The position numbers and the translations under genes are program-made. The notes below the pieces were generated by a model, which worked only from the letters and a program-made list of their open reading frames with translations, made no database searches and was not told the origin of the DNA. Shown one piece after another: positions 1 through 64,000 of a stretch of DNA of 64,000 nt. The stretch's first letter is position 1. Each line of letters begins with the position of its first letter. This DNA comes from Flavobacterium swingsii (lineage in GTDB: Bacteria > Bacteroidota > Bacteroidia > Flavobacteriales > Flavobacteriaceae): assembly GCF_900111965.1 (NCBI RefSeq), contig NZ_FOJT01000002.1, positions 186,001 through 250,000 of the forward strand, in the 5' to 3' direction.

Positions 1-648
1 TTCAGCTGCGGCCGAACGATGGTGCCCGTCGGCAATATAAAGATTTGGAATCTTTTCGAAATGATTTTCTAACCAATCTATTTCACTTTGTGTATCAATC
101 TTCCAAAGCGTGTGTTTTTCCTTGGTTGTTGTAGCAAATTCGTAAAGTGGTTTACTTTTTTTTCGTAAAGAAATATAAGTGTTTATTTCGACGCTATCGG
201 GATAAGTTATCAGAACTGGTTCGGCATTAAAATCCGTATATTTCATGTAATCTTTTATCAGTTCTACTCGAAACTGTAAAGTATCTTCATGCTTTTTAAT
301 CACATTATTCTTGTAATCTTCTACCGAAGTTCCTGCGATAATTCCTGAAAAAACGTTCGATTTTGTTTGAATTTCGTATAAATAAAAAACAGGTGTTTCT
401 TCCTTGATTAATATTTGTTCGTCTTTAAAATCTTGGTATTTATGCGCCACACTTTTGAAACGCTTATCAATCGTAATTTTTTGAGCATTTGCAAATGCGG
501 GATGGATGACATGCAAAAACGAGTACGGATTATAACTTAGCCAAGCCGCTAGCTCTGCCGAATTATAATCGTCATACGTTCTACAAGTTACCAATCCTAC
601 TTTGTCGGCAGAAGGGCGAACGGCTTTGAATGGAATTATTTTTGCCAT
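1..648 (-). CDS. DUF1015 family protein (C-terminus cut by window edge)
   Basis: The minus-strand frame is open from the ATG at 648 to the window edge and gives 216 residues starting MAKIIPFKAVRPSADKV. The motif IADGHHR near the cut end is characteristic of the DUF1015 family, some members of which are related to SbnI/SerK-like free-serine kinases. Family proteins run to about 400 residues, so roughly half is missing. No biochemical role can be read from this fragment. It lies upstream of, and on the same strand as, the hydroxybutyryl-CoA dehydrogenase further along only in the sense of sharing orientation; a palindromic spacer of about 70 bases separates them. Confidence 0.85.
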   Translation of the reverse strand, partial: MAKIIPFKAVRPSADKVGLVTCRTYDDYNSAELAAWLSYNPYSFLHVIHPAFANAQKITIDKRFKSVAHKYQDFKDEQILIKEETPVFYLYEIQTKSNVFSGIIAGTSVEDYKNNVIKKHEDTLQFRVELIKDYMKYTDFNAEPVLITYPDSVEINTYISLRKKSKPLYEFATTTKEKHTLWKIDTQSEIDWLENHFEKIPNLYIADGHHRSAAAE

Positions 649-670
649 TAATTCAATTGATAATTGACAG

Positions 671-704
671 TTGATAATTGATAATGTTAACTATCAATTA
701 TCAA
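671..704. repeat. AT-rich palindrome, 13-bp perfect arms
   Basis: Arms at 671-683 (ttgataattgata) and 692-704 (tatcaattatcaa) are perfectly complementary around an 8-base spacer. The element fills the gap between two minus-strand genes. Bases 701-720 match 23831-23850 at 19 of 20 positions, so it belongs to a dispersed intergenic family. It lacks a G+C-rich stem, so it is a poor terminator candidate. Confidence 0.7.
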
Positions 705-718
705 TTATCCATTGTTAA

Positions 719-1606
719 TTATGAGAATTGTTTTGAAACTTTTTCTGCTTTTTTGCTTTCGGCATAATCATAAAAACCTTCGCCAGATTTTGCTCCTAAT
801 TTTCCTGCCATAACCATATTTACTAATAATGGACAAGGCGCATATTTAGGATTTTTGAAACCGTCGTACATCACGTTTAGGATTGCCAAACAGACATCAA
901 GCCCAATAAAATCGGCTAATTGTAATGGTCCCATTGGGTGACCCATTCCTAGTTTCATAACGGTGTCAATTTCTTGTACGCCAGCGACTTTGTTGTATAA
1001 TGTTTCGATGGCTTCGTTTATCATTGGCATCAAAATTCTATTGGCTACAAATCCTGGATAATCATTTACTTCAGTTGGTGTTTTCCCTAATTTTACAGAT
1101 AAATCCATGATTGTTTTAGTCACTTCGTTGGTTGTATTGTAACCACGAATAATCTCAACTAATTTCATAATTGGCACAGGATTCATAAAATGCATTCCTA
1201 TAACTCTTTCTGGATGCACCACCGAAGCTGCTATTTGTGTAATTGAAATGGAAGAGGTGTTGGTTGCTAAAATCGTATTGTGATCGCAAACTTCACTTAA
1301 TTGTTTGAAGATATTTAGTTTTAAAGTTAGATTTTCAGTAGCCGCTTCAACGACTAAATCGCAACCAGTTACACCGTCTTTTATATCGGTATAAGTGATA
1401 ATATTTCCAATAGTTTTGTGTTTGTCTTCTTCAGTAATTGTTCCTTTAGCCACCATTCGGTCAAGGTTTGAAGCAATGGTTGCAATACCTTTTTCGAGTG
1501 ATTTTTCTGAAATATCTATTAGTTTTACTGTAAATCCTGATTGTGCAAAAGTATGTGCAATTCCGTTACCCATTGTTCCTGCTCCAATTACTGCTATGTT
1601 TTTCAT
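719..1606 (-). CDS. hbd: 3-hydroxybutyryl-CoA dehydrogenase
   Basis: 295 residues. The N-terminus VIGAGTMGNGIAHTFAQSGF is the Rossmann NAD(P)-binding motif of 3-hydroxyacyl-CoA dehydrogenases, and the C-terminal half carries the helical dimerisation domain (GMGHPMGPLQLADFIGLD). The family oxidises (S)-3-hydroxybutyryl-CoA to acetoacetyl-CoA, or the reverse, in the cytosol. The catalytic segment around HFMNPVP is intact. Length is usual for the single-function bacterial enzyme, with no fused enoyl-CoA hydratase. It follows the Gfo/Idh oxidoreductase on the same strand after about 40 bases, so the two may be co-transcribed. Whether it serves fatty-acid breakdown or butyrate-type metabolism cannot be told here. 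Confidence 0.93.
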   Translation of the reverse strand: MKNIAVIGAGTMGNGIAHTFAQSGFTVKLIDISEKSLEKGIATIASNLDRMVAKGTITEEDKHKTIGNIITYTDIKDGVTGCDLVVEAATENLTLKLNIFKQLSEVCDHNTILATNTSSISITQIAASVVHPERVIGMHFMNPVPIMKLVEIIRGYNTTNEVTKTIMDLSVKLGKTPTEVNDYPGFVANRILMPMINEAIETLYNKVAGVQEIDTVMKLGMGHPMGPLQLADFIGLDVCLAILNVMYDGFKNPKYAPCPLLVNMVMAGKLGAKSGEGFYDYAESKKAEKVSKQFS

Positions 1607-1647
1607 TATTTGATATTAAAAGATTTAAAAATTTAAGAATTGAAAGA

Positions 1648-2613
1648 TTACTTTTCCATACAATTTATTATTTGATACGCTACTCGTAAAGCCTCAGTTG
1701 CTTGTTCTAAAGTAACGACAGGCGTTGTATTGTTATTGATGGCATCGGCGAAAGATTCTAATTCATCTAAAATAGCATTATTAGGTTCTACCGATGGATT
1801 TTCGTAATAAATTTGTTTTTTTACACCTTCGGCATTTTGCAAAATCATATCGAAATCACCAGGAGTTTCAGGCGCATCTTTCATTTTTACTACTTCGCAA
1901 ATTTTATCAAGAAAATCGACAGAGATATAAGCATCTTTCTGGAAGAATCGAGATTTTCTCATGTTTTTCATCGAAATTCTACTCGCAGTAATATTAGCAA
2001 CACAGCCAGTTTCGAACTCAATTCTTGCATTTGCAATATCTGGAGAATCGCTAATTACCGAAACTCCACTAGCTGAAATATGCTGCACTTTCGAGTTTAC
2101 AACACTCAAAATCGCATCGATATCGTGAATCATTAAATCTAAAACTACGGGAACATCTGTTCCACGAGGATTAAATTCTGCCAAACGATGAGTTTCGATA
2201 AACATTGGATTTTTTATTTGGTCTTTAACCGCTTTAAATGCTGGGTTAAATCTTTCGACATGACCAACTTGACCTTTTATATTATATTCTTTGGCTAAAG
2301 CTATAATTTCTTCAGCTTCTTCGACAGTAGTTGAAATGGGTTTTTCGATAAAAACATGTTTACCAGATTTTATCGAAACTTTGGCACATTTATAATGAGA
2401 AAGTGTTGGAGTTACAATATCAATTACATCGACAGCGTGAATTAATTTTGCAATGGTTTCAAATTGTTTGTAACCAAATTCGGCTGCTATTTTAGCTCCA
2501 TTTTCTTGATTTTCGTCATAAAAACCTACTAATTCGTATTTTTCTGATTGTTGTAGCAATCGTAAATGTATTTTTCCGAGATGACCAGCACCTAAAACGC
2601 CAACTTTTAGCAT
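1648..2613 (-). CDS. Gfo/Idh/MocA family oxidoreductase
   Basis: 321 residues from the ATG at 2613 (MLKVGVLGAGHLGKIHLRLL). The frame extends upstream, but the extra residues are unlike the family, and a TATTTTTG promoter box at 2630-2637 falls inside them. The N-terminal Rossmann fold has GAGHLGKIH; EKPIS near residue 95 carries the lysine typical of Gfo/Idh/MocA enzymes, and the C-terminal domain contains the family's HDID segment. Members are NAD(P)-dependent sugar or cyclitol dehydrogenases; the substrate cannot be inferred. It is probably transcribed with hbd downstream. Confidence 0.88.
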   Translation of the reverse strand: MLKVGVLGAGHLGKIHLRLLQQSEKYELVGFYDENQENGAKIAAEFGYKQFETIAKLIHAVDVIDIVTPTLSHYKCAKVSIKSGKHVFIEKPISTTVEEAEEIIALAKEYNIKGQVGHVERFNPAFKAVKDQIKNPMFIETHRLAEFNPRGTDVPVVLDLMIHDIDAILSVVNSKVQHISASGVSVISDSPDIANARIEFETGCVANITASRISMKNMRKSRFFQKDAYISVDFLDKICEVVKMKDAPETPGDFDMILQNAEGVKKQIYYENPSVEPNNAILDELESFADAINNNTTPVVTLEQATEALRVAYQIINCMEK

Positions 2614-2629
2614 AAAAATGTATTTTGAA

Positions 2630-2637
2630 CAAAAATA
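2630..2637 (-). promoter_or_regulatory. -7 promoter box of the Gfo/Idh gene
   Basis: On the minus strand the sequence is TATTTTTG, matching the Bacteroidota consensus TAnnTTTG. It lies about 16 bases upstream of the ATG at 2613. A minus-strand TTG 24 bases further upstream could serve as the -33 element, slightly beyond the usual spacing. Confidence 0.55.
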
Positions 2638-2642
2638 GGAAT

Positions 2643-2706
2643 TAATTGATAATTGCTTCGTCAATTCGTGAAAAATTACTCGAATCATTATTGATAATTG
2701 GCAATT
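2643..2706. repeat. Dispersed intergenic repeat relic (TTGATAATTG / CTTCGTCAATTCG)
   Basis: This spacer contains two copies of ttgataattg flanking cttcgtcaattcg. The first motif resembles the palindrome at 671-704. The second reappears, in inverse orientation, at about 18854-18868 and resembles segments at 29771-29810 and 32724-32765. It lies between divergent genes. Confidence 0.5.
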
Positions 2707-2742
2707 TGTTTTCTAAATTTACAGAAATTAATACTCTTAAAA

Positions 2743-3384
2743 TTGAAAGATACATCGAAACATCAAGGACTTCGTAATCAGTTAGTAACCGTTTTGCAAC
2801 AAAAAGGGATTACTAACAAAAGTGTATTGGAAGCGATTAGCAAAATTCCGAGACATCTTTTCTTGAACTCCAGTTTTGAAGATTATGCTTACCAAGACAA
2901 AGCTTTCCCAATAGGAGCTGGGCAAACCATTTCGCAACCTTATACAGTGGCTTTTCAGACTGAATTATTAGAAGTAAAAAAAGGCGATAAAGTATTAGAA
3001 ATAGGAACAGGTTCTGGTTATCAGACAGCCGTTTTGTGTATGGTTGGCGCAGTTGTATATAGTGTAGAACGCCAGAATGAATTGTTTAAAAAAACATCGT
3101 TATTATTACCAAAATTAGGAATTAGAGCCAAACATTTGTCTTTTGGTGATGGTTATAAAGGTTTACCAAATTACGCTCCGTTTGATAGTATTATAGTAAC
3201 TGCAGGTGCGCCAGAAATTCCAAAAGCATTAATGTCACAATTAAAAATAGGAGGAAAACTCGTAATTCCTGTTGGAGAAGATATTCAAGTAATGACACTC
3301 GTTATTAGAAAAGGCGAAACTCAATTTGAAAAACACGAGTTTGGAGATTTTAGATTTGTACCTTTGTTAGAAGATAAAAATTAA
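2743..3384 (+). CDS. pcm: Protein-L-isoaspartate O-methyltransferase
   Basis: 213 residues if translation starts at the TTG at 2743 (LKDTSKHQGLRNQL). The open frame reaches another TTG at 2698, but those extra residues come from the repeat-bearing spacer and look non-coding. The enzyme repairs isoaspartyl residues in aged proteins with S-adenosylmethionine. LEIGTGSGYQTAVL is the SAM-binding motif I, and GAGQTISQPYTVA is the family's substrate-site segment. Length fits the family (about 210). It is convergent with smpB, with only 8 bases between the stops and no terminator visible. The start codon is the least certain point. Confidence 0.88.
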   Translation: MKDTSKHQGLRNQLVTVLQQKGITNKSVLEAISKIPRHLFLNSSFEDYAYQDKAFPIGAGQTISQPYTVAFQTELLEVKKGDKVLEIGTGSGYQTAVLCMVGAVVYSVERQNELFKKTSLLLPKLGIRAKHLSFGDGYKGLPNYAPFDSIIVTAGAPEIPKALMSQLKIGGKLVIPVGEDIQVMTLVIRKGETQFEKHEFGDFRFVPLLEDKN

Positions 3385-3392
3385 AAAAGTAT

Positions 3393-3845
3393 TTAAAATT
3401 CCTTTTTAATTCTGTCTAAATCGCGTTTGTTATCGCGGTCTTTGATGGTTTCTCGCTTGTCGAAAGTTTTCTTTCCTTTGCAAAGTGCAATGTCTAGTTT
3501 TGCCATGCCTTTTTCGTTAGTAAACAAACGTAACGGAATAATAGTAAGTCCTTTGTTTTGTACGTCTTTTAATAATCCTTTCAATTCTCGTTTGTTCAAA
3601 AGAAGTTTGCGTTCGCTTTTTGGTTTGTGGTTGTATTGATGACCAAAATGATATTCTTCGATATTAGAATTAATAACAAAAAGTTCTTCATTTTGAAACT
3701 CACAAAAACTTTCGGCAATGTTAGCTTTACCTAATCGTATCGATTTTATTTCGGTACCAGTTAAGACCATTCCAGCGGTATATCGATCGATAATTTCGTA
3801 TTCGAATTTGGCTCTTTTGTTTAGTATGTTAACTGTTTTTAGCAT
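3393..3845 (-). CDS. smpB: SsrA-binding protein SmpB
   Basis: 150 residues. It binds tmRNA and delivers it to stalled ribosomes for trans-translation. The sequence begins with the conserved block NKRAKFEYEIIDRYTAGMVLTGTEIKSIR and ends with a basic tail (KRETIKDRDNKRDLDRIKKEF), which in the family becomes helical in the mRNA channel. Length is normal. Its ATG is only 7 bases downstream of a TACATTTG box on the same strand, so its mRNA probably has almost no leader. No tmRNA gene was recognised in the window. Confidence 0.96.
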   Translation of the reverse strand: MLKTVNILNKRAKFEYEIIDRYTAGMVLTGTEIKSIRLGKANIAESFCEFQNEELFVINSNIEEYHFGHQYNHKPKSERKLLLNKRELKGLLKDVQNKGLTIIPLRLFTNEKGMAKLDIALCKGKKTFDKRETIKDRDNKRDLDRIKKEF

Positions 3846-3852
3846 AGGATTG

Positions 3853-3860
3853 CAAATGTA
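3853..3860 (-). promoter_or_regulatory. -7 promoter box of smpB
   Basis: The minus-strand sequence TACATTTG fits TAnnTTTG exactly. The smpB ATG begins at 3845, so transcription starting 4-5 bases after the box would leave a leader of only a few bases. No clear -33 TTG is seen at the usual distance. Confidence 0.6.
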
Positions 3861-3897
3861 ATAACAAATATATGAAGTGCAAAACTTAGAAATGATT

Positions 3898-3905
3898 TAT
3901 ATTTG
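3898..3905 (+). promoter_or_regulatory. -7 promoter box of the VF530-type gene, probably leaderless
   Basis: TATATTTG matches TAnnTTTG. The ATG at 3910 lies 4 bases after its final G, the position where transcription would be expected to begin. The smpB box faces it about 40 bases away on the opposite strand, so two very short-leader promoters diverge here. Confidence 0.55.
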
Positions 3906-3909
3906 CAAA

Positions 3910-4134
3910 ATGGAAAATAATAAATCTAAAGATCCTTTGCACGGAATCACATTGCAGCAAATTTTAGAAAAGCTAATTGGTTTTTATGGTTTTGATACTT
4001 TAGGGGAACTAATAAATATAAAATGTTTTAGAGAAAATCCGACATTAAAATCTAGTTTAACTTTTTTGCGTAAAACCGATTGGGCAAGAAAAAAAGTAGA
4101 AGAATTGTATATTAAAACATTGCCTAAGTTTTAA
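3910..4134 (+). CDS. VF530 family (DUF2132) small DNA-binding-type protein
   Basis: 74 residues from the ATG at 3910 (MENNKSKDPLHGITLQQILE). The upstream in-frame start would place the promoter box inside the coding region. The pattern DPLHGITLQQILEKLIGFYGFDTLGELINIKCF followed by FLRKTDWARKKVEELY is that of the VF530/DUF2132 family, whose structures were reported as SAP-like helical bundles with proposed DNA binding. The physiological role is unknown. A strong hairpin follows at 4162-4192. Confidence 0.85.
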   Translation: MENNKSKDPLHGITLQQILEKLIGFYGFDTLGELINIKCFRENPTLKSSLTFLRKTDWARKKVEELYIKTLPKF

Positions 4135-4161
4135 ATAAAATCTTTAAAAATAAAGCTAAAA

Positions 4162-4192
4162 AAAATGCGAAGTAAATTTTACTTCGCATTTT
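4162..4192. terminator. Bidirectional terminator hairpin
   Basis: Complementary 15-base segments 4162-4176 and 4178-4192 (core atgcgaag/cttcgcat), flanked by A and T runs on both sides. It lies between the convergent VF530-type gene and the TonB receptor gene and can serve both. Confidence 0.8.
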
Positions 4193-4217
4193 AGATTTAA
4201 ATAATTTACTAAAAAAA

Positions 4218-6422
4218 TTAGAAATTTAATTTAGCACCAGCATATATATTTCTACCGGCAGCATTTATACCAGAAGCAAAATTTCTGTATTGAATATCTA
4301 AAATATTTTCAATACCTGAATAAATTGTTAAAGAATTAAATGGCTTTATGGCCGCTTTGAAGTTATAAGTTTGCCAAGCAGGCATTCCGTTTGCAGGAGC
4401 ATAAACTAAATTATCTTCGCCACTTGCTGAGTAATCTTCTAAATTTTTCTTACCGTTGTATAACATGTTTAAATCAAGATTTAACCATTTGTATTCATAA
4501 TTAAATCCAGTTTTTCCATAAATAGGAGGGACGTGATCTAATGGTCTTGAAGTATTGTCATTTTCAGATTTAACTCTTCCATAAGTGTAATTGAAGTTTC
4601 CGTAGAATTTCAATTTTTCTAAAAGATTGATTTTAAGAGAAGTTGAGTAACCAAAAATTTCAGCTTTTCCTAAATTTTGATTTGCTACAACTGGTGTTGT
4701 CACGCCATAATAATCAACCGTGTTTTGTCCATTAAAAGTAAATTTATCAGTTACAATTGCGTCAAATAATTGTGTGTAGAAAACGGTATTTTCAAATTCG
4801 AAAATTTTGTCAGTGTAAAGTGCAATGTTGAAGTCTCCAGTAATATTTTTTTCAGGTTTGACATCAGGATTAGGTACTACTAACGAAACACCTTTAGCAG
4901 AGTCAAAAACTTTCGCTAAGTCATCTACATTTGGAGTTCTATAGCCAGTTGCTACATTAAAACTTACTCTAATATTTTTATTAGAATTGTTGGTAATACC
5001 AGCTGCTCCACTATAAGTAATGTTTTTCTGATCTATATCAGAGAAAGGGAAAGGGAAGTAGGTTTTGTCTACAAATTCACTGTGTAATTTGGCATAACCT
5101 ACTCTAGCGCCTAAATTATAGGTAGTTTTTTCTGTAAGTTTAGAAAAATAAGTAGCAAAAGCATCAGTTTTTAATGTAAAGTTTTTTCCGTCAGGATATC
5201 TTGTGTTTGTTGGTGTTACCACTCCTGTTTTAATATCTATAATGCTAGCTGTCGATTTTAAATCGTCGTAAAAACCTTCAACTCCATATAATAATTCACC
5301 TTGACCAATTTTTGCTTTTAAATCAGCGTTGATAGAGTATACACTTACTTTTTCAACTCTAGATTCTTCACCAGTTTTTCCGTGATTACGATTAATTCTG
5401 CTTTCTTCAATATTTTGATAGCTAGTACCAATTGTTAAATCACTATTTAAAATTGCTTTTTGTTTATTGAATTTATAACCAGCTAAAATTCTTTTTTGTG
5501 GACCATAATTCCAAGTAGATGTTTTTAAATCACCATTACCTTTTAAATCAGTCAATCTATCATATCTAGGAATGTCAGTTGTGGTTGAAAACTGTAAATT
5601 AAGATTGTGTTCAGTTGATTCGTTTGGTTTAAACAATACTTTTTGCATTGCATTATATTGTTTATAACCTGAAAATTTTTGTACTAACGGATCGTCATTT
5701 TTAACAATGTTATCTACACCATTTACAGTTTCGATATAATATGGTCTTGCTCCAAAAAAGTCATTTTTTCCATTTTTTTTGCTTCCCATTTTTACATCAC
5801 CAAAATCGTTGTAAGAAATAGCTGTTAATGTTGCCCATTTGTCACCAGAAAATCTGAAATCGCCATAACCTGATTTTTCTTCATTTGCAGTCGAATATCG
5901 TGTATTTAAGCTTCCAGAAAATGATTTCCCATTGTTTTGAGAAAGCAATAAAGGCCTTTTTGTGATTAAATTGATAGCGCCACCTAATGCGTCACTTCCA
6001 AATTGAGTTGAAGATGAACCAAAAAGGATGTCAGTACTTTCTAACATATTTTCATCGACTGAAAGTACATTTTGCAAGTGACCTCCACGAAAAATAAGGT
6101 TATTCATTCTTACGCCATCAACAAGTAATAATATACGACTTGATTCTAAACCTCTAATTACGGGACTTCCACCACCTTGTTGTGATTTTTGAACGAATAA
6201 CTTTCCTGAATTAGAAAGCATGTCAGCAGTATTTTGAAAATTTCCAAATTCGATATCTTTTTGTGTAATAGATTCGATCGCTTGAGAGTTATTTCTCTTT
6301 GATTTTGTATATCGCTGGGATTCTATTTTTACTTCTCCAAGTTGGTTAGCTGTTGTGGTATCTGTTTGCGAGAACCCAGCCATAGTAGCCATAAGAGCTA
6401 CAATAGATAATATTTTTTTCAT
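4218..6422 (-). CDS. TonB-dependent outer-membrane receptor, haem/haemoglobin type
   Basis: 734 residues with a signal peptide (MKKILSIVALMATMAGFSQ). Residues about 45-155 form a TonB plug domain (PVIRGLESSRILLLVDGVRMNN, GSDALGGAI), and the rest is a 22-strand-type barrel ending in an aromatic residue (AGAKLNF). YRTPNVDDLAKVF at 494-506 and NPDVKPE at 518-524 resemble the FRAP/NPDL signature of HmuR-like haem receptors. That makes haem or a haem protein the best guess; another metal complex remains possible. No HmuY-like haemophore is adjacent. Upstream on the same strand lies a small membrane-anchored protein, with a 15-bp hairpin in the 98-base gap. Confidence 0.88.
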   Translation of the reverse strand: MKKILSIVALMATMAGFSQTDTTTANQLGEVKIESQRYTKSKRNNSQAIESITQKDIEFGNFQNTADMLSNSGKLFVQKSQQGGGSPVIRGLESSRILLLVDGVRMNNLIFRGGHLQNVLSVDENMLESTDILFGSSSTQFGSDALGGAINLITKRPLLLSQNNGKSFSGSLNTRYSTANEEKSGYGDFRFSGDKWATLTAISYNDFGDVKMGSKKNGKNDFFGARPYYIETVNGVDNIVKNDDPLVQKFSGYKQYNAMQKVLFKPNESTEHNLNLQFSTTTDIPRYDRLTDLKGNGDLKTSTWNYGPQKRILAGYKFNKQKAILNSDLTIGTSYQNIEESRINRNHGKTGEESRVEKVSVYSINADLKAKIGQGELLYGVEGFYDDLKSTASIIDIKTGVVTPTNTRYPDGKNFTLKTDAFATYFSKLTEKTTYNLGARVGYAKLHSEFVDKTYFPFPFSDIDQKNITYSGAAGITNNSNKNIRVSFNVATGYRTPNVDDLAKVFDSAKGVSLVVPNPDVKPEKNITGDFNIALYTDKIFEFENTVFYTQLFDAIVTDKFTFNGQNTVDYYGVTTPVVANQNLGKAEIFGYSTSLKINLLEKLKFYGNFNYTYGRVKSENDNTSRPLDHVPPIYGKTGFNYEYKWLNLDLNMLYNGKKNLEDYSASGEDNLVYAPANGMPAWQTYNFKAAIKPFNSLTIYSGIENILDIQYRNFASGINAAGRNIYAGAKLNF

Positions 6423-6453
6423 CTTAAATTAATTAATTGTTTTGCATTGCCAA

Positions 6454-6488
6454 TTTGGCATAATTATTTTTTTAATAATTATGCCAAA
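6454..6488. promoter_or_regulatory. 15-bp perfect inverted repeat upstream of TonB receptor
   Basis: Arms 6454-6468 (tttggcataattatt) and 6474-6488 are perfectly complementary around a T5 spacer. The element lies 32 bases upstream of the receptor ATG and 33 bases after the preceding gene. Read in gene direction the 3' arm is not followed by a U run, so it is unlikely to be a simple terminator. An operator or an mRNA structure is more plausible. Confidence 0.6.
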
Positions 6489-6520
6489 CGGATTTCTAAT
6501 ATTTTATAACAAACAATTAA

Positions 6521-7030
6521 TTAACAAGGAGGTCTGTATACAGTCAAGGATATTTTATTTACATCTCCATTTGGAGTATAAAAATTTGATTTTATTGATA
6601 GTAATTTGAAATCACTTTCAATATTATAATCATTATTGTTTAGCGTTGTGATAAAATGGTAAGCTTTATAATTTTTTTTCTTACCGGAATGAGGAGTTTC
6701 TTTTTTGTTTAAAAGATTGTTTAATACAATTCGGAAATTATTTTCATGTATGTCTTTTACAGCATTAATCACCACTTTATCTGATAATATTTCGAAAGAA
6801 ATGACATCATAATAAACATTATTTATTTTAAATTCTTTTTTATCATGTGATGAATTCCATTGCGAAAGAGGTATCGATTTTTTTTCTGCCAAATGAATTT
6901 TAGAAACCTGAATCTGCGTTCTAATTTCTTGAATGCGCTCTATTAAAGCACCAGAAAATAAAATACACAATTGCAACACATAGAATGTGACAACTACAAA
7001 AATGGAAATATTTTTTATTCTGTTTAGCAT
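6521..7030 (-). CDS. Uncharacterised membrane-anchored protein paired with TonB receptor
   Basis: 169 residues. An uncleaved N-terminal membrane segment (about residues 8-28, SIFVVVTFYVLQLCILFSGA) is followed by a short charged helix and a mainly polar extracytoplasmic domain, ending in the unusual tail YRPPC. I do not recognise a family. Its position directly upstream of the receptor on the same strand, with a -7 box at 7042-7049, suggests a two-gene transcription unit. The role may be accessory to uptake, which is inference from position only. The terminal cysteine might bind metal or form a disulfide. Confidence 0.8.
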   Translation of the reverse strand: MLNRIKNISIFVVVTFYVLQLCILFSGALIERIQEIRTQIQVSKIHLAEKKSIPLSQWNSSHDKKEFKINNVYYDVISFEILSDKVVINAVKDIHENNFRIVLNNLLNKKETPHSGKKKNYKAYHFITTLNNNDYNIESDFKLLSIKSNFYTPNGDVNKISLTVYRPPC

Positions 7031-7041
7031 AAAATAGTTCG

Positions 7042-7049
7042 CAAATATA
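7042..7049 (-). promoter_or_regulatory. -7 promoter box of the small protein / TonB receptor unit
   Basis: The minus-strand sequence TATATTTG matches TAnnTTTG; the ATG is at 7030, so the leader would be under 10 bases. No conserved -33 TTG is visible at the usual spacing. Confidence 0.5.
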
Positions 7050-7079
7050 ATTTTTTATTTAAGACATACTTGCCAGTAT

Positions 7080-7625
7080 TTATGAATTATTTAGAATAGA
7101 ATATATGACCGTATCTAGAAATTTACCATCATAAAACTCATTTTGTATAAGATGGGCTTCTTTTACAAAATCATTTTTTTCTAAAACCTTTGCCGAAGCG
7201 GTATTTTTAGGATCTATAATGGCTTCTAATGAATGCATTTTCATCTCGTTAAAACCATAATCTAACATGAGTTGTATGGCTTCGGTAATAATTCCTTTTC
7301 CTTGATATTCGGGCAATAACATATAACCTATTTCGGATCTAAAATGTTCCCATCGTATTCTGTAATGACCAATTATTCCTATCATTTTCGGATTATCCTT
7401 TAAGGTAATTGCCCAATTTATTCCTTCGTTTTTCTCTATTTTATCTTGAATCATTTTTATATGATCCATCGCGTCATCTGTAGTGGTAACTAATGGTCTG
7501 GGAATATATTTCATAGTTTCCGGATTACTTCTAAGGGCAAAAACTTCGTTTACATCGTTCGATGTTATTTGTCTTAACAGTAATCTTTCGGATTCTAAAT
7601 CTTTAAAAGGTAAAAATGAACTCAT
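7080..7625 (-). CDS. GNAT family N-acetyltransferase, RimJ/RimL type
   Basis: 181 residues. RLLLRQITSNDVNEVFALRSN at the start and EIGYMLLPEYQGKGIITEAI in the middle (the acetyl-CoA pyrophosphate-binding loop) identify a GNAT of the Acetyltransf_3/RimJ-RimL type. NTASAKVLEKNDF is the usual C-terminal signature. Family members acetylate ribosomal protein N-termini or small amines; the substrate here is unknown. It appears monocistronic, divergent from the secreted protein at 7970. Confidence 0.88.
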   Translation of the reverse strand: MSSFLPFKDLESERLLLRQITSNDVNEVFALRSNPETMKYIPRPLVTTTDDAMDHIKMIQDKIEKNEGINWAITLKDNPKMIGIIGHYRIRWEHFRSEIGYMLLPEYQGKGIITEAIQLMLDYGFNEMKMHSLEAIIDPKNTASAKVLEKNDFVKEAHLIQNEFYDGKFLDTVIYSILNNS

Positions 7626-7969
7626 AATAATATAAAATTTTAGATTAAAATATAGGTGTTAAAATTACTATTTATAATGTTATTAATGAGGGATTGTTTA
7701 ATAGATTAATTTCTAATTATCATTAAATATAGTTATTTTTAGTAATCTTATTTCCTATTAAAACTCAACTTTTTTTTTAACTTCATATTGTGAAATAATT
7801 AACAATCAGTAACTTAAGTATAAATTATCTTTGTTTAGTACTACACAAAAATTACTTTAACCACTATTTTTTAATAAAATCCAAATAATAATAGAGGAAG
7901 AAAATTAGTATGTCTACGTGGTTTTATTTCAAAAACATTTTACAAATTTTAACTAAAAAAAAAGTAATC
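7626..7969. promoter_or_regulatory. 344-base intergenic region with one promoter box
   Basis: Very AT-rich spacer between divergent genes. The only clear signal is TATCTTTG at 7826-7833 on the plus strand, a TAnnTTTG box that would give a leader of about 135 bases for the next gene. An aggaag stretch precedes an ATG at 7910, in frame with the gene at 7970. I see no RNA gene or protein-coding potential. Confidence 0.45.
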
Positions 7970-8491
7970 ATGAAATTATTATTTAGTGTTTTAGCATTAT
8001 TATGTTTTTCGACGGTATCATACTCACAAAGTTTAGAAGACGAAGAACTAAAATATAATGAATTACCAGCTATCGTAATGAAAACTGCTGGCAAAGATTT
8101 TTCTATATATTTACCAGATAGAAATCCCGATGAGAAAGTAAGACAAATGCAAGAAAAATTTATTGGGTACGATTTGGGTAAAGATTATGAGGGTTATAAC
8201 GAGTATTTAGTTGTTATGGAAGCTGAAAATGCCTATTTAGCTGCGACTTATAATGAAAATGGGAAATTAATGAGCGTTGTAGAGAATTATACAAATGTAA
8301 AACTTCCTAGACAAGTTATTTTCTCAGTATTCAAATCATATCCTGGCTGGACAATAGTAAAAGATAAGTTTTTATATACTCAAGAAGATGGAGATATTAT
8401 TAAAAAACAATACAACTTAAAAATTAAAAAAGACAAAGAGATAAAAAAACTAATCGTTCAACCTAACGGAAATATTATTGCAGGATTATAA
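7970..8491 (+). CDS. Secreted protein of unknown function, possibly PepSY-like
   Basis: 173 residues from the ATG at 7970, chosen because it starts a clean signal peptide (MKLLFSVLALLCFSTVSYSQ). An in-frame ATG at 7910 would add 20 residues ahead of it. The mature protein is charged, with ELPAIVMKTAGKDFSIYLPD near the start and two alpha-beta-like halves (YNENGKLMSVVENYTNVKLP, then IKKQYNLKIKKDKEIKKLIV), somewhat like PepSY-like domains of Bacteroidota. That resemblance is weak. It is likely periplasmic and is followed by a terminator. Confidence 0.82.
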   Translation: MKLLFSVLALLCFSTVSYSQSLEDEELKYNELPAIVMKTAGKDFSIYLPDRNPDEKVRQMQEKFIGYDLGKDYEGYNEYLVVMEAENAYLAATYNENGKLMSVVENYTNVKLPRQVIFSVFKSYPGWTIVKDKFLYTQEDGDIIKKQYNLKIKKDKEIKKLIVQPNGNIIAGL

Positions 8492-8506
8492 ATATTACAC
8501 ATCTAT

Positions 8507-8543
8507 AAAAAAAAGAGATTATTTTTTGTAGTCTCTTTTTTTT
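8507..8543 (+). terminator. Rho-independent terminator
   Basis: An A-rich arm ending in gaga at 8507-8518 pairs with tctctttttttt from 8532, leaving a loop of about 13 bases and a long T tract. It follows the secreted protein gene. Confidence 0.7.
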
Positions 8544-8620
8544 ATTTTGTAATTGTTTAAATAAAATTCATTAACTTTATAAAACCTCGAACATATCATT
8601 AACAAAATAATAATTAAGTT

Positions 8621-8902
8621 ATGAATGCAAATTTTGAAATTATAGAAAAAGAAGCCATCGAAAACCTTCACTTTCCTGAAATAGATGTCTTAGAAGATAA
8701 AGAAGCAATTAACCAAAGAAATTCCGATTTAGAAAGAGCACTTTCGTTAGGAAATTTAGAGCATTCTAAAATTAAAATTTATTTTGAAGATGATTATTCT
8801 AAAAAAGTTGTCGAAACCACTATTTGGGGCGTAACAGACAAAAGGGTTATCCTAAAAAAAGGAGTTGTAATTCCTATAAATAGAATTTATAAATCTATTT
8901 AA
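8621..8902 (+). CDS. Conserved hypothetical protein, 93 residues
   Basis: A small soluble, acidic protein (MNANFEIIEKEAIENLHFPEID) ending with TTIWGVTDKRVILKKGVVIPINRI, which reads like a compact beta-rich domain. No signal peptide or membrane segment is present. I have the impression of seeing similar sequences in other flavobacteria but know no function. It is a stand-alone gene bounded by terminators on both sides, so it is probably transcribed alone. Confidence 0.82.
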   Translation: MNANFEIIEKEAIENLHFPEIDVLEDKEAINQRNSDLERALSLGNLEHSKIKIYFEDDYSKKVVETTIWGVTDKRVILKKGVVIPINRIYKSI

Positions 8903-8925
8903 AACCTATAATATATAATGTAAAG

Positions 8926-8957
8926 AGAGGCATCAATCATATTGATGTCTTTTTTTT
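8926..8957 (+). terminator. Rho-independent terminator
   Basis: Arms around ggcatcaat and attgatgtc (one G-U pair) with a 3-base loop, followed by a run of eight Ts. It ends the 93-residue protein gene. Confidence 0.8.
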
Positions 8958-9022
8958 AACATTTCTTTGTAACAAAAAAGTAAAAACTTACTCTAATTTT
9001 AACAATCAAAAAAAAATGAACA

Positions 9023-11263
9023 ATGAAATTAAACATGATTAAAGGATTATTTATTTCCGCATTATTTTTCGGAAGTAATATAATCTCAGCACAACAAGTA
9101 ACAAATTATAACTATCACGACGCTTTTGCACCTGGTTTTTATACAAAAAATGCTACCGAAACTCGTTCGGCAAGTGGTCAGCCAGGTTCAAAATACTGGC
9201 AAAACAGAGCCGATTATTCACTAACAGCATCGCTAAACGAAGCTAAAAACGAAATCTCAGGATCGGCAACAGTAACTTATACAAACAATAGTCCAGACAA
9301 GTTAGGGTTTCTTTGGATGCAAGTAGATCAAAACCTTTTTAAAAAAGATTCTCGAGGAAACGCTGTTATTCCTGTTAAAGGAAGCAGAAATGGAGCTAAA
9401 GGAGAAAATTTTGACGGTGGTTACAAAATAAAATCAGTAAAAGTTATTACTACATCAAACGGAAAATCGACCGAAAGTGATGCGAAATTTACTATTGTAG
9501 ATACTAGAATGCAAGTAGATTTGCCACAAGAACTTAAAGCAAACGGGGCAAGTATAAAACTTAAAATAGACTATTCATTTGTTTCTCCTTTTTATGGTTC
9601 AGACAGAATGGGAGTGCTAGAAACTAAAAACGGAAAAATATATACTGTTGCACAATGGTATCCTAGAATGTGTGTGTATGATGACGTAAAAGGTTGGAAT
9701 TCACTTCCATATTTAGGTGCAGGAGAATTTTATTTAGAATACGGAGATTTAGATGTAGCCATTACAGCACCAGCAAATCACATTGTAGTTTGCTCGGGAG
9801 AATTGCTAAATTCAACAGAAGTTTATACTGCAGAACAACAAAAAAGATGGGCAGCTGCAAAATTGAGCGACAAAACCGTTGCAATTCGTTCTGCCGATGA
9901 AGTTACAAATGCTAATTCTCGTCCAGCAGGAAAGCAAACCTTAACATGGAAATTTAAAATTAAAAATGCCCGTGATATGTCTTGGGCTTCATCTTCAGCA
10001 TTTGTTATCGATGCTGCAAAAATTAATTTACCAAGCGGCAAAAAATCGTTAGCTATTTCTGCTTATCCAGTAGAAAGTAATGGTAATGATGCTTGGGGAC
10101 GATCTACAGAATACACAAAAGCATCAATCGAAAATTATTCTAAACGTTGGTACGAATATCCTTATCCTGCTGCAACAAATGTAGCTGGAAATGAAGGCGG
10201 AATGGAGTATCCTGGAATCGTTTTTTGTAGTTGGGAATCTAAAGGATTAGATTTATGGGGCGTTACAGATCACGAATTCGGACACATTTGGTTTCCTATG
10301 ATTGTAGGTTCTAACGAGCGCTTATTTGCATGGATGGACGAAGGTTTTAATACTTTTATCAATTCGTTAAGTGCCGAAGATTTTAACAAAGGTGAATACA
10401 AACAACCTGCGATGAATATGCATCAAACTGCAGGAATGCTTACAAATCCTGATACAGAACCGGTTTATTCTGCACCAGACGGACTAAAAGAAGCAAATTT
10501 AGGACTTTTAGCTTATACAAAACCAGGAGCAGGACTAACCATGTTGCGTGAGCAAATTTTAGGAAAAGAAAGATTTGACAAAGCATTCAGAACTTATGTA
10601 GCCCGTTGGGCTTTTAAACACCCAACTCCAGACGACTTTTTTAGAACTATCGAAAATGTTTCAGGAGAAGATTTAAACTGGTTTTGGAGAGGTTGGTTTA
10701 TCAATAACTGGCGTCTAGATCAGTCAATTACTAAAGTGAAATATGTAAAAAATGATGCCAAACAAGGTGCTTTAATCACTATTGATAATTTAGAAAAAAT
10801 GCCAATGCCTGTTATTATTGAAGTTAAAACCAAAAGTGGTGCAACTTCTAGAATAACATTACCAGTAGAAATTTGGCAACGTAACAAATCATGGACTTTC
10901 AAACACAATTCTACCGAAGAATTAGAAAGTATTACTATCGACCCTAATCACGTTTTTCCTGATACAAATTCAGCAAATAATGTTTGGACTGATGCTAAAA
11001 ATGGAATTGAAAAAGGAATGAATTTAGATGCTTATTTAGGTAATTTCTCAAGTACTCAAATTCCTATTAAGATAAACGTTACTCAAGATGACGATACAAT
11101 CGTTATAAATGCTGAAGGGCAACCATCTACTTCTTTAGAAAACCTTGGAAACGGTAAGTTTACATTCGAACAAGCTCAACTAACAGTACAGTATAACGAG
11201 TTAAAAACTGGATTCAAGTTAAGTATAGGCGGACAAAATTTCGAGTTTACTAAAGACAAATAA
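9023..11263 (+). CDS. Secreted M1 family zinc aminopeptidase
   Basis: 746 residues with a signal peptide ending near residue 23 (NIISAQ). The metal site is complete: H417-E418-x-x-H421 followed after 18 residues by E440 (HEFGH ... WMDEGFN). EGGMEYPG at 391-398 corresponds to the substrate-binding GAMEN-type loop. The N-terminal half is the beta-sandwich of M1 enzymes. After the catalytic domain a beta-rich C-terminal region extends about 190 residues. It should trim N-terminal amino acids from peptides in the periplasm or at the surface. No T9SS C-terminal domain is evident. A strong terminator follows, so it is monocistronic. Confidence 0.92.
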
Positions 11264-11281
11264 TTCTTTTATTATTTATAA

Positions 11282-11314
11282 AAAAAAGTAGGTAATTTGA
11301 TTACCTACTTTTTT
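11282..11314 (+). terminator. Rho-independent terminator
   Basis: Perfect 14-bp arms 11282-11295 (aaaaaagtaggtaa) and 11301-11314 with a 5-base loop and a T run. It lies 18 bases after the M1 peptidase stop. Confidence 0.9.
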
Positions 11315-11330
11315 GTTTTTAAATATAAGA

Positions 11331-11338
11331 TTACATTT
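11331..11338 (+). promoter_or_regulatory. -7 promoter box of the next gene
   Basis: TACATTTG, a TAnnTTTG match, with a TTG about 16 bases upstream as a possible -33 element. The ATG at 11355 lies 16 bases downstream. The longer in-frame start at 11313 would contain this box, which favours the shorter start. Confidence 0.6.
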
Positions 11339-11354
11339 GTATAAAATATTATTT

Positions 11355-11792
11355 ATGAAAATAAATCCAAAAACAGGAATCGACCAACTCATTTTTGGCA
11401 TGAAACAAAAAGATGTTACAGCTATTTATGGTAATCCTGACAAGCAATACAAAGACGAAGAGAGTAATGTTATTTTTTTATATAATGATAAAAAATTGCG
11501 ACTAACATTTTATGAAGATGAGAATTTGAAATTGGGTTATATGATAAGTTCAAATCCTGATTTAGAATTGTTTTCTGAACAAATAATAGGAAAACAAATC
11601 GATGAGGTTGAGAAAAATATAACAAACAAAGGCATCAAATCTCTTGAAATAGAAAATTTTGACACGGTCGATAATTATTTTAACGAAAGTAATTGGATGA
11701 TTTTTCAGGTCGAATACAAAGAAGTAATTCGGTTTGAACTCGGAGCAACAATAAATGATAAGGACGAATTTGATTGGAAATTTAAAGGATAA
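11355..11792 (+). CDS. Conserved hypothetical protein, 145 residues
   Basis: Cytosolic, acidic and without signal or membrane segments. The N-terminus KTGIDQLIFGMKQKDVTAIYG followed by GNPDKQYKDEE recalls short lipoprotein-like or immunity-like domains in which FGM..KDV...G.P appears near the start, but I cannot assign a family. The C-terminus reads VIRFELGATINDKDEFDWKF. It has its own promoter box and a strong terminator, so it appears to be a single-gene unit. Confidence 0.82.
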   Translation: MKINPKTGIDQLIFGMKQKDVTAIYGNPDKQYKDEESNVIFLYNDKKLRLTFYEDENLKLGYMISSNPDLELFSEQIIGKQIDEVEKNITNKGIKSLEIENFDTVDNYFNESNWMIFQVEYKEVIRFELGATINDKDEFDWKFKG

Positions 11793-11811
11793 AACCAATT
11801 TTAGGAATTAA

Positions 11812-11850
11812 AAAAAAGGGAACAAAATTTTATATTTTGTTCCCTTTTTT
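11812..11850. terminator. Bidirectional terminator
   Basis: Perfect 17-bp arms 11812-11828 and 11834-11850 (core gggaacaaaat) with a 5-base loop, bounded by A and T runs. It separates the convergent hypothetical protein and PPIase genes. Confidence 0.92.
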
Positions 11851-11870
11851 ATTTGAATTTGTATCCTTTA

Positions 11871-12923
11871 TTATTTTGTAGCAACATTTATTTTAATCAA
11901 TTCTACTTCAAAAATTAAATCACTTTTTGCTGGTATAGCGCCAGGATAACCTTGTTCTCCGTATGCTAAGGTATAAGGTATGAAAAATTTATATTTAGCA
12001 CCTTCTTTCATTAATTGAAGACCTTCTGTCCAACCTTTTATAACTTGATTTAAACCGAAATCTATCGGTTCTCCACGTTGAACACTACTGTCAAAAACTT
12101 TACCATTAGTAAAACTTCCAGTGTAATGTACCTTTACATTACTTTCAGGTGTAGGAGCTAAACCAGTACCTTCTTTTAAAACAATATATTTTAATCCGCT
12201 TGCGGTTGTTTGTCCGTTTGCAAATTCTTTTAATGCAATTTCATTTGCAATAGCTCTTTCTTTTTCTTCTTTTTCAGCTTGAATTTTTGCTTCGGCATCT
12301 TTAGTTGTATAATAATTTGCAAAAACTTTTGCTGCGTCAAATTTTTTGGCTTCAGCTCCACTTCTAGAAATAGTAATTTTGTTTATCACATCGTCTTGCG
12401 CAATTTTGTTTACTATATCCATTCCAGAAACAACACTACCAAAAACGGTATGTTTCCCGTCTAACCATGGTGTGTCTTTGTGTGTGATAAAAAACTGACT
12501 TCCGTTTGTTGCTGGACCAGAATTTGCCATCGATAATATTCCGCCTTTGGTGTGTTTCAAATCGGTAATTTCATCTTTAAATTTGTATCCAGGATCTCCA
12601 GAACCATTTCCTAAAGGGTCACCACCTTGAATCATGAAATCTTTGATTACTCTATGAAATTTTAATCCGTTATAAAATGGTTTTCCTTTCAAATCTGCTT
12701 TTACGATAGTATTTGTTCCTTCTGCTAATGATATAAAATTTGCAACAGTGATTGGCGTTTTTACATATTCTAATTGTACTACAATTTTCCCTTTTGAGGT
12801 ATCAAATTCTGCAAATATTCCATTTGCTGTAGTTTTTGCTTCTACATTTTTTGTTCCTTTTTGAGCATAACCATTTGCGATAACTAAAAGGAATACTAAT
12901 AATAAGTTTAATTTTGTTTTCAT
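11871..12923 (-). CDS. Exported cyclophilin-FKBP fusion peptidyl-prolyl isomerase
   Basis: 350 residues with a cleavable-type signal peptide ([21 protein letters not shown]). Residues about 35-190 are a cyclophilin domain ([36 protein letters not shown]). Residues about 240-350 are an FKBP domain ([29 protein letters not shown]). Both should catalyse prolyl cis-trans isomerisation, here probably in the periplasm. It is the last gene of a run of three PPIase genes after gldI and a 364-residue paralogue 20 bases upstream. Confidence 0.92.
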
Positions 12924-12943
12924 CTTTTTTTTAAATATTTATA

Positions 12944-14038
12944 TTATTTACTTGGCATTTTTTCTAACATTTCTAATTCAAAAATCAAGTTAGTGTTTGG
13001 TGGAATTACACCATTTGCTCCTTGAGCTCCGTAGCCTAAATTAGAAGGAATAAACACAACTGCTTTATCTCCGAAGGACATTTTTTCTAGACCTTCGATA
13101 AATCCTGGAATCATACCATCTTTTTTTCCTGCTACAAATGGGAATGGTTGGTATCCGTTTTGTGCGGCTCTGTTCGCATCGAATTTTCCGAATTCGCGAT
13201 TTACATTTTCGTAACTGCTGTCAAAAAGGTTTCCGTCTTCAAAATAACCAGCATAATGAAAAAAGAACGTTGTTCCTGCTGCTGGTTTTTTACCTTTACC
13301 TTTATTTACAATAGTGTACATTAATCCTGATTCTGTTTTTGTAGCTTTGGCTTTAACAGTTGCAAAATAAGCGATTTTATCAGTTATTATCTTTGCATAT
13401 TTGGCATCATCTGCTTTTTTTGCAACTAGTTGGGTATCGAAATAGTCTTTAAAAACTTTTGGTGCATCAAACTTTTTGGCAGCTTCTCCTTTTCGGATAA
13501 TTTCTATTTTAATGATTTCGTCATCTTGCGCTATTTTATTTACAACATCTTGACCTTCTATAATATGACCAAAAACAGTGTGACGACCATTTAAATAATT
13601 GGTTTCTTTGTGTGTAATAAAAAATTGACTTCCGTTAGTTTCTGGACCAGCATTTGCCATAGCAAGAATTCCTTCTTTGTCCATTTTTAAATCGTCACGA
13701 AACTCGTCTTTAAATTTGTAACCTGGTCCGCCAGAGCCATTTCCGTCTGGATCACCACCTTGTATCATAAAATCGGCAATTACTCTATGAAATTTTAATC
13801 CGTTATAAAAAGGTTTTCCACTAAATTTTTCGTTAACAAAAGTGTTTGTTCCTTCGGCAAGTGATACGAAATTTGCAACGGTTATTGGTGTTTTTTCGAA
13901 TTCTAATTGTAGTAAAATCTTCCCTTTACCCGTTTCTATTTCGGCATAAAGACCATCTGACAACTTATCGTGTTGTGAGTTGCATGAAAATAAGAGTAAT
14001 GCTGTAAGGCTTAATACTAATTTTGTTATTCTATTCAT
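12944..14038 (-). CDS. Cyclophilin-FKBP fusion lipoprotein
   Basis: 364 residues. The N-terminus LSLTALLLFSCNSQHDK carries a lipobox with the acylated cysteine near residue 19. A cyclophilin domain follows ([23 protein letters not shown]) and then an FKBP domain (FFFHYAGYFEDGNLFDSS, GYGAQGANGVIPPN) that contains an insertion (NVNREFGKFDANRAAQNGYQPF) not seen in the neighbouring paralogue. It sits 26 bases downstream of gldI and 20 bases upstream of the 350-residue fusion, consistent with one operon. It is probably an envelope folding factor. Confidence 0.92.
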   Translation of the reverse strand: MNRITKLVLSLTALLLFSCNSQHDKLSDGLYAEIETGKGKILLQLEFEKTPITVANFVSLAEGTNTFVNEKFSGKPFYNGLKFHRVIADFMIQGGDPDGNGSGGPGYKFKDEFRDDLKMDKEGILAMANAGPETNGSQFFITHKETNYLNGRHTVFGHIIEGQDVVNKIAQDDEIIKIEIIRKGEAAKKFDAPKVFKDYFDTQLVAKKADDAKYAKIITDKIAYFATVKAKATKTESGLMYTIVNKGKGKKPAAGTTFFFHYAGYFEDGNLFDSSYENVNREFGKFDANRAAQNGYQPFPFVAGKKDGMIPGFIEGLEKMSFGDKAVVFIPSNLGYGAQGANGVIPPNTNLIFELEMLEKMPSK

Positions 14039-14064
14039 TGTTTAAAAAATATGGTTAGTTAATT

Positions 14065-14631
14065 TTAATTTTCAGTTGTTTTTGAAAACGGTTTAATGTC
14101 ATTTAAGGTAACTGTACAAATTAGAGGTTCGTTTGTTCCTATTTTTTTGTTGTCGCCATGATAGCCAAAAGCCATGTGTGATGGAAACAAAAACGTTACT
14201 TTTTCGCCTTTTTGCATTAATTTAATTCCGTCACGTAAACCCATCATAATCGCCTGTTTGTCAACTACATATTGATGTGGTTTTAGTTCAGCTTGACTGT
14301 AAATAATGTTCCCATTTATATCTTTTACTTCATAATCATAAAAAGCAATATCACCTTTTATAGGTTTTGCAGTTTCCGTGGTATTTTTTGTATTATAATA
14401 ATACCAATATCCTTTTGTTGATGCAATATAATTGACAGCAGTATCTTTTTTAATTATTTTGGCAATGATATTTTCTTCATTTTCGTTCAGTTTTTTATTT
14501 CTTTCAACCGATTGTTTCATAAACTCGCCCGATGCTTGCGAAACGGGTCTTCTTGGTTCTTGTTTTGTTGTACAACATGTAACTAAATTCATGCCAAGAA
14601 GTAAACAACCTATGATTTTTAATAATTTCAT
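14065..14631 (-). CDS. gldI: Gliding-motility-associated peptidyl-prolyl isomerase lipoprotein GldI
   Basis: 188 residues. A lipoprotein signal ends in LVTCC, and an FKBP-like domain fills the C-terminal half (GDIAFYDYEVKDINGNIIYS, MAFGYHGDNKKIGTNEPLICTV). Length, lipobox and domain match GldI, a lipoprotein required for gliding in Flavobacterium johnsoniae and thought to help fold envelope gliding/secretion proteins. Neighbouring fusion PPIases on the same strand fit such a role. Distinguishing it from other FKBP lipoproteins rests on my recognition of the N-terminal region rather than an alignment. Confidence 0.85.
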   Translation of the reverse strand: MKLLKIIGCLLLGMNLVTCCTTKQEPRRPVSQASGEFMKQSVERNKKLNENEENIIAKIIKKDTAVNYIASTKGYWYYYNTKNTTETAKPIKGDIAFYDYEVKDINGNIIYSQAELKPHQYVVDKQAIMMGLRDGIKLMQKGEKVTFLFPSHMAFGYHGDNKKIGTNEPLICTVTLNDIKPFSKTTEN

Positions 14632-14638
14632 ATCAATT

Positions 14639-15649
14639 TTATTTTTTAATTTCTTTTACAATTCTTTCAAAATTTGCAATAGTTTCTTGCAATGATTTGT
14701 CCGATTTTCCTCCCGCAGCATTGATGTGTCCGCCACCGCCAAAATAATTTCTAGAGAACTGATTTACATCAAAACTCCCTTGCGAGCGGAATGAAATTTT
14801 AACAATTCCTTCGGCAGTATTTTCGATAAAGATAGCAGTAAAATCGATTCCGTCAATAGAAAGTCCGTAATTTACAATTCCTTCCGTATCGCCTTTCTGA
14901 AAATTATAAGTATCTAATTCTTCTTGCGAAAGTGTAATATATGACGTTTTATAATCAGGCATTAACTTCATGTTTTGAAGTGCACGACCTAACAATTGTA
15001 AGCGACTGTAAGAGCTTTTGTCAAATAATTGATTGTGAATAGCACTGTTTTCGACACCTTTATCAATCAAATCGGCAACCATTCGGTGTGTTGTGCTTGT
15101 TGTTTTTGGGAAGCGAAAAGAACCAGTATCGGTTACAATTCCTGTATAAATACAAGTTGCAACGGTTTTATTGATGAATTTTTCTTGTTTTAATTGATGT
15201 ATAAAATGATACACCATCTCGCAAGTAGAACCATATTTTGTATCCGAAAAAGTATATTTTGCAAAAGAATCTGGAAACTCATGATGGTCTATCATCACAA
15301 AAGTTTTGTCTAATGTTTCTAATGTAGCTTGCATCAAATCTCCAGTTCTGTGCAGCGCATTAAAATCTAAAGTAAAAATTAAGTCGGATTGGTCTAAAAT
15401 TTTAGTACAGTTTTCTTTGTCTTTTTCAAAAACCAATACTTTTTCTGAAGCTGGTAACCAAGCTAAAAAATCAGGAAACTCATTAGGCGACATTACCACA
15501 ACCTCATGGTTTTGTTGAACTAAAAAGTGATATAATCCTAGAGTAGATCCCATAGCATCGCCATCAGGATTTCTGTGCGGAATGATTGTTATTTTTTTTG
15601 GTGAAGCTAATAATGTTTTTATTGCTTCAATTTCAGTATCTGTCATCAT
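14639..15649 (-). CDS. DHH-family phosphoesterase, NrnA-like oligoribonuclease/pAp phosphatase
   Basis: 336 residues. HRNPDGDAMGS near residue 25 and MIDHHEFPDSF are the metal-binding motifs of the DHH superfamily. FGGGGHINAAGG in the C-terminal DHHA1 domain binds substrate in NrnA-like enzymes. Such proteins degrade short RNA oligomers and/or 3'-phosphoadenosine 5'-phosphate in the cytosol. Length is right for the family. gldI begins 8 bases downstream, so the DHH gene probably heads the gldI-PPIase unit. Two consecutive ATGs make the exact start ambiguous by one residue. Confidence 0.9.
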   Translation of the reverse strand: MMTDTEIEAIKTLLASPKKITIIPHRNPDGDAMGSTLGLYHFLVQQNHEVVVMSPNEFPDFLAWLPASEKVLVFEKDKENCTKILDQSDLIFTLDFNALHRTGDLMQATLETLDKTFVMIDHHEFPDSFAKYTFSDTKYGSTCEMVYHFIHQLKQEKFINKTVATCIYTGIVTDTGSFRFPKTTSTTHRMVADLIDKGVENSAIHNQLFDKSSYSRLQLLGRALQNMKLMPDYKTSYITLSQEELDTYNFQKGDTEGIVNYGLSIDGIDFTAIFIENTAEGIVKISFRSQGSFDVNQFSRNYFGGGGHINAAGGKSDKSLQETIANFERIVKEIKK

Positions 15650-15740
15650 GTTGCGAAAATACAGATTTTCATTTAATTTAAATACTTAAAATTATCATAA
15701 TTTTAAAGTTGACAATAAAGACGATATGTGAATTAAATCT

Positions 15741-15748
15741 TACATTTG
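15741..15748 (+). promoter_or_regulatory. -7 promoter box upstream of the gasdermin-like candidate
   Basis: TACATTTG fits TAnnTTTG. It would give a leader of about 35 bases to the ATG at 15788. No good -33 TTG is found at the usual spacing. Confidence 0.5.
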
Positions 15749-15787
15749 TGCTACTTAATTTTACAGATTAGCATAAAAAACAGCATA

Positions 15788-16489
15788 ATGAAACTAACAA
15801 ATTTTTTAAGTAATCAAGGTTATGATTTAATAGAAGGCCCAATTAGAAATCAGAAACCATTGCAATTGTGGTTGAAAAAAACTTTTAGCGAAGCCGAATT
15901 GTATTATGCTAATATTAATCATGCTTTTAAAAGTGAAGCTGTTTTAACTGAAATCGAAAATCCAGCATTAAGTATTAATTCCAATCACAAAAATGATTAT
16001 GAATTTAATATTGGAATTACACTTTTAGAAGAAATTTTAGCATCACTTGGATTAGGTGCATTCGAATTATCATCAAAAATAACTTCTGGAAAATTGGTTA
16101 CTATTAGCTATGACAATTCAATTACAAAAGAATATGCGGTAGGTAATCTTGAAGAATATTTATTTTCCGCCGATTTTATTCACGCCAATCCTTCTCTTCT
16201 AAAAAATGCCAACCAAAATAACATTATCCTTATTACGGGAGTCGTTTTTGCTAAAAGTTTAGTAGTGGATATTGAAACTGATTTTTCATTAAATGCCAAT
16301 TTAATTACAACTTTAAATCAAATTGCTGATGGAAAATTAGATTTTTCGACTAAAAACAATAATAAATTGAAAATGGTTTCCAGCGAAAATAATTATTTTC
16401 CAATTGCCATTAAAGCCAGTAGAATTGATTTTGACAGAAGTACATTCAAAAAATTAAGTTTAATTTCGGACAGCAGAAATCTTTTTTAA
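15788..16489 (+). CDS. Uncharacterised 233-residue protein, candidate bacterial gasdermin-like
   Basis: The ATG at 15788 is preferred over 15746 because the longer frame overlaps the promoter box. There is no signal peptide, no obvious transmembrane helix and no cysteine. The arrangement resembles what I recall of bacterial gasdermins: an early GYDLIEGP and PLQLWLKK (11-31), an amphipathic segment FNIGITLLEEILASLGLG (73-90), SYDNS, LEEYLFSADF, the strand-like ILITGVVFAKSLVVDI (147-162), and FPIAIKASRIDFD (204-216). A 17-residue tail follows, where gasdermins carry a short inhibitory peptide. The usual N-terminal cysteine and an adjacent protease gene are both missing. The gene is isolated, divergent from the DHH gene and convergent with a lipoprotein. 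The coding call is firm; the family guess is tentative. Confidence 0.45.
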   Translation: MKLTNFLSNQGYDLIEGPIRNQKPLQLWLKKTFSEAELYYANINHAFKSEAVLTEIENPALSINSNHKNDYEFNIGITLLEEILASLGLGAFELSSKITSGKLVTISYDNSITKEYAVGNLEEYLFSADFIHANPSLLKNANQNNIILITGVVFAKSLVVDIETDFSLNANLITTLNQIADGKLDFSTKNNNKLKMVSSENNYFPIAIKASRIDFDRSTFKKLSLISDSRNLF

Positions 16490-16581
16490 GCTATTTTTTT
16501 ACGATACTTTTATAATAAAGTGCTTCAGTTAAGAAATTGTTGTTACTAATGATATTATAAAAAATCAAATAAAATCAATAA

Positions 16582-17103
16582 TTATAGCGGATCAGCAACT
16601 ACGCTAAATCTCATATCAGCCTTTATGGTAACATCTTGATTTACTGTTTCTTTAGTTGTTACTTTAGTTCGTAATTTATAGCTAGATGCTTTAAGATATG
16701 CATCTAATCTTTGCGAAGTACAAGTTAAATTTATAGTATTGGCTGTCGAAACAATATTGTCTGCATAAGCCAATTCAACTTCATCATTTGCATTTGTAGA
16801 GATATAAATGTGTACCGATTTAAGAAAACTAAATGTTTTATCAGTAGGATTTGTAATAGTAAGTTTCAGTTCTTGCAATTTTACGTCTTTTACTAAATCG
16901 GCTCTGGTATTGTTATTACTAAAGTTTGATGATGAGTTTGTAGTGACATCTGGAGTTGGAATTTCTAAAGGAGAATTAACAAGAAATCCACTATTTACAG
17001 TAAAAGAAGCCTGATTAGTCACGCTAAATGTTAATAATTCATCTATTTTATTACACGAGATAAGTGATGTAATAATAATTGCTAAAAATATTTTTGTCTT
17101 CAT
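16582..17103 (-). CDS. Lipoprotein of unknown function
   Basis: 173 residues with a lipobox (AIIITSLISCNK, cysteine at about residue 17). The mature part is Ser/Thr/Asn-rich (NSSSNFSNNN) and appears to be a single beta-sandwich, with LQELKLTITNPTDKTFSFLKSV resembling LEA14-like or fibronectin-like strands. No catalytic motif is seen. It appears monocistronic, with a -7 box at 17131-17138, and is convergent with the 233-residue candidate gene. Likely anchored in an envelope membrane. Confidence 0.82.
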   Translation of the reverse strand: MKTKIFLAIIITSLISCNKIDELLTFSVTNQASFTVNSGFLVNSPLEIPTPDVTTNSSSNFSNNNTRADLVKDVKLQELKLTITNPTDKTFSFLKSVHIYISTNANDEVELAYADNIVSTANTINLTCTSQRLDAYLKASSYKLRTKVTTKETVNQDVTIKADMRFSVVADPL

Positions 17104-17130
17104 GTTATTTCCCTTAATATAGATGTTTCA

Positions 17131-17138
17131 CAAATGTA
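17131..17138 (-). promoter_or_regulatory. -7 promoter box of lipoprotein gene
   Basis: The minus-strand sequence TACATTTG matches TAnnTTTG, 27 bases upstream of the ATG at 17103. Confidence 0.5.
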
Positions 17139-17192
17139 TTAATTAGCTTCTATAAATTGTAAATTATATTTTAGAATTTAAAATTTTAAAAG

Positions 17193-17200
17193 TATTTTTG
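17193..17200 (+). promoter_or_regulatory. -7 promoter box of guaA, probably leaderless
   Basis: TATTTTTG fits TAnnTTTG and ends 3 bases before the guaA ATG at 17204, so the expected transcription start falls on or next to the start codon. The upstream in-frame TTG lies within this box and is therefore rejected as the start. Confidence 0.6.
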
Positions 17201-17203
17201 CGC

Positions 17204-18733
17204 ATGCAACACAACGTACTAATTTTAGATTTCGGGTCACAATACACGCAATTGATTGCCCGCAGAGTTCGCGAATTAAATATATTCTGCGAAATTTTCC
17301 CTTTCGATAAAATCCCTACCGATTTATCTATTTATAAAGCCGTAATTCTTGGTGGAAGCCCATTTTCTGTTCGTTCAGAAGATGCTTTGCATCCAGATCT
17401 ATCAGAAATTCGTGGCAAATTACCATTGTTAGCTGTTTGTTACGGTGCACAATATTTAGCCCATTTTTCTGGTGGAGAAGTAGCTGCCTCGAACACTCGC
17501 GAATATGGTCGTGCAAATTTAGCTTATATTAAGGAGAACGAAACTTTCTTTGACAACGTAAATCTAAACTCACAAGTTTGGATGTCACATAGTGATTCGA
17601 TAAAAAAATTACCTACAAACGGAGTTAAATTAGCCAGTACACAAGATGTAGAAAATGCTGCTTACAAGATTGAAGGAGAAACAACCTACGCCATACAATA
17701 CCATCCGGAAGTATTTCATTCGACCGATGGAAAGCAAATGTTAGAGAACTTTTTGGTGAAAATTGCCGAAGTTCCTCAAAACTTTACACCAAATGCTTTT
17801 GTTGAAGAAATGGTAGCCGAACTAAAAGAAAAACTAAAAGATGATAAAGTGGTTTTAGGACTTTCTGGTGGTGTAGATTCGACAGTAGCAGCGGTTTTAT
17901 TACATAAGGCTATTGGTAAAAACCTATATTGTATTTTTGTAAATAACGGATTGTTGAGAAAAAATGAATTCCAAAGTGTTTTAGATCAATATGAAGGAAT
18001 GGGACTTAATGTGAAAGGAGTAGATGCTTCTCAACGTTTTTATGATGCCTTAGCTGGGCTTGTTGATCCAGAATTAAAAAGAAAAGCTATTGGTAATGCT
18101 TTTATCGAAGTTTTTGATGATGAATCACATAAAATTGAGAATGTTACTTGGTTAGCACAAGGCACAATATATCCTGACGTAATCGAATCAGTTTCGGTAA
18201 AAGGACCATCGGCAACTATCAAATCGCATCACAATGTAGGTGGTTTGCCGGATTATATGAAATTAAAAATTGTTGAACCACTTAGAATGTTGTTTAAAGA
18301 CGAAGTGCGTAGAGTAGGAGCAACGTTAGGAATTGATCCCGAATTATTAGGAAGACATCCTTTTCCTGGACCAGGATTGTCTATTCGTATTTTGGGAGAT
18401 ATTACTCCTGAAAAAGTTCAGATTTTGCAAGATGTTGATGCCGTTTTCATCAACGGACTTAAAGAACACGGATTGTACGACAAAGTTTGGCAAGCAGGCG
18501 CGATTTTACTTCCTGTAAATAGCGTTGGTGTTATGGGCGACGAGCGTACTTACGAAAAAGTAGTTGCTTTAAGAGCCGTAGAATCTACCGATGGTATGAC
18601 TGCAGATTGGGTACATCTTCCGTATGAATTTTTGATGAAAATCTCTAACGATATTATTAATAAAGTAAAAGGTGTAAATAGAGTTGTGTATGACATAAGT
18701 TCGAAACCACCAGCAACTATCGAGTGGGAATAA
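17204..18733 (+). CDS. guaA: GMP synthase (glutamine-hydrolysing)
   Basis: 509 residues. It converts XMP to GMP with ATP and glutamine. The N-terminal class I glutamine amidotransferase domain has its nucleophile at C79 ([15 protein letters not shown]) and the His-Glu pair in YHPEVFHS. The ATP pyrophosphatase domain has the P-loop [12 protein letters not shown], and the C-terminal dimerisation domain ends in the typical PPATIEWE. Length is standard. The ATG is preceded almost immediately by a -7 box. Repetitive DNA follows the gene rather than a clear terminator. Confidence 0.97.
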
Positions 18734-18736
18734 ATA

Positions 18737-18880
18737 GGCACGCGGATGTTGCGGATACTCACGGATTTTTTAAAATTTCTTCGTGTATCTCTGTGTAACC
18801 TTTGAGAATCTTGGTGATTTTTTTTATTTTTAAAATCTGTAACCCGAGCGAAGCGAATTGACGAAGTAATCTGCGGTAAA
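18737..18880. repeat. Composite dispersed intergenic repeat after guaA
   Basis: The segment contains repeated gcggat/acggat words (18742-18768), a ttcgtgtatctctgtgtaac block (18780-18799) resembling 23045-23117, and cccgagcgaagcgaattgac (18843-18862), which is the inverse of the TTCGTCAATTCG motif at 2643-2706. No open frame or stable hairpin is evident. It looks like a pile-up of several repeat families common in this genome's spacers. Confidence 0.55.
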
Positions 18881-18920
18881 AAAAGAATTCGATAATCAAA
18901 AATGTTAAAATAAATTATGA

Positions 18921-18955
18921 TAAGTCATTACATTAGATAACTTTGTAATGACTTA
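18921..18955. promoter_or_regulatory. 12-bp perfect inverted repeat overlapping a -7 box
   Basis: Arms 18921-18932 (taagtcattaca) and 18944-18955 are perfect complements around an 11-base spacer. A TAACTTTG promoter box at 18938-18945 lies in the spacer and the first bases of the second arm. A T-rich run follows the second arm, so termination after the guaA region is an alternative to an operator for the LysM gene downstream. Confidence 0.55.
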
Positions 18956-18977
18956 TTTTTTTAAACAAATTTACCTT

Positions 18978-20681
18978 ATGAAGTATTTAGTATTATTGTT
19001 TTTGTGTATCTCGAATTTTGTCTTTGCTCAACAAGAAAAAACCCTTACTCATAAAGTGGCAAAAGGCGAAAATATTTTTCAAATTGCAAAAACTTACAAT
19101 ATTACGCCTTCAGATATTTATAAAATAAACCCTGGAACCGAAAATGGGATTCAAGAAAATCAGGTTCTAATTGTACCTAATAAACCTGCTGTTTTACACG
19201 ATTCGAAAAACACACACCAAGTTCAGCCCAAAGAAACATTATTTAGTATTGCCCGTTTATACAATGTTTCGGTGCAGGATTTAGATAATTCTAACACAGA
19301 AGCTTTAAAAGATGGATTACAAATTGGAGAAAGTATTGCAATTCCCAATAAAAAGAAAACATTAAATGGTCAGGCAAGAATTATAAATGCAGAAACCGTT
19401 TTTCATGTTGTGTTACCAAAAGAGACAAAATATTCTATTGCAAAAAAGTACGGAATTTCTATCGAACAACTAGAAACTCAAAATCCAGAAATTATAAACG
19501 GATTGGTTGAAGGCAATAAATTGGCTATCAATGTAAAACAAATAAAACCCAACAGCGACAACGAAGAACTCATGATTGCATTGGCTGAAAAACAAGCTGC
19601 CATCGAAAAAAATAAAGCAAAAACTACCGAAATTGAAGATTTGCAAGACAAACTAACGGTTCAGAAACAAATGAATCAGAAGGTTTTAAAAGTAAATTCA
19701 TTAAAAGTAAATTTGAATGAAATAGACGAAACCAAAGGCGGCTCGGCAAAAAAACTAAAATTGGTATTGGAAGCCAATAAAAACATTCAAGAAATTTTAA
19801 TTTCAAAACTAGATTCTCTTGTAGTAACAATGAGCGATGACCTTGAAACCCTGAAAAATAAAGATATTGATGATTTACAAGAATCGAAAAGTTTAGAAAA
19901 AGATTCTTATAAAAACATGGGTGAAACAAATGGAATGATTCTCGAATTGAAAAGAGATTTGGCCGATAATCGAAAAATTTATACAGGTTTAATGACTAAA
20001 GTACAGCGAATTACTTTGGCAGAAAACCACGAATACAAGAAAAAAGTAAATGAAAATCAGAAAATAAAAAATAATACTTCGGAAGATGCGGAATTACTTG
20101 AAGTAATTAAAAACATTCAAACCAAACAAGAAGCAAACGAAAAACGAAACAAACAATTATTTACAAAAATAGATTCACTTGGAGTTCAGAAAAATGTAGA
20201 GCTGAAACGTAGAATCTCTAAAGCTACTTTTTACAGCTCGGAAGCCAGAGATTATGACGACAAATTAGCGCAAGTAAAATTAAAAAGATACCAAAAGAAA
20301 GCTTTGGAAACTAATAAAGATTTAGCTTCAACTGAAAATAAACCAACCGCCGAACAAATTAAAAAAGCGCTAAATAACAAAGATTATAACGAAGAAAAAG
20401 CCGTGAAAATTGAAGTTTTAAGAAATTTAAACGAGGTAGAAGACGGTTTTTATATTATTGTAGATACTTTTACAGAAGCCGAACTAAGAGATATTTTTGC
20501 AAGAAAACTTACTGATTCTGGCGAGATAAACACAGGATTTTTCTATAATGTTAATGTTTTTTCTTATTATGTTTTTACAAAGAAATTCAAAAATGCAAAC
20601 GAAGCACTTTTCGAATATAATGTAAAGAAAGAAAATTCACTTTATAAAAATATGTTTATTGTTCAAATTGAAAAAGAATAA
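18978..20681 (+). CDS. LysM repeat protein with coiled coil and C-terminal SPOR-like region
   Basis: 567 residues from the ATG at 18978, the start of a good signal peptide (MKYLVLLFLCISNFVFAQ). Three LysM domains lie at about 23-68, 80-124 and 143-187 and should bind peptidoglycan. A long charged, probably coiled-coil stretch spans about 205-480. The last 90 residues (GFYIIVDTFTEAELRDIF, FYNVNVFSYYVFTKKF) resemble the SPOR-like segments of Bacteroidota envelope proteins. The N-terminal half closely parallels the next gene's product (TPSDIYKINPGTENG vs TPSDIYKLNPDAQKG), so they are paralogues with different C-termini. A role in cell-wall organisation is inferred from the domains. Confidence 0.85.
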   Translation: MKYLVLLFLCISNFVFAQQEKTLTHKVAKGENIFQIAKTYNITPSDIYKINPGTENGIQENQVLIVPNKPAVLHDSKNTHQVQPKETLFSIARLYNVSVQDLDNSNTEALKDGLQIGESIAIPNKKKTLNGQARIINAETVFHVVLPKETKYSIAKKYGISIEQLETQNPEIINGLVEGNKLAINVKQIKPNSDNEELMIALAEKQAAIEKNKAKTTEIEDLQDKLTVQKQMNQKVLKVNSLKVNLNEIDETKGGSAKKLKLVLEANKNIQEILISKLDSLVVTMSDDLETLKNKDIDDLQESKSLEKDSYKNMGETNGMILELKRDLADNRKIYTGLMTKVQRITLAENHEYKKKVNENQKIKNNTSEDAELLEVIKNIQTKQEANEKRNKQLFTKIDSLGVQKNVELKRRISKATFYSSEARDYDDKLAQVKLKRYQKKALETNKDLASTENKPTAEQIKKALNNKDYNEEKAVKIEVLRNLNEVEDGFYIIVDTFTEAELRDIFARKLTDSGEINTGFFYNVNVFSYYVFTKKFKNANEALFEYNVKKENSLYKNMFIVQIEKE

Positions 20682-20725
20682 TAAAACACTCAAATTTTAG
20701 TTATAATACTATACAAACCTACATA

Positions 20726-22642
20726 ATGAAATACCTTATATATATCGTTTGCTTTTTGTTTTTGAGCACTAATCTTGCATTAGCACAATCGACCAATTTA
20801 ATAAAACACAAAGTTCAAAAAGGAGAAACAATAGCTCAAATCTCAATAAAATATAGCGTTACGCCTTCAGATATATACAAACTAAATCCTGATGCACAAA
20901 AAGGAGTTGAAGAAAACACCATTTTAATTATCCCCAATAAAGCTAAAGTAAAAGTTGAAATCCCTTCAAATTCTACCACAAAAAAGCACACTGTTTTAGC
21001 CAAAGAAACTCTGTATAGTTTGTCTAAATTGTACAATGTTTCTATTTCTGACATCGAAAAAGCAAACGTTGAAACACTAAAAGAAGGTGTTAAAATTGGT
21101 ATGGTTTTAATGATTCCAGCAAAAGGAAAATCGATTCCTGTCGAAAAACCGAAGCCAAACAATCCCAAAACTGCAGTTTACCACGAAGTAAAAGCCAAAG
21201 AAACTAAATATGCAATTGCTAAACAATACGAAATTACAATCGAACAACTGGAAAAACTAAATCCTGAAATTGTAAATATCGAATTACCAATAGGTTTTAA
21301 ATTATTAATAAATGGTGAAAAAATAAATGTTGCCCCAAAACCAATAATTGTTAATGTACCAACACCAAAGCCTTCAGAGAGTTTGTATGTTATAAAAGCC
21401 AAAGAAACTTTATACAGTATTTCGAATCAATTTGAAGTAACTCAGGAAGAATTATTAGCATTAAATCCAGAATTGAAAGATGGAGTTATAGAAGGAATGA
21501 GTATCAAAGTTCCTATGAAATCATCGGTTTTGGCAATGAAAAAAGAATACAAAGATTTGACGAAAAGCATTCAAAAAGGAACGAACAAAAAGTTAGCATT
21601 ACTACTTCCTTTCAATCTGACTAAATTAGACCAAGATACAATCAACTCAACCAAAGCGCGTCTTAAAAAAGATAAATTTCTGAATATGACACTCGATTTT
21701 TATGCGGGTGCTTTGGTAGCCATCGATTCTGTTCGAAAAATGGGTTTGAATGTCGATGTGACTATTTTAGATTCTAACGAAACCAAATCGACATCTAATG
21801 TAACGAGTTTAGTTCAAGAAAATAACTTAAAAATTTTTGATGCAATTATAGGTCCATTTTACCAAAATAATGTCGAAAAAACAGCCAGTTTATTAAGTGC
21901 TAGTAATGTTCCAGTTTTTTCGCCATTGTCTAAAGATTATGATAAGAAATTTCCAAATTTAGTGCAAGCAACACCATCTGTTGATGATATAAAAAATGCT
22001 ATATTCGATTTTATGAGAGCAAAAAATGGCAACATGATTGCTATTGTAGATCCTAAAAAAGCATCGGTAAAACAGTATATTTCAGAAAATCATAAAGACG
22101 TTCTTTTTGCACAATTTACCGAAAAAGGAAGTTTAGATATCGAAAATTTGAAATCAATGTTGGTCAAAGACAAAACAAATTTTGTCATCATGGAAACCGA
22201 AAAAACAAATCTTATTTTGAGTATAACCAATACTTTAGCGAGCTTATTACCCAATTATGACATCAAATTAGTGATTTTAGGAGAAAACGACGCTTTAGAT
22301 TATGAAGAAATTGCGATGACTCGACTTACGAAATTAAAAATGCATTATCCTTCGCTTACTCGTGTTAACGAATCGGACGAAGCAAATATTTTCGAGAATA
22401 GTTTTAAAAGAAAAAATAAAATAGTACCCAATCAGTTTGCTACGCGTGGTTTCGATGTGACTTTTGATGTTTTATTGCGTTTGACTCAAGAAAAAAATAT
22501 TACTGAAACACTAAATGAAACTGCCACCGAACAAGTTGAAAACAGGTTTTATTACAAACAAAATCCCGACGGAGGATATACAAACAAAGGCGTTTATATC
22601 TTATATTATGATACAGATTTAACCATAAAAGAAGCAAAATAA
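20726..22642 (+). CDS. LysM protein with type 1 periplasmic-binding (PBP1-like) domain
   Basis: 638 residues with a signal peptide (MKYLIYIVCFLFLSTNLALAQ). Four LysM domains lie at about 27-71, 87-131, 151-197 and 220-263. From about residue 290 the protein carries a domain of the receptor ligand-binding/Leu-Ile-Val-binding fold (LALLLPFNLTKLDQD, FDAIIGPFYQNNVEKTASLL, NVPVFSPLSKDYDKKFPNLVQATPS). This combination recalls LpoA-like regulators of peptidoglycan synthases, which is a hypothesis. The stop overlaps the osmC-like ATG by one base, implying translational coupling. Confidence 0.9.
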   Translation: MKYLIYIVCFLFLSTNLALAQSTNLIKHKVQKGETIAQISIKYSVTPSDIYKLNPDAQKGVEENTILIIPNKAKVKVEIPSNSTTKKHTVLAKETLYSLSKLYNVSISDIEKANVETLKEGVKIGMVLMIPAKGKSIPVEKPKPNNPKTAVYHEVKAKETKYAIAKQYEITIEQLEKLNPEIVNIELPIGFKLLINGEKINVAPKPIIVNVPTPKPSESLYVIKAKETLYSISNQFEVTQEELLALNPELKDGVIEGMSIKVPMKSSVLAMKKEYKDLTKSIQKGTNKKLALLLPFNLTKLDQDTINSTKARLKKDKFLNMTLDFYAGALVAIDSVRKMGLNVDVTILDSNETKSTSNVTSLVQENNLKIFDAIIGPFYQNNVEKTASLLSASNVPVFSPLSKDYDKKFPNLVQATPSVDDIKNAIFDFMRAKNGNMIAIVDPKKASVKQYISENHKDVLFAQFTEKGSLDIENLKSMLVKDKTNFVIMETEKTNLILSITNTLASLLPNYDIKLVILGENDALDYEEIAMTRLTKLKMHYPSLTRVNESDEANIFENSFKRKNKIVPNQFATRGFDVTFDVLLRLTQEKNITETLNETATEQVENRFYYKQNPDGGYTNKGVYILYYDTDLTIKEAK

Positions 22643-23043
22643 TGACATCAAAAATAACATATTTAGGCGATTTAAGAACTTCATCTATTCACTTACAATC
22701 AGGAACCGAAATCCTTTCGGACGCACCAATAGACAATAACGGGAAAGGCGAAGCATTCTCGCCAACCGATTTAGTTGCAAATGCTACAGGAAGTTGTATG
22801 ATGACTATAATGGCAATAAAAGCAAGAGATTTGAACGTAGATTTAATAGGAACTACTATCGAAGTAACTAAAATTATGCAAGCCGAACCAAGAAAAATTT
22901 CCAGAATAGAAATTATCATGAATATGTCGATTGCTGCTGACGAGAAAACAAAAACTATTCTTGAGAGAACAGCAATGAATTGTCCAGTTTTGTTAAGCCT
23001 TAATCCAGATATTGAAAAAGATATTACTATAAATTGGCAGTAG
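22642..23043 (+). CDS. OsmC/Ohr family protein
   Basis: 133 residues. The two redox cysteines of the family are present: C52 in TGSCMMTIMAIKAR and C114 in MNCPVLLSLNPD. The family reduces organic hydroperoxides with thiols in the cytosol. It overlaps the stop of the LysM-PBP1 gene by one base. Substrate and electron donor are unknown. A repeat-filled spacer follows. Confidence 0.92.
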   Translation: MTSKITYLGDLRTSSIHLQSGTEILSDAPIDNNGKGEAFSPTDLVANATGSCMMTIMAIKARDLNVDLIGTTIEVTKIMQAEPRKISRIEIIMNMSIAADEKTKTILERTAMNCPVLLSLNPDIEKDITINWQ

Positions 23044-23044
23044 T

Positions 23045-23117
23045 TTTTTGTGAACTTTGTAACTAAATAAAACTTTGTGAACTTCGTGAAAAACTTTGTG
23101 TTCTTCGTGGTTAAATA
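23045..23117. repeat. Tandem-like dispersed repeat (CTTTGTGAACTTCGTG type)
   Basis: Imperfect copies of a 15-20 base unit (actttgt..., aactttgtgaacttcgtg, aactttgtgttcttcgtgg) occupy the gap between osmC and the DUF3820 gene. A related block is at 18780-18799. Such units are not hairpins and contain no gene. Confidence 0.6.
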
Positions 23118-23124
23118 AAAATAC

Positions 23125-23355
23125 TTGGATCAAAATCAAAAACAACTCATCAAATTAGCGCATACAAAAATGCCTTTCGGCAAATACGAAGGCTATTTTC
23201 TTATAGATATTCCAGAATATTATATTGTTTGGTATAGTAACAAAGGATTTCCCAAAGGAGAATTAGGAGAACAACTCAAACTAATATATGAGCTCAAACT
23301 AAACGGACTCGAAGAATTAATTAGAAACATAAAAAAGAAATACCCAAAACCATAA
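23125..23355 (+). CDS. DUF3820 family protein
   Basis: 76 residues from a TTG start (LDQNQKQLIKLAHTKMPFGKYEG); no ATG is available near the start of the conserved region. MPFGKYEGYFLIDIPEYYIVWYSNKGFPKGELGEQL is the recognisable DUF3820 core, a domain related in some proteins to exonuclease-associated modules. No function can be assigned. The DNA upstream is repeat sequence, so the promoter is unclear. A strong terminator follows. Confidence 0.82.
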   Translation: MDQNQKQLIKLAHTKMPFGKYEGYFLIDIPEYYIVWYSNKGFPKGELGEQLKLIYELKLNGLEELIRNIKKKYPKP

Positions 23356-23356
23356 A

Positions 23357-23389
23357 AAAAATCCTGTCTTATTTTTAGACAGGATTTTT
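23357..23389. terminator. Bidirectional terminator
   Basis: Perfect 13-bp arms 23357-23369 (aaaaatcctgtct) and 23377-23389 with a 7-base loop and A/T flanks, between the convergent DUF3820 and DUF4870 genes. Confidence 0.92.
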
Positions 23390-23408
23390 ATATTTAGAAA
23401 AACAAGAA

Positions 23409-23729
23409 TTACTTGATAAAATCGAATTTATCTACGAACAAATTTCCAACTAAAGGAACTGGTTTTTCTTCTTCATTTACAGCATTTACAATACCAATTA
23501 TCCAAAGAATAAGTAATCCGAAGCTTAAAATAGTTAACCCTAAATCTAAAGAAGGAACTATATAAGACAAGATTTCACTCAGAAACCCTAAAATTCCCAA
23601 TCCTAAAGATTGTTTCAAATGAAATTTTGCTAATGATGATTTTTCTGTTTCATTATTGTAAACTAGAAAAGCAATTATCCAACCTATAATGGTAATGTAG
23701 CTAATAATTGAAATTGTTTTTTTACTCAT
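23409..23729 (-). CDS. DUF4870-like small membrane protein
   Basis: 106 residues with about three hydrophobic segments (ISIISYITIIGWIIAFLVY; LGLGILGFLSEILSYIV; GLTILSFGLLILWIIGIVNAV). The central FHLKQSLGLGILGF and the C-terminal NAVNEEEKPVPLVG are typical of the DUF4870/Tic20-like family. No transport role has been shown for the short bacterial members that I know of. Probably an inner-membrane protein, transcribed alone. Confidence 0.82.
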   Translation of the reverse strand: MSKKTISIISYITIIGWIIAFLVYNNETEKSSLAKFHLKQSLGLGILGFLSEILSYIVPSLDLGLTILSFGLLILWIIGIVNAVNEEEKPVPLVGNLFVDKFDFIK

Positions 23730-23830
23730 AATATCTGTTTTTTGGTTTGTTAGTTACTCAAATATAAAAAAATATATTTATGATTTGTAATTTAATACCA
23801 AAAAAAGCATCAAAATTTAACGGTTAATTG

Positions 23831-25519
<1,689 letters not shown>

Positions 25520-25568
25520 TTAAGAGTATTTATTTTGGTAACAAAATAAAAATATATAGACTAATATA

Positions 25569-25600
25569 AGCTTACCGCTTGAAGCCTAATGCTTGAAGCA
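25569..25600. repeat. Short direct repeat (GCTTGAAGC units) before yidC
   Basis: cttaccgcttgaagcctaat followed by gcttgaagc gives two copies of gcttgaagc 14 bases apart. It lies 12 bases upstream of the yidC ATG and therefore in its translation initiation region if pyrG and yidC are co-transcribed. I have the impression that such words recur in flavobacterial spacers. Confidence 0.45.
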
Positions 25601-25611
25601 AAAAATAAAAG

Positions 25612-27495
25612 ATGGAAAAGAAGAAATTAGACCTTAATTCGATTATTGGATTTGTATTAATTTTTGGTATCATGATGTGGATTATGTACCAAAACAAACC
25701 TACACAAGCAGAAATTGATAAAAAAGCCAAACAAGAACTTGTAGAAAAATCTAAAAGTCAAGAGCCAAAAGTTTCGGAAACAGTTGCGCCAGTAGCTATT
25801 ACTGATTCAGTTCAAGTAGCAAAAATGAAAACAACTTTGGGTAGTTTTGCTTATTCAGCTACATTGCCTTCTGCGAAAACAGCATTTACAACTATCGAAA
25901 ATGAGTTGATAATTCTTAAAATTGCTAATAAAGGTGGTTATATTGCCGAAGCAACTTTAAAAAATTTCAAACAAATTTCTAAAGATTCAGGGAAATTAGT
26001 ACAGCTTATTAAAGACAATAATGCAGGTTTGAACATTGTATTGCAAACAAAAGACAACAGGGTTTTAAATACTAAAGATATGTTTTTTGAGCCAACACTT
26101 ACAAAAGTAGGCGCAAACCAAATACTATCGATGAAACTAAAAGCAGGTGAAAACCAATTTTTAGAATACAAATATGTTTTGAAACCTAATGATTGTATGT
26201 TAGATTTTGATGTGCATTCGCAAGGATTATCATCGCTTCTAAACACAACAAAACCAGCTGATTTAGTATGGAACTTAAAAAGTTATCGTAACGAAAAAAG
26301 TATTTCATACGAAAACCGTTATACCGAACTTATCTATGAACACGAAGAAGGTAAAGATGATTATTTGAACCAATCTGATGATGAAGAAGAAGCAAAAGAA
26401 GTTACTTATGTAGCATTCAAACAGCATTTTTTTACTTCAATTTTATTGACAAAAACACCTTTCAAAACATCGAAATTAGTTTCTTCAAATTTAGTTAAAG
26501 ACGAAAAGCAAGATACCATTTTTACTAAAAGTTATAGCGCAACATTACCATTAGCATTTAATAATGGAGAAGTAAATTATAAAATGAACTGGTATTATGG
26601 TCCTTCGGATTATAAAATTCTGAATGCTTATGATAGAAATCTTGACGAAATTGTTTCGCTTGGTTGGGGAATTTTTGGTTGGATAAATAAGTTTATTTTC
26701 ATGCCATTATTTGGTTTGTTAGGCTCATTAATTCCTTATGGTATTGCCATTATTGTATTTACCATTTTAATAAAATTGGCGATGTCGCCTATTACTTACA
26801 AATCATTCTTGTCGCAAGCAAAAATGAAAGTATTGCGTCCAGAAATCACTGAGTTGAATGAGAAATTTGGGAAAGACCCAATGAAAAAGCAACAAGAAAC
26901 AATGAAATTGTATAATAAAGCAGGCGTAAACCCAATGGCGGGTTGTATTCCGGCACTTATTCAGCTTCCGTTTATGATGGCTTCGTTTCAGTTTTTTCCA
27001 GCTGCAATCGAGTTAAGACAAAAAGGATTTCTTTGGGCAGACGATTTATCATCTTATGATTCGATAATGAAATTGCCATTTAATATTCCATTTTACGGAG
27101 ATCACGTGAGTTTGTTTCCAATATTAGCTTCTATTGCCATTTTCTTTTATACAAAAATGACAATGGGAGATCAAGCAATGTCTGCTCCGCAACAAGAAGG
27201 AATGCCAGATATGACAAAAATCATGAAAATGATGTTGTACGTTTCGCCAATTATGATGTTGTTTATCTTTAATACTTACGGTTCAGGGTTAAGTTTGTAT
27301 AACTTTATTTCAAATTTAATTACCATAGGAATTATGCTCGTTATTAAAAATTATATTGTTGATGATGCAAAAATTCATGCTCAAATACAAGAAAACAAAT
27401 TGAAAGAGCCTAAAAAACAAGGTAAGTTTCAGAAAAAATTACAAGAGGTAATGGAACAAGCTGAAGCACAAAAAGCAAAAGACAAAAAGAAATAA
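25612..27495 (+). CDS. yidC: Membrane protein insertase YidC
   Basis: 627 residues. An N-terminal transmembrane segment (about residues 10-27) is followed by a large periplasmic beta domain and a C-terminal 60KD_IMP domain with the conserved helices (FMPLFGLLGSLIPYGIAIIVFTILIKLAMSPITYKS; PMAGCIPALIQLPFMMASFQFF). It inserts and folds inner-membrane proteins, alone or with Sec. The C-terminal tail is lysine-rich. Length is normal for Bacteroidota. A terminator begins 6 bases after the stop. Confidence 0.96.
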   Translation: MEKKKLDLNSIIGFVLIFGIMMWIMYQNKPTQAEIDKKAKQELVEKSKSQEPKVSETVAPVAITDSVQVAKMKTTLGSFAYSATLPSAKTAFTTIENELIILKIANKGGYIAEATLKNFKQISKDSGKLVQLIKDNNAGLNIVLQTKDNRVLNTKDMFFEPTLTKVGANQILSMKLKAGENQFLEYKYVLKPNDCMLDFDVHSQGLSSLLNTTKPADLVWNLKSYRNEKSISYENRYTELIYEHEEGKDDYLNQSDDEEEAKEVTYVAFKQHFFTSILLTKTPFKTSKLVSSNLVKDEKQDTIFTKSYSATLPLAFNNGEVNYKMNWYYGPSDYKILNAYDRNLDEIVSLGWGIFGWINKFIFMPLFGLLGSLIPYGIAIIVFTILIKLAMSPITYKSFLSQAKMKVLRPEITELNEKFGKDPMKKQQETMKLYNKAGVNPMAGCIPALIQLPFMMASFQFFPAAIELRQKGFLWADDLSSYDSIMKLPFNIPFYGDHVSLFPILASIAIFFYTKMTMGDQAMSAPQQEGMPDMTKIMKMMLYVSPIMMLFIFNTYGSGLSLYNFISNLITIGIMLVIKNYIVDDAKIHAQIQENKLKEPKKQGKFQKKLQEVMEQAEAQKAKDKKK

Positions 27496-27500
27496 AAATT

Positions 27501-27530
27501 AAAATCATTCGTTACGGCGAATGATTTTTT
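27501..27530 (+). terminator. Rho-independent terminator after yidC
   Basis: 11-bp arms 27501-27511 (aaaatcattcg) and 27518-27528 with a 6-base loop (ttacgg) and a T run. Confidence 0.88.
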
Positions 27531-27641
27531 TTATAAATTAGAATCGGTATTGTTTTTGATGTGGTTTTATGAAATAAATTTCCAATTCAATAATAAAAAA
27601 CAACATTTAGAGTTAATACAGAACAGTCAATTTTTAAAATT

Positions 27642-28418
27642 ATGATGTCTCAAACAATCAAAAAATATTTAGTTTTTATAATATTGGTAAATTTCTCATT
27701 TGGTTATTCCCAAATTGCAAAAGTAGAAACACCAAAAGCAGAACCTATAAAACCACAAGTTTCACCTAATAGTTTCGACGAAAACGGCTTGCGTCAAGGA
27801 TTATGGAATGGTTTTTATGATGATTCGAAAATACTACGATACGAAGGTAACTTTAGTCATGGGAAAGAAATGGGATTGTTTACTTATTATGCCAATAGCG
27901 ACAAGAAGTTAGTCATGGCAACACGTAATTTTGACGCTAAAAACAACGCTTATACCATTTTTTTTGATGAAAATAAAAACAAAGTAAGCGAAGGAAATAT
28001 GTACAATAAACTTCGTACAGGCGTTTGGAAATATTACCATAAAGGTCAGAAAACAGTTATGACGACTGAAAATTATATAAATGATAAATTAGAAGGATCT
28101 AGAAAAGTTTTTTATACAGATGGAAAACTAGCAGAAGAAATTTTATATAAAAACAACCTTAAAGAAGGAATCTCTAAAAAATATTCTAAGGAAGGAAAGT
28201 TAGTCGAAGAATCTGTTTTTGCAAAAGATGTTATGCAAGGACCATACAAAGTTTATGACGAATCTGGAAAAGTAGTAATTTCTGGTCAGTTTAAACAAGA
28301 CAAGAAAAATGGTATTTGGAAATATTATAACAAAGGAAAACTAGTTCGCCAGATGAATGCTGATACTATAAACGGTTACAAAAAACCAAGTTTGAAAGGA
28401 TTGAAAGAAAAGAAATAG
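27642..28418 (+). CDS. Exported MORN-like (YwqK-type) repeat protein
   Basis: 258 residues with a signal peptide (LVFIILVNFSFGYSQ). The mature part repeats a pattern of about 22 residues, such as GLRQGLWNGFYDDSKILRYEGNF, RTGVWKYYHKGQKT and KNGIWKYYNKGKLVRQ, the MORN_2 repeat. Databases sometimes call such proteins YwqK antitoxins; with an export signal and no toxin partner that function is doubtful. Probably a periplasmic or surface beta-sheet protein of unknown role. It is convergent with purA across a terminator. Confidence 0.85.
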   Translation: MMSQTIKKYLVFIILVNFSFGYSQIAKVETPKAEPIKPQVSPNSFDENGLRQGLWNGFYDDSKILRYEGNFSHGKEMGLFTYYANSDKKLVMATRNFDAKNNAYTIFFDENKNKVSEGNMYNKLRTGVWKYYHKGQKTVMTTENYINDKLEGSRKVFYTDGKLAEEILYKNNLKEGISKKYSKEGKLVEESVFAKDVMQGPYKVYDESGKVVISGQFKQDKKNGIWKYYNKGKLVRQMNADTINGYKKPSLKGLKEKK

Positions 28419-28448
28419 TTTTTTGAATCTTCTATTTTAATTATAAAA

Positions 28449-28480
28449 AAAAAACGCTTTGAGAAATCAAAGCGTTTTTT
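28449..28480. terminator. Bidirectional terminator with GAAA loop
   Basis: Perfect 14-bp arms 28449-28462 (aaaaaacgctttga) and 28467-28480 with a gaaa tetraloop, between convergent genes. Confidence 0.93.
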
Positions 28481-28485
28481 TAGTA

Positions 28486-29757
28486 TTATTTAGTTATTGT
28501 TTGTTTTCTATCTGGACCAACAGAAATTATTTTTATTGGAACTTCGACTTCTTTTTCAATAAAATCAATATAGTCTTTAAGTTCTTTAGGTAATTCATCA
28601 TAAGTACTCATTCCTGTCAAATCGGCTTTCCAACCTTTAAACTCGGTATAAACAGGCTCTATATTTTCAGGTTCGATGTTATATGGTAAATGCGAAATGT
28701 TTTGTCCTTTATAATTGTATGAAGTACATATTTTCAATGTTTCAAAACCAGAAAGAACGTCACCTTTCATCATCATTAGTTGGGTTACACCGTTTATTTG
28801 TACTGCATATTTAAGTGCAACCAAATCTAACCAACCACAACGACGCTGACGACCAGTAACCGAACCAAATTCGTTTCCTACTTTTGCCATTGTTGTTCCT
28901 GCTTCTTCAAAATCTTCAGTAGGGAATGGTCCACTTCCTACACGAGTTGTGTACGCTTTAAAAATTCCGTACACTTCTTTGATTTTATTGGGTGCAATTC
29001 CTAAACCAGTACAAGCTCCAGCAGCTGTTGTGTTTGATGATGTTACGAACGGATACGTACCAAAATCGACATCTAACAACGAACCTTGTGCGCCTTCGCA
29101 AAGGATAGATTTTCCTGCTTTTTGCGCTTGATGTAAATATTCTTCAGAATCGATAAAATCTAATTTTTTTAAATCTTCGATAGCTTCAAAGAATTCTTTT
29201 TCTAATTCAGCCAAATTATACTGAATTGAAACATCATAAAACTTGATCATTTCCTCGTGTTTGTTAGCCAAAGCACGGTATTTTTCTTTAAAGTCTACTA
29301 GTTCGATATCGCCAACACGAATTCCGTTACGACCAGTTTTGTCCATATAAGTTGGTCCAATTCCTTTTAAGGTAGAACCAATTTTAGCTTTCCCTTTCGA
29401 TGCTTCTGATGCTGCGTCAAGTAATCTATGTGTTGGAAGAATTAAATGCGCTTTTCTAGAAATGATTAACTTTGATTTTAAATCTAAATTAAATTTTGCC
29501 AATCCATCTACTTCAGTTTTAAAAACTACTGGATCAATTACGACTCCGTTTCCAATAATATTGATATTGTTTTTGTGAAAAATTCCAGAAGGAATCGTTC
29601 TTAGAACGTGTTTTATTCCGTCGAATTCTAATGTGTGTCCAGCGTTTGGACCTCCTTGAAAACGAGCAATAATGTCGTATTTTGAGGTTAATACATCGAC
29701 AATTTTTCCTTTGCCTTCATCGCCCCATTGTAATCCTAGTAATAAATCTACTGTCAT
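28486..29757 (-). CDS. purA: Adenylosuccinate synthetase
   Basis: 423 residues. It joins IMP and aspartate with GTP in AMP synthesis. The N-terminal LGLQWGDEGKGKIVD is the GTP-binding/catalytic loop (including Asp and Lys), with FQGGPNAGHT, the central GIGPTYMDK and the C-terminal TGRQRRCGWLD motif. Length is typical. It lies downstream of fur on the same strand with a repeat-containing 76-base spacer, so they may share a transcript. Confidence 0.97.
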   Translation of the reverse strand: MTVDLLLGLQWGDEGKGKIVDVLTSKYDIIARFQGGPNAGHTLEFDGIKHVLRTIPSGIFHKNNINIIGNGVVIDPVVFKTEVDGLAKFNLDLKSKLIISRKAHLILPTHRLLDAASEASKGKAKIGSTLKGIGPTYMDKTGRNGIRVGDIELVDFKEKYRALANKHEEMIKFYDVSIQYNLAELEKEFFEAIEDLKKLDFIDSEEYLHQAQKAGKSILCEGAQGSLLDVDFGTYPFVTSSNTTAAGACTGLGIAPNKIKEVYGIFKAYTTRVGSGPFPTEDFEEAGTTMAKVGNEFGSVTGRQRRCGWLDLVALKYAVQINGVTQLMMMKGDVLSGFETLKICTSYNYKGQNISHLPYNIEPENIEPVYTEFKGWKADLTGMSTYDELPKELKDYIDFIEKEVEVPIKIISVGPDRKQTITK

Positions 29758-29770
29758 TGTGTTGTTGTTT

Positions 29771-29810
29771 AATTCCGCTGCGCTCCATTCAGTTCGGCTT
29801 CGCCTCGGGT
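29771..29810. repeat. Dispersed intergenic repeat (CGCT..TTCG..CTCGGGT type)
   Basis: attccgctgcgctccattca followed by gttcggcttcgcctcgggt. It shares the TTCG-rich layout ending in CTCGGGT with 32735-32766 and, inverted, with 18841-18862. It fills the fur-purA spacer and is markedly more G+C-rich than its surroundings. Confidence 0.5.
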
Positions 29811-29833
29811 GTGTTGTAGTTAGTTATGTGTAG

Positions 29834-30286
29834 TTATTTTTTTCTATTTGCGTAAAAGTATAAAGAATGGTTTTGAATTTCGATGTTAAAAATTTCTTCC
29901 ATTGTTTTTTTGATGGTTTGAATTCTTGGATCACAAAATTCGATAACTTCTCCATTATCTAACATGATAATATGATCATGCTGTTTGTCGAAATATGATT
30001 TTTCGTAATGTGCTTGATTTTGTCCAAACTGATGCTTGCGAACTAGTGCGCAGTCTAACAGTAATTCGATAGTATTATATAGTGTAGCACGAGAAACACG
30101 ATAGTTTTTATTTTTCATTTTGATATACAAATGTTCTATATCAAAATGGTCTTCGCTATCATATATTTCTTGAAGAATGGCGTAGCGTTCAGGCGTTTTT
30201 CGATGTCCTTTATTTTCAAGATACATTGTAAAAACATTTTTTACAATTTCCTGATTGGTAGTATTATCTGTAGCTATAAGTGTCAT
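29834..30286 (-). CDS. fur: Fur family transcriptional regulator
   Basis: 150 residues from the ATG at 30286. A TTG three codons upstream lies inside the promoter box and is rejected. The winged helix is recognisable ([54 protein letters not shown]), followed by the dimerisation domain with the metal-binding H103-x-H105 segment ([20 protein letters not shown]). The C-terminal CxxC zinc site of many Fur proteins is absent; only C79 and C118 remain. Whether it senses iron (Fur) or peroxide (PerR) cannot be settled from sequence alone. A haem-type TonB receptor gene lies elsewhere in the window. Confidence 0.88.
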
Positions 30287-30292
30287 ATCTGG

Positions 30293-30300
30293 CAAAGGTA
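30293..30300 (-). promoter_or_regulatory. -7 promoter box of fur, nearly leaderless
   Basis: The minus-strand TACCTTTG matches TAnnTTTG; the ATG at 30286 lies 6 bases after its final G. Confidence 0.55.
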
Positions 30301-30303
30301 ATC

Positions 30304-30340
30304 AAAAAGTCTTAAAGTCGAAAGTCATAAAGTCGAAAGT
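30304..30340. repeat. Short tandem repeat (AAAGTC units) between relA/spoT and fur
   Basis: aaagtcttaaagtcgaaagt followed by cataaagtcgaaagtg contains the unit aaagtcgaaagt twice and a degenerate third copy. It lies immediately upstream of the fur promoter box. Confidence 0.6.
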
Positions 30341-30394
30341 GAAAATAAGATGTTTTTTTGATTTTAAAATTTTAAAAACAAAGGGGTTTAGTAA

Positions 30395-32614
30395 CTAATT
30401 ATGGTATATTCTAGTAACCCTATCTACGCCATCTATTGTTTTAATATTATCGATTAGTTTTTTAAGAATGTTATTGTTAGGTACAATAACCGCTAATGTT
30501 CCGTTAAAAAGCCCTGCTTCTCCACTCAAAGAAATACTTTGAATATTTACATGCATATTGTTGGAAACAACTCGGGTTAATTCGTTGGTTAATCCCAAAC
30601 TATCCATACCTGTGATTTCGAGAATGGCTTTAAATTCTTGTTGCGAGGAATCTACCCATTTTGCTTGCATGATTCGGTAAGCATAATTAGATTGCATACT
30701 AATTGCATTTGGACAGTCACGTTTGTGTACTTTTATTCCTTCGTTAATGGTAACAAATCCAAAAACAGGATCTCCAGGAATAGGATTACAACAAGCAGAT
30801 AATTTATAATCAAGTTTGTCTTGTTCTGCTCCAAAAACAAGCATGTCATAATTGCTTGACAACTCATTTTTATTTATTAATTCAGGATTATAACTCGGAC
30901 TTCTTTTCATTTTGCTTTTAAAGAAGTTCATAAAAGCATTACTTTTTTGAGCAGCAAAATCCTTTAATTGTTGATTGTCAATAGCGCTAATTCCAACTCT
31001 GTAAAATAAATCTAAGCTAGTTTTTAATTTGAAATAATTAACCAATTCATTAACAGTAGATTCGTTTAATGATATTTTTAAATGTTTTAATTTTCGAGTT
31101 AATATTTCTTTTCCGTCTTCGGCAATTTTCTTGGTATTCTCGTTAAGTACGTTTCTGATTTTATTTTTCGCTCTCGATGTGGTTACATAATCGATCCAGT
31201 TTATGGTTGGTTTCTGGTTTTGAGAAGTAATTATTTCTATTTGATCGCCACTTTTTAGTTCGGTATTTAACGGAACCAATCTTCCATTTACTCTTGTGCC
31301 TCTTGTGCGAATTCCAATTTCTGAGTGAATACTAAAAGCAAAATCTAGTGATGTTGCGCCTTTGGGTAAAGATTTAATTTCGCCTTTTGGCGTAAAGACA
31401 TAAATCTCTTTTGCATATAAATTCATTTTGAAATCTTCTACAAAATCGACTGCATTGGTTTCAGAATTTTCTAATGCTTCTTTTAATAAATTTAACCAAA
31501 CATCGAGTCCGCTTTCTTCGTTTGCGCCTTGTTTGTATTTGTAATGTGCTGCATATCCTTTTTCGGCAATTTCGTCCATGCGTTCGCTACGAACCTGAAT
31601 TTCTACCCAACGTCCTAAAGGTCCCATAACGGTAATATGTAATGCTTCGTAACCAGTAGATTTTGGAGACGAAATCCAATCTCGTAATCTGCTCGGACTC
31701 GGACGATAATGATCTGTTACTATTGAATATATTTTCCAAGCTAAGAATTTTTCGTCATGCGGATTTGATTTGTAAACAATTCGTAAGGCAAATTTGTCGT
31801 AAACTTCATCGAAAGTGACGTTTTGAGCTGCCATTTTTCTACGAATAGAGTAAATAGATTTCGGGCGACCTTTTATAATATATTCGACACCTTCTTCGTC
31901 GAGAGATTTTTTTAATACATCAGTAATATTTTTAATGTATTGGTCTTGTTCCTCTTTAGTTTCTTTTATTTTACTTACAATATCATTGTAAACAGCAGGT
32001 TCCGTATATTTTAATCCTAAATCTTCGAGTTTTGTCTTGATGTTGTATAAACCCAATCGATGGGCGAGTGGTGCGTATATGTATAATGTTTCGGAAGCAA
32101 TTTTAACTTGTTTATGATCCACCATCGATTCCATGGTTTGCATATTGTGCAATCTGTCGGCAAGTTTTATGATAATTACACGAACATCATCATTTAGTGT
32201 AAGCAACATTTTACGAAAGTTTTCGGCTTGCATCGAAATGTTCATGTCCTTTTTTACCTGGGAAATTTTTGTTAATCCTTCTACAAGTTGTGCTACTTTA
32301 GGATTAAACATTTGCTCAATTTCTTTGACAGTAATATCAGTGTCTTCTACAACATCATGCATTAATGCTGCGGCAATGGCAGTTGCTCCTAAACCAATTT
32401 CTCCAGCTACAATTTTTGCCACGGCAATTGGGTGAAAAATATAAGCTTCGCCAGATTTTCGGCGTTGGTCTTGGTGTGCATCAACAGCAACATCGAAGGC
32501 TTTTCGAATGAGTTTTTTGTCTTCTGGCGTAAGTGTTTGGTAACTTATGCGAAGTAACTCCTTGTATTCTTGCGCAATAGCTTTATTTTCCTTTTCGATA
32601 TCAATTTCTACCAT
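30395..32614 (-). CDS. Bifunctional (p)ppGpp synthetase/hydrolase (Rel/SpoT type)
   Basis: 739 residues from the ATG at 32614 (MVEIDIEKENKAIAQEY); an in-frame ATG five codons upstream is possible. The hydrolase HD domain is intact (H86-D87 in ALMHDVVEDTD), and so is the synthetase domain (RPKSIYSIRRKM, YEALHITVMGPLGRWVEIQVRS). Both activities are therefore expected. A TGS domain (IYVFTPKGEIKSLPKGATSLDFAF), a helical/zinc-finger-like region (CCNPIPGD) and a C-terminal ACT domain follow. It sets alarmone levels during starvation. fur follows on the same strand after about 100 bases of repeat-bearing DNA. Confidence 0.95.
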   Translation of the reverse strand: MVEIDIEKENKAIAQEYKELLRISYQTLTPEDKKLIRKAFDVAVDAHQDQRRKSGEAYIFHPIAVAKIVAGEIGLGATAIAAALMHDVVEDTDITVKEIEQMFNPKVAQLVEGLTKISQVKKDMNISMQAENFRKMLLTLNDDVRVIIIKLADRLHNMQTMESMVDHKQVKIASETLYIYAPLAHRLGLYNIKTKLEDLGLKYTEPAVYNDIVSKIKETKEEQDQYIKNITDVLKKSLDEEGVEYIIKGRPKSIYSIRRKMAAQNVTFDEVYDKFALRIVYKSNPHDEKFLAWKIYSIVTDHYRPSPSRLRDWISSPKSTGYEALHITVMGPLGRWVEIQVRSERMDEIAEKGYAAHYKYKQGANEESGLDVWLNLLKEALENSETNAVDFVEDFKMNLYAKEIYVFTPKGEIKSLPKGATSLDFAFSIHSEIGIRTRGTRVNGRLVPLNTELKSGDQIEIITSQNQKPTINWIDYVTTSRAKNKIRNVLNENTKKIAEDGKEILTRKLKHLKISLNESTVNELVNYFKLKTSLDLFYRVGISAIDNQQLKDFAAQKSNAFMNFFKSKMKRSPSYNPELINKNELSSNYDMLVFGAEQDKLDYKLSACCNPIPGDPVFGFVTINEGIKVHKRDCPNAISMQSNYAYRIMQAKWVDSSQQEFKAILEITGMDSLGLTNELTRVVSNNMHVNIQSISLSGEAGLFNGTLAVIVPNNNILKKLIDNIKTIDGVDRVTRIYHN

Positions 32615-32723
32615 AACATTGTTGTTCAATTCCTAAAGTTAGGATAAAAAAATGAATTACGAAAGGTTTTTTTATTACTGAAATTGATTTTTTATATTGA
32701 ATTATATTTGATGCAGTTTTTTT

Positions 32724-32841
32724 TGCGTTAGGGATTGCTTCGCCAGTTCGCTCTTTCAGGCTCGGGTGAAACGGAAATCCTTTTTTGGGTTTTTCTCCCA
32801 AAAAAGATTGAAGTGTATAGCCCGACCCTTGTGGTAACGCC
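32724..32841. repeat. Structured dispersed intergenic element (about 118 bp)
   Basis: Bounded by gcgtta (32725-32730) and taacgc (32834-32839). An internal hairpin has 10-bp arms at 32780-32789 (cttttttggg) and 32797-32806. gggatt at 32731 can pair with aatcc at 32776, and agcccgacc occurs near the right end. It includes the TTCGCCAGTTCGC word shared with other spacers. It lies between the Rel/SpoT gene and the TrmH-type gene, both on the minus strand. Confidence 0.6.
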
Positions 32842-32873
32842 TAAATTAGATATTGTTTTTTGATATTGATTTT

Positions 32874-33662
32874 TTAAAACCCTCTTTGTCGTTTGGCTTC
32901 AAAGATTAAAATCGCTGCTGCTACCGAAACATTCATACTGTCTATTTCGCCTTGCATAGGAATAATAATATTTTGCGTTGCGTTGTCCCGCCATTCCTGA
33001 GTTAAACCAGTAGCTTCGGTTCCTACAACTAATGCGGTTGGTGTGGTGTAATTTTGGGTGTGATAGGAAGTCGAGTTTTGTAATGTGGCACAATAAAAAT
33101 TGATATTTTTTTCTTTTAAAAAAGCAATAATTTCTTGTGTTGTTCCTGTTGCGATTTGCCTTGTAAACAAGCAACCTACGCTAGAGCGAACAATATTTGG
33201 ATTGTATAAATCTGATTTTGGATTGGCAATAATAACTGCGTCTAGATTTGCTGCATCGGCAGTGCGAAGTAATGCTCCAATATTTCCTGGTTTTTCGGGT
33301 GCTTCGGCAACAAGAATTAATGGGTTTTTAGATAATTTTAAATCCGATAAAAGGAATGGTTTTGTCTTGGCAATGGCAAGAATTCCTTCGGTGGTATCGC
33401 GATAGGCTAGTTTCTGATAGACTTCTTTCGAAATTTCGATTAAATCAGCAGGCTGATTTATTAATTTTTGGATTTGTTTTTCGGTAATTAAATCAGGTAA
33501 AAACAAGATGGTTTCTATGATAAATCCGCCTTTCAGAGCTAATTCTATTTCGCGTTGTCCTTCTATTAGGAAAGTTCCAGATTGCTTTCTGGCTTTCGAT
33601 TTTTCTTGTAATAAAACCAACGATTTTATAAACGGATTTTGTGAGGAAGTTATTTGTTTCAT
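32874..33662 (-). CDS. TrmH/SpoU family RNA 2'-O-methyltransferase
   Basis: 262 residues from the ATG at 33662 (MKQITSSQNPFIKSL). The frame runs 7 codons further, but a TAACTTTG box at 33681-33688 overlaps that extension. The N-terminal substrate-binding domain (GTFLIEGQREIELAL) precedes the SPOUT knot with its three motifs: ILVAEAPEKPGNIGALLRTADA, LVVGTEATGLTQEW and IIIPMQGEIDSMNVSVAAAI. The enzyme methylates ribose of rRNA or tRNA with SAM; the exact nucleotide cannot be told. It appears to be transcribed alone. Confidence 0.9.
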   Translation of the reverse strand: MKQITSSQNPFIKSLVLLQEKSKARKQSGTFLIEGQREIELALKGGFIIETILFLPDLITEKQIQKLINQPADLIEISKEVYQKLAYRDTTEGILAIAKTKPFLLSDLKLSKNPLILVAEAPEKPGNIGALLRTADAANLDAVIIANPKSDLYNPNIVRSSVGCLFTRQIATGTTQEIIAFLKEKNINFYCATLQNSTSYHTQNYTTPTALVVGTEATGLTQEWRDNATQNIIIPMQGEIDSMNVSVAAAILIFEAKRQRGF

Positions 33663-33680
33663 TTTGAAATAGAAAAGGTT

Positions 33681-33688
33681 CAAAGTTA
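33681..33688 (-). promoter_or_regulatory. -7 promoter box of TrmH-type gene
   Basis: The minus-strand TAACTTTG matches TAnnTTTG, 18 bases upstream of the chosen ATG. Confidence 0.55.
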
Positions 33689-33769
33689 CTAAGTTTTTTC
33701 AAACTTCAAGTAAATATTCAACAACCTAAAAAAGGTTTTTTAATCCGATAAGTTTTGGTGTATTTTCTG

Positions 33770-33777
33770 TAATTTTG
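33770..33777 (+). promoter_or_regulatory. -7 promoter box of TRIC-type channel gene
   Basis: TAATTTTG fits TAnnTTTG. The nearest upstream TTG is only 12 bases away, too close for a standard -33. Leader about 30 bases. Confidence 0.5.
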
Positions 33778-33810
33778 CACAACACAACTATATAAATTCA
33801 CAACTTTCTC

Positions 33811-34416
33811 ATGTTTTACCTTTTAGATATTATTGGAACAATGGCTTTTGCTATGTCTGGTGCATTAACCGCGATGAACAAAAAGATGGATCCGTTTGGC
33901 GTTTTTATCATAGCTTTTGTAACAGCACTTGGTGGTGGTACCTTACGTGATGTCATGATTGGTAATACTCCTGTGGGTTGGATGAAGGATTTAAATGGTG
34001 TTTATGCTATTATACTAGCGTTTTTATTAGCGTTTATTTTTAGAAATAGATTCGATAAACTAAGAACTTCTTTGTTTGTTTTTGACACGATTGGATTGGG
34101 AGTTTTTACATTAATAGGAATTCAAAAAGGGATTGATATTCACCTACATCCTGTAATTTGTATTGCGGTGGGAACGATGACAGCTTGTTTTGGGGGTGTT
34201 ATTCGTGATATTTTGTGCAACGAAATTCCTGTAATTTTTAGAAAAGAGATTTACGCAACGATTTGTATTATTGGAGGAATTATTTTCTTTCTTTTGAAGA
34301 AATTAAATTTTGAAGATGATATAATTTACCTAATGACTTCATCAATCATCATCATTATTAGATTGATGGCTGTAAAATTCAAATGGAGTTTGAAACCAAT
34401 TGTAAATAAATCGTAA
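33811..34416 (+). CDS. Trimeric intracellular cation channel (TRIC/YadS) family protein
   Basis: 201 residues and about seven hydrophobic helices. The two glycine-rich internal repeats of the family are visible: FVTALGGGTLRDVMIGNTPVGW and AVGTMTACFGGVIRDILCNEIPVIF. Prokaryotic members form trimeric K+-permeable channels in the inner membrane. The stop codon abuts the stop of the convergent T9SS cargo gene with no space, so no terminator separates them. Confidence 0.92.
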   Translation: MFYLLDIIGTMAFAMSGALTAMNKKMDPFGVFIIAFVTALGGGTLRDVMIGNTPVGWMKDLNGVYAIILAFLLAFIFRNRFDKLRTSLFVFDTIGLGVFTLIGIQKGIDIHLHPVICIAVGTMTACFGGVIRDILCNEIPVIFRKEIYATICIIGGIIFFLLKKLNFEDDIIYLMTSSIIIIIRLMAVKFKWSLKPIVNKS

Positions 34417-36204
34417 TTATCTATTCAAGAAAACCCAACCAACAATTGGTTCGGTGTTTTTAGAGTCATTTAAATTTAAAACATAATAATAAGTTCCTTC
34501 TGGTAAATCGCCTTTAGAAACTACTCCAGCTTGGTTCGATTTTCCGTCCCAATCGGGCGAGTTTATATTTCCTTCCCAAACTAATTTCCCCCAACGATTG
34601 TAAATTAATAAACTAAAATTAGGATAACCTCTTAAATTTTCAATAAAAAAAGAATCGTTAGTTCCATCTCCATTTGGTGTAAAGTGATTATAAATAATTG
34701 GCAGACAAGGTTTGGTAATAAGTATAAACTCGGTTACGGAAAAGCAATGCGCATTAGTAATTCTTACAGATATTGTTTTTGGTGTGGTTTGCGCACTATA
34801 ATTTGAGGTATTAATTATTGGATTTGTATTGGTAACAGCATCGGCATTGGTTTCGAAAAAAGCAACAATATCGGTCGCATTTTTTTTGGCAAGTTGCTCG
34901 TAATCAGAAAAATTGAAAACGCCTTTTTCATTGTAATTACTACAAACAGTTAGGTCTGGAAGTATATTAAATTCTGGCGAAAGCCAAAGCGTTACATTTT
35001 GTATATAATTGTTATTATTTTCATTGGTTTCGGTCACACTAGCGATTCCATTATTATCGTCGACAACAAATTTTAAATCGAAAGTAGCAGGAATTGTACT
35101 TGGAATAGCAACTGTAATTTGATGATTTCTACTTTCTCCAATAGGAATATCTACTGTTGTTTGTGTAGTTCCTACGGCTTGATTGTTTGCATAAACAGTA
35201 ATAAAAGTACCTGCTGGAAGAAAATTTGTACTATTTGTATTACTAACTGTATAATCGATTATTAAGGTTCTTGTGTTGCAAGATTGTGCAATAGCATCAA
35301 TTTTGACAGTGGCATCTGGAAGTTGGCTATTTAGTTTGGTAACTATCGAATTAATCATCACAAAATCCCTGTCCGATGTCAGCTGAATCGTAGCACTTAC
35401 ATCGCCAATATTTATATTATTTTGTATGTTGTACACATCAAGATCCATATTGTATAAAAATTCCGAACCAGTAAAACTATTCGTGCCGTTAAATGCATTG
35501 TCTGCTGGGTTTAATGGCGGATTACTTATCAGATTTCCGTTGATGCGAAGCGATTCGTTTTCGGCAATACTTCGATCGCCTTCCCAAGCCAAGAAACCAA
35601 TTTTTGCATCTTGATTGTCTATCACATTTAGACTGTTTAATGTAATATCGATGGCGTTCGGGACAAATTGTAAACCATCATAAACATTCAGCTGATTCAG
35701 CGGAAGCGCACTATTTTTGTAAACAATTATTATTGCCCAACCACCAAAATTTGTCCCATTACTACAATAATCAGGAATGACAGCGGTCAAATCTAATTCA
35801 GAAAAAGTGTAGTTTCCGTTTCCTGTGGTTTGAACTAAAGTGGTTATATCTGCAAAAGCACTAAAAAAAGGTCTTCCAGAAGTGGCTTGTATCACGCTAA
35901 ATTGTCTTGAGGAAGTAATATTTGTACTATTCAATTTCACATCAAAATCTCCTGTTCCAGAACCAGCCCAATACAAATAAGCAGCTTCAATTGTATCGCC
36001 TATATTTAAGTTTACCACATCAGAAGAACCAGTAGTAATTGTACACGGCGCACCTGTTCCGTTTTCGTCGGTATTTAGTGTGTTTCCTACAAATGTAAAA
36101 TCATATCGTCCGTTAAACTGATTATACAATGTAATATTTTGAGCATAAATGGTATTTATCCCAACAATGAAAATAACAATTGAAAAAAGTAGTTTTTTAG
36201 TCAT
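34417..36204 (-). CDS. T9SS type B sorting domain (CHU_C) surface protein
   Basis: 595 residues with a signal peptide (LLFSIVIFIVGINTIYAQ). The middle contains a CARDB-type beta-sandwich (about residues 290-410, ATVKIDAIAQSCNTRTLIIDYTVSN). The last 90 residues form the gliding-motility-associated C-terminal domain (FTPNGDGTNDSF, LLIYNRWGKLVWEG, WDGK, LPEGTYYYVLNLND), which targets cargo to type IX secretion. It is probably secreted or attached to the cell surface; ligand unknown. It directly precedes the divergent polysaccharide locus. Confidence 0.93.
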   Translation of the reverse strand: MTKKLLFSIVIFIVGINTIYAQNITLYNQFNGRYDFTFVGNTLNTDENGTGAPCTITTGSSDVVNLNIGDTIEAAYLYWAGSGTGDFDVKLNSTNITSSRQFSVIQATSGRPFFSAFADITTLVQTTGNGNYTFSELDLTAVIPDYCSNGTNFGGWAIIIVYKNSALPLNQLNVYDGLQFVPNAIDITLNSLNVIDNQDAKIGFLAWEGDRSIAENESLRINGNLISNPPLNPADNAFNGTNSFTGSEFLYNMDLDVYNIQNNINIGDVSATIQLTSDRDFVMINSIVTKLNSQLPDATVKIDAIAQSCNTRTLIIDYTVSNTNSTNFLPAGTFITVYANNQAVGTTQTTVDIPIGESRNHQITVAIPSTIPATFDLKFVVDDNNGIASVTETNENNNNYIQNVTLWLSPEFNILPDLTVCSNYNEKGVFNFSDYEQLAKKNATDIVAFFETNADAVTNTNPIINTSNYSAQTTPKTISVRITNAHCFSVTEFILITKPCLPIIYNHFTPNGDGTNDSFFIENLRGYPNFSLLIYNRWGKLVWEGNINSPDWDGKSNQAGVVSKGDLPEGTYYYVLNLNDSKNTEPIVGWVFLNR

Positions 36205-36311
36205 TTATAATAGAAACATTTTTTTAAAGATACTATTTTTATGATTCTGTGCTTCTAAATTTGAAAGATTTATGAAAAAATGTGTAATTTTCCGAAGTTT
36301 AAATAAATTAG

Positions 36312-37289
36312 GTGAAAGATTACTCAGTTCGACCATACGAAGCAAAAGATTATTCGCTTTGGAACACTTTTATTAATGAAGCAAAAAATGCTACTTTTTT
36401 GTTTCATCGTGATTTTATGGAATATCACAAAGATCGATTTGATGATTTCTCATTGATGGTTTTTGATAAAGAAAAACTCGTGGCGATTTTGCCAGCAAAT
36501 AGAGTAGGAGATACTGTTTTTTCGCATCAAGGACTCACTTATGGTGGGTTAATTTATTCCGATAAATTGAAATTAGCTGTTGTTTTAAACGTTTTTCAGA
36601 CGGTTTTAAAATTTCTTAATAATATTGATATTAATACCATTAATATAAAAATAATTCCGTCTATTTATCATATAAAACCTACCGAAGAACTCATGTATGC
36701 ACTTTTTTTAGTTGATGCAAAATTGTACAGACGAGATAGTTTGTCAGTTATCGATTTAATGCAAAAAAACAAACTGAATCAAGGAAGGCTTGAAGGTGTA
36801 AATAAAGGTATTAAGAATGGTTTAGTTGTTAAGGAAGAAACAAATTTTTCGTTGTTTTGGAATCAAATATTAATACCAAATTTAGAAAAACGACACAATA
36901 CAAAACCTGTTCACGCTTTACAGGAAATAGAAATTTTACAAGCTAAATTCCCTAAAAATATTCGTCAGTTTAATGTTTATTTGGAAGATAAAATAGTGGC
37001 AGGAACCACAATTTTCGAAAGCAATCAAGTGGCTCATGCTCAATATATTTCGGCAAACGAGAATAAAAACGAATTGGGAAGTTTAGATTATTTATACCAT
37101 CATTTACTTACTGAAGTTTTTGGGGATAAAAAATATTTCGATTTTGGAATATCAAACGAAAATCAAGGAAAAAATCTAAATAATGGCTTGTGTTTCTGGA
37201 AAGAAAGTTTCGGAGCCAGTACAATTATTCAGGATTTTTATGAAGTAAAAACGAGTAATTATATTTTATTAGATAATGTAATATTATGA
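36312..37289 (+). CDS. FemAB/GNAT-like acyltransferase of the polysaccharide locus
   Basis: 325 residues from a GTG start ([20 protein letters not shown]). [23 protein letters not shown] near the start and a C-terminal half with [23 protein letters not shown] and [13 protein letters not shown] fit the FemAB-like branch of the GNAT fold. Its stop overlaps the aminotransferase ATG by 4 bases (ATGA), so the two are coupled. N-acylation of the amino sugar produced by the next enzyme is an attractive but unproven role, since no separate hexapeptide N-acetyltransferase is found nearby. Confidence 0.82.
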
Positions 37290-38377
37290 TTCGATTTTTA
37301 GATTTAAATAAAATTAACAAACCTTACGAAGTAGCTTTTCAAGAAAAGTTGCAATCCGTAATGAATTCGGGCTGGTATATTTTAGGTAACGAAGTAAAAA
37401 CTTTCGAAGAAAATTTTGCTAATTATTGCGGAACCAAACATTGCATAGGAGTTGGTAATGGTTTAGATGCATTGGTGCTTATTTTTAAAGCCTATATTCA
37501 GTTAGGAAAACTGCAAAAAGGCGACGAAGTTATTGTTCCTGCAAACACTTATATTGCTAGTATTTTAGCCGTTTTACAAGCCGACTTAATTCCTGTTTTG
37601 GTCGAGCCAAAATTAGAAACGTACAATATAAATTCTGATTTAATTTCAGAAAAAATAACTCCGAAAACCAAAGCAATTCTTGCAGTTCACCTTTATGGGA
37701 AATTGGCTGAAATGGACAAAATAAATGAAATTGCAAATCAGCGTAATTTATTGGTTATAGAAGATGCAGCACAGTCGCATGGTGCTTTACCCAACACCCA
37801 ACACCCAACACCCAACACCCAAGCCTACAGTTTTTATCCAGGGAAAAATTTAGGAGCTTTAGGTGATGGCGGAGCAATTACAACAAACGACGACGATTTA
37901 GCAAAAACTATAAAATCATTACGAAATTATGGTTCTGAAACTAAATATTACAATAATTTTATTGGCGTAAATTCTAGATTAGACGAGCTTCAAGCAGCTT
38001 TCTTAAATGTAAAATTACCTGATTTAGATTCAGATAATGAAAAAAGAAGAACGGTTGCAAAACGCTATATTTCGGAAATAAAAAATGATAAGATTACTTT
38101 GCCTTTTTTGGATAATACTACTAATCATGTTTTTCATTTGTTTGTTGTCAGAACTCAAAATCGCGAAAAATTGCAACAATATTTGTTAGAAAACGGGATT
38201 GAAACGCTCATACATTATCCGGTGGCACCACACAAACAAAAAGCCTTGTCTGGTTATAATAATTTGTCTTTTCCTATTACTGAAAAAATACACGAAGAAG
38301 TTTTAAGTTTGCCCATAAGTCCAGTTATTACAGATGATGAAGTTGGTTTTATTATCGAAATTTTAAATCAATATTAA
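37286..38377 (+). CDS. fdtB: DegT/DnrJ/EryC1 sugar aminotransferase, FdtB-like
   Basis: 363 residues. A PLP-dependent enzyme that in Fdt-type pathways aminates dTDP-3-keto-6-deoxyhexose at C3. The cofactor lysine is K187 in [15 protein letters not shown], and D160 in [11 protein letters not shown] would bind the pyridine nitrogen. Between these motifs, residues 169-179 ([11 protein letters not shown]) are encoded by a 7-base tandem repeat (37789-37822), where homologues usually have a loop like YKGKRTGNLGDAA. The frame is intact. The FdtA-like enzyme is about 4.6 kb downstream. Activity may be affected by the loop; substrate assignment follows from the FdtA partner. Confidence 0.87.
37789..37822 (+). 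repeat. Heptanucleotide tandem repeat (ACCCAAC)n inside fdtB
   Basis: Four perfect copies of acccaac plus six bases of a fifth, in frame within the aminotransferase coding sequence. Because the unit is 7 bases, gain or loss of one unit would shift the frame and truncate the enzyme before or just after K187. Only a change of three units keeps the frame. Confidence 0.9.
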
Positions 38378-39652
38378 TTGAATTTTTTAAAAAATATAAC
38401 TTCTTCACAACTATTTAAAATCACTTCTTTAAATAGCATTAGTGTATTAATTAAGATTGGAGTTGGATTAATCACTTCGAAAGTTTTGGCTATTTTCGTT
38501 GGTCCATCTGGAATGGCATTGGTAGGAAATTTGCGTAATTTTTTAACTTCGGTCGAAAGTGTTTCGACTTTAGGATTTCAGAACGGAATTGTAAAATATG
38601 TTGCCGAAAACGAAGAAGACAATCTTCAATTCAAAAAAATATTTTCCACCTTATTTTTTAGCTTACTTGCTGTTACAATTGTTATAAGTAGCGTGTTGTT
38701 TTTTTTTGCAAATCATTGGAATCAAGTTGTTTTTGGAAGTAAATTAGAATATTCTTACGTATTTAAAGTATTGGCAATTATCTTACCATTATATGCTTCG
38801 TCGATATATTTAATTGCTATTATAAACGGATTAGGACGATTTAAAACAGTTATTTATATTAATATTATAGGGAATATTATAGGGCTTTTTGTTACGTTAT
38901 TTTTTATTTGGAAATGGCTGGTTCTCGGTGCTTTATTATCCATCATCATCACGCCATCGTTATTGTTTTTTGTTACGGTTTATTACATTTCTAAAGAAAT
39001 TTCGATACTAGATTCTATCAGTTTTAGTTTTTTTGATTTTAAAATCATTAAAAATCTATCTCATTATTTTCTAATGGCTTTGGTTTCAGGAATTTTTGGG
39101 CCTATAGTTTTTTTAGCAATTCGAAATCAAGTTATAGATAATATTGGATTAAAAGAAGCAGGTTTTTGGGAAGCAATGACAAGAATATCTACTTATTATT
39201 TACTTTTCGTAAACACGTTGCTTACCGTATATTATTATCCAAAATTAGTGCAGGCAAAAACAAACGAAGAAACAAAATTAGTTTTTTGGAGTTTTTACAA
39301 AAATGTATTGCCATTATTTGCTGTCGGATTATTTGTCATTTATTTGCTACGAGGATTAATGATAAAAATACTTTTTACTCAAGATTTTGAGCCAGTTTCT
39401 GATTTATTTTTGTGGCAATTGGTTGGCGATTTCCTAAAAGCAGCTTCTTGGATTTTAGGTTTTCAGTTTTTTGCAAAAAAGATGACAAAAGCATTTATCG
39501 TTACCGAAATTGTATCATTATTAATACTTTATTTTTCGAGTATTTATTTTATCAATATTTTTAATATTGAAGGAGTTGTTATAGCTCACGCATTTACTTA
39601 TGGGATGTATTTGTTGGTTTTAGGAATTTATTTTAGAAAAAGTTTGTTTTAA
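38378..39652 (+). CDS. Wzx-like O-antigen/polysaccharide flippase
   Basis: 424 residues, highly hydrophobic with about 12 transmembrane helices; starts at a TTG immediately after the fdtB stop (LNFLKNITSSQLFKITSLNS). The N-terminus VGLITSKVLAIFVGPSGMALVGNLRNF matches the MATE/MOP-superfamily O-antigen translocases such as WzxE. It would move undecaprenol-linked repeat units across the inner membrane. Its stop overlaps the next ATG by one base. Confidence 0.9.
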   Translation: MNFLKNITSSQLFKITSLNSISVLIKIGVGLITSKVLAIFVGPSGMALVGNLRNFLTSVESVSTLGFQNGIVKYVAENEEDNLQFKKIFSTLFFSLLAVTIVISSVLFFFANHWNQVVFGSKLEYSYVFKVLAIILPLYASSIYLIAIINGLGRFKTVIYINIIGNIIGLFVTLFFIWKWLVLGALLSIIITPSLLFFVTVYYISKEISILDSISFSFFDFKIIKNLSHYFLMALVSGIFGPIVFLAIRNQVIDNIGLKEAGFWEAMTRISTYYLLFVNTLLTVYYYPKLVQAKTNEETKLVFWSFYKNVLPLFAVGLFVIYLLRGLMIKILFTQDFEPVSDLFLWQLVGDFLKAASWILGFQFFAKKMTKAFIVTEIVSLLILYFSSIYFINIFNIEGVVIAHAFTYGMYLLVLGIYFRKSLF

Positions 39653-40737
39653 TGAAAGATATACAAACAAATAAGGGTTATTTTTCAGCATTAACTGGCG
39701 TAAGGGCTATAGCTGCGTTTATGGTTTATTTTCACCATTTTAATCCAATTAATAAAAATATATTTGGACAAGGGGTTTATGATTTTTTTTCGGAGTTACA
39801 TATAGGAGTTACCTTGTTTTTTGTATTGAGTGGTTTCTTAATAGCTTACAGATATTATAATCTCGAAAATATTAATTTTAAAGAATATATGATTAATCGT
39901 TTTGCGAGAATTTATCCCATGTATTTTTTGCTAACAACAATCACATTTTTATTTTTTGCGATTTTGCATGCACAATATTCATTTTCAGATTTTAAAATTT
40001 ACTTCTTAAATATTACTTTTTTAAGAGGTTTTTTTAATGATTTTAAATTTACTGGAGTTGGACAAGGTTGGTCGCTTACAGTTGAAGAAATATTTTATAT
40101 TATTGCTCCATTATTATTTATAGTTGTTAAAAAAAGCAAACTATTCTTACTTGCATTACCTATTTTAATATTAATGACAGGATTTTTATTAGTTTATATA
40201 TTTCAAGATTATTCTTTTTATGGCTTGATGAAGACTCAAGATTTTATGCTCGATTTTACTTTTTTTGGGCGTTGTATCGAGTTTTTTATCGGAATAAGTT
40301 TGGCTATATTTATTAAGAAATTTGAAAACTTAAATTTCAGGGTTATCACTTATTTTGGATTATTTTCAATTTGTTTTTTTGTATTCCTATTATCAATATT
40401 AAAAGTTGGAGATGGTTACGGAACAGATTGTATGTTTGGTAAAATCATCAATACATTATTACTTCCATTATTTGGAATTGCTCCACTTTTTATTGGTTTG
40501 ATATTTGAGAAAACATTAATTTCTAAAATATTAGAGAGTAGATTGTTTCAAATATTAGGCAAGAGTTCCTATGTTTTTTATTTAATACACATGGGAATAT
40601 TTGTTGCTGTTTTAAATAAAATAGGAGAAAATTATATTTTCCATTTTGTGAGTTTAAATATAATTGCAATAATTTTGTATCAGTGTTTAGAATTACCAGT
40701 AAATAATTATCTAAGAACTAAATTTTCTTCGGTCTAA
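39652..40737 (+). CDS. Membrane acyltransferase family 3 protein
   Basis: 361 residues with about ten membrane helices. The N-terminus YFSALTGVRAIAAFMVYFHHFNP, FVLSGFLIAYRYYN, NRFARIYPMYFLLTT and the segment GVGQGWSLTVEEIFYIIAP are hallmarks of acyltransferase 3 (OafA-like) proteins, which O-acylate surface sugars. Position after the flippase supports a role in decorating the polysaccharide. It is convergent with a glycosyltransferase gene; their stops overlap at 40734-40737. Confidence 0.92.
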   Translation: MKDIQTNKGYFSALTGVRAIAAFMVYFHHFNPINKNIFGQGVYDFFSELHIGVTLFFVLSGFLIAYRYYNLENINFKEYMINRFARIYPMYFLLTTITFLFFAILHAQYSFSDFKIYFLNITFLRGFFNDFKFTGVGQGWSLTVEEIFYIIAPLLFIVVKKSKLFLLALPILILMTGFLLVYIFQDYSFYGLMKTQDFMLDFTFFGRCIEFFIGISLAIFIKKFENLNFRVITYFGLFSICFFVFLLSILKVGDGYGTDCMFGKIINTLLLPLFGIAPLFIGLIFEKTLISKILESRLFQILGKSSYVFYLIHMGIFVAVLNKIGENYIFHFVSLNIIAIILYQCLELPVNNYLRTKFSSV

Positions 40738-41870
40738 TTATTTCCCCAAACCTCTAAATACTTTTCAGCAATTTTCACATAATCATGCTCCTTTTCTACA
40801 AAAGCTTTGGCTCGTTTGCTAATGGCAATAATTTCATCTGGATTTTCTATCAAAAAAGACAATTCATTTACTAAATAAGCAACGTCTGGTTTTGCATTTA
40901 CACATACCTTTTCCTGAATATTATAATAATCAGTAAACTCCTTTTCGGCGCCGGTAAAAACAACTTTTCCTTTTGCCATAGCTTCTAGCGCATTATAGCC
41001 CTGATCGCAACAAAAACATTGATCTAAAAGAATATGGGCTTTATTATATAAATTTATATAAACGGGATAAGGAACTGTTTTGGTAATAATTATTTCTACT
41101 CGATTACCATATTTTTCTTTTATTATTTCTAGCGCTTTTTCAAAATAAGGCATGCCTTTTTGATTATAACTATATTTATTGATACCTAAAAAAATAATTA
41201 TTTTGTCACTAATAACAAGCTCGTTATAACTGAATTTTGTGTAATTGATAGGATAAGGAATCAATCCTAAATAATTAGGTGCTTTTTTGTTAGCTTCCAC
41301 ATAATCAAAATCTGTGGCAATAATACCATTGAATTTTTCTTTTATGTAAAGATGAATTTTTATATGACTTCTTTTAAAATAAGTAAAAAAAGGTTTAAAT
41401 TCTTTCAATTTTGAGTTTTGAAAATAAGGTTGCAAAAGCGATTTGTAGTTTTTGTTTTCGGTATAAAACTTTAAAGTCAAATAATCGATACCAGATGATA
41501 AAACAAAGATTTTGTTATTACTAGCACAAATCTTTTTTATTAAAAATAATTCTAATTTTTTAGATGTTTTTATAGAAGCTTCATTAACAAATTGTACAAC
41601 ATCGAAGTTTTTGAGTTTTGGAAGCAAAAAATAAAAACGAATTCCGTATTCTAAATCAGCTAAATCAAATTTAAAAAGACGGTAAATAATTTTTCTTGGA
41701 ATATCAAATAGTTTGGTTTTAAGCCATTTAGCTTCATAATCATAATCGACAGGATATTTTTTGAAACCATCGCTATTTCCGGCTAAAATAACCTCATGAC
41801 CAAGTTGGAGCAACCCTTCTTTTAAAGAATTGTGCAAAAGACTGTATTCTCCAACAAGTAGTATTCGCAT
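40734..41870 (-). CDS. Glycosyltransferase (GT4-like)
   Basis: 378 residues. MRILLVGEYSLLHNSLKEGL is the usual N-terminal GT-B start, and the C-terminal domain has LLDQCFCCDQGYNALEAMAKGKVVFTGAEKEF, the donor nucleotide-sugar region of GT4-type retaining enzymes. Donor and acceptor are unknown. It is one of two minus-strand blocks within the polysaccharide locus, and is divergent from the next glycosyltransferase gene. Confidence 0.85.
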   Translation of the reverse strand: MRILLVGEYSLLHNSLKEGLLQLGHEVILAGNSDGFKKYPVDYDYEAKWLKTKLFDIPRKIIYRLFKFDLADLEYGIRFYFLLPKLKNFDVVQFVNEASIKTSKKLELFLIKKICASNNKIFVLSSGIDYLTLKFYTENKNYKSLLQPYFQNSKLKEFKPFFTYFKRSHIKIHLYIKEKFNGIIATDFDYVEANKKAPNYLGLIPYPINYTKFSYNELVISDKIIIFLGINKYSYNQKGMPYFEKALEIIKEKYGNRVEIIITKTVPYPVYINLYNKAHILLDQCFCCDQGYNALEAMAKGKVVFTGAEKEFTDYYNIQEKVCVNAKPDVAYLVNELSFLIENPDEIIAISKRAKAFVEKEHDYVKIAEKYLEVWGNN

Positions 41871-41876
41871 AATTGT

Positions 41877-41884
41877 TATATTTG
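41877..41884 (+). promoter_or_regulatory. -7 promoter box of GT4 / fdtA unit
   Basis: TATATTTG fits TAnnTTTG, 22 bases upstream of the ATG at 41907. It may drive the three plus-strand genes through 44488. Confidence 0.5.
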
Positions 41885-41906
41885 AAACGAAAATAATAAA
41901 ATAAGA

Positions 41907-43007
41907 ATGATATTACCCCATAAAAAATATAAAATTGCTTTAATTGGCTTTAGTTTGGGAGAAGGCGGAGGCGAAAAAGTCATGGCAAATTTGTCTATTT
42001 TTTTTGATAAAATGGGTATCGAAATTCATAATATAATTGTTCTAGACAGAGTAAATTATTCTTATTCTGGAAAACTTCTGAATTTAGGATTACTAAAAAA
42101 TGAAAGTAACGGATTTGTAAATAAATGCAAAAGACTTCTCGTTTTAAGAAAATACTTGAAGGCCAATAATTTTGATTTTATTATAGATTTTCGCCCCAGA
42201 ACTAAATATATACAAGAGCTAATTTTGTCAAAATTTATATATAAAACTAAAACCATTCTAACAGTACACAGTTATCTTATAAATTATTATATGCCTAAAA
42301 ATAAATGGCTGACCAATCTAATTTATAAAGACTGTTATGCTACGGTGACTATAGTAGACAAGATAAATGAACTCATAAAAGATAGGTATAATTTAAAAAA
42401 TTTGGTAACTATTTCTAATCCAATTCGTCTTGAAGATGTTTATGAAAAACAAAATGAAAGTTTAAATATCGATTATGAATATATTATTGCCGTTGGACAA
42501 TTTGAAAATAATGTAAAGCAATTTGACAAATTAATTTTAAGTTATTCAAATTCTATTTTGCCAAAAAATAAAATTCATCTCATTATTTTAGGAAAAGGAA
42601 ACAAGCAACCATTAGAAAAAATAGCAAAAGAAAGTAATATCGAAAGTTTAGTACATTTTTTAGGTTACCAAGAAAATCCGTATAAGTTCTTAAAGAATGC
42701 AAAATTTTTTGTTCTAAGTAGCTTAAACGAAGGTTTGCCCAACGTAATTTTAGAATCGTTAGCTTGTCAAACACCAGTAATAGCTTTCGATTGTGCTACA
42801 GGACCAAGAGAAATGATTATCGATAAAAACAACGGTATTCTTGTAGAAAATCAAAATTTAGAGAAACTAACCCAAGCGATGAATTTGTTTATAGAAGATA
42901 CAACCCTATATAATTTTTGCAAAAAAAATGCTTTACAAAGCGTACAACGTTTTTCATTAGAAATAATTGGTCAACAATGGTTAGATTTGATGAAAATTAA
43001 AATATAA
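41907..43007 (+). CDS. Glycosyltransferase family 4 protein
   Basis: 366 residues. The N-terminal GT-B domain begins KIALIGFSLGEGGGEKVMANL. The C-terminal domain has IIAVGQFENNVKQFDKLI, LGYQENPYKFLKNAKFFVLSSLNEGLPNVILESLACQTPVIAFDCATGP, with the EGxPxxxxE donor-binding motif of GT4 enzymes. It probably adds one sugar to the repeat unit. The fdtA-like gene starts 3 bases after the stop. Confidence 0.92.
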   Translation: MILPHKKYKIALIGFSLGEGGGEKVMANLSIFFDKMGIEIHNIIVLDRVNYSYSGKLLNLGLLKNESNGFVNKCKRLLVLRKYLKANNFDFIIDFRPRTKYIQELILSKFIYKTKTILTVHSYLINYYMPKNKWLTNLIYKDCYATVTIVDKINELIKDRYNLKNLVTISNPIRLEDVYEKQNESLNIDYEYIIAVGQFENNVKQFDKLILSYSNSILPKNKIHLIILGKGNKQPLEKIAKESNIESLVHFLGYQENPYKFLKNAKFFVLSSLNEGLPNVILESLACQTPVIAFDCATGPREMIIDKNNGILVENQNLEKLTQAMNLFIEDTTLYNFCKKNALQSVQRFSLEIIGQQWLDLMKIKI

Positions 43008-43010
43008 ACA

Positions 43011-43409
43011 ATGGACGACCTTATTAAATATATAAATTTTCCTGTAATAGAAGACGCAAGAGGTAATTTAGCATTTATTCAAAATGATATTTTGCCTTTC
43101 GAATTTAAGAGGATTTATTATCTTTTTGATGTGCCAAGCAATGCTTTTCGAGGAGGACATTCTCACATAAATCAATATGAAGTTTTAATCGCTTTGAGTG
43201 GAAGTTTTGAAGTTGTACTAGATAATGGTAAAGAAAAAGTAAAGGCGCTTTTAAACAAACCGAATAAAGGATTACTAATAAAAACAAATATTTGGAGAGA
43301 ATTAGAAAATTTCTCTTCTGGAGCAGTTTGTCTCGTTCTTGCATCAGATGTTTTTATTGAAGAAGATTATATTCGAGATTATGATGATTTTTTGAAATCA
43401 GTTATATGA
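43011..43409 (+). CDS. fdtA: Sugar 3,4-ketoisomerase, FdtA/WxcM-like cupin
   Basis: 132 residues. The cupin carries the catalytic-type histidines H50 and H52 (FRGGHSHINQYEVLIALSGSFEV) and the N-terminal FPVIEDARGNLAFIQ typical of FdtA/QdtA. These enzymes convert dTDP-4-keto-6-deoxyglucose to the 3-keto sugar used by an FdtB aminotransferase, which is present at 37286. Whether the gluco or galacto epimer forms cannot be settled here. Its stop overlaps the next ATG by 4 bases. The rmlA and rmlB genes that make the precursor are not in the window. Confidence 0.9.
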   Translation: MDDLIKYINFPVIEDARGNLAFIQNDILPFEFKRIYYLFDVPSNAFRGGHSHINQYEVLIALSGSFEVVLDNGKEKVKALLNKPNKGLLIKTNIWRELENFSSGAVCLVLASDVFIEEDYIRDYDDFLKSVI

Positions 43410-44488
43410 AAATTTTATATATAACTCCAGACTTAACAAATTCTGGTGGTATTGCTCGTGTAATATCATTGAAAACAAATTATTTTGTTTCGGTTTTCAA
43501 TTATGAAGTGCACATTCTTGCTGCAAACACTACAAATGCTGGTTTTTTTTATGATTTTAATGAGAAAATAAAATGGTATACCATTGCTGATTCTAAAAAA
43601 TCATTGTTTTTTTTGTGGAATTATCTTCGATTAATTAAAAAAGTAATTGCAGAAAAAAAGCCAGATATAATTATTGTTTGCGATGCGGTTTTATGGGTTT
43701 CTATTCCTTGGATTATTAAGACTAAAATACCAATATTATTTGAAACTCATGTTTCTAGATTTCTGAAAAAGACAGATTCTCAGAGTAAAATAGATGAACT
43801 TAAACAAAAAGCAATTCATTCTATTAAACAAATTACATTAAACAAATTTGATAAAGTTATTTTTTTATCTCAGGAAAATAGTAATGAATGGAAATTAAAA
43901 AATGCTGAAATTATTCCAAATCCGATAAGTTTTACTTCTCAAAAAAAATCAAATTTACAAAGTAAAAAAGCAATTGCTGCGACTCGTCATAGTTACGAAA
44001 AAGGCTTAGACAGATTATTGTTTGTATGGAAAAAAATAACACTAAAATATCCTGATTGGACTCTTGATATTTACGGACAATGGGAAAATGATTTAACCTA
44101 TCAGCAGATGGCTTCCAGTTTGCAAATTTCTAGTTATGTAAATTTTATTGCACCCACAAAAGACATACAAACAAAATATCTAGAGTCTTCTCTTTACTTA
44201 ATGACTTCAAGATCTGAAGCATTCCCGCTGGTACTTATAGAAGCTATGGGTTGTGGTTTGCCTTGTATTGCTTACGATTGCCCTTGCGGACCGAGAGCGA
44301 TTATTAATGATAAGGAAGATGGTTTTCTTATCGAAAATGGAAATGAGAGTGACTTTGTGAATACAATTATAACTTTAATTGAAAACGAAGATTTAAGATT
44401 AAAAATTGGAGAAAGCGCAAAAATAAGTTCCCAAAAATACAATATAGACTCTGTTATGCAAATTTGGAAAAACCTTCTCGAAGACTAG
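43406..44488 (+). CDS. Glycosyltransferase family 4 protein
   Basis: 360 residues. The N-terminus MKILYITPDLTNSGGIARVIS is the acceptor domain start, and the C-terminal part LMTSRSEAFPLVLIEAMGCGLPCIAYDCPCGPRAII holds the EAFPLVLIEA donor motif of GT4. It overlaps fdtA by 4 bases and ends convergently with the methyltransferase gene, with stops overlapping at 44485-44488. Sugar specificity is unknown. Confidence 0.92.
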   Translation: MKILYITPDLTNSGGIARVISLKTNYFVSVFNYEVHILAANTTNAGFFYDFNEKIKWYTIADSKKSLFFLWNYLRLIKKVIAEKKPDIIIVCDAVLWVSIPWIIKTKIPILFETHVSRFLKKTDSQSKIDELKQKAIHSIKQITLNKFDKVIFLSQENSNEWKLKNAEIIPNPISFTSQKKSNLQSKKAIAATRHSYEKGLDRLLFVWKKITLKYPDWTLDIYGQWENDLTYQQMASSLQISSYVNFIAPTKDIQTKYLESSLYLMTSRSEAFPLVLIEAMGCGLPCIAYDCPCGPRAIINDKEDGFLIENGNESDFVNTIITLIENEDLRLKIGESAKISSQKYNIDSVMQIWKNLLED

Positions 44489-45222
44489 ACTTTTTTAACA
44501 ACAAAAACACTCTCGTTTTCTAGAAGTTTGTTATAGTTTTCTATTTTGTCAAAATGCCTAATTGTTACATCGAAACCTGTTTTTTCTAACCTGTTTTTCA
44601 ATTCTATTTCAGAATATATTCGAACATGATCTTCTTGACCAAAATGTTTTAATCTTTCTTCCGGTGATTGTATCAAAGGATTTTCATAAATATCACCATC
44701 TGTAAACGGAGTTTGAATAATGGCAATTCCGTTGGGTTTCAAAACTCTAAATAGTTCGCTCATAGCAAGCAAATCTTCATCAATATGTTCTAAAATATGA
44801 TAGCAAATAATTAAATCGATAGTATTAGAACTCATATCAATTTTTGTGATATCGTACTCAAAATCAGCATTAAAATTTCCTGATAAATCTGTACTTAAAT
44901 AATTTATTGAGTTTTCTTTTTTAAGTTTATGCGACAAGCTTCTTGACGGAGAAAAATCTAATACGGTATAATTCTCTTTCAAATAGTCTGTTTTTAGGAG
45001 TTTCCATAACCTTCTATCTCTGCCAAGACTGCCACATTTGGGACATAATAATTCATGTCTTTGGTTAATGACAAATTTACTTAATTTTTTTTCGCAAATA
45101 TTACATTGATGGGAGTTTCCGCTATACGCCAATGCGTACAGGTTTCTAAAAAAGAATTCATTTTTATAAAGAAACTTTTTTGAAACTATTTTGCTTATTA
45201 TTTTTTTTAAAGTTTGATACAT
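44485..45222 (-). CDS. Class I SAM methyltransferase with N-terminal zinc ribbon
   Basis: 245 residues. Two Cys-x-x-Cys pairs near the start (CNIC and CPKC, in NICEKKLSKF and LLCPKCGSLGRDRRLW) look like a zinc ribbon. A Methyltransf_11-type domain follows: VLDFSPSRSLSHKLKK, TDLSGNFNADFEYDITKID, IICYHILEHIDEDLLAMSELFRVLKPNG. It may methylate a sugar or terminate a glycan chain, an inference from location. The neighbouring GT2 gene lies one base upstream, so they form a pair. Confidence 0.87.
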   Translation of the reverse strand: MYQTLKKIISKIVSKKFLYKNEFFFRNLYALAYSGNSHQCNICEKKLSKFVINQRHELLCPKCGSLGRDRRLWKLLKTDYLKENYTVLDFSPSRSLSHKLKKENSINYLSTDLSGNFNADFEYDITKIDMSSNTIDLIICYHILEHIDEDLLAMSELFRVLKPNGIAIIQTPFTDGDIYENPLIQSPEERLKHFGQEDHVRIYSEIELKNRLEKTGFDVTIRHFDKIENYNKLLENESVFVVKKV

Positions 45223-45223
45223 T

Positions 45224-46120
45224 TTATTGTTTTTGTACGCTTTTACAATAGTAGCCTATTCTATACAAATCATAAACGAAAAGTGATGGATTTTCGCTTA
45301 AAAGATTCTTTTTTAATAAAAACTGACTTTTGTTAAACATAAATCTAAATATTCCTATAAGTTTCATTTTCTCTAAATAGAAATAAGTCTTACTCAATTT
45401 TGTATATTCAGGCAAAATAAGACGATGAGAAATTAAATAATGCAAACCAATTATTGACTCTTCAGATTTTTTAAGAAAATCAATACTACTTTCTAAACCC
45501 AAATGATATACGGGATTATTTATATGAAAAACGGGAATATTTTTTTGTTTAAGTTCAAACGAAAATAAAGTGTCTTCATGTCTTAAATTAGGAATAGATT
45601 CATTGAAAATTACTTTGTTGAAAACACTTTTTTTGATTAAAAAATTTAAAGTTAAAAAGGATAAGTAACAATTTTTATTTCTCTGTTCGACTAATAAAGC
45701 TTCTCTTTTATTACCATAAACCCATCTTAAAATTTTGGTTTTATTTGGTTTCTCTTTTTGATATAAAATACCGCCGTAAATTATCTTTTCATCATCGTTT
45801 ATATGTGCAATATATTCCGATATGAAATTTCCATAGGTTGGTATTGTATCTGAATCTAAAAAAAGTAAATTCTCAAATTTTGCAGTCTTTGCTAGTAAAT
45901 TCCTAATGGCACTTCTTCCAATATTCTTCTCTAAAATTTTATAAGAACAATTTTCTAAAGTATTTATTTTGGAGTTTTCTTTCAATGAAATTTGATCAGT
46001 CGAACCATCATCTAAAACAATAATTTCAAAAGAAATTCCCGTTGCTATAGCTTGATTCGTTAGTTCTTCAACCAATGAAAAAGTATTGTAATTATAAGTA
46101 GGAATTAATATCGAAAGCAT
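45224..46120 (-). CDS. Glycosyltransferase family 2 protein
   Basis: 298 residues. MLSILIPTYNYNTFSLVEEL, EIIVLDDGSTD and LLFLDSDTIP (the metal-binding DxD) define the GT-A fold of GT2. NLRHEDTLFSFELKQK contains the usual acidic catalytic-region segment. It is adjacent to rlmH upstream without a gap and to the methyltransferase downstream, so this edge of the polysaccharide locus may be transcribed from the rlmH promoter. Confidence 0.92.
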   Translation of the reverse strand: MLSILIPTYNYNTFSLVEELTNQAIATGISFEIIVLDDGSTDQISLKENSKINTLENCSYKILEKNIGRSAIRNLLAKTAKFENLLFLDSDTIPTYGNFISEYIAHINDDEKIIYGGILYQKEKPNKTKILRWVYGNKREALLVEQRNKNCYLSFLTLNFLIKKSVFNKVIFNESIPNLRHEDTLFSFELKQKNIPVFHINNPVYHLGLESSIDFLKKSEESIIGLHYLISHRLILPEYTKLSKTYFYLEKMKLIGIFRFMFNKSQFLLKKNLLSENPSLFVYDLYRIGYYCKSVQKQ

Positions 46121-46594
46121 TTATTGATGGTGATACGGTTCGTTACGCAAGATAGTAAAACCACGATACAATTGTTCGATAAAAAATAACCGAACCATTT
46201 GATGCGAAAACGTCATTGGCGAAAGCGAAATTTTTCCAAAAGATTTCTTGTAAACTTCATCGCTAAAACCATAAGGACCGCCAATTACGAATACTAAAGT
46301 TTTAATTCCTGAATTCATTTTCTTTTGTAATTCATCCGAAAAAGCTATGCTCGAAAAGGTTTTTCCGTTTTCGTCTAACAAAATTAATTGATCCGTTGGT
46401 GTGATTTTAGACAAAATAAGTTCGCCTTCTTTTTCTTTTTGCTGACTTTCGGATAAGTTTTTTACATTTTTAATATCGGCAATAATATCCAAATCGAATT
46501 TGATATAAAAAGACAAGCGCTTCGTATAATCGTCAATTAAAGATTGTAGGTTTTTATTGTCGGTTTTGCCAATGGCAATGAGTTTGATATTCAT
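46121..46594 (-). CDS. rlmH: 23S rRNA (pseudouridine-1915-N3)-methyltransferase RlmH
   Basis: 157 residues from the ATG at 46594 (MNIKLIAIGKTDNKNLQSLI), exactly the family length; an upstream in-frame ATG would add 19 untypical residues. The SPOUT knot shows LILLDENGKTFSS, FVIGGPYGFSDEV, the SLSPMTFSHQMVRLFFIEQLYRGFTILRNEPYHH signature and the conserved C-terminal YHxQ-like end. It methylates the helix 69 pseudouridine of assembled ribosomes. Confidence 0.96.
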   Translation of the reverse strand: MNIKLIAIGKTDNKNLQSLIDDYTKRLSFYIKFDLDIIADIKNVKNLSESQQKEKEGELILSKITPTDQLILLDENGKTFSSIAFSDELQKKMNSGIKTLVFVIGGPYGFSDEVYKKSFGKISLSPMTFSHQMVRLFFIEQLYRGFTILRNEPYHHQ

Positions 46595-46700
46595 TTTTTT
46601 AAATTCTGAATTACAAAGGTTAAAAAATTTCCCAAATAACCGAATAAACAAATAACCAAATGCACATTTTTCCCTATTTTAGCCTTATAATTTAGTAAAT

Positions 46701-47558
46701 ATGATTTCAGAAGCACAGTTTAACCAAGAACTAGAATTAATTATTACAAACGGAATTCGAGAAGATATAGGTTCTGGCGATTACAGTTCATTGGCTTGCA
46801 TTCCTGCTTCGGCAACTGGGAAAGCCAAATTATTAGTAAAAGATAGCGGTATTATAGCGGGTGTCGAATTTGCAAAAATGATTTTTAATCACGTAGATTC
46901 AAATTTAGATGTTGAAACCTTCATACAAGACGGAAGCCAAGTAAAACATGGAGATGTCGTTTTTCATGTTTCAGGAAGTTCTCAATCTATTCTAAAAGCG
47001 GAAAGATTAGTGCTTAATTCGATGCAAAGAATGAGTGCGATTGCCACAAAAACTAAGCAATATGTAAATTTACTTGAAGGTACAAATACTAAAGTTTTAG
47101 ATACTCGCAAAACAACGCCATGCTTTCGTGCTGCCGAAAAATGGGCAGTAAAAATTGGTGGAGGCGAAAACCATCGTTTTGCTTTGTATGATATGATTAT
47201 GCTCAAAGACAATCATAATGATTTTGCTGGCGGAATTACTTTGGCTATTGCCAAAACAAAACAATATCTTGCAGACAATAATCTCGATTTGAAAATTATT
47301 GTCGAAGCTAGAAATTTAACCGAAATTGAAGAAATACTACAATCCGAGGGTGTTTATCGTATATTGATAGATAATTTTAATTTTGAAGATACAAAAACGG
47401 CTGTCAAACTAATTGGAAACAAATGTTTAACAGAATCTTCAGGAAATATCAATGAAAAAACCATTCGTGAATATGCGAATTGTGGTGTAAACTATATTTC
47501 GTCTGGAGCATTAACGCATTCGGTTCATAATATGGATTTGAGTTTGAAAGCAATTTAA
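46701..47558 (+). CDS. nadC: Nicotinate-nucleotide pyrophosphorylase (carboxylating)
   Basis: 285 residues. It makes nicotinate mononucleotide from quinolinate and PRPP in de novo NAD synthesis. Family motifs include EDIGSGDYSS near the start, LDTRKTTPCFRAAEKWAVKIGGGENHRFALYDMIMLKDNH and the C-terminal barrel ESSGNINEKTIREYANCGVNYISSGALTHSV. Length is standard. nadA and nadB are not in the window. The BrkB-like gene follows after 14 bases. Confidence 0.96.
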   Translation: MISEAQFNQELELIITNGIREDIGSGDYSSLACIPASATGKAKLLVKDSGIIAGVEFAKMIFNHVDSNLDVETFIQDGSQVKHGDVVFHVSGSSQSILKAERLVLNSMQRMSAIATKTKQYVNLLEGTNTKVLDTRKTTPCFRAAEKWAVKIGGGENHRFALYDMIMLKDNHNDFAGGITLAIAKTKQYLADNNLDLKIIVEARNLTEIEEILQSEGVYRILIDNFNFEDTKTAVKLIGNKCLTESSGNINEKTIREYANCGVNYISSGALTHSVHNMDLSLKAI

Positions 47559-47572
47559 TCTGCAATCTGAAT

Positions 47573-48520
47573 ATGAGTCAAACCACAGAAGAAATATTAA
47601 AAAAAATCCCCGTAATCAAGCAATTAGTTATTGTGTTGCAAAACATAAAACTGCCTTGGCTGCAAGGAGTTTCTTTATATGAGTTAATTGATTTTTATAT
47701 TTCTGGAATTCTTACAGGCGCTTTAAGTTATAGAGCTGCGGCGATTGCTTGGAGCTTTTTTATGGCGCTATTTCCGTTTATGTTATTTATTTTAAATCTT
47801 ATTCCGTATATTCCAATTGCTGATTTTCAGGAAGATTTTTTAGGATTTGTACGAGAAAATGTGCCACCTACAACTTTCGATGCTATTGATGTTATTATAA
47901 ATGATATTTTGCACAACAGTCATTCAGGATTATTATCTACGGGAGTTATTTTGTCCGTTTTTCTGATGACAAATGGCGTAAATGCTGTGATGAGCGGTTT
48001 TGAAACTTCTCAACATGTTGTAGAAAAACGAGCTTATTTCAGACAATATTTTGTAGCATTATTTATCTCGATGGTGCTTACAACTATACTATTGGTGACA
48101 GTGGCTACCATTATTATTTTTGAAGTTTTTATTCAGCGAACAATTATACAAGATGTGCTTTCTAGCCGAATTTCCGATAAAATTTCGCTTATAGAATACG
48201 GACGATATTCCTTCGTGATTATAATGATATTAACCTCAATCGGAATACTTTTTAGATTTGGAATCAGACAAACAAGAAAACGGGCTTTTATAACAATAGG
48301 AGTTGTTTTTACCACGGTTTTAATCATTTTATCGTCTTATTTCTTTGGAATTTGGGTGGTTAAATTTTCAAAATATAACGAACTATACGGATCGATAGGA
48401 ACATTACTTATTGTAATGTTTTATCTTTGGATAAACTGTATGGTCTTATTATTAGGTTTCGAATTAGACGCATCAATATACAAACTAAAACACCACCCAA
48501 CTAAAAATCCACATTTATAA
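47573..48520 (+). CDS. YihY/BrkB family inner-membrane protein
   Basis: 315 residues with about six transmembrane helices. GALSYRAAAIAWSFFMALFPFMLFILNLIPYIP and the C-terminal YGSIGTLLIVMFYLWINCMVLLLGFELDA are the conserved ends of the YihY/virulence factor BrkB family. Function is not established; the old ribonuclease BN label for this family was mistaken. Its stop overlaps the DUF2147 ATG by one base. Confidence 0.92.
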   Translation: MSQTTEEILKKIPVIKQLVIVLQNIKLPWLQGVSLYELIDFYISGILTGALSYRAAAIAWSFFMALFPFMLFILNLIPYIPIADFQEDFLGFVRENVPPTTFDAIDVIINDILHNSHSGLLSTGVILSVFLMTNGVNAVMSGFETSQHVVEKRAYFRQYFVALFISMVLTTILLVTVATIIIFEVFIQRTIIQDVLSSRISDKISLIEYGRYSFVIIMILTSIGILFRFGIRQTRKRAFITIGVVFTTVLIILSSYFFGIWVVKFSKYNELYGSIGTLLIVMFYLWINCMVLLLGFELDASIYKLKHHPTKNPHL

Positions 48521-48945
48521 TGATGAAAAAACTAACGCTTTTGCTTTTACTTTTAGCATGTTTCCAAATGCAATCACAAACCGTTTTAGGGAAATGGAAA
48601 ACGATTGATGATAAAACAGGAGAAACAAAATCTATTGTTGAGGTATATGAAAACAATGGAAAAGTATACGGAAAAGTAATCGAAATTTTTGATGCAACTA
48701 AACGCAACAGAAAGTGCGAAAAATGTGAAGGAACCGATAAAAACAAACCTGTTTTAGGACTTGTAATTATAAAAGGACTCACAAAAGACGATGATGAACA
48801 TAATGGCGGAAAAATCCTAGATCCAGAAACTGGAAATTTGTACAAATGTATTCTCAAAATTTCAGGTAAAGACAAACTCGAAGTTCGTGGTTACATGGGA
48901 TTTGCCTTAATTGGGCGTTCGCAAACTTGGGTTAGAGTAAAATAA
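48520..48945 (+). CDS. DUF2147 family exported protein
   Basis: 141 residues with a signal peptide (LTLLLLLLACFQMQSQ). The body VLGKWKTIDDKTGETKSIVEV, CEKCEG, GLVIIKGLTKDDDEHNGGKILDPETGNLYKC and LEVRGYMGFALIGRSQTWVRV matches DUF2147, a periplasmic beta-barrel-like domain of unknown function. It is translationally coupled to the BrkB-like gene and 1 base ahead of priA. Confidence 0.9.
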   Translation: MMKKLTLLLLLLACFQMQSQTVLGKWKTIDDKTGETKSIVEVYENNGKVYGKVIEIFDATKRNRKCEKCEGTDKNKPVLGLVIIKGLTKDDDEHNGGKILDPETGNLYKCILKISGKDKLEVRGYMGFALIGRSQTWVRVK

Positions 48946-48946
48946 A

Positions 48947-51397
48947 ATGCAACATTTCATACAAGTTATTTTACCGCTTGCACTTCCACAAACCTTCACT
49001 TACAGCGTTTCGGAAGCAGAATTCGATTACCTGAAAATTGGTATGCGTGTGGCAGTTCCTTTTGGTAAAAGTAAATTTTATACAGGCTTGGTTTCGGAGT
49101 TGCATCACAATGCTCCAACCTTATATGAAGCCAAAGAAATTCATCAAATTATTGATGACAAACCCATTATCACCGAAATACAATTGCAACATTGGCAATG
49201 GATTTCCTCGTATTATATGTGTACGTTAGGCGAAGTTTTTAGATGTGCGTTACCATCGGCATTGCAATTAGAAAGCGAAACAATTATTTCTGCCAAAAAA
49301 GATTTTTCGGTTAATGAAAATGAACTTTCGGACGAAGAATATTTATTGGTAGAAGCTTTAAATCAGCAAAGTTCTCTAAAAATTAGTGAGGTTACTTCAG
49401 TTTTAAATAAAAAGAAAGTTTTTCCAGTCATTCAGCAACTTCTAGCTAAAAATATTATTACGCTTCAGGAAGAAATGGTCGAAGAATACAAACCGAAATT
49501 GGTGCGTTATATTCGGTTGTTTTCCCAATTTAATTCTAATGAAAAACTTGAGGAATTATTATTGGTTCTAAAAAATGCACAAAAACAAAAAGAGATATTA
49601 TTAAGTTATTTTCAATTGCAAGCTTCTACAAAAAAGCCAATTTCTGTTAAAGAATTGACCGAGTTTTCTGGAGCAACTTCGGCGGTTATAAAAGCATTAA
49701 TCGATAAAGAAATTTTTGAGGAATATTATATTCAAGAAGACCGAGTTTCGTTTGATGATGTAAATGAAAGCCAAATCGTATTAAGCGAACCACAAAATAA
49801 AGCTTTAAAAGAAATTGAAACCGTTTTTGCTTCAAAAGAAGTTTGTTTGCTTCACGGAATCACCGCATCGGGAAAAACGGAAGTTTATATCAAGCTAATT
49901 GAAAGGTTTTTAGAGCAAAAGAAACAGTGTTTGTACTTGTTGCCAGAAATTGCGCTCACCACACAATTGGTTTCTAGATTAACCAAACATTTTGGAAATA
50001 AAGTAGCGGTTTTTCATTCAAAATATAGCAATAACGAACGTGTTGAGGTTTGGAACCAAGTTTTAAACTCGTCTGACAAAGCTCAAATTGTTATTGGAGC
50101 AAGGTCGGCAATGTTCTTGCCTTTTCAAGATTTGGGATTCATTATTGTCGATGAAGAACACGAACAAACTTTCAAACAAACCGACCCTGCACCAAGATAT
50201 CACGCTCGTGATGCAGCGATTGTTTTGGCAAATTTCCATAAGGCCAAAGTTTTGTTAGGTTCCGCTACACCAAGTATCGAAACATATTTTAATACTCAAA
50301 ATAACAAATACGGATTGGTCGAATTGTATGAACGTTTCGGAAATGCCGTTTTGCCTGAAATAGAATTGGTCGATTTGAAAGATAGTTATTTCCGCAAAAA
50401 AATGACGGGACATTTCAGTCAAAATCTAATCGATTCCATTGCAGAAGCGTTGTCGAACGGGGAACAAATTATTTTGTTTCAAAATCGTCGGGGTTATTCG
50501 CCAGTTATCGAATGTATGACTTGTGGTCACGTGCCGCAATGCCCGCAATGTGATGTAAGTTTAACGTATCATAAGTTCAAAAACCAATTGCGCTGTCATT
50601 ATTGTGGTTACAGTATAGCCAAACCAACTAATTGTCACGCTTGTTCGAGTATCGATTTGACTTCAAAAGGTTTTGGAACCGAACAAATAGAATTGGAATT
50701 GGCTTCTCTTTTTCCAACAAAAAACATCAAACGAATGGATCAAGATACCACTCGAGGTAAATATGCTTTCGAGAAGTTGATTGATAGTTTCAAAAACCGA
50801 GAAGTTGATATTTTAGTAGGAACGCAAATGCTTGCCAAAGGATTAGATTTTGATAATGTATCGCTCGTAGGAATTCTTAACGCCGATTCGATGTTGTATT
50901 TTCCAGATTTTCGAGCTTTCGAGCGTAGTTTCCAGATGATGACGCAAGTATCGGGTAGGGCAGGACGATCGGATAAGAAAGGGAAAGTGATTATTCAAAC
51001 TTATAATACAAACCACAATACGATTCTGCAAGTGGTGCAAAACGATTATTTGTCGATGTTTAAAGAACAATTGTACGAACGTAAAATATACAATTATCCA
51101 CCCTATTTTAAGTTGATTAAACTCACATTAAAACAAAAAGATTTCGACAAACTAAAAGAAGGTTCTATGTGGTTGTATCAGGTTTTGAAGCAACAATTTG
51201 ATATTCCTGTTCTTGGGCCAGAAGAACCAGCAATAAACCGAATTAGAAACGAGTACATCAGAACTATTTTAATAAAAATTCCACAAGAAAAATCATTGGG
51301 AAGCACAAAAAAAACTATTCAAAAAATTCTGAATAGTTTCGAGTCTGTTTCGCAATTTAGAGCTATCAAAGTAACTGTAAATGTTGATTTTTATTAA
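48947..51397 (+). CDS. priA: Primosomal protein N' (replication restart helicase PriA)
   Basis: 816 residues. The N-terminal 3'BD domain is followed by a superfamily 2 helicase core with Walker A GITASGKTEVYIKLI and DEEH box IIVDEEHEQTFKQ. A zinc-binding insert has eight cysteines (CMTCGHVPQCPQCD, CHYCG, CHACSS). The helicase C domain includes VGTQMLAKGLDFDNV and QVSGRAGRSDKKGKV. It rebuilds stalled forks. Its gene ends convergently with the LytTR regulator, with stops overlapping by 4 bases. Confidence 0.96.
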   Translation: MQHFIQVILPLALPQTFTYSVSEAEFDYLKIGMRVAVPFGKSKFYTGLVSELHHNAPTLYEAKEIHQIIDDKPIITEIQLQHWQWISSYYMCTLGEVFRCALPSALQLESETIISAKKDFSVNENELSDEEYLLVEALNQQSSLKISEVTSVLNKKKVFPVIQQLLAKNIITLQEEMVEEYKPKLVRYIRLFSQFNSNEKLEELLLVLKNAQKQKEILLSYFQLQASTKKPISVKELTEFSGATSAVIKALIDKEIFEEYYIQEDRVSFDDVNESQIVLSEPQNKALKEIETVFASKEVCLLHGITASGKTEVYIKLIERFLEQKKQCLYLLPEIALTTQLVSRLTKHFGNKVAVFHSKYSNNERVEVWNQVLNSSDKAQIVIGARSAMFLPFQDLGFIIVDEEHEQTFKQTDPAPRYHARDAAIVLANFHKAKVLLGSATPSIETYFNTQNNKYGLVELYERFGNAVLPEIELVDLKDSYFRKKMTGHFSQNLIDSIAEALSNGEQIILFQNRRGYSPVIECMTCGHVPQCPQCDVSLTYHKFKNQLRCHYCGYSIAKPTNCHACSSIDLTSKGFGTEQIELELASLFPTKNIKRMDQDTTRGKYAFEKLIDSFKNREVDILVGTQMLAKGLDFDNVSLVGILNADSMLYFPDFRAFERSFQMMTQVSGRAGRSDKKGKVIIQTYNTNHNTILQVVQNDYLSMFKEQLYERKIYNYPPYFKLIKLTLKQKDFDKLKEGSMWLYQVLKQQFDIPVLGPEEPAINRIRNEYIRTILIKIPQEKSLGSTKKTIQKILNSFESVSQFRAIKVTVNVDFY

Positions 51398-52086
51398 AAA
51401 TCTAAAGCTTTAGCTAAATCTTCTTTTTTGTTTCGGCTTAACGGAATTTTAGTAATTCCAATTTCGGCAAATTTGCTATTGAATTTTTCAATCTTATCTA
51501 TATTAATAATGAAAGATTTGTGAACACGGATAAACTTTTCTTTAGATAAATCTTGTTCAAAGGATTTCATGGTCGATAAAACCAAGTGGCTATCATCTTC
51601 GGTAACAATTTTTACATAATCGCCGTAAGCTTCAATCCATTTTATTTTTGCCGTATAAATTTTAAGTTTCTTTAAATTACTTTTTATAAAAATATGTTCA
51701 CCTTCTTCCTCAAGACTATCTCTACGAAGTTGGTACATATCCATAGCGCGTTTTACGGCAGCGTTGAAACGTTCTTTTGTAATTGGTTTTTGCAAATAAT
51801 CCGTAGCATCGTAATCGAAAGCTTTGACGGCATATTCTGCTTTTGAAGTAATAAATATAGTTTGTGGTTTTTCTTTTAGTCCGTCTAATAAGTTAAAGCC
51901 GCTTATTACAGGCATTTCTATATCCAAAAATAACAAATCGACAGACTTGGTTGTCAGACAATTTTTAGTTTCAATGGCATTAGAAAAATCGCCAACCAGA
52001 GTTAAATTAGGGTGGGATTCTACAAGTTTCGTTACCAAAATTCTTTGGATAGAACTATCATCTACAACAATACAATTCAACTTCAT
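51394..52086 (-). CDS. LytTR family DNA-binding response regulator
   Basis: 230 residues. The receiver domain has the acidic pair D9/D10, the phospho-acceptor D55 (LLFLDIEMPVISG) and a lysine in YLQKPI. The C-terminal LytTR domain (IKWIEAYGDYVKIVTEDDSHLVLSTMKSFEQDL, FIRVHKSFIINIDKI) binds DNA. No histidine kinase gene is adjacent, so the cognate sensor lies elsewhere. Targets are unknown. Confidence 0.94.
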   Translation of the reverse strand: MKLNCIVVDDSSIQRILVTKLVESHPNLTLVGDFSNAIETKNCLTTKSVDLLFLDIEMPVISGFNLLDGLKEKPQTIFITSKAEYAVKAFDYDATDYLQKPITKERFNAAVKRAMDMYQLRRDSLEEEGEHIFIKSNLKKLKIYTAKIKWIEAYGDYVKIVTEDDSHLVLSTMKSFEQDLSKEKFIRVHKSFIINIDKIEKFNSKFAEIGITKIPLSRNKKEDLAKALDF

Positions 52087-52192
52087 AACGTCATTTTTAA
52101 TAGATTAGTATGATAAAAATAGTTTTTTTTCTTTAGCTACCAAACCTTTTTTGGTAAAATATTCACTTTCATCGATTATTTATGCTTTTAGT

Positions 52193-52222
52193 TTGTGTAT
52201 TAAAATTTAATGAGTACTTTTG
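52193..52222 (+). promoter_or_regulatory. Promoter of the rpsF-rpsR-rplI operon
   Basis: TTG at 52193-52195 and TACTTTTG at 52215-52222 are separated by 19 bases, a full match to the Bacteroidota consensus TTG-N17-23-TAnnTTTG. The leader to the ATG at 52256 is about 28 bases. Confidence 0.85.
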
Positions 52223-52255
52223 CACCCATATTTTTAACAAATAAAATTTTATATT

Positions 52256-52597
52256 ATGAATCATTATGAAACTGTTTTCATCTTGAATCCCGTTTTATCT
52301 GAAACTCAGGTAAAGGAAACAGTAAGCAAATTTGAAGATTATTTAACTTCAAAAGGAGCTACAATGGTATCCAAAGAGGATTGGGGCTTGAAAAAAATGG
52401 CTTACGAAATTCAAAACAAGAAAAGTGGTTTTTACCATTTATTCGAATTTACAGTTCCAGGAGAAGTGTTAATTGGTTTTGAAACTGAATTTAGACGTGA
52501 CGAACGTGTTATGCGTTTCTTAACTGTAAGTTTAGACAAACATGCAATATCATGGGCTGAGAGAAGAAGAGCAAAATTAAAAGCAACTAAAGCGTAA
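52256..52597 (+). CDS. rpsF: 30S ribosomal protein S6
   Basis: 113 residues. [21 protein letters not shown] and the [18 protein letters not shown] region are standard S6. It is the first gene of the S6-S18-L9 operon, with the rpsR start 5 bases after its stop. In this lineage the operon lacks ssb or priB between rpsF and rpsR, as seen here. In other bacteria the S6-S18 complex can regulate its own mRNA; no clear leader structure is visible here. Confidence 0.97.
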
Positions 52598-52602
52598 TTA
52601 TT

Positions 52603-52899
52603 ATGTCAACATTACAAACATCAGCTTCAGGAAAAAAAGACGGAGATATTAGATATTTAACGCCTTTAAACATAGATACGAACAAAACTAAAAAGTATTG
52701 TCGTTTCAAAAAATCTGGAATCAAATATATCGATTATAAAGATGCAGATTTCTTATTGAAATTCGTAAACGAACAAGGTAAAATTTTACCACGTCGTCTT
52801 ACAGGAACTTCATTAAAATACCAACGTAAAGTTTCAGTTGCTGTAAAAAGAGCACGTCACTTAGCATTTATGCCATACGTTGCCGATTTATTAAAATAA
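52603..52899 (+). CDS. rpsR: 30S ribosomal protein S18
   Basis: 98 residues, with the core [48 protein letters not shown] and the conserved arginine-rich end. It binds S6 in the small subunit platform. The N-terminus is slightly extended ([20 protein letters not shown]), as is common in Bacteroidota. Confidence 0.97.
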
Positions 52900-52962
52900 T
52901 TTAAAAACAAAGTTGTTGGTTTTTCTATAATGAAAACCTAACTTCTCTAAAAGGACATCAAC

Positions 52963-53406
52963 ATGGAACTTATATTAAAACAAGACGTGCAAAACGTAGG
53001 ATTTAAAGACGATATCGTAAATGTAAAAGCAGGTTACGGTCGTAACTTTTTAATTCCTCAAGGATTTGCTCACATGGCAACTTCTTCTGCGAAAAAAGTA
53101 TTAGCTGAAAACTTAAAGCAAAGAGCTCACAAAGAAGCTAAAGTGGTTGCAGATGCAAACACATTAGCAGAAGCTCTTAAAGCTATCGAGATCAAAATTA
53201 CTGCAAAAGCAGGTGGTGAGAAACTTTTCGGATCTATCACTAACATTGATATCGCTGAAGCTTTAGCTAAAGGTGGTCAATCTATCGACAGAAAATTTAT
53301 TACTTCAGGAATCGTAAAAAGAACAGGAAAATATACTGCTTCAGTTCGTTTGCACCGTGATGTAATTGTAGATTTAGCTTACGAAATTGTTGCTGAACAA
53401 GCATAA
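52963..53406 (+). CDS. rplI: 50S ribosomal protein L9
   Basis: 147 residues, with the N-terminal domain MELILKQDVQNVGFKDDIVNVKAGYGRNFLIPQGFA and a C-terminal domain with the KLFGSITNIDIAEAL motif. Third gene of the operon, followed by a strong terminator. The 63-base gap to rpsR has no separate promoter that I can see. Confidence 0.97.
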   Translation: MELILKQDVQNVGFKDDIVNVKAGYGRNFLIPQGFAHMATSSAKKVLAENLKQRAHKEAKVVADANTLAEALKAIEIKITAKAGGEKLFGSITNIDIAEALAKGGQSIDRKFITSGIVKRTGKYTASVRLHRDVIVDLAYEIVAEQA

Positions 53407-53421
53407 TTTCTTGCAAATATT

Positions 53422-53455
53422 AAAAGCCTTCTTGCAAAAGAAGGCTTTTTTTTTA
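53422..53455 (+). terminator. Rho-independent terminator of the rpsF-rpsR-rplI operon
   Basis: Perfect 12-bp arms 53422-53433 (aaaagccttctt) and 53438-53449 with a gcaa loop and a T run through 53454. Confidence 0.94.
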
Positions 53456-53465
53456 TCTTTTTTTT

Positions 53466-53507
53466 AATCTAAGAAGTCTAAAAATCTAACAAATCTAAGA
53501 AGACTAA
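53466..53507. repeat. Short direct repeats (AATCTAAGAAG units)
   Basis: aatctaagaagtctaaaaat followed by ctaacaaatctaagaagact contains two near-identical copies of aatctaagaag plus partial units, immediately upstream of the ATG at 53509. Confidence 0.55.
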
Positions 53508-53508
53508 A

Positions 53509-53982
53509 ATGAAATACGACAGACTAACCAAAGAGCAATTTGAAGAATTGCATCCAGAATTTATAAATTTTCTTTCAACTCAATCTATCGATAAAGGAGA
53601 ATGGGATAAAATTAAACTCGAAAAACCAGAAGTAGCTGAGCAAGAATTAGATGTTTTTTCAGATTTAATCTGGGAAGGCGTTCTTACTAGAGCTGAATAT
53701 TTAGAACATTTTTCTAAAAATTACATTTTCCTTTTTCATTGTTTCGATACTCATGTGCAATCAATAGTATTAAAATCGGTCGTGCCAGAAACAAATTTTC
53801 TAACAAAAGAAGGTTTACAATGGTTAAGCGACAATATGTTTACCGACAATATTGAAATGAAAGTAGGTAAAAAAGAATTTACTGAAGAAAGAAATACTTC
53901 GCTTTTCGAATTGATACAACAAGGTGCTTTTTTGAGCGACGGACAGTTATTTAAACAAATAGATAGTATAATGAATTCCTAA
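53509..53982 (+). CDS. DUF6495 family protein
   Basis: 157 residues, cytosolic and acidic. MKYDRLTKEQFEELHPEFINFL, SIDKGEWDKIKLEKPEVAEQELDVFSDLIWEGVL and ILF-type aromatic segments correspond to what I recall as DUF6495, a small family confined mostly to Bacteroidota. No function known. It lies between rplI and ligA with its own spacer on either side. Confidence 0.8.
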   Translation: MKYDRLTKEQFEELHPEFINFLSTQSIDKGEWDKIKLEKPEVAEQELDVFSDLIWEGVLTRAEYLEHFSKNYIFLFHCFDTHVQSIVLKSVVPETNFLTKEGLQWLSDNMFTDNIEMKVGKKEFTEERNTSLFELIQQGAFLSDGQLFKQIDSIMNS

Positions 53983-54038
53983 TTTTAGGGTTTAAATACA
54001 ATAAAATTGGTTATTTTAGTGCTCATAAACTAGAATAG

Positions 54039-56054
<2,016 letters not shown>

Positions 56055-56102
56055 ATGCTTTAAGCTCTCGGGTTTGTTAGCATTAAAAATAAACCTGTTT
56101 AA

Positions 56103-56795
56103 ATGAAAATTCTAAATTCATTCATTATTATATATATTATTTCGGGAATTTTGTACCTGTTATCTACAATATTGAATTATAATTTGTTGGGTTATATTGC
56201 AAAGCCAATTTTTATTGGAGTTTTATGTGTTTATTATATTAATAGAAGTAAGGATAATTTCAATTATGAATATTTTACTGTTTTAATTTTATTGTTTTTA
56301 TCAGGAATGATTAATTTATTAGAAGGTAAGGACAACTTTAAATATGTTTTATTTCTAAATTTTTGTGCGTATAGCTTTTTTGGATACATTTTGGTCAAAA
56401 AAATAGCCGTTTTTAAGTTGGAAGTAATGCAAAAAAATAATTTTTCAGCTTTTCTATTAATTCTAATTTTTTTCCTTTGTCTAATTTATATTTCTAGATT
56501 TATAGTGTTTGATACTTCTTTCGAGATGTACAAATTTATGTATGCATATGATTTTTTGCTCACAGCAGTTGGAGTTTGCAGTACATTGCTTTATCTAGTA
56601 GATTCTTCTACTAAAAATACTTATCTTATTCTAGCAGTACTAAACATAATTATTTGCGAGATTTGTTACGGAATTTATTACTATTATTATCCTTTTTTAT
56701 TTTTTAGATATACGAGTGTTTTTTGTTATATTGTTTCGTTTTATTTTTTAGTTAATTATTTTTTGAATGCAAACGAACATAAAAAAGTGGCATAA
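56103..56795 (+). CDS. Multi-pass membrane protein, YhhN-like paralogue 1 of 4
   Basis: 230 residues, with seven or eight hydrophobic segments. Positions 36-50 (AKPIFIGVLCVYYIN) carry the Lys-Pro pair found at the same place in all four tandem neighbours and in the YhhN/TMEM86 lysoplasmalogenase family (KPL..P pattern). Here the acidic residue of the third helix is missing (LSGMINLLEG). The C-terminal YGIYYYYYPFLFF and SFYFLVNYFL are nearly repeated in paralogue 2. YhhN membership is tentative and catalysis doubtful. It may read through from ligA, whose stop is 48 bases upstream. Confidence 0.72.
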   Translation: MKILNSFIIIYIISGILYLLSTILNYNLLGYIAKPIFIGVLCVYYINRSKDNFNYEYFTVLILLFLSGMINLLEGKDNFKYVLFLNFCAYSFFGYILVKKIAVFKLEVMQKNNFSAFLLILIFFLCLIYISRFIVFDTSFEMYKFMYAYDFLLTAVGVCSTLLYLVDSSTKNTYLILAVLNIIICEICYGIYYYYYPFLFFRYTSVFCYIVSFYFLVNYFLNANEHKKVA

Positions 56796-56844
56796 TCTTT
56801 TGTCTGAAAATTATAAATTGCAGTATAAAAAATCTCTTAAAGAA

Positions 56845-56852
56845 TAATTTTG
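56845..56852 (+). promoter_or_regulatory. -7 promoter box before paralogue 2
   Basis: TAATTTTG fits TAnnTTTG with a TTG about 24 bases upstream, slightly beyond the standard distance. The ATG at 56865 is 12 bases downstream. A TTG start at 56850 falls within the box and is not used here. Confidence 0.5.
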
Positions 56853-56864
56853 TATGTTTATAAT

Positions 56865-57548
56865 ATGAAAGCGATAAAACCGCCACTATTGTTGTATATG
56901 ATTTCGGGATTTTTATTTTTCCTGTCAATAATCATTGATAATGAGTATTTAACTTTAGTATCAAAACCTGTTATATCCTCGTCAATATTTTTTTATTATT
57001 TGCAAGAAAGTCGCGGGAAAGTTAGCTTTTGGTTTTCAATAGTTTTACTGTTGCTTTTTGTAAGTGGTATTTTTAATCTTTTTGAAGACGAGCTTACCCT
57101 ACAATATGTAATCCTAGTAAATTTGGTAGTTTACTGTATTCTTCTGGGTTTTGTAATTAGAAGTTTATTCGAAATAAATTTGAAATCACTAGATAATGTC
57201 AGTTTAACATATATAATTTTAATGTTATTTTTCTTGTCATCATTGCTTTATGTATGCTTATTTTTAGTATTCGATTCAACATCAGTTTTGTATCTATATA
57301 TTATCGTTTATGGTTCGATATTGTTAATTCTAGGTTTTTTAAATACAGTTTTATATGCTTTTAAAAACAGCAAAGAAGTTGTGTCTCTAATGATGGCAAC
57401 ATTTTGTTTTATAATTTGCGATTTGTTTTATGTCATTTACTACTACTATTATGATTTTATTTTTTTTAGATATATAAGTGTTTTGTGTAATATTATATCT
57501 TTTTACTTTTTAGTAAATTATTTTTTGTTGAGGAATGAAAACAAATAA
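56865..57548 (+). CDS. Multi-pass membrane protein, YhhN-like paralogue 2 of 4
   Basis: 227 residues from the ATG at 56865 (MKAIKPPLLLYMISGF). The Lys-Pro pair is in LVSKPVISSSIFFYYLQ and the third helix reads LFVSGIFNLFED. It is closest to paralogue 1 in the C-terminal part (FYVIYYYYYDFIFFRYISV, SFYFLVNYFL), suggesting recent duplication. The final 14 bases overlap the start of paralogue 3, so translation is likely coupled. Function unknown; YhhN-like lipid hydrolase fold is a guess. Confidence 0.72.
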   Translation: MKAIKPPLLLYMISGFLFFLSIIIDNEYLTLVSKPVISSSIFFYYLQESRGKVSFWFSIVLLLLFVSGIFNLFEDELTLQYVILVNLVVYCILLGFVIRSLFEINLKSLDNVSLTYIILMLFFLSSLLYVCLFLVFDSTSVLYLYIIVYGSILLILGFLNTVLYAFKNSKEVVSLMMATFCFIICDLFYVIYYYYYDFIFFRYISVLCNIISFYFLVNYFLLRNENK

Positions 57549-58218
57549 ACCATCACTTTTTTTGTACTTATTTGCAAGTATTTTTGCAGTTATTGGAATA
57601 GTTATAGAAAATGATCTTATAACACTTTTGATGAAACCCATGATTGTACCTGCAATTTTGTATTACTATATTCAAGTAAAAAAAAGCAAAACAAATTGGC
57701 TTTTTCTAATCATTTTGGTTAGTAGTTTTACCTCAGACATGCTGGTTTTATTCGATTTACCAAACGGTAATATTCCAATTGCATTATTAAATATGTTCTG
57801 TTATTTGATATTTATATATTTTGCAATCAAAGACATTTCGTTAAAATACCTATCTAATATAAAGTTTTTTTATTTTGCATTAATCGTAATAGGATGTTTT
57901 ATAATCTTGTATGTTGTATTGGGGTTGATGTCAGGATTAGATGATTTTTCTAATAACTTATATATTATTTATGGAATTGTATTATGTGTTTTGGCTTCAA
58001 TCATTGGGTTCAATCATTTAAACCAGGAAAGCAATAAGACATTTTATGCTTTAATTATGTGTATTTGTTTTATTACTACCGATGTTTTTTATGCAGTATA
58101 TAATTTTTATTTAAACTTAGAAATTTTTATAGTTTTAAATATAACAGTTCAGTTTGCATCCTATTATTATATGGTAAAATATATAACTTGCAATTCTGAG
58201 ATTGAAGAAGTATTATAA
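57535..58218 (+). CDS. Multi-pass membrane protein, YhhN-like paralogue 3 of 4
   Basis: 227 residues. LLMKPMIVPAILYYYIQ is the best match of the four to the YhhN KP...P pattern, and it alone keeps an acidic residue in the third helix (FTSDMLVLFD), where true lysoplasmalogenases have a conserved Gly-Asp. TTDVFYAVYNFYLN is the equivalent of the tyrosine-rich segment in the first two. Thus it is the member most likely to be enzymatically active, if any is. Coupled to both neighbours (14-base overlap, then 2-base gap). Confidence 0.74.
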   Translation: MKTNKPSLFLYLFASIFAVIGIVIENDLITLLMKPMIVPAILYYYIQVKKSKTNWLFLIILVSSFTSDMLVLFDLPNGNIPIALLNMFCYLIFIYFAIKDISLKYLSNIKFFYFALIVIGCFIILYVVLGLMSGLDDFSNNLYIIYGIVLCVLASIIGFNHLNQESNKTFYALIMCICFITTDVFYAVYNFYLNLEIFIVLNITVQFASYYYMVKYITCNSEIEEVL

Positions 58219-58220
58219 AA

Positions 58221-58904
58221 ATGAAAAATAAAGTCATTAATATTAAAAGTACAAACGAAGTAAATGTTCTCATTTTGCTATTTTTCGTTGTTACTTTGGC
58301 AGAAGTTATAGCTGAGTTTTTCTCTTTTCCAAGTTTTATTTATCTTCTAAAACCCTTAATCTGTCCAATTCTAATTGTTATATATTGGAAATCATCAGCA
58401 AAGAGAAATATTTATTTTATTCTTGCTTTGATTTTTGGATTCACGGCGAACATATTTTTTATAGCAAAAGATTTTAGTTCGATATTATTAGGCTCACTTT
58501 TTTTTATGTTTTACAGAATATTAATAATTTATCTCGTGATAAAAATTGTAAAAGTAAAAAATTATTTGCCAGTTTTTCTGGGAATTATACCGTTTGCAAT
58601 TGTTTTCTTATATGTTACCAGTCTTACGATTGATATGATAAGAGATGGATTCTATATTTATATAATGCAAGTACTACTTATGAGTTTTTTAGGCGGTTTT
58701 TCGCTAGCAAATTATATTATATATAATAATAAAATGAATTTTTGGCTACTCATAAGTTCTATATTATTCACCTTAATTCAGTTTATAATAACACTAAAAT
58801 TGTATTATATAAATATGTTTATTTTTCAGCCTATTGCTATGATATTTTATTCTATAGCACAATTTTCGCTTTATAAGTTTATGATTTTATCGGAGAAGAA
58901 TTAG
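58221..58904 (+). CDS. Multi-pass membrane protein, YhhN-like paralogue 4 of 4
   Basis: 227 residues. The pair sits in YLLKPLICPILIVIYW, very like YhhN, but the third helix has FTANIFFIAKD without the acidic residue. Its C-terminus (FIITLKLYYINMF) is the most diverged of the four. It begins 2 bases after paralogue 3 and ends convergently with the metallophosphatase gene, with stop codons overlapping at 58901-58904. Confidence 0.72.
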   Translation: MKNKVINIKSTNEVNVLILLFFVVTLAEVIAEFFSFPSFIYLLKPLICPILIVIYWKSSAKRNIYFILALIFGFTANIFFIAKDFSSILLGSLFFMFYRILIIYLVIKIVKVKNYLPVFLGIIPFAIVFLYVTSLTIDMIRDGFYIYIMQVLLMSFLGGFSLANYIIYNNKMNFWLLISSILFTLIQFIITLKLYYINMFIFQPIAMIFYSIAQFSLYKFMILSEKN

Positions 58905-59818
58905 ATAATAATTTTCTTTCCACCAGCGGCGGCAACATTTTTTTCACTATCTAAATAAAAATCAATTCTACCTAAGTTTATTCCATAACAACCTACTTGG
59001 TTTATTAAAACTTCTTTCCCTTCAATATTTTTTTCGATAACAGGCTTGTCTAAAAAAGTATGCGTGTGTCCACCAATAATCAAATCGATATTTTTAGTTT
59101 TTCTGGCCAGATTAATATCTGAAGCTTTTTCTAAATCATTTTTGTAGTTAAAACCCAAATGCGACAAGCAAATTACAATGTCACATTTTTCATCTTCTTT
59201 TAGAATACGTGACATATCCTGGGCAACTTCAATCGGATTATTGTATTTGGTTTCTTTATACAGTTTTACATCAACAAGACCTTGTAATTCGACTCCAAGC
59301 CCGAAAACACCAATCTTTAGACCAGCTTTTTTGAAGATTTTATAAGGTTTTATAAAAGTGTCAAGAACTGTATTTTTGAAATCATAGTTTGCCGAAACAA
59401 AATCGAATTCTGCATGTGGCATTTGAGCTAGTAAACCATCTACTCCGTTATCGAAATCGTGATTTCCTATAGTTGCTAAATCGTATTTCATCATACTCAT
59501 TAGCTTAAACTCCAATTCACCACCATAATAATTAAAATAAGGTGTTCCTTGAAAAATATCTCCAGCATCTAGCAACAATACATTTTCTTCTTCTCGTCTA
59601 ATTTGTTCAACAATTGCTGCACGACGAGCCACACCACCCATATTTGGGTTTTTAGGGTCGTTAGCAGGAAAAGGATCTATGTGACTATGAGTGTCGTTTG
59701 TGTGTAAAACAGTAATTTTTTTAACATTATTTGTGGTAAAACTACTCAATGATAGTCCTCCAAGTGTTAGTAATGTTGCACTTGCTGCAGTTTTCTGAAT
59801 AAAATCTCTTCTTTTCAT
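58901..59818 (-). CDS. Exported metallophosphatase, N-terminal half of a split 5'-nucleotidase
   Basis: 305 residues. The N-terminus MKRRDFIQKTAASATLLTLGG has the twin arginines and hydrophobic core of a Tat signal. The metallophosphoesterase motifs are complete: HTNDTHSHIDPF, DAGDIFQGTPY, TIGNHDFDNG, ICLSHLGFNYKND and IIGGHTHTFLD. In UshA-type enzymes this domain is fused to a C-terminal 5'-nucleotidase domain, which here is encoded by the gene immediately upstream. Together they should dephosphorylate nucleotides outside the cytoplasm. Confidence 0.92.
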   Translation of the reverse strand: MKRRDFIQKTAASATLLTLGGLSLSSFTTNNVKKITVLHTNDTHSHIDPFPANDPKNPNMGGVARRAAIVEQIRREEENVLLLDAGDIFQGTPYFNYYGGELEFKLMSMMKYDLATIGNHDFDNGVDGLLAQMPHAEFDFVSANYDFKNTVLDTFIKPYKIFKKAGLKIGVFGLGVELQGLVDVKLYKETKYNNPIEVAQDMSRILKEDEKCDIVICLSHLGFNYKNDLEKASDINLARKTKNIDLIIGGHTHTFLDKPVIEKNIEGKEVLINQVGCYGINLGRIDFYLDSEKNVAAAGGKKIII

Positions 59819-59845
59819 GGTCTTTTTATTAATCAGATTGTAATG

Positions 59846-60631
59846 TTATTGTTTGATTTGAGTAACTTTTATTTTTTTAGTAATAGGAATGGTATCCACA
59901 TCTTTAAAATAGTCAATCAATATATTTCTAAGTTTATACTCTAAATCGTATGTTTTTGTGTTTTTCTTAAAAAAGTTCATATTATCTCCACCATTCGAAA
60001 GATAATCGGAAGTAACAACATAATAAGTTTTCGTGAGGTCTAATGGTTTTTGGCCAACCATAATATCTGCCGCTTTATTCTCAGTATTAATAGTAAAGGT
60101 TATACCAGAAATTGGGTGTGGTTTTTTCTCTTTGATAAAATAATCTACAAATTCCGCAATTTGTTCGCCTATTAAGGCAACAACGACCGTGGTGTTTTCG
60201 AACGGCATAATTTCAAAAGCAGTTCTTGTAGTTACATCGCCTTGCGGAAGAATAGCTCTAATTCCACCATGATTCAAAATACAAATATCAATATCTAAGT
60301 TTTCACGTTTTTTAAAAAAAGGACTTGTTTTTTCGAGCGTAGCATCAGCAAGAAAATCACCAATATTACTTTGCCATTGTCCTTTGCTTTTGTCTAAAGT
60401 TTCTGGGCAAACTGCTAAAATAGTATTCAACTCGTTGTCAATGTGCGTTCTATAAGGAGAAATATAGGCATTGTATTCCGCTAGGGAATATGATTTCTCA
60501 TTTATGTTTATCTGCTTAGCTTCTATTTTTGATATAACTAATTGTGCCGAACAATTACTTCCAAATACAATTAACGTTAAAATTAAAACAAAATGTTTTA
60601 AAACAAGGGCACTCTTTTTTACATTTACCAT
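59846..60631 (-). CDS. 5'-nucleotidase C-terminal domain protein (split partner)
   Basis: 261 residues with a Sec-type signal peptide (VLILTLIVFGSNCSAQ). The body corresponds to the 5_nucleotid_C domain: SNIGDFLADATLE, LDIDICILNHGGIRAILPQGDVTTRTAFEIMPFENTTVVVALIGEQI and YYVVTSDYLSNGGDNMNFF, which in fused enzymes binds the substrate's base. It precedes the metallophosphatase gene by 27 bases on the same strand. The segment order is reversed relative to a fused UshA-type protein. Confidence 0.92.
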   Translation of the reverse strand: MVNVKKSALVLKHFVLILTLIVFGSNCSAQLVISKIEAKQININEKSYSLAEYNAYISPYRTHIDNELNTILAVCPETLDKSKGQWQSNIGDFLADATLEKTSPFFKKRENLDIDICILNHGGIRAILPQGDVTTRTAFEIMPFENTTVVVALIGEQIAEFVDYFIKEKKPHPISGITFTINTENKAADIMVGQKPLDLTKTYYVVTSDYLSNGGDNMNFFKKNTKTYDLEYKLRNILIDYFKDVDTIPITKKIKVTQIKQ

Positions 60632-60652
60632 GACAATTAAATCTTATTTGAT

Positions 60653-60660
60653 TAAATTTG
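60653..60660 (+). promoter_or_regulatory. -7 promoter box of DUF6913 gene
   Basis: TAAATTTG fits TAnnTTTG; the ATG at 60688 is 27 bases downstream. It may also drive dapA. Confidence 0.5.
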
Positions 60661-60687
60661 TTTTTAAGATTAAAACGTAAATATAAT

Positions 60688-61206
60688 ATGTTTATAAAGT
60701 ATATAAAAGAAATTTCACTTAAAAAAATATTAAAAAGAAGTCTTCATAACGTAAAGCCGAGTTCGTTAACAACACCAATACAAACTGTAGGATTAGTAGT
60801 TGATGAGAGTTATTTTACTGATAAAGAGCAGCTTGTAAAAGAATTAATCACTTGCGGAATTAAAGAAAGTAATATAAAAACGATTGTTTTTAGAGATAAA
60901 ATAAAAAAAAACGAAACCTTTTCTCAGCCTACATTTAGTAATAAAGATATGAGTTGGAAAGGAGATTTAACGCAAATTTTCGTTACAGATTTTATAAACG
61001 AAACTTTCGATATGCTAATAAGTTACTATGATACTGAAAAAGCACCGTTATTACTTATCACAAACCATTCGAAAGCTTTATTTAAAGTAGGATTTTCTAC
61101 TGTCGACAAAAGATTAAATCATTTAATGATTAATACCAATGCCGAAAATTATAAAGTTTTTGTTCACGAACTATTTAGATATTTAAAAATTTTAAACAAA
61201 ATATAA
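60688..61206 (+). CDS. DUF6913 family protein
   Basis: 172 residues from the ATG at 60688 ([19 protein letters not shown]); the upstream in-frame TTG would overlap the promoter region. It is basic at the N-terminus and contains [21 protein letters not shown] and [37 protein letters not shown], which I recognise as DUF6913, a Bacteroidota family of unknown function usually next to dapA. The dapA start lies 4 bases after its stop. Confidence 0.8.
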
Positions 61207-61210
61207 AACC

Positions 61211-62092
61211 ATGCAAGCATTTATTGGAACAGGAGTTGCCCTTGTAACGCCATTTAAAAAAGATTTTTCTGTTGATGTAGAAGCTTTAAGACGCATCGTA
61301 AATCATGTTATTGATGGTGGTGTCGAATATCTTGTAGTTTTAGGTACAACTGGAGAACCAGCAACACTATCTCAAGACGAAAAAGAACTCGTAATTGCAA
61401 CAATTGTAGAAGCTAATAACGGAAGGTTACCTCTGGTTTTAGGTGTTGGAGGAAATAATACTATGAAAGTTGTTGAAGAATTAAAAACAAGAGATTTTTC
61501 TAAATTTTCAGCAGTACTTTCAGTTTCTCCGTATTATAATAAACCAACTCAAGAAGGTATTTATCAGCATTTCAAAATGATTGCCGAAGCTTCGCCAATT
61601 CCAGTAATCATGTATAATGTTCCAGGAAGAACGGCAAGTAATGTGTTGCCAGAAACAGTTTTACGACTAGCAAAAGATTTCAAAAACCTAATAGGAATAA
61701 AAGAAGCTGCAGGAGACATTGTACAAGCCATGAAGCTAATACAAGGAAAACCAAAAGACTTCTTAGTTATTTCTGGCGATGATATGATTACACTTCCTAT
61801 GGTTTTAGCAGGTGGATCAGGAGTGATATCGGTAATAGGAGAGGGTTATCCAAAAGAATTTTCAGAAATGGTGCGTCTTGGTTTGCAAAGAAAAGTAGAT
61901 GAAGCTTATACTTTACATTACAAATTAATGGACAGTATCGACATGATTTTTGAGCAAGGAAATCCAGGTGGTGTAAAAGAAATTTTTAAATCATTAGGTC
62001 TTTCAGAAAATACAGTTCGTTTGCCGTTAGTTAGTGTCAACGAAAATCTAGCAAACAGATTAGATTTGTTCACAAAACAGCTATCAAAATAA
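61211..62092 (+). CDS. dapA: 4-hydroxy-tetrahydrodipicolinate synthase
   Basis: 293 residues. It condenses pyruvate and aspartate semialdehyde in lysine and peptidoglycan precursor synthesis. The Schiff-base lysine is K164 (GIKEAAGD), with the triad residues T46-T47 (GTTGEP), Y109 (SPYYNKP) and Y135 (MYNVPGRT, R140 binding the carboxylate). A TIM-barrel protein of standard length. Probably co-transcribed with the DUF6913 gene. Confidence 0.97.
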
Positions 62093-62108
62093 CAACGAAA
62101 ATAAAGTT

Positions 62109-62137
62109 TTGTATATAAGAATTAATAACTAAATTTG
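62109..62137 (+). promoter_or_regulatory. Promoter of bamD-rpoZ-coaBC
   Basis: TTG at 62109-62111 and TAAATTTG at 62130-62137 are separated by 18 bases, a full match to the Bacteroidota consensus. The leader to the bamD ATG at 62193 is about 50 bases. Confidence 0.82.
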
Positions 62138-62192
62138 CAGTTCGGTTTTTTGAACTCAAAAACTCAATAAAATCGATAGTTTTAAAATAAAT

Positions 62193-62987
62193 ATGAAGAA
62201 AATACTATACACATTCCTAATAATTGCTTTGTTTTCGTCTTGTAGCGAATACCAAAAAGCAATTAAATCTGAAGATGTGGCTGTAAAAAGTGCTGCCGCT
62301 ACGAAAATGTACGAAAAAGGCAAGTATGAAAAAGCCATTCGTCTTTTCGAACAAATCTCTCCAGTATTAAAAGGAAAACCAGAAGCTGAAGATATATTTT
62401 ATATGTTTTCTCAGTCTTATTATCAAACAGAACAATATTATTTGTCAGGATATCAGTTTGAAAGTTTTGCAGCATTATATCCAAAAAGTAAAAGAGCAGA
62501 AGAAGCAGCTTTTTTAGGAGCAAAATCATATTCTGAATTGTCGCCAGTTTATACATTGGACCAAACGGATACAGATAAAGCAATTAATAAATTACAAGAT
62601 TTTATTAATAAATATCCAAATTCTCAGTACCTAGCCGATGCAAACGTAATCGTAAAAGATTTGAGAGAAAAATTAGAGAAAAAAGCTTTTGAAATTGCAA
62701 AACAATACAATACAATTTCAGATTTTAAACCTGCAATTAAAGCTTTAGATAACTTTATTGCAGATTATCCAGGAACACCATACAAAGAACAAGCCTTATT
62801 TTATAAGTTAAATGCAAGTTACCAATTAGCGATAAACAGTGTGCCATCTAAAATGCAAGAAAGATTAAATGTTGCAAAAGCAGCACAAGAAGCTTTGCTA
62901 AATTTTAATGCAAATACAGAATTCAAAAAAACAGCTGACGAAATGTTGGTTAGGATAGATAAAGATTTACAACAATTTTCTAAATAA
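62193..62987 (+). CDS. bamD: Outer-membrane assembly lipoprotein BamD
   Basis: 264 residues. The lipobox LIIALFSSCSEYQKA places the acylated cysteine near residue 16. Several tetratricopeptide-like repeats follow (AAATKMYEKGKYEKAIRLFEQISPV, EDIFYMFSQSYYQTEQYYLSGYQFESFAALYPKS, INKLQDFINKYPNSQYLADAN), as in BamD/YfiO. It is an essential part of the machine that folds outer-membrane proteins, including TonB receptors. rpoZ follows after 9 bases. Confidence 0.94.
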   Translation: MKKILYTFLIIALFSSCSEYQKAIKSEDVAVKSAAATKMYEKGKYEKAIRLFEQISPVLKGKPEAEDIFYMFSQSYYQTEQYYLSGYQFESFAALYPKSKRAEEAAFLGAKSYSELSPVYTLDQTDTDKAINKLQDFINKYPNSQYLADANVIVKDLREKLEKKAFEIAKQYNTISDFKPAIKALDNFIADYPGTPYKEQALFYKLNASYQLAINSVPSKMQERLNVAKAAQEALLNFNANTEFKKTADEMLVRIDKDLQQFSK

Positions 62988-62996
62988 AAAAAAGTC

Positions 62997-63311
62997 ATGG
63001 ATTTAAAAAAGACTACAGCTCCAGTAAACACAGTTACTTACAACAAAACAGTAATTGAAGAACCAACTGGGAATGTTTATGAAGCGATTACCATAATGGC
63101 TAAAAGAGCAAATCAGATTAATGCTGAAATTAAAAAAGAACTAATCGAAAAATTAGAAGAATTTGCTACTTATAACGACAGTTTAGAAGAAGTTTTCGAA
63201 AACAAAGAGCAAATCGAAGTTTCTAAATTTTACGAAAAATTGCCAAAAGCACACGCATTGGCAGTTGAAGAATGGTTAGAAGATAAAATTTACTACAAAT
63301 CAACAAAATAA
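62997..63311 (+). CDS. rpoZ: RNA polymerase omega subunit (Bacteroidota type)
   Basis: 104 residues. [23 protein letters not shown] is the conserved N-terminal part of omega in Bacteroidota, in which the core is flanked by longer ends than in enterobacteria. It helps assemble and stabilise RNA polymerase. Its position between bamD and coaBC is characteristic of this phylum. Confidence 0.93.
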
Positions 63312-63318
63312 AACAACT

Positions 63319-64000
63319 ATGTCTGTTTTAAGCGGTAAGAAAATAATACTAGGAGTTTCTGGTGGAATTGCCGCTTACAAATCAGCGTCGTTAGTTAGAT
63401 TATTCATAAAAGCAGGAGCGCATGTCCAAGTGATAATGACTCCTGCTTCTAAGGATTTTGTAACACCACTCACACTGTCTACACTGTCTAAAAATCCTGT
63501 TCATTCTTCTTTTTTTAATGAAGATGATCAAGATGCAGTTTGGAACAATCATGTCGATTTAGCACTTTGGGCAGACTATATTGTTATTGCGCCAGCAACA
63601 GCAAACACAATGTCTAAGATGGTTTCAGGTAATTGCGATAATTTACTTATTGCTACCTATCTTTCGGCAAAATGTCCTGTATATATCGCGCCAGCAATGG
63701 ATTTAGATATGTACAAACACCCATCTACAAAAACAAATTTTGAAGCTTTCTCCAAATTTGGAAACACCATTATTCCTGCCGAAAGTGGCGAATTAGCCAG
63801 TGGACTTTCCGGAGAAGGCCGCATGGCAGAACCAGAAAATATCATTGCATTTTTAGAAAAAGACATCGAAAATAAATTACCATTAAAAGGTAAAAAAATC
63901 CTTGTTACAGCTGGACCAACTTATGAAGCCATAGATCCTGTTCGATTTATAGGAAATCATTCTTCAGGAAAAATGGGTTTCGATATTGCCATTGCAGCTG
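63319..64000 (+). CDS. coaBC: CoaBC: phosphopantothenoylcysteine decarboxylase / phosphopantothenate-cysteine ligase (3' end cut)
   Basis: 227 complete codons from the ATG at 63319 to the window edge; the family has about 400. The N-terminal CoaC flavoprotein domain is complete: [54 protein letters not shown] (with the active-site N and H), and APAMDLDMY. The CoaB domain has begun ([26 protein letters not shown]). The pair makes 4'-phosphopantetheine for coenzyme A. Third gene of the bamD unit. Confidence 0.95.

Follow-up and report, generated by a model that had tools for sequence, protein, structure and literature searches.

Sequence models and structure prediction indicated that the window, a 64,000-nucleotide stretch of the Flavobacterium swingsii genome, encodes a genuine bacterial gasdermin without an adjacent protease gene. 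In published accounts bacterial gasdermins are activated by a protease, which in most cases is encoded by a neighbouring gene; for the lineage to which this orphan belongs, the means by which the pore would be activated is therefore a question of interest. We consider it probable that the protein is a one-gene gasdermin with a short C-terminal latch and no usual cleavage motif, which would be opened by an unlinked factor or by a trigger free of cleavage.

The open reading frame extends from the ATG at 15788 to the stop codon at 16487-16489. Its position, its 233 residues and its lack of cysteine agreed with the sequence-only reading on which this analysis builds, and the order of motifs given there was also correct: GYDLIEGP..KPLQLWLKK, FNIGITLLEEILASLGLG, YDNS, LEEYLFSADF, ITGVVFAKSLVV and FPIAIKASRIDFD, followed by 17 residues. 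No signal peptide was seen by eye, and the opposite strand contained many stops in the one frame that was read. The two flanking genes run in the other direction and are separated from the gasdermin gene by 138 and 92 bp, so that the latter is most likely transcribed alone. The features of the locus are listed below by position in the window.

14639..15649, minus strand: left neighbour, DHH/DHHA1 phosphoesterase (Pfam); context only, not a partner
15741..15748, plus strand: TACATTTG, a TAnnTTTG element 47 bases upstream of the gasdermin ATG
15788..16489, plus strand: coding sequence of the orphan bacterial gasdermin, 233 residues, no cysteine
16004..16057, plus strand: residues 73-90, FNIGITLLEEILASLGLG, modelled mainly as a helix, within the stretch aligned to the Vitiosangium gasdermin
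16436..16486, plus strand: residues 217-233, a turn, the last beta strand (219-225) and the short C-terminal segment proposed as a latch
16469..16486, plus strand: residues 228-233, DSRNLF, with Asp at -6 and the terminal Phe invariant in the 26 orphans; low local confidence
16582..17103, minus strand: right neighbour, 173-residue open reading frame, no Pfam match, lipoprotein-like start by eye; context only
17204..18733, plus strand: GMP synthase gene, the conserved anchor for the site comparison

The TAnnTTTG element, which we take to resemble the -7 element of Bacteroidetes promoters, was found within 200 bp upstream of the gene in 16 of 23 orphan loci, against 3.3 +/- 1.8 expected from 500 simulations of first-order Markov sequences (simulated maximum 10). 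The 23 upstream stretches are partly related, so this enrichment does not represent independent cases. No further conserved motif was apparent in their alignment. Beyond the DHH phosphoesterase, on the same side of the gasdermin, the window encodes FKBP-type isomerases; three consecutive peptidyl-prolyl isomerase genes occupy 11871-14631 on the minus strand, two of them fusions of a cyclophilin and an FKBP domain.

Comparison with family models bore out the suspected resemblance to gasdermins. The window protein matched the NCBIfam model NF051890 (prok_gasdermin) with an E value of 1.3e-37 and 129.5 bits over residues 8-207, above the curated cut-off of 100, and the PADLOC model bGSDM at 4.6e-25 over residues 2-223. 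Among PDB sequences, the only matches of the protein (P0001) at E values up to 10 were the Vitiosangium gasdermin chains 8sl0 and 7n51 (E ~5e-4). A profile search returned the same two chains at 3.3e-7 and 4.8e-7, together with two others at chance level (E 0.8 and 0.94). Pfam gave nothing significant for the protein (best Rv3651-like_C, E 0.17), which we did not take as a negative since NCBIfam and PADLOC both matched. An NCBIfam hit to the BB0027 outer-membrane barrel was rejected as too weak (E 0.051; 13.1 bits where the model requires 300). Either family model would thus name the protein a gasdermin, but their output describes neither an orphan lineage nor missing parts. Alignment of the orphan profile to a single canonical gasdermin (L048) using hhalign was short and weak (44 columns, probability 5 %); the relation between orphan and canonical proteins therefore rests on the family models and the fold.

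Two further observations came from these models. The PADLOC model for KwaB (DUF4868) was weakly matched by 3 of 28 gasdermins (best E 2.2e-6), probably by chance or through a shared local feature. The gasdermin model was weakly matched by proteins at three other loci (L052 6758-7507, plus strand; L053 6923-7657, minus strand; L054 6722-7639, plus strand), which scored 24.8, 21.4 and 26.7 bits against the cut-off of 100. These proteins begin with lipoprotein-type signals as judged by eye, two of the three span nearly the whole gasdermin profile, and they may represent an exported gasdermin-like fold.

AlphaFold2 prediction supported the assignment. A first model, based on 23 close orphans, was poor (pLDDT 61.5), with the same gasdermin family on top. 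The addition of distant members, from 23 to 28 rows, raised the pLDDT to 82.7; this second model was built without templates from 28 sequences of the window and the fetched loci, and reached a pTM of 0.77. In a Foldseek search it retrieved bacterial gasdermins at ranks 1-8 (7n51, E 9.7e-15) and eukaryotic gasdermins at ranks 9-13. VIA-align, which speaks only for the folds in its comparison list, superposed the model on the closed forms from Vitiosangium (7n51; Z 18.5, rmsd 3.0, 227 residues aligned, 1-233 on 6-263), Runella (7n52_C; Z 15.4, rmsd 4.2, 220 aligned, 1-231 on 5-261) and Bradyrhizobium (7n50; Z 12.8, rmsd 4.6, 216 aligned, 1-233 on 9-256). The open Vitiosangium oligomer gave a lower score (8sl0; Z 12.3, rmsd 6.7, 169 aligned, 3-227 on 11-233), and the closed form therefore fits the model best. 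Z values were 12.4 for 8jyw and 7.1-8.5 for the RCD-1 entries. Perfringolysin- and pneumolysin-type cytolysins (Z ~6-7) were read as distant pore-forming-fold relatives and rejected as a family assignment. The predicted structure thus has the gasdermin fold with its twisted central sheet, and the structural check proposed in the earlier reading came out in favour of a gasdermin.

Searches for related genes defined a lineage of 26 orphans, the window protein and 25 others, found in Flavobacterium and Psychroflexus, in two more genomes of the Flavobacteriaceae and in a single genome outside that family. A scan of named genomes yielded 14 loci, from 11 Flavobacterium and 3 Psychroflexus species, and 13 of 199 Flavobacterium genomes carried the orphan gasdermin, each in one copy. 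At the family level, 9 of 397 genomes matched NF051890, six above the cut-off: four with orphans (G000, G257, G371, G539) and two with canonical gasdermins (G211, G533). The three matches below it were not counted; those in G445 and G368 are lipoprotein-like proteins, and that in G290 is partial. The phylum-level search matched 4 of 395 genomes; three were above the cut-off, all of them already-known orphans, and the fourth (G667) was not counted. At the order level a wider alignment matched 5 of 395 genomes, including the member of another family (G963). One order-level match (G1237), on a contig of the same length as the F. pectinovorum record L016, was left out of the 26.

The orphans are uniform in size and composition. 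All but one are exactly 233 residues long, the exception having 236, and cysteine is absent from 25 of the 26, the last (L050) having Cys154 only. An alignment of 23 orphans covered 233 columns with zero gaps, the 22 relatives being 50-72 % identical to the window protein. The ratio omega had a median of 0.09 over the 30 pairs with usable dS (of 253 pairs) and lay between 0.04 and 0.17 in the 15 listed pairs of lowest dS, which in terms of sequence indicates strong purifying selection. Based on the gap-free alignment and the low omega, we conclude that the window gasdermin is a real gene. A maximum-likelihood tree confined to the 26 orphans and two canonical gasdermins split the orphans from these two protease-linked proteins with a support of 100/100 and a very long branch.

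The orphan gene occurs in at least seven different neighbourhoods. One lies between the genes for DUF3754 and Mpo1, which are separated by 89 and 93 bp in two non-carriers (L099, L119) and by 959 bp containing only the gasdermin in one carrier (L015). At two loci (L026, L014) the gasdermin instead flanks DUF3754 on the side away from Mpo1, and fewer than 60 bp separate DUF3754 from Mpo1. The DUF3754 gene was present in 49 of 199 genomes; eight of the 49 are gasdermin carriers, seven with the gasdermin nearby, and this site is therefore mostly free of it. Many carriers share the DUF3754/Mpo1 neighbourhood, so their solitary state is not independent. Across loci L014-L031 and L094-L123 the DUF3754-Mpo1 interval varied from ~45 bp to more than 1 kb and contained genes that differed between species, as a small insertion hotspot. 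At the site of the window gene, one relative (L093) has the GMP synthase and DHH genes side by side, without the gasdermin. It also has no 173-residue open reading frame and is therefore not an exact empty site; none was found among the relatives compared (L085-L093). In L085, L087 and L090, 2.7-3.5 kb of other sequence separates the 173-residue frame from the DHH gene; L091 and L092 have 1.3 and 3.0 kb of other sequence between the DHH gene and GMP synthase, and in L086, L088 and L089 the fetched stretch did not contain the DHH gene. A clean comparison is thus offered only by the DUF3754-Mpo1 site of other species.

Spread of the orphan by phages or plasmids found no support in the collections searched. 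No tblastn match to the gasdermin was obtained at E 0.01 in 50,697 phage records and 72,556 plasmid records, and none of 38 candidate stretches from viral contigs was confirmed. A different link to phages would be a trap consisting of a single gene, in which a phage protein cleaves the latch or pushes it aside. Such sensing would account for the patchy spread (13 of 199 Flavobacterium genomes) and the missing partner; it is consistent with insertion as a lone gene, and the gasdermin family is known for phage protection (PMC9079055). However, the tail is strongly conserved and not variable as a bait would suggest, and no recognised defence system was present among the neighbours scanned with Pfam. 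We regard this explanation as improbable.

The absence of an adjacent protease gene and of an N-terminal cysteine for palmitoylation, both noted from the sequence, held up. An N-terminal cysteine for palmitoylation is reported in most, but not all, canonical bacterial gasdermins; the window protein has no cysteine at all, and its gene is flanked by the DHH phosphoesterase and the 173-residue frame without Pfam match. The orphan status also holds among the scanned neighbours of the relatives. No caspase, CHAT or trypsin-type domain was detected by Pfam among 60 neighbour proteins around the orphans, which were chosen by hand in sets of 50 and 10, other neighbours being covered through a scanned protein of their cluster. 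Within two genes of 23 gasdermins there are 92 open reading frames of at least 90 residues, seven of which fall outside the scan and its clusters (one each at L014, L017, L023, L026, L030, L031 and L032); one or two next-but-one frames were left out at each of L050, L051 and L128. As positive controls, the same search recovered the two canonical gasdermins (L047, L048), which begin MGRICKN and MRICKN; a Peptidase_C14 gene precedes each of them, at distances of 18 and 2 bp.

Proteins with peptidase names do occur near some orphans. In the scanned part of the window (9023-23040) Pfam gave two such matches. One is a Peptidase_M1 protein 4.5 kb upstream of the gasdermin (9023-11263), the start of which reads as a signal peptide by eye. 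The other, to Peptidase_C26, is weak (22.0 bits; cut-off 20.5) and falls on the amidotransferase portion of GMP synthase, an enzyme of another kind. Among the relatives, a prolyl oligopeptidase is encoded two genes from the orphan in L050, and an M14 carboxypeptidase adjoins it in L051; in L020 the gene two positions away encodes an esterase-type protein that matches Peptidase_S9. The peptidase-named neighbours thus differ between loci. Separately, a GH25 lysozyme gene (8829-9722, minus strand) is directly upstream of the orphan in L035, on the same strand. PMC9612521 describes lysozyme genes near some gasdermin operons. Reviews of bacterial gasdermins grade protease linkage as 'most' or 'often'.

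Genome-wide searches extended this comparison to 17 carriers. Peptidase_C14 was found in five (G098, G099, G157, G192, G195) and CHAT in ten (G054, G075, G098, G099, G114, G136, G154, G184, G195, G257); both canonical control genomes had C14 and CHAT. Neither domain was detected at E 0.001 in five carriers (G000, G130, G371, G539, G963), some of which are draft genomes (G963, 270 contigs) and one of which is the genome of the window gasdermin. Trypsin_2 proteases were present in all 19 genomes tested. G371 and G539 have a single Trypsin_2 match each, in frames of 463-469 residues that we call HtrA-like, and the copy of similar size in G000 begins with an export-signal-like sequence.

These results bear on activation by an unlinked protease, either a housekeeping cytosolic protease or a caspase or CHAT protease encoded elsewhere, which would trim the C-terminal latch. 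Clp, Lon, FtsH or similar enzymes are housekeeping cytosolic proteases, and the invariant terminal Phe with its hydrophobic neighbours could be a recognition tag. A caspase-like trigger encoded elsewhere is possible in 12 of the 17 carriers, whose genomes contain C14 or CHAT. In canonical bacterial gasdermins, activation occurs through a cut close to the C terminus (PMC9612521; PMC9079055). Against such a protease, the conserved L/R-Gly motif is missing at the expected place, no protease family recurs beside the gene in the scanned loci, and the HtrA-like copy of G000 looks exported and would then be separated from the gasdermin by the membrane. We give this explanation a substantial chance, if somewhat less than an even one.

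The 17-residue tail described from the sequence is present, but only in part as a tail: residues 219-225 form a beta strand in the model, and the latch proper is therefore limited to some 8 residues at the end. In the superpositions, the alignment ends at Vitiosangium 263, Runella 261 and Bradyrhizobium 256, in the C-terminal region of these closed structures. The latch is the least confident part of the model, with a pLDDT of 59 for residues 231-233. Judged by first and last aligned residues only, the Runella position 261 lies beyond the cleavage residue L247. The mapping of orphan to canonical tails was made at 12-19 % identity. All 26 orphans end in Phe and have Asp at the sixth position from the end, and these two residues, Asp(-6) and Phe(-1), are the most constant of the last 11.

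According to PMC9612521, cleavage of bacterial gasdermins follows a Leu or Arg that lies ~20 residues before the C terminus, and the Leu and its adjacent Gly were essential in the case tested. The R-G pair of the canonical L047 and L048 proteins, taken as the likely cut because of this published Leu/Arg-Gly rule, aligned to orphan columns -12/-11, after which 11 residues follow. Between columns -14 and -8, Gly is absent from all 26 orphans. Three of them (L020, L033, L127) have LG or RG within their last 20 residues, each time at -17/-16, the hairpin turn. Considered as a motif only, the Leu/Arg-Gly cleavage site ~20 residues from the C terminus is thus not a property of the 26 orphans. Truncation of the bacterial gasdermin C terminus kills, and the Runella protein is cut after L247 (PMC9079055); in Bradyrhizobium the tail residue F253 touches the palmitate on C3 (PMC10989679). 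The orphans may have a short latch without a cleavage loop, in which the terminal Phe would take the role of the lipid-contacting part.

A possible split tail was seen in one of the caspase-linked gasdermins (L047 6813-6960, minus strand, genome G211). Its core open reading frame ends ...TGKFSRGN and is followed by sequence resembling the L048 tail, in a separate 42-residue frame that starts in a TGATG overlap. This arrangement is either a frameshift or a gasdermin tail made as a separate peptide.

The absence of the known switching parts could also mean that the protein opens without proteolysis, through a change of oligomer state, lipid or ligand, as is reported for fungal RCD-1 and the Trichoplax gasdermin. 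The adjacent protease, the N-terminal cysteine and the L/R-Gly motif with its longer tail are all missing together, five of the 17 carriers have neither C14 nor CHAT matches, and the 233 residues of the window protein are close to the 237 of the open 8sl0 chain, the closed 7n51 chain having 266. Cleavage-independent gasdermins are known in ancient eukaryotes, which provides precedents (PMC13305819 and PMC11760362). However, an RCD-1-like partner in the same genome was not seen: each of the 13 Flavobacterium carriers had a single match, a partner in another cell being outside the scope of this count. The VIA-align Z values to RCD-1 entries were only 7.1-8.5. With zero cysteines in 25 of the 26 orphans and one in the last, an intrachain disulfide switch of the Trichoplax type is excluded. 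We give cleavage-independent opening a chance only slightly smaller than that of an unlinked protease. A stricter version, a complete one-gene death switch in which a self-plugging latch ending in Phe replaces both the cleavage loop and the palmitate, and is released directly by a phage or stress signal, is put forward tentatively.

A last alternative is that the gasdermin fold was kept for another job such as lipid binding and that pore formation was lost. The absent switching parts and the scanned neighbours in the window, which look like housekeeping genes, are compatible with it. On the other hand, the model is covered from residue 1 to 233, the defence model bGSDM matched all 26 orphans and both canonical proteins of the wider alignment, 28 of 28 in total, and genes involved in conflict show a patchy distribution more typically than housekeeping genes do. 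We hold this to be very unlikely.

Returning to the preferred explanation of a latched one-gene gasdermin, the cytosolic protein would most likely assemble pores in the inner membrane of its own cell. Such a pore would kill or stop the cell, and its role is probably that of an abortive response when the cell is infected or damaged. In the closed state, the last beta strand would lead into the short conserved segment ending in the invariant Phe, which may pack at the place of the canonical inhibitory peptide and keep the protein closed. Because the gene combines a promoter-like element, purifying selection and a solitary position in varied sites, the trigger would have to come from the hosts or their phages. 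It could be a protease common to these cells or a protein of a phage, or else a conformational change could be induced directly, with the chain left uncut.

The orphans can be compared with two kinds of known gasdermin. They share with those of protease operons (Runella, Vitiosangium, Bradyrhizobium, Lysobacter; 7n50, 7n51, 7n52) the family, the predicted fold over the whole chain, a similar size and a C-terminal segment that is short, where other gasdermins have a large repressor domain. Unlike these, they have neither an adjoining caspase, CHAT or trypsin-type protease in the loci scanned nor an N-terminal cysteine, and ~11 residues without L/R-Gly follow the aligned place, whereas protease-operon gasdermins have ~20 or more past the cleavage site (PMC9612521). 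Fungal RCD-1 and the Trichoplax gasdermin (8jyw, 8jyv, 8jyx-z) likewise consist of a pore domain without a large repressor domain and are regulated without proteolysis (PMC11760362 and PMC13305819). They are more distant from the window protein in fold score (Z 12.4 for 8jyw, 7.1-8.5 for RCD-1). The Trichoplax protein uses a disulfide switch, for which the window protein has no cysteine, and RCD-1 has two allelic partners in place of the one copy per genome found here.

We found no published description of the orphan lineage in the literature searched, although the tables of the primary gasdermin papers may contain a member. If correct, a one-gene switch free of cleavage would be the first cleavage-independent prokaryotic gasdermin, as far as that literature shows. 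The existence of a lone-gene lineage would mean either that a shared cellular factor activates bacterial gasdermins or that a pore of this family opens uncut. In both cases, the orphan switch bears on the origins of gasdermin regulation before the large eukaryotic repressor domain.
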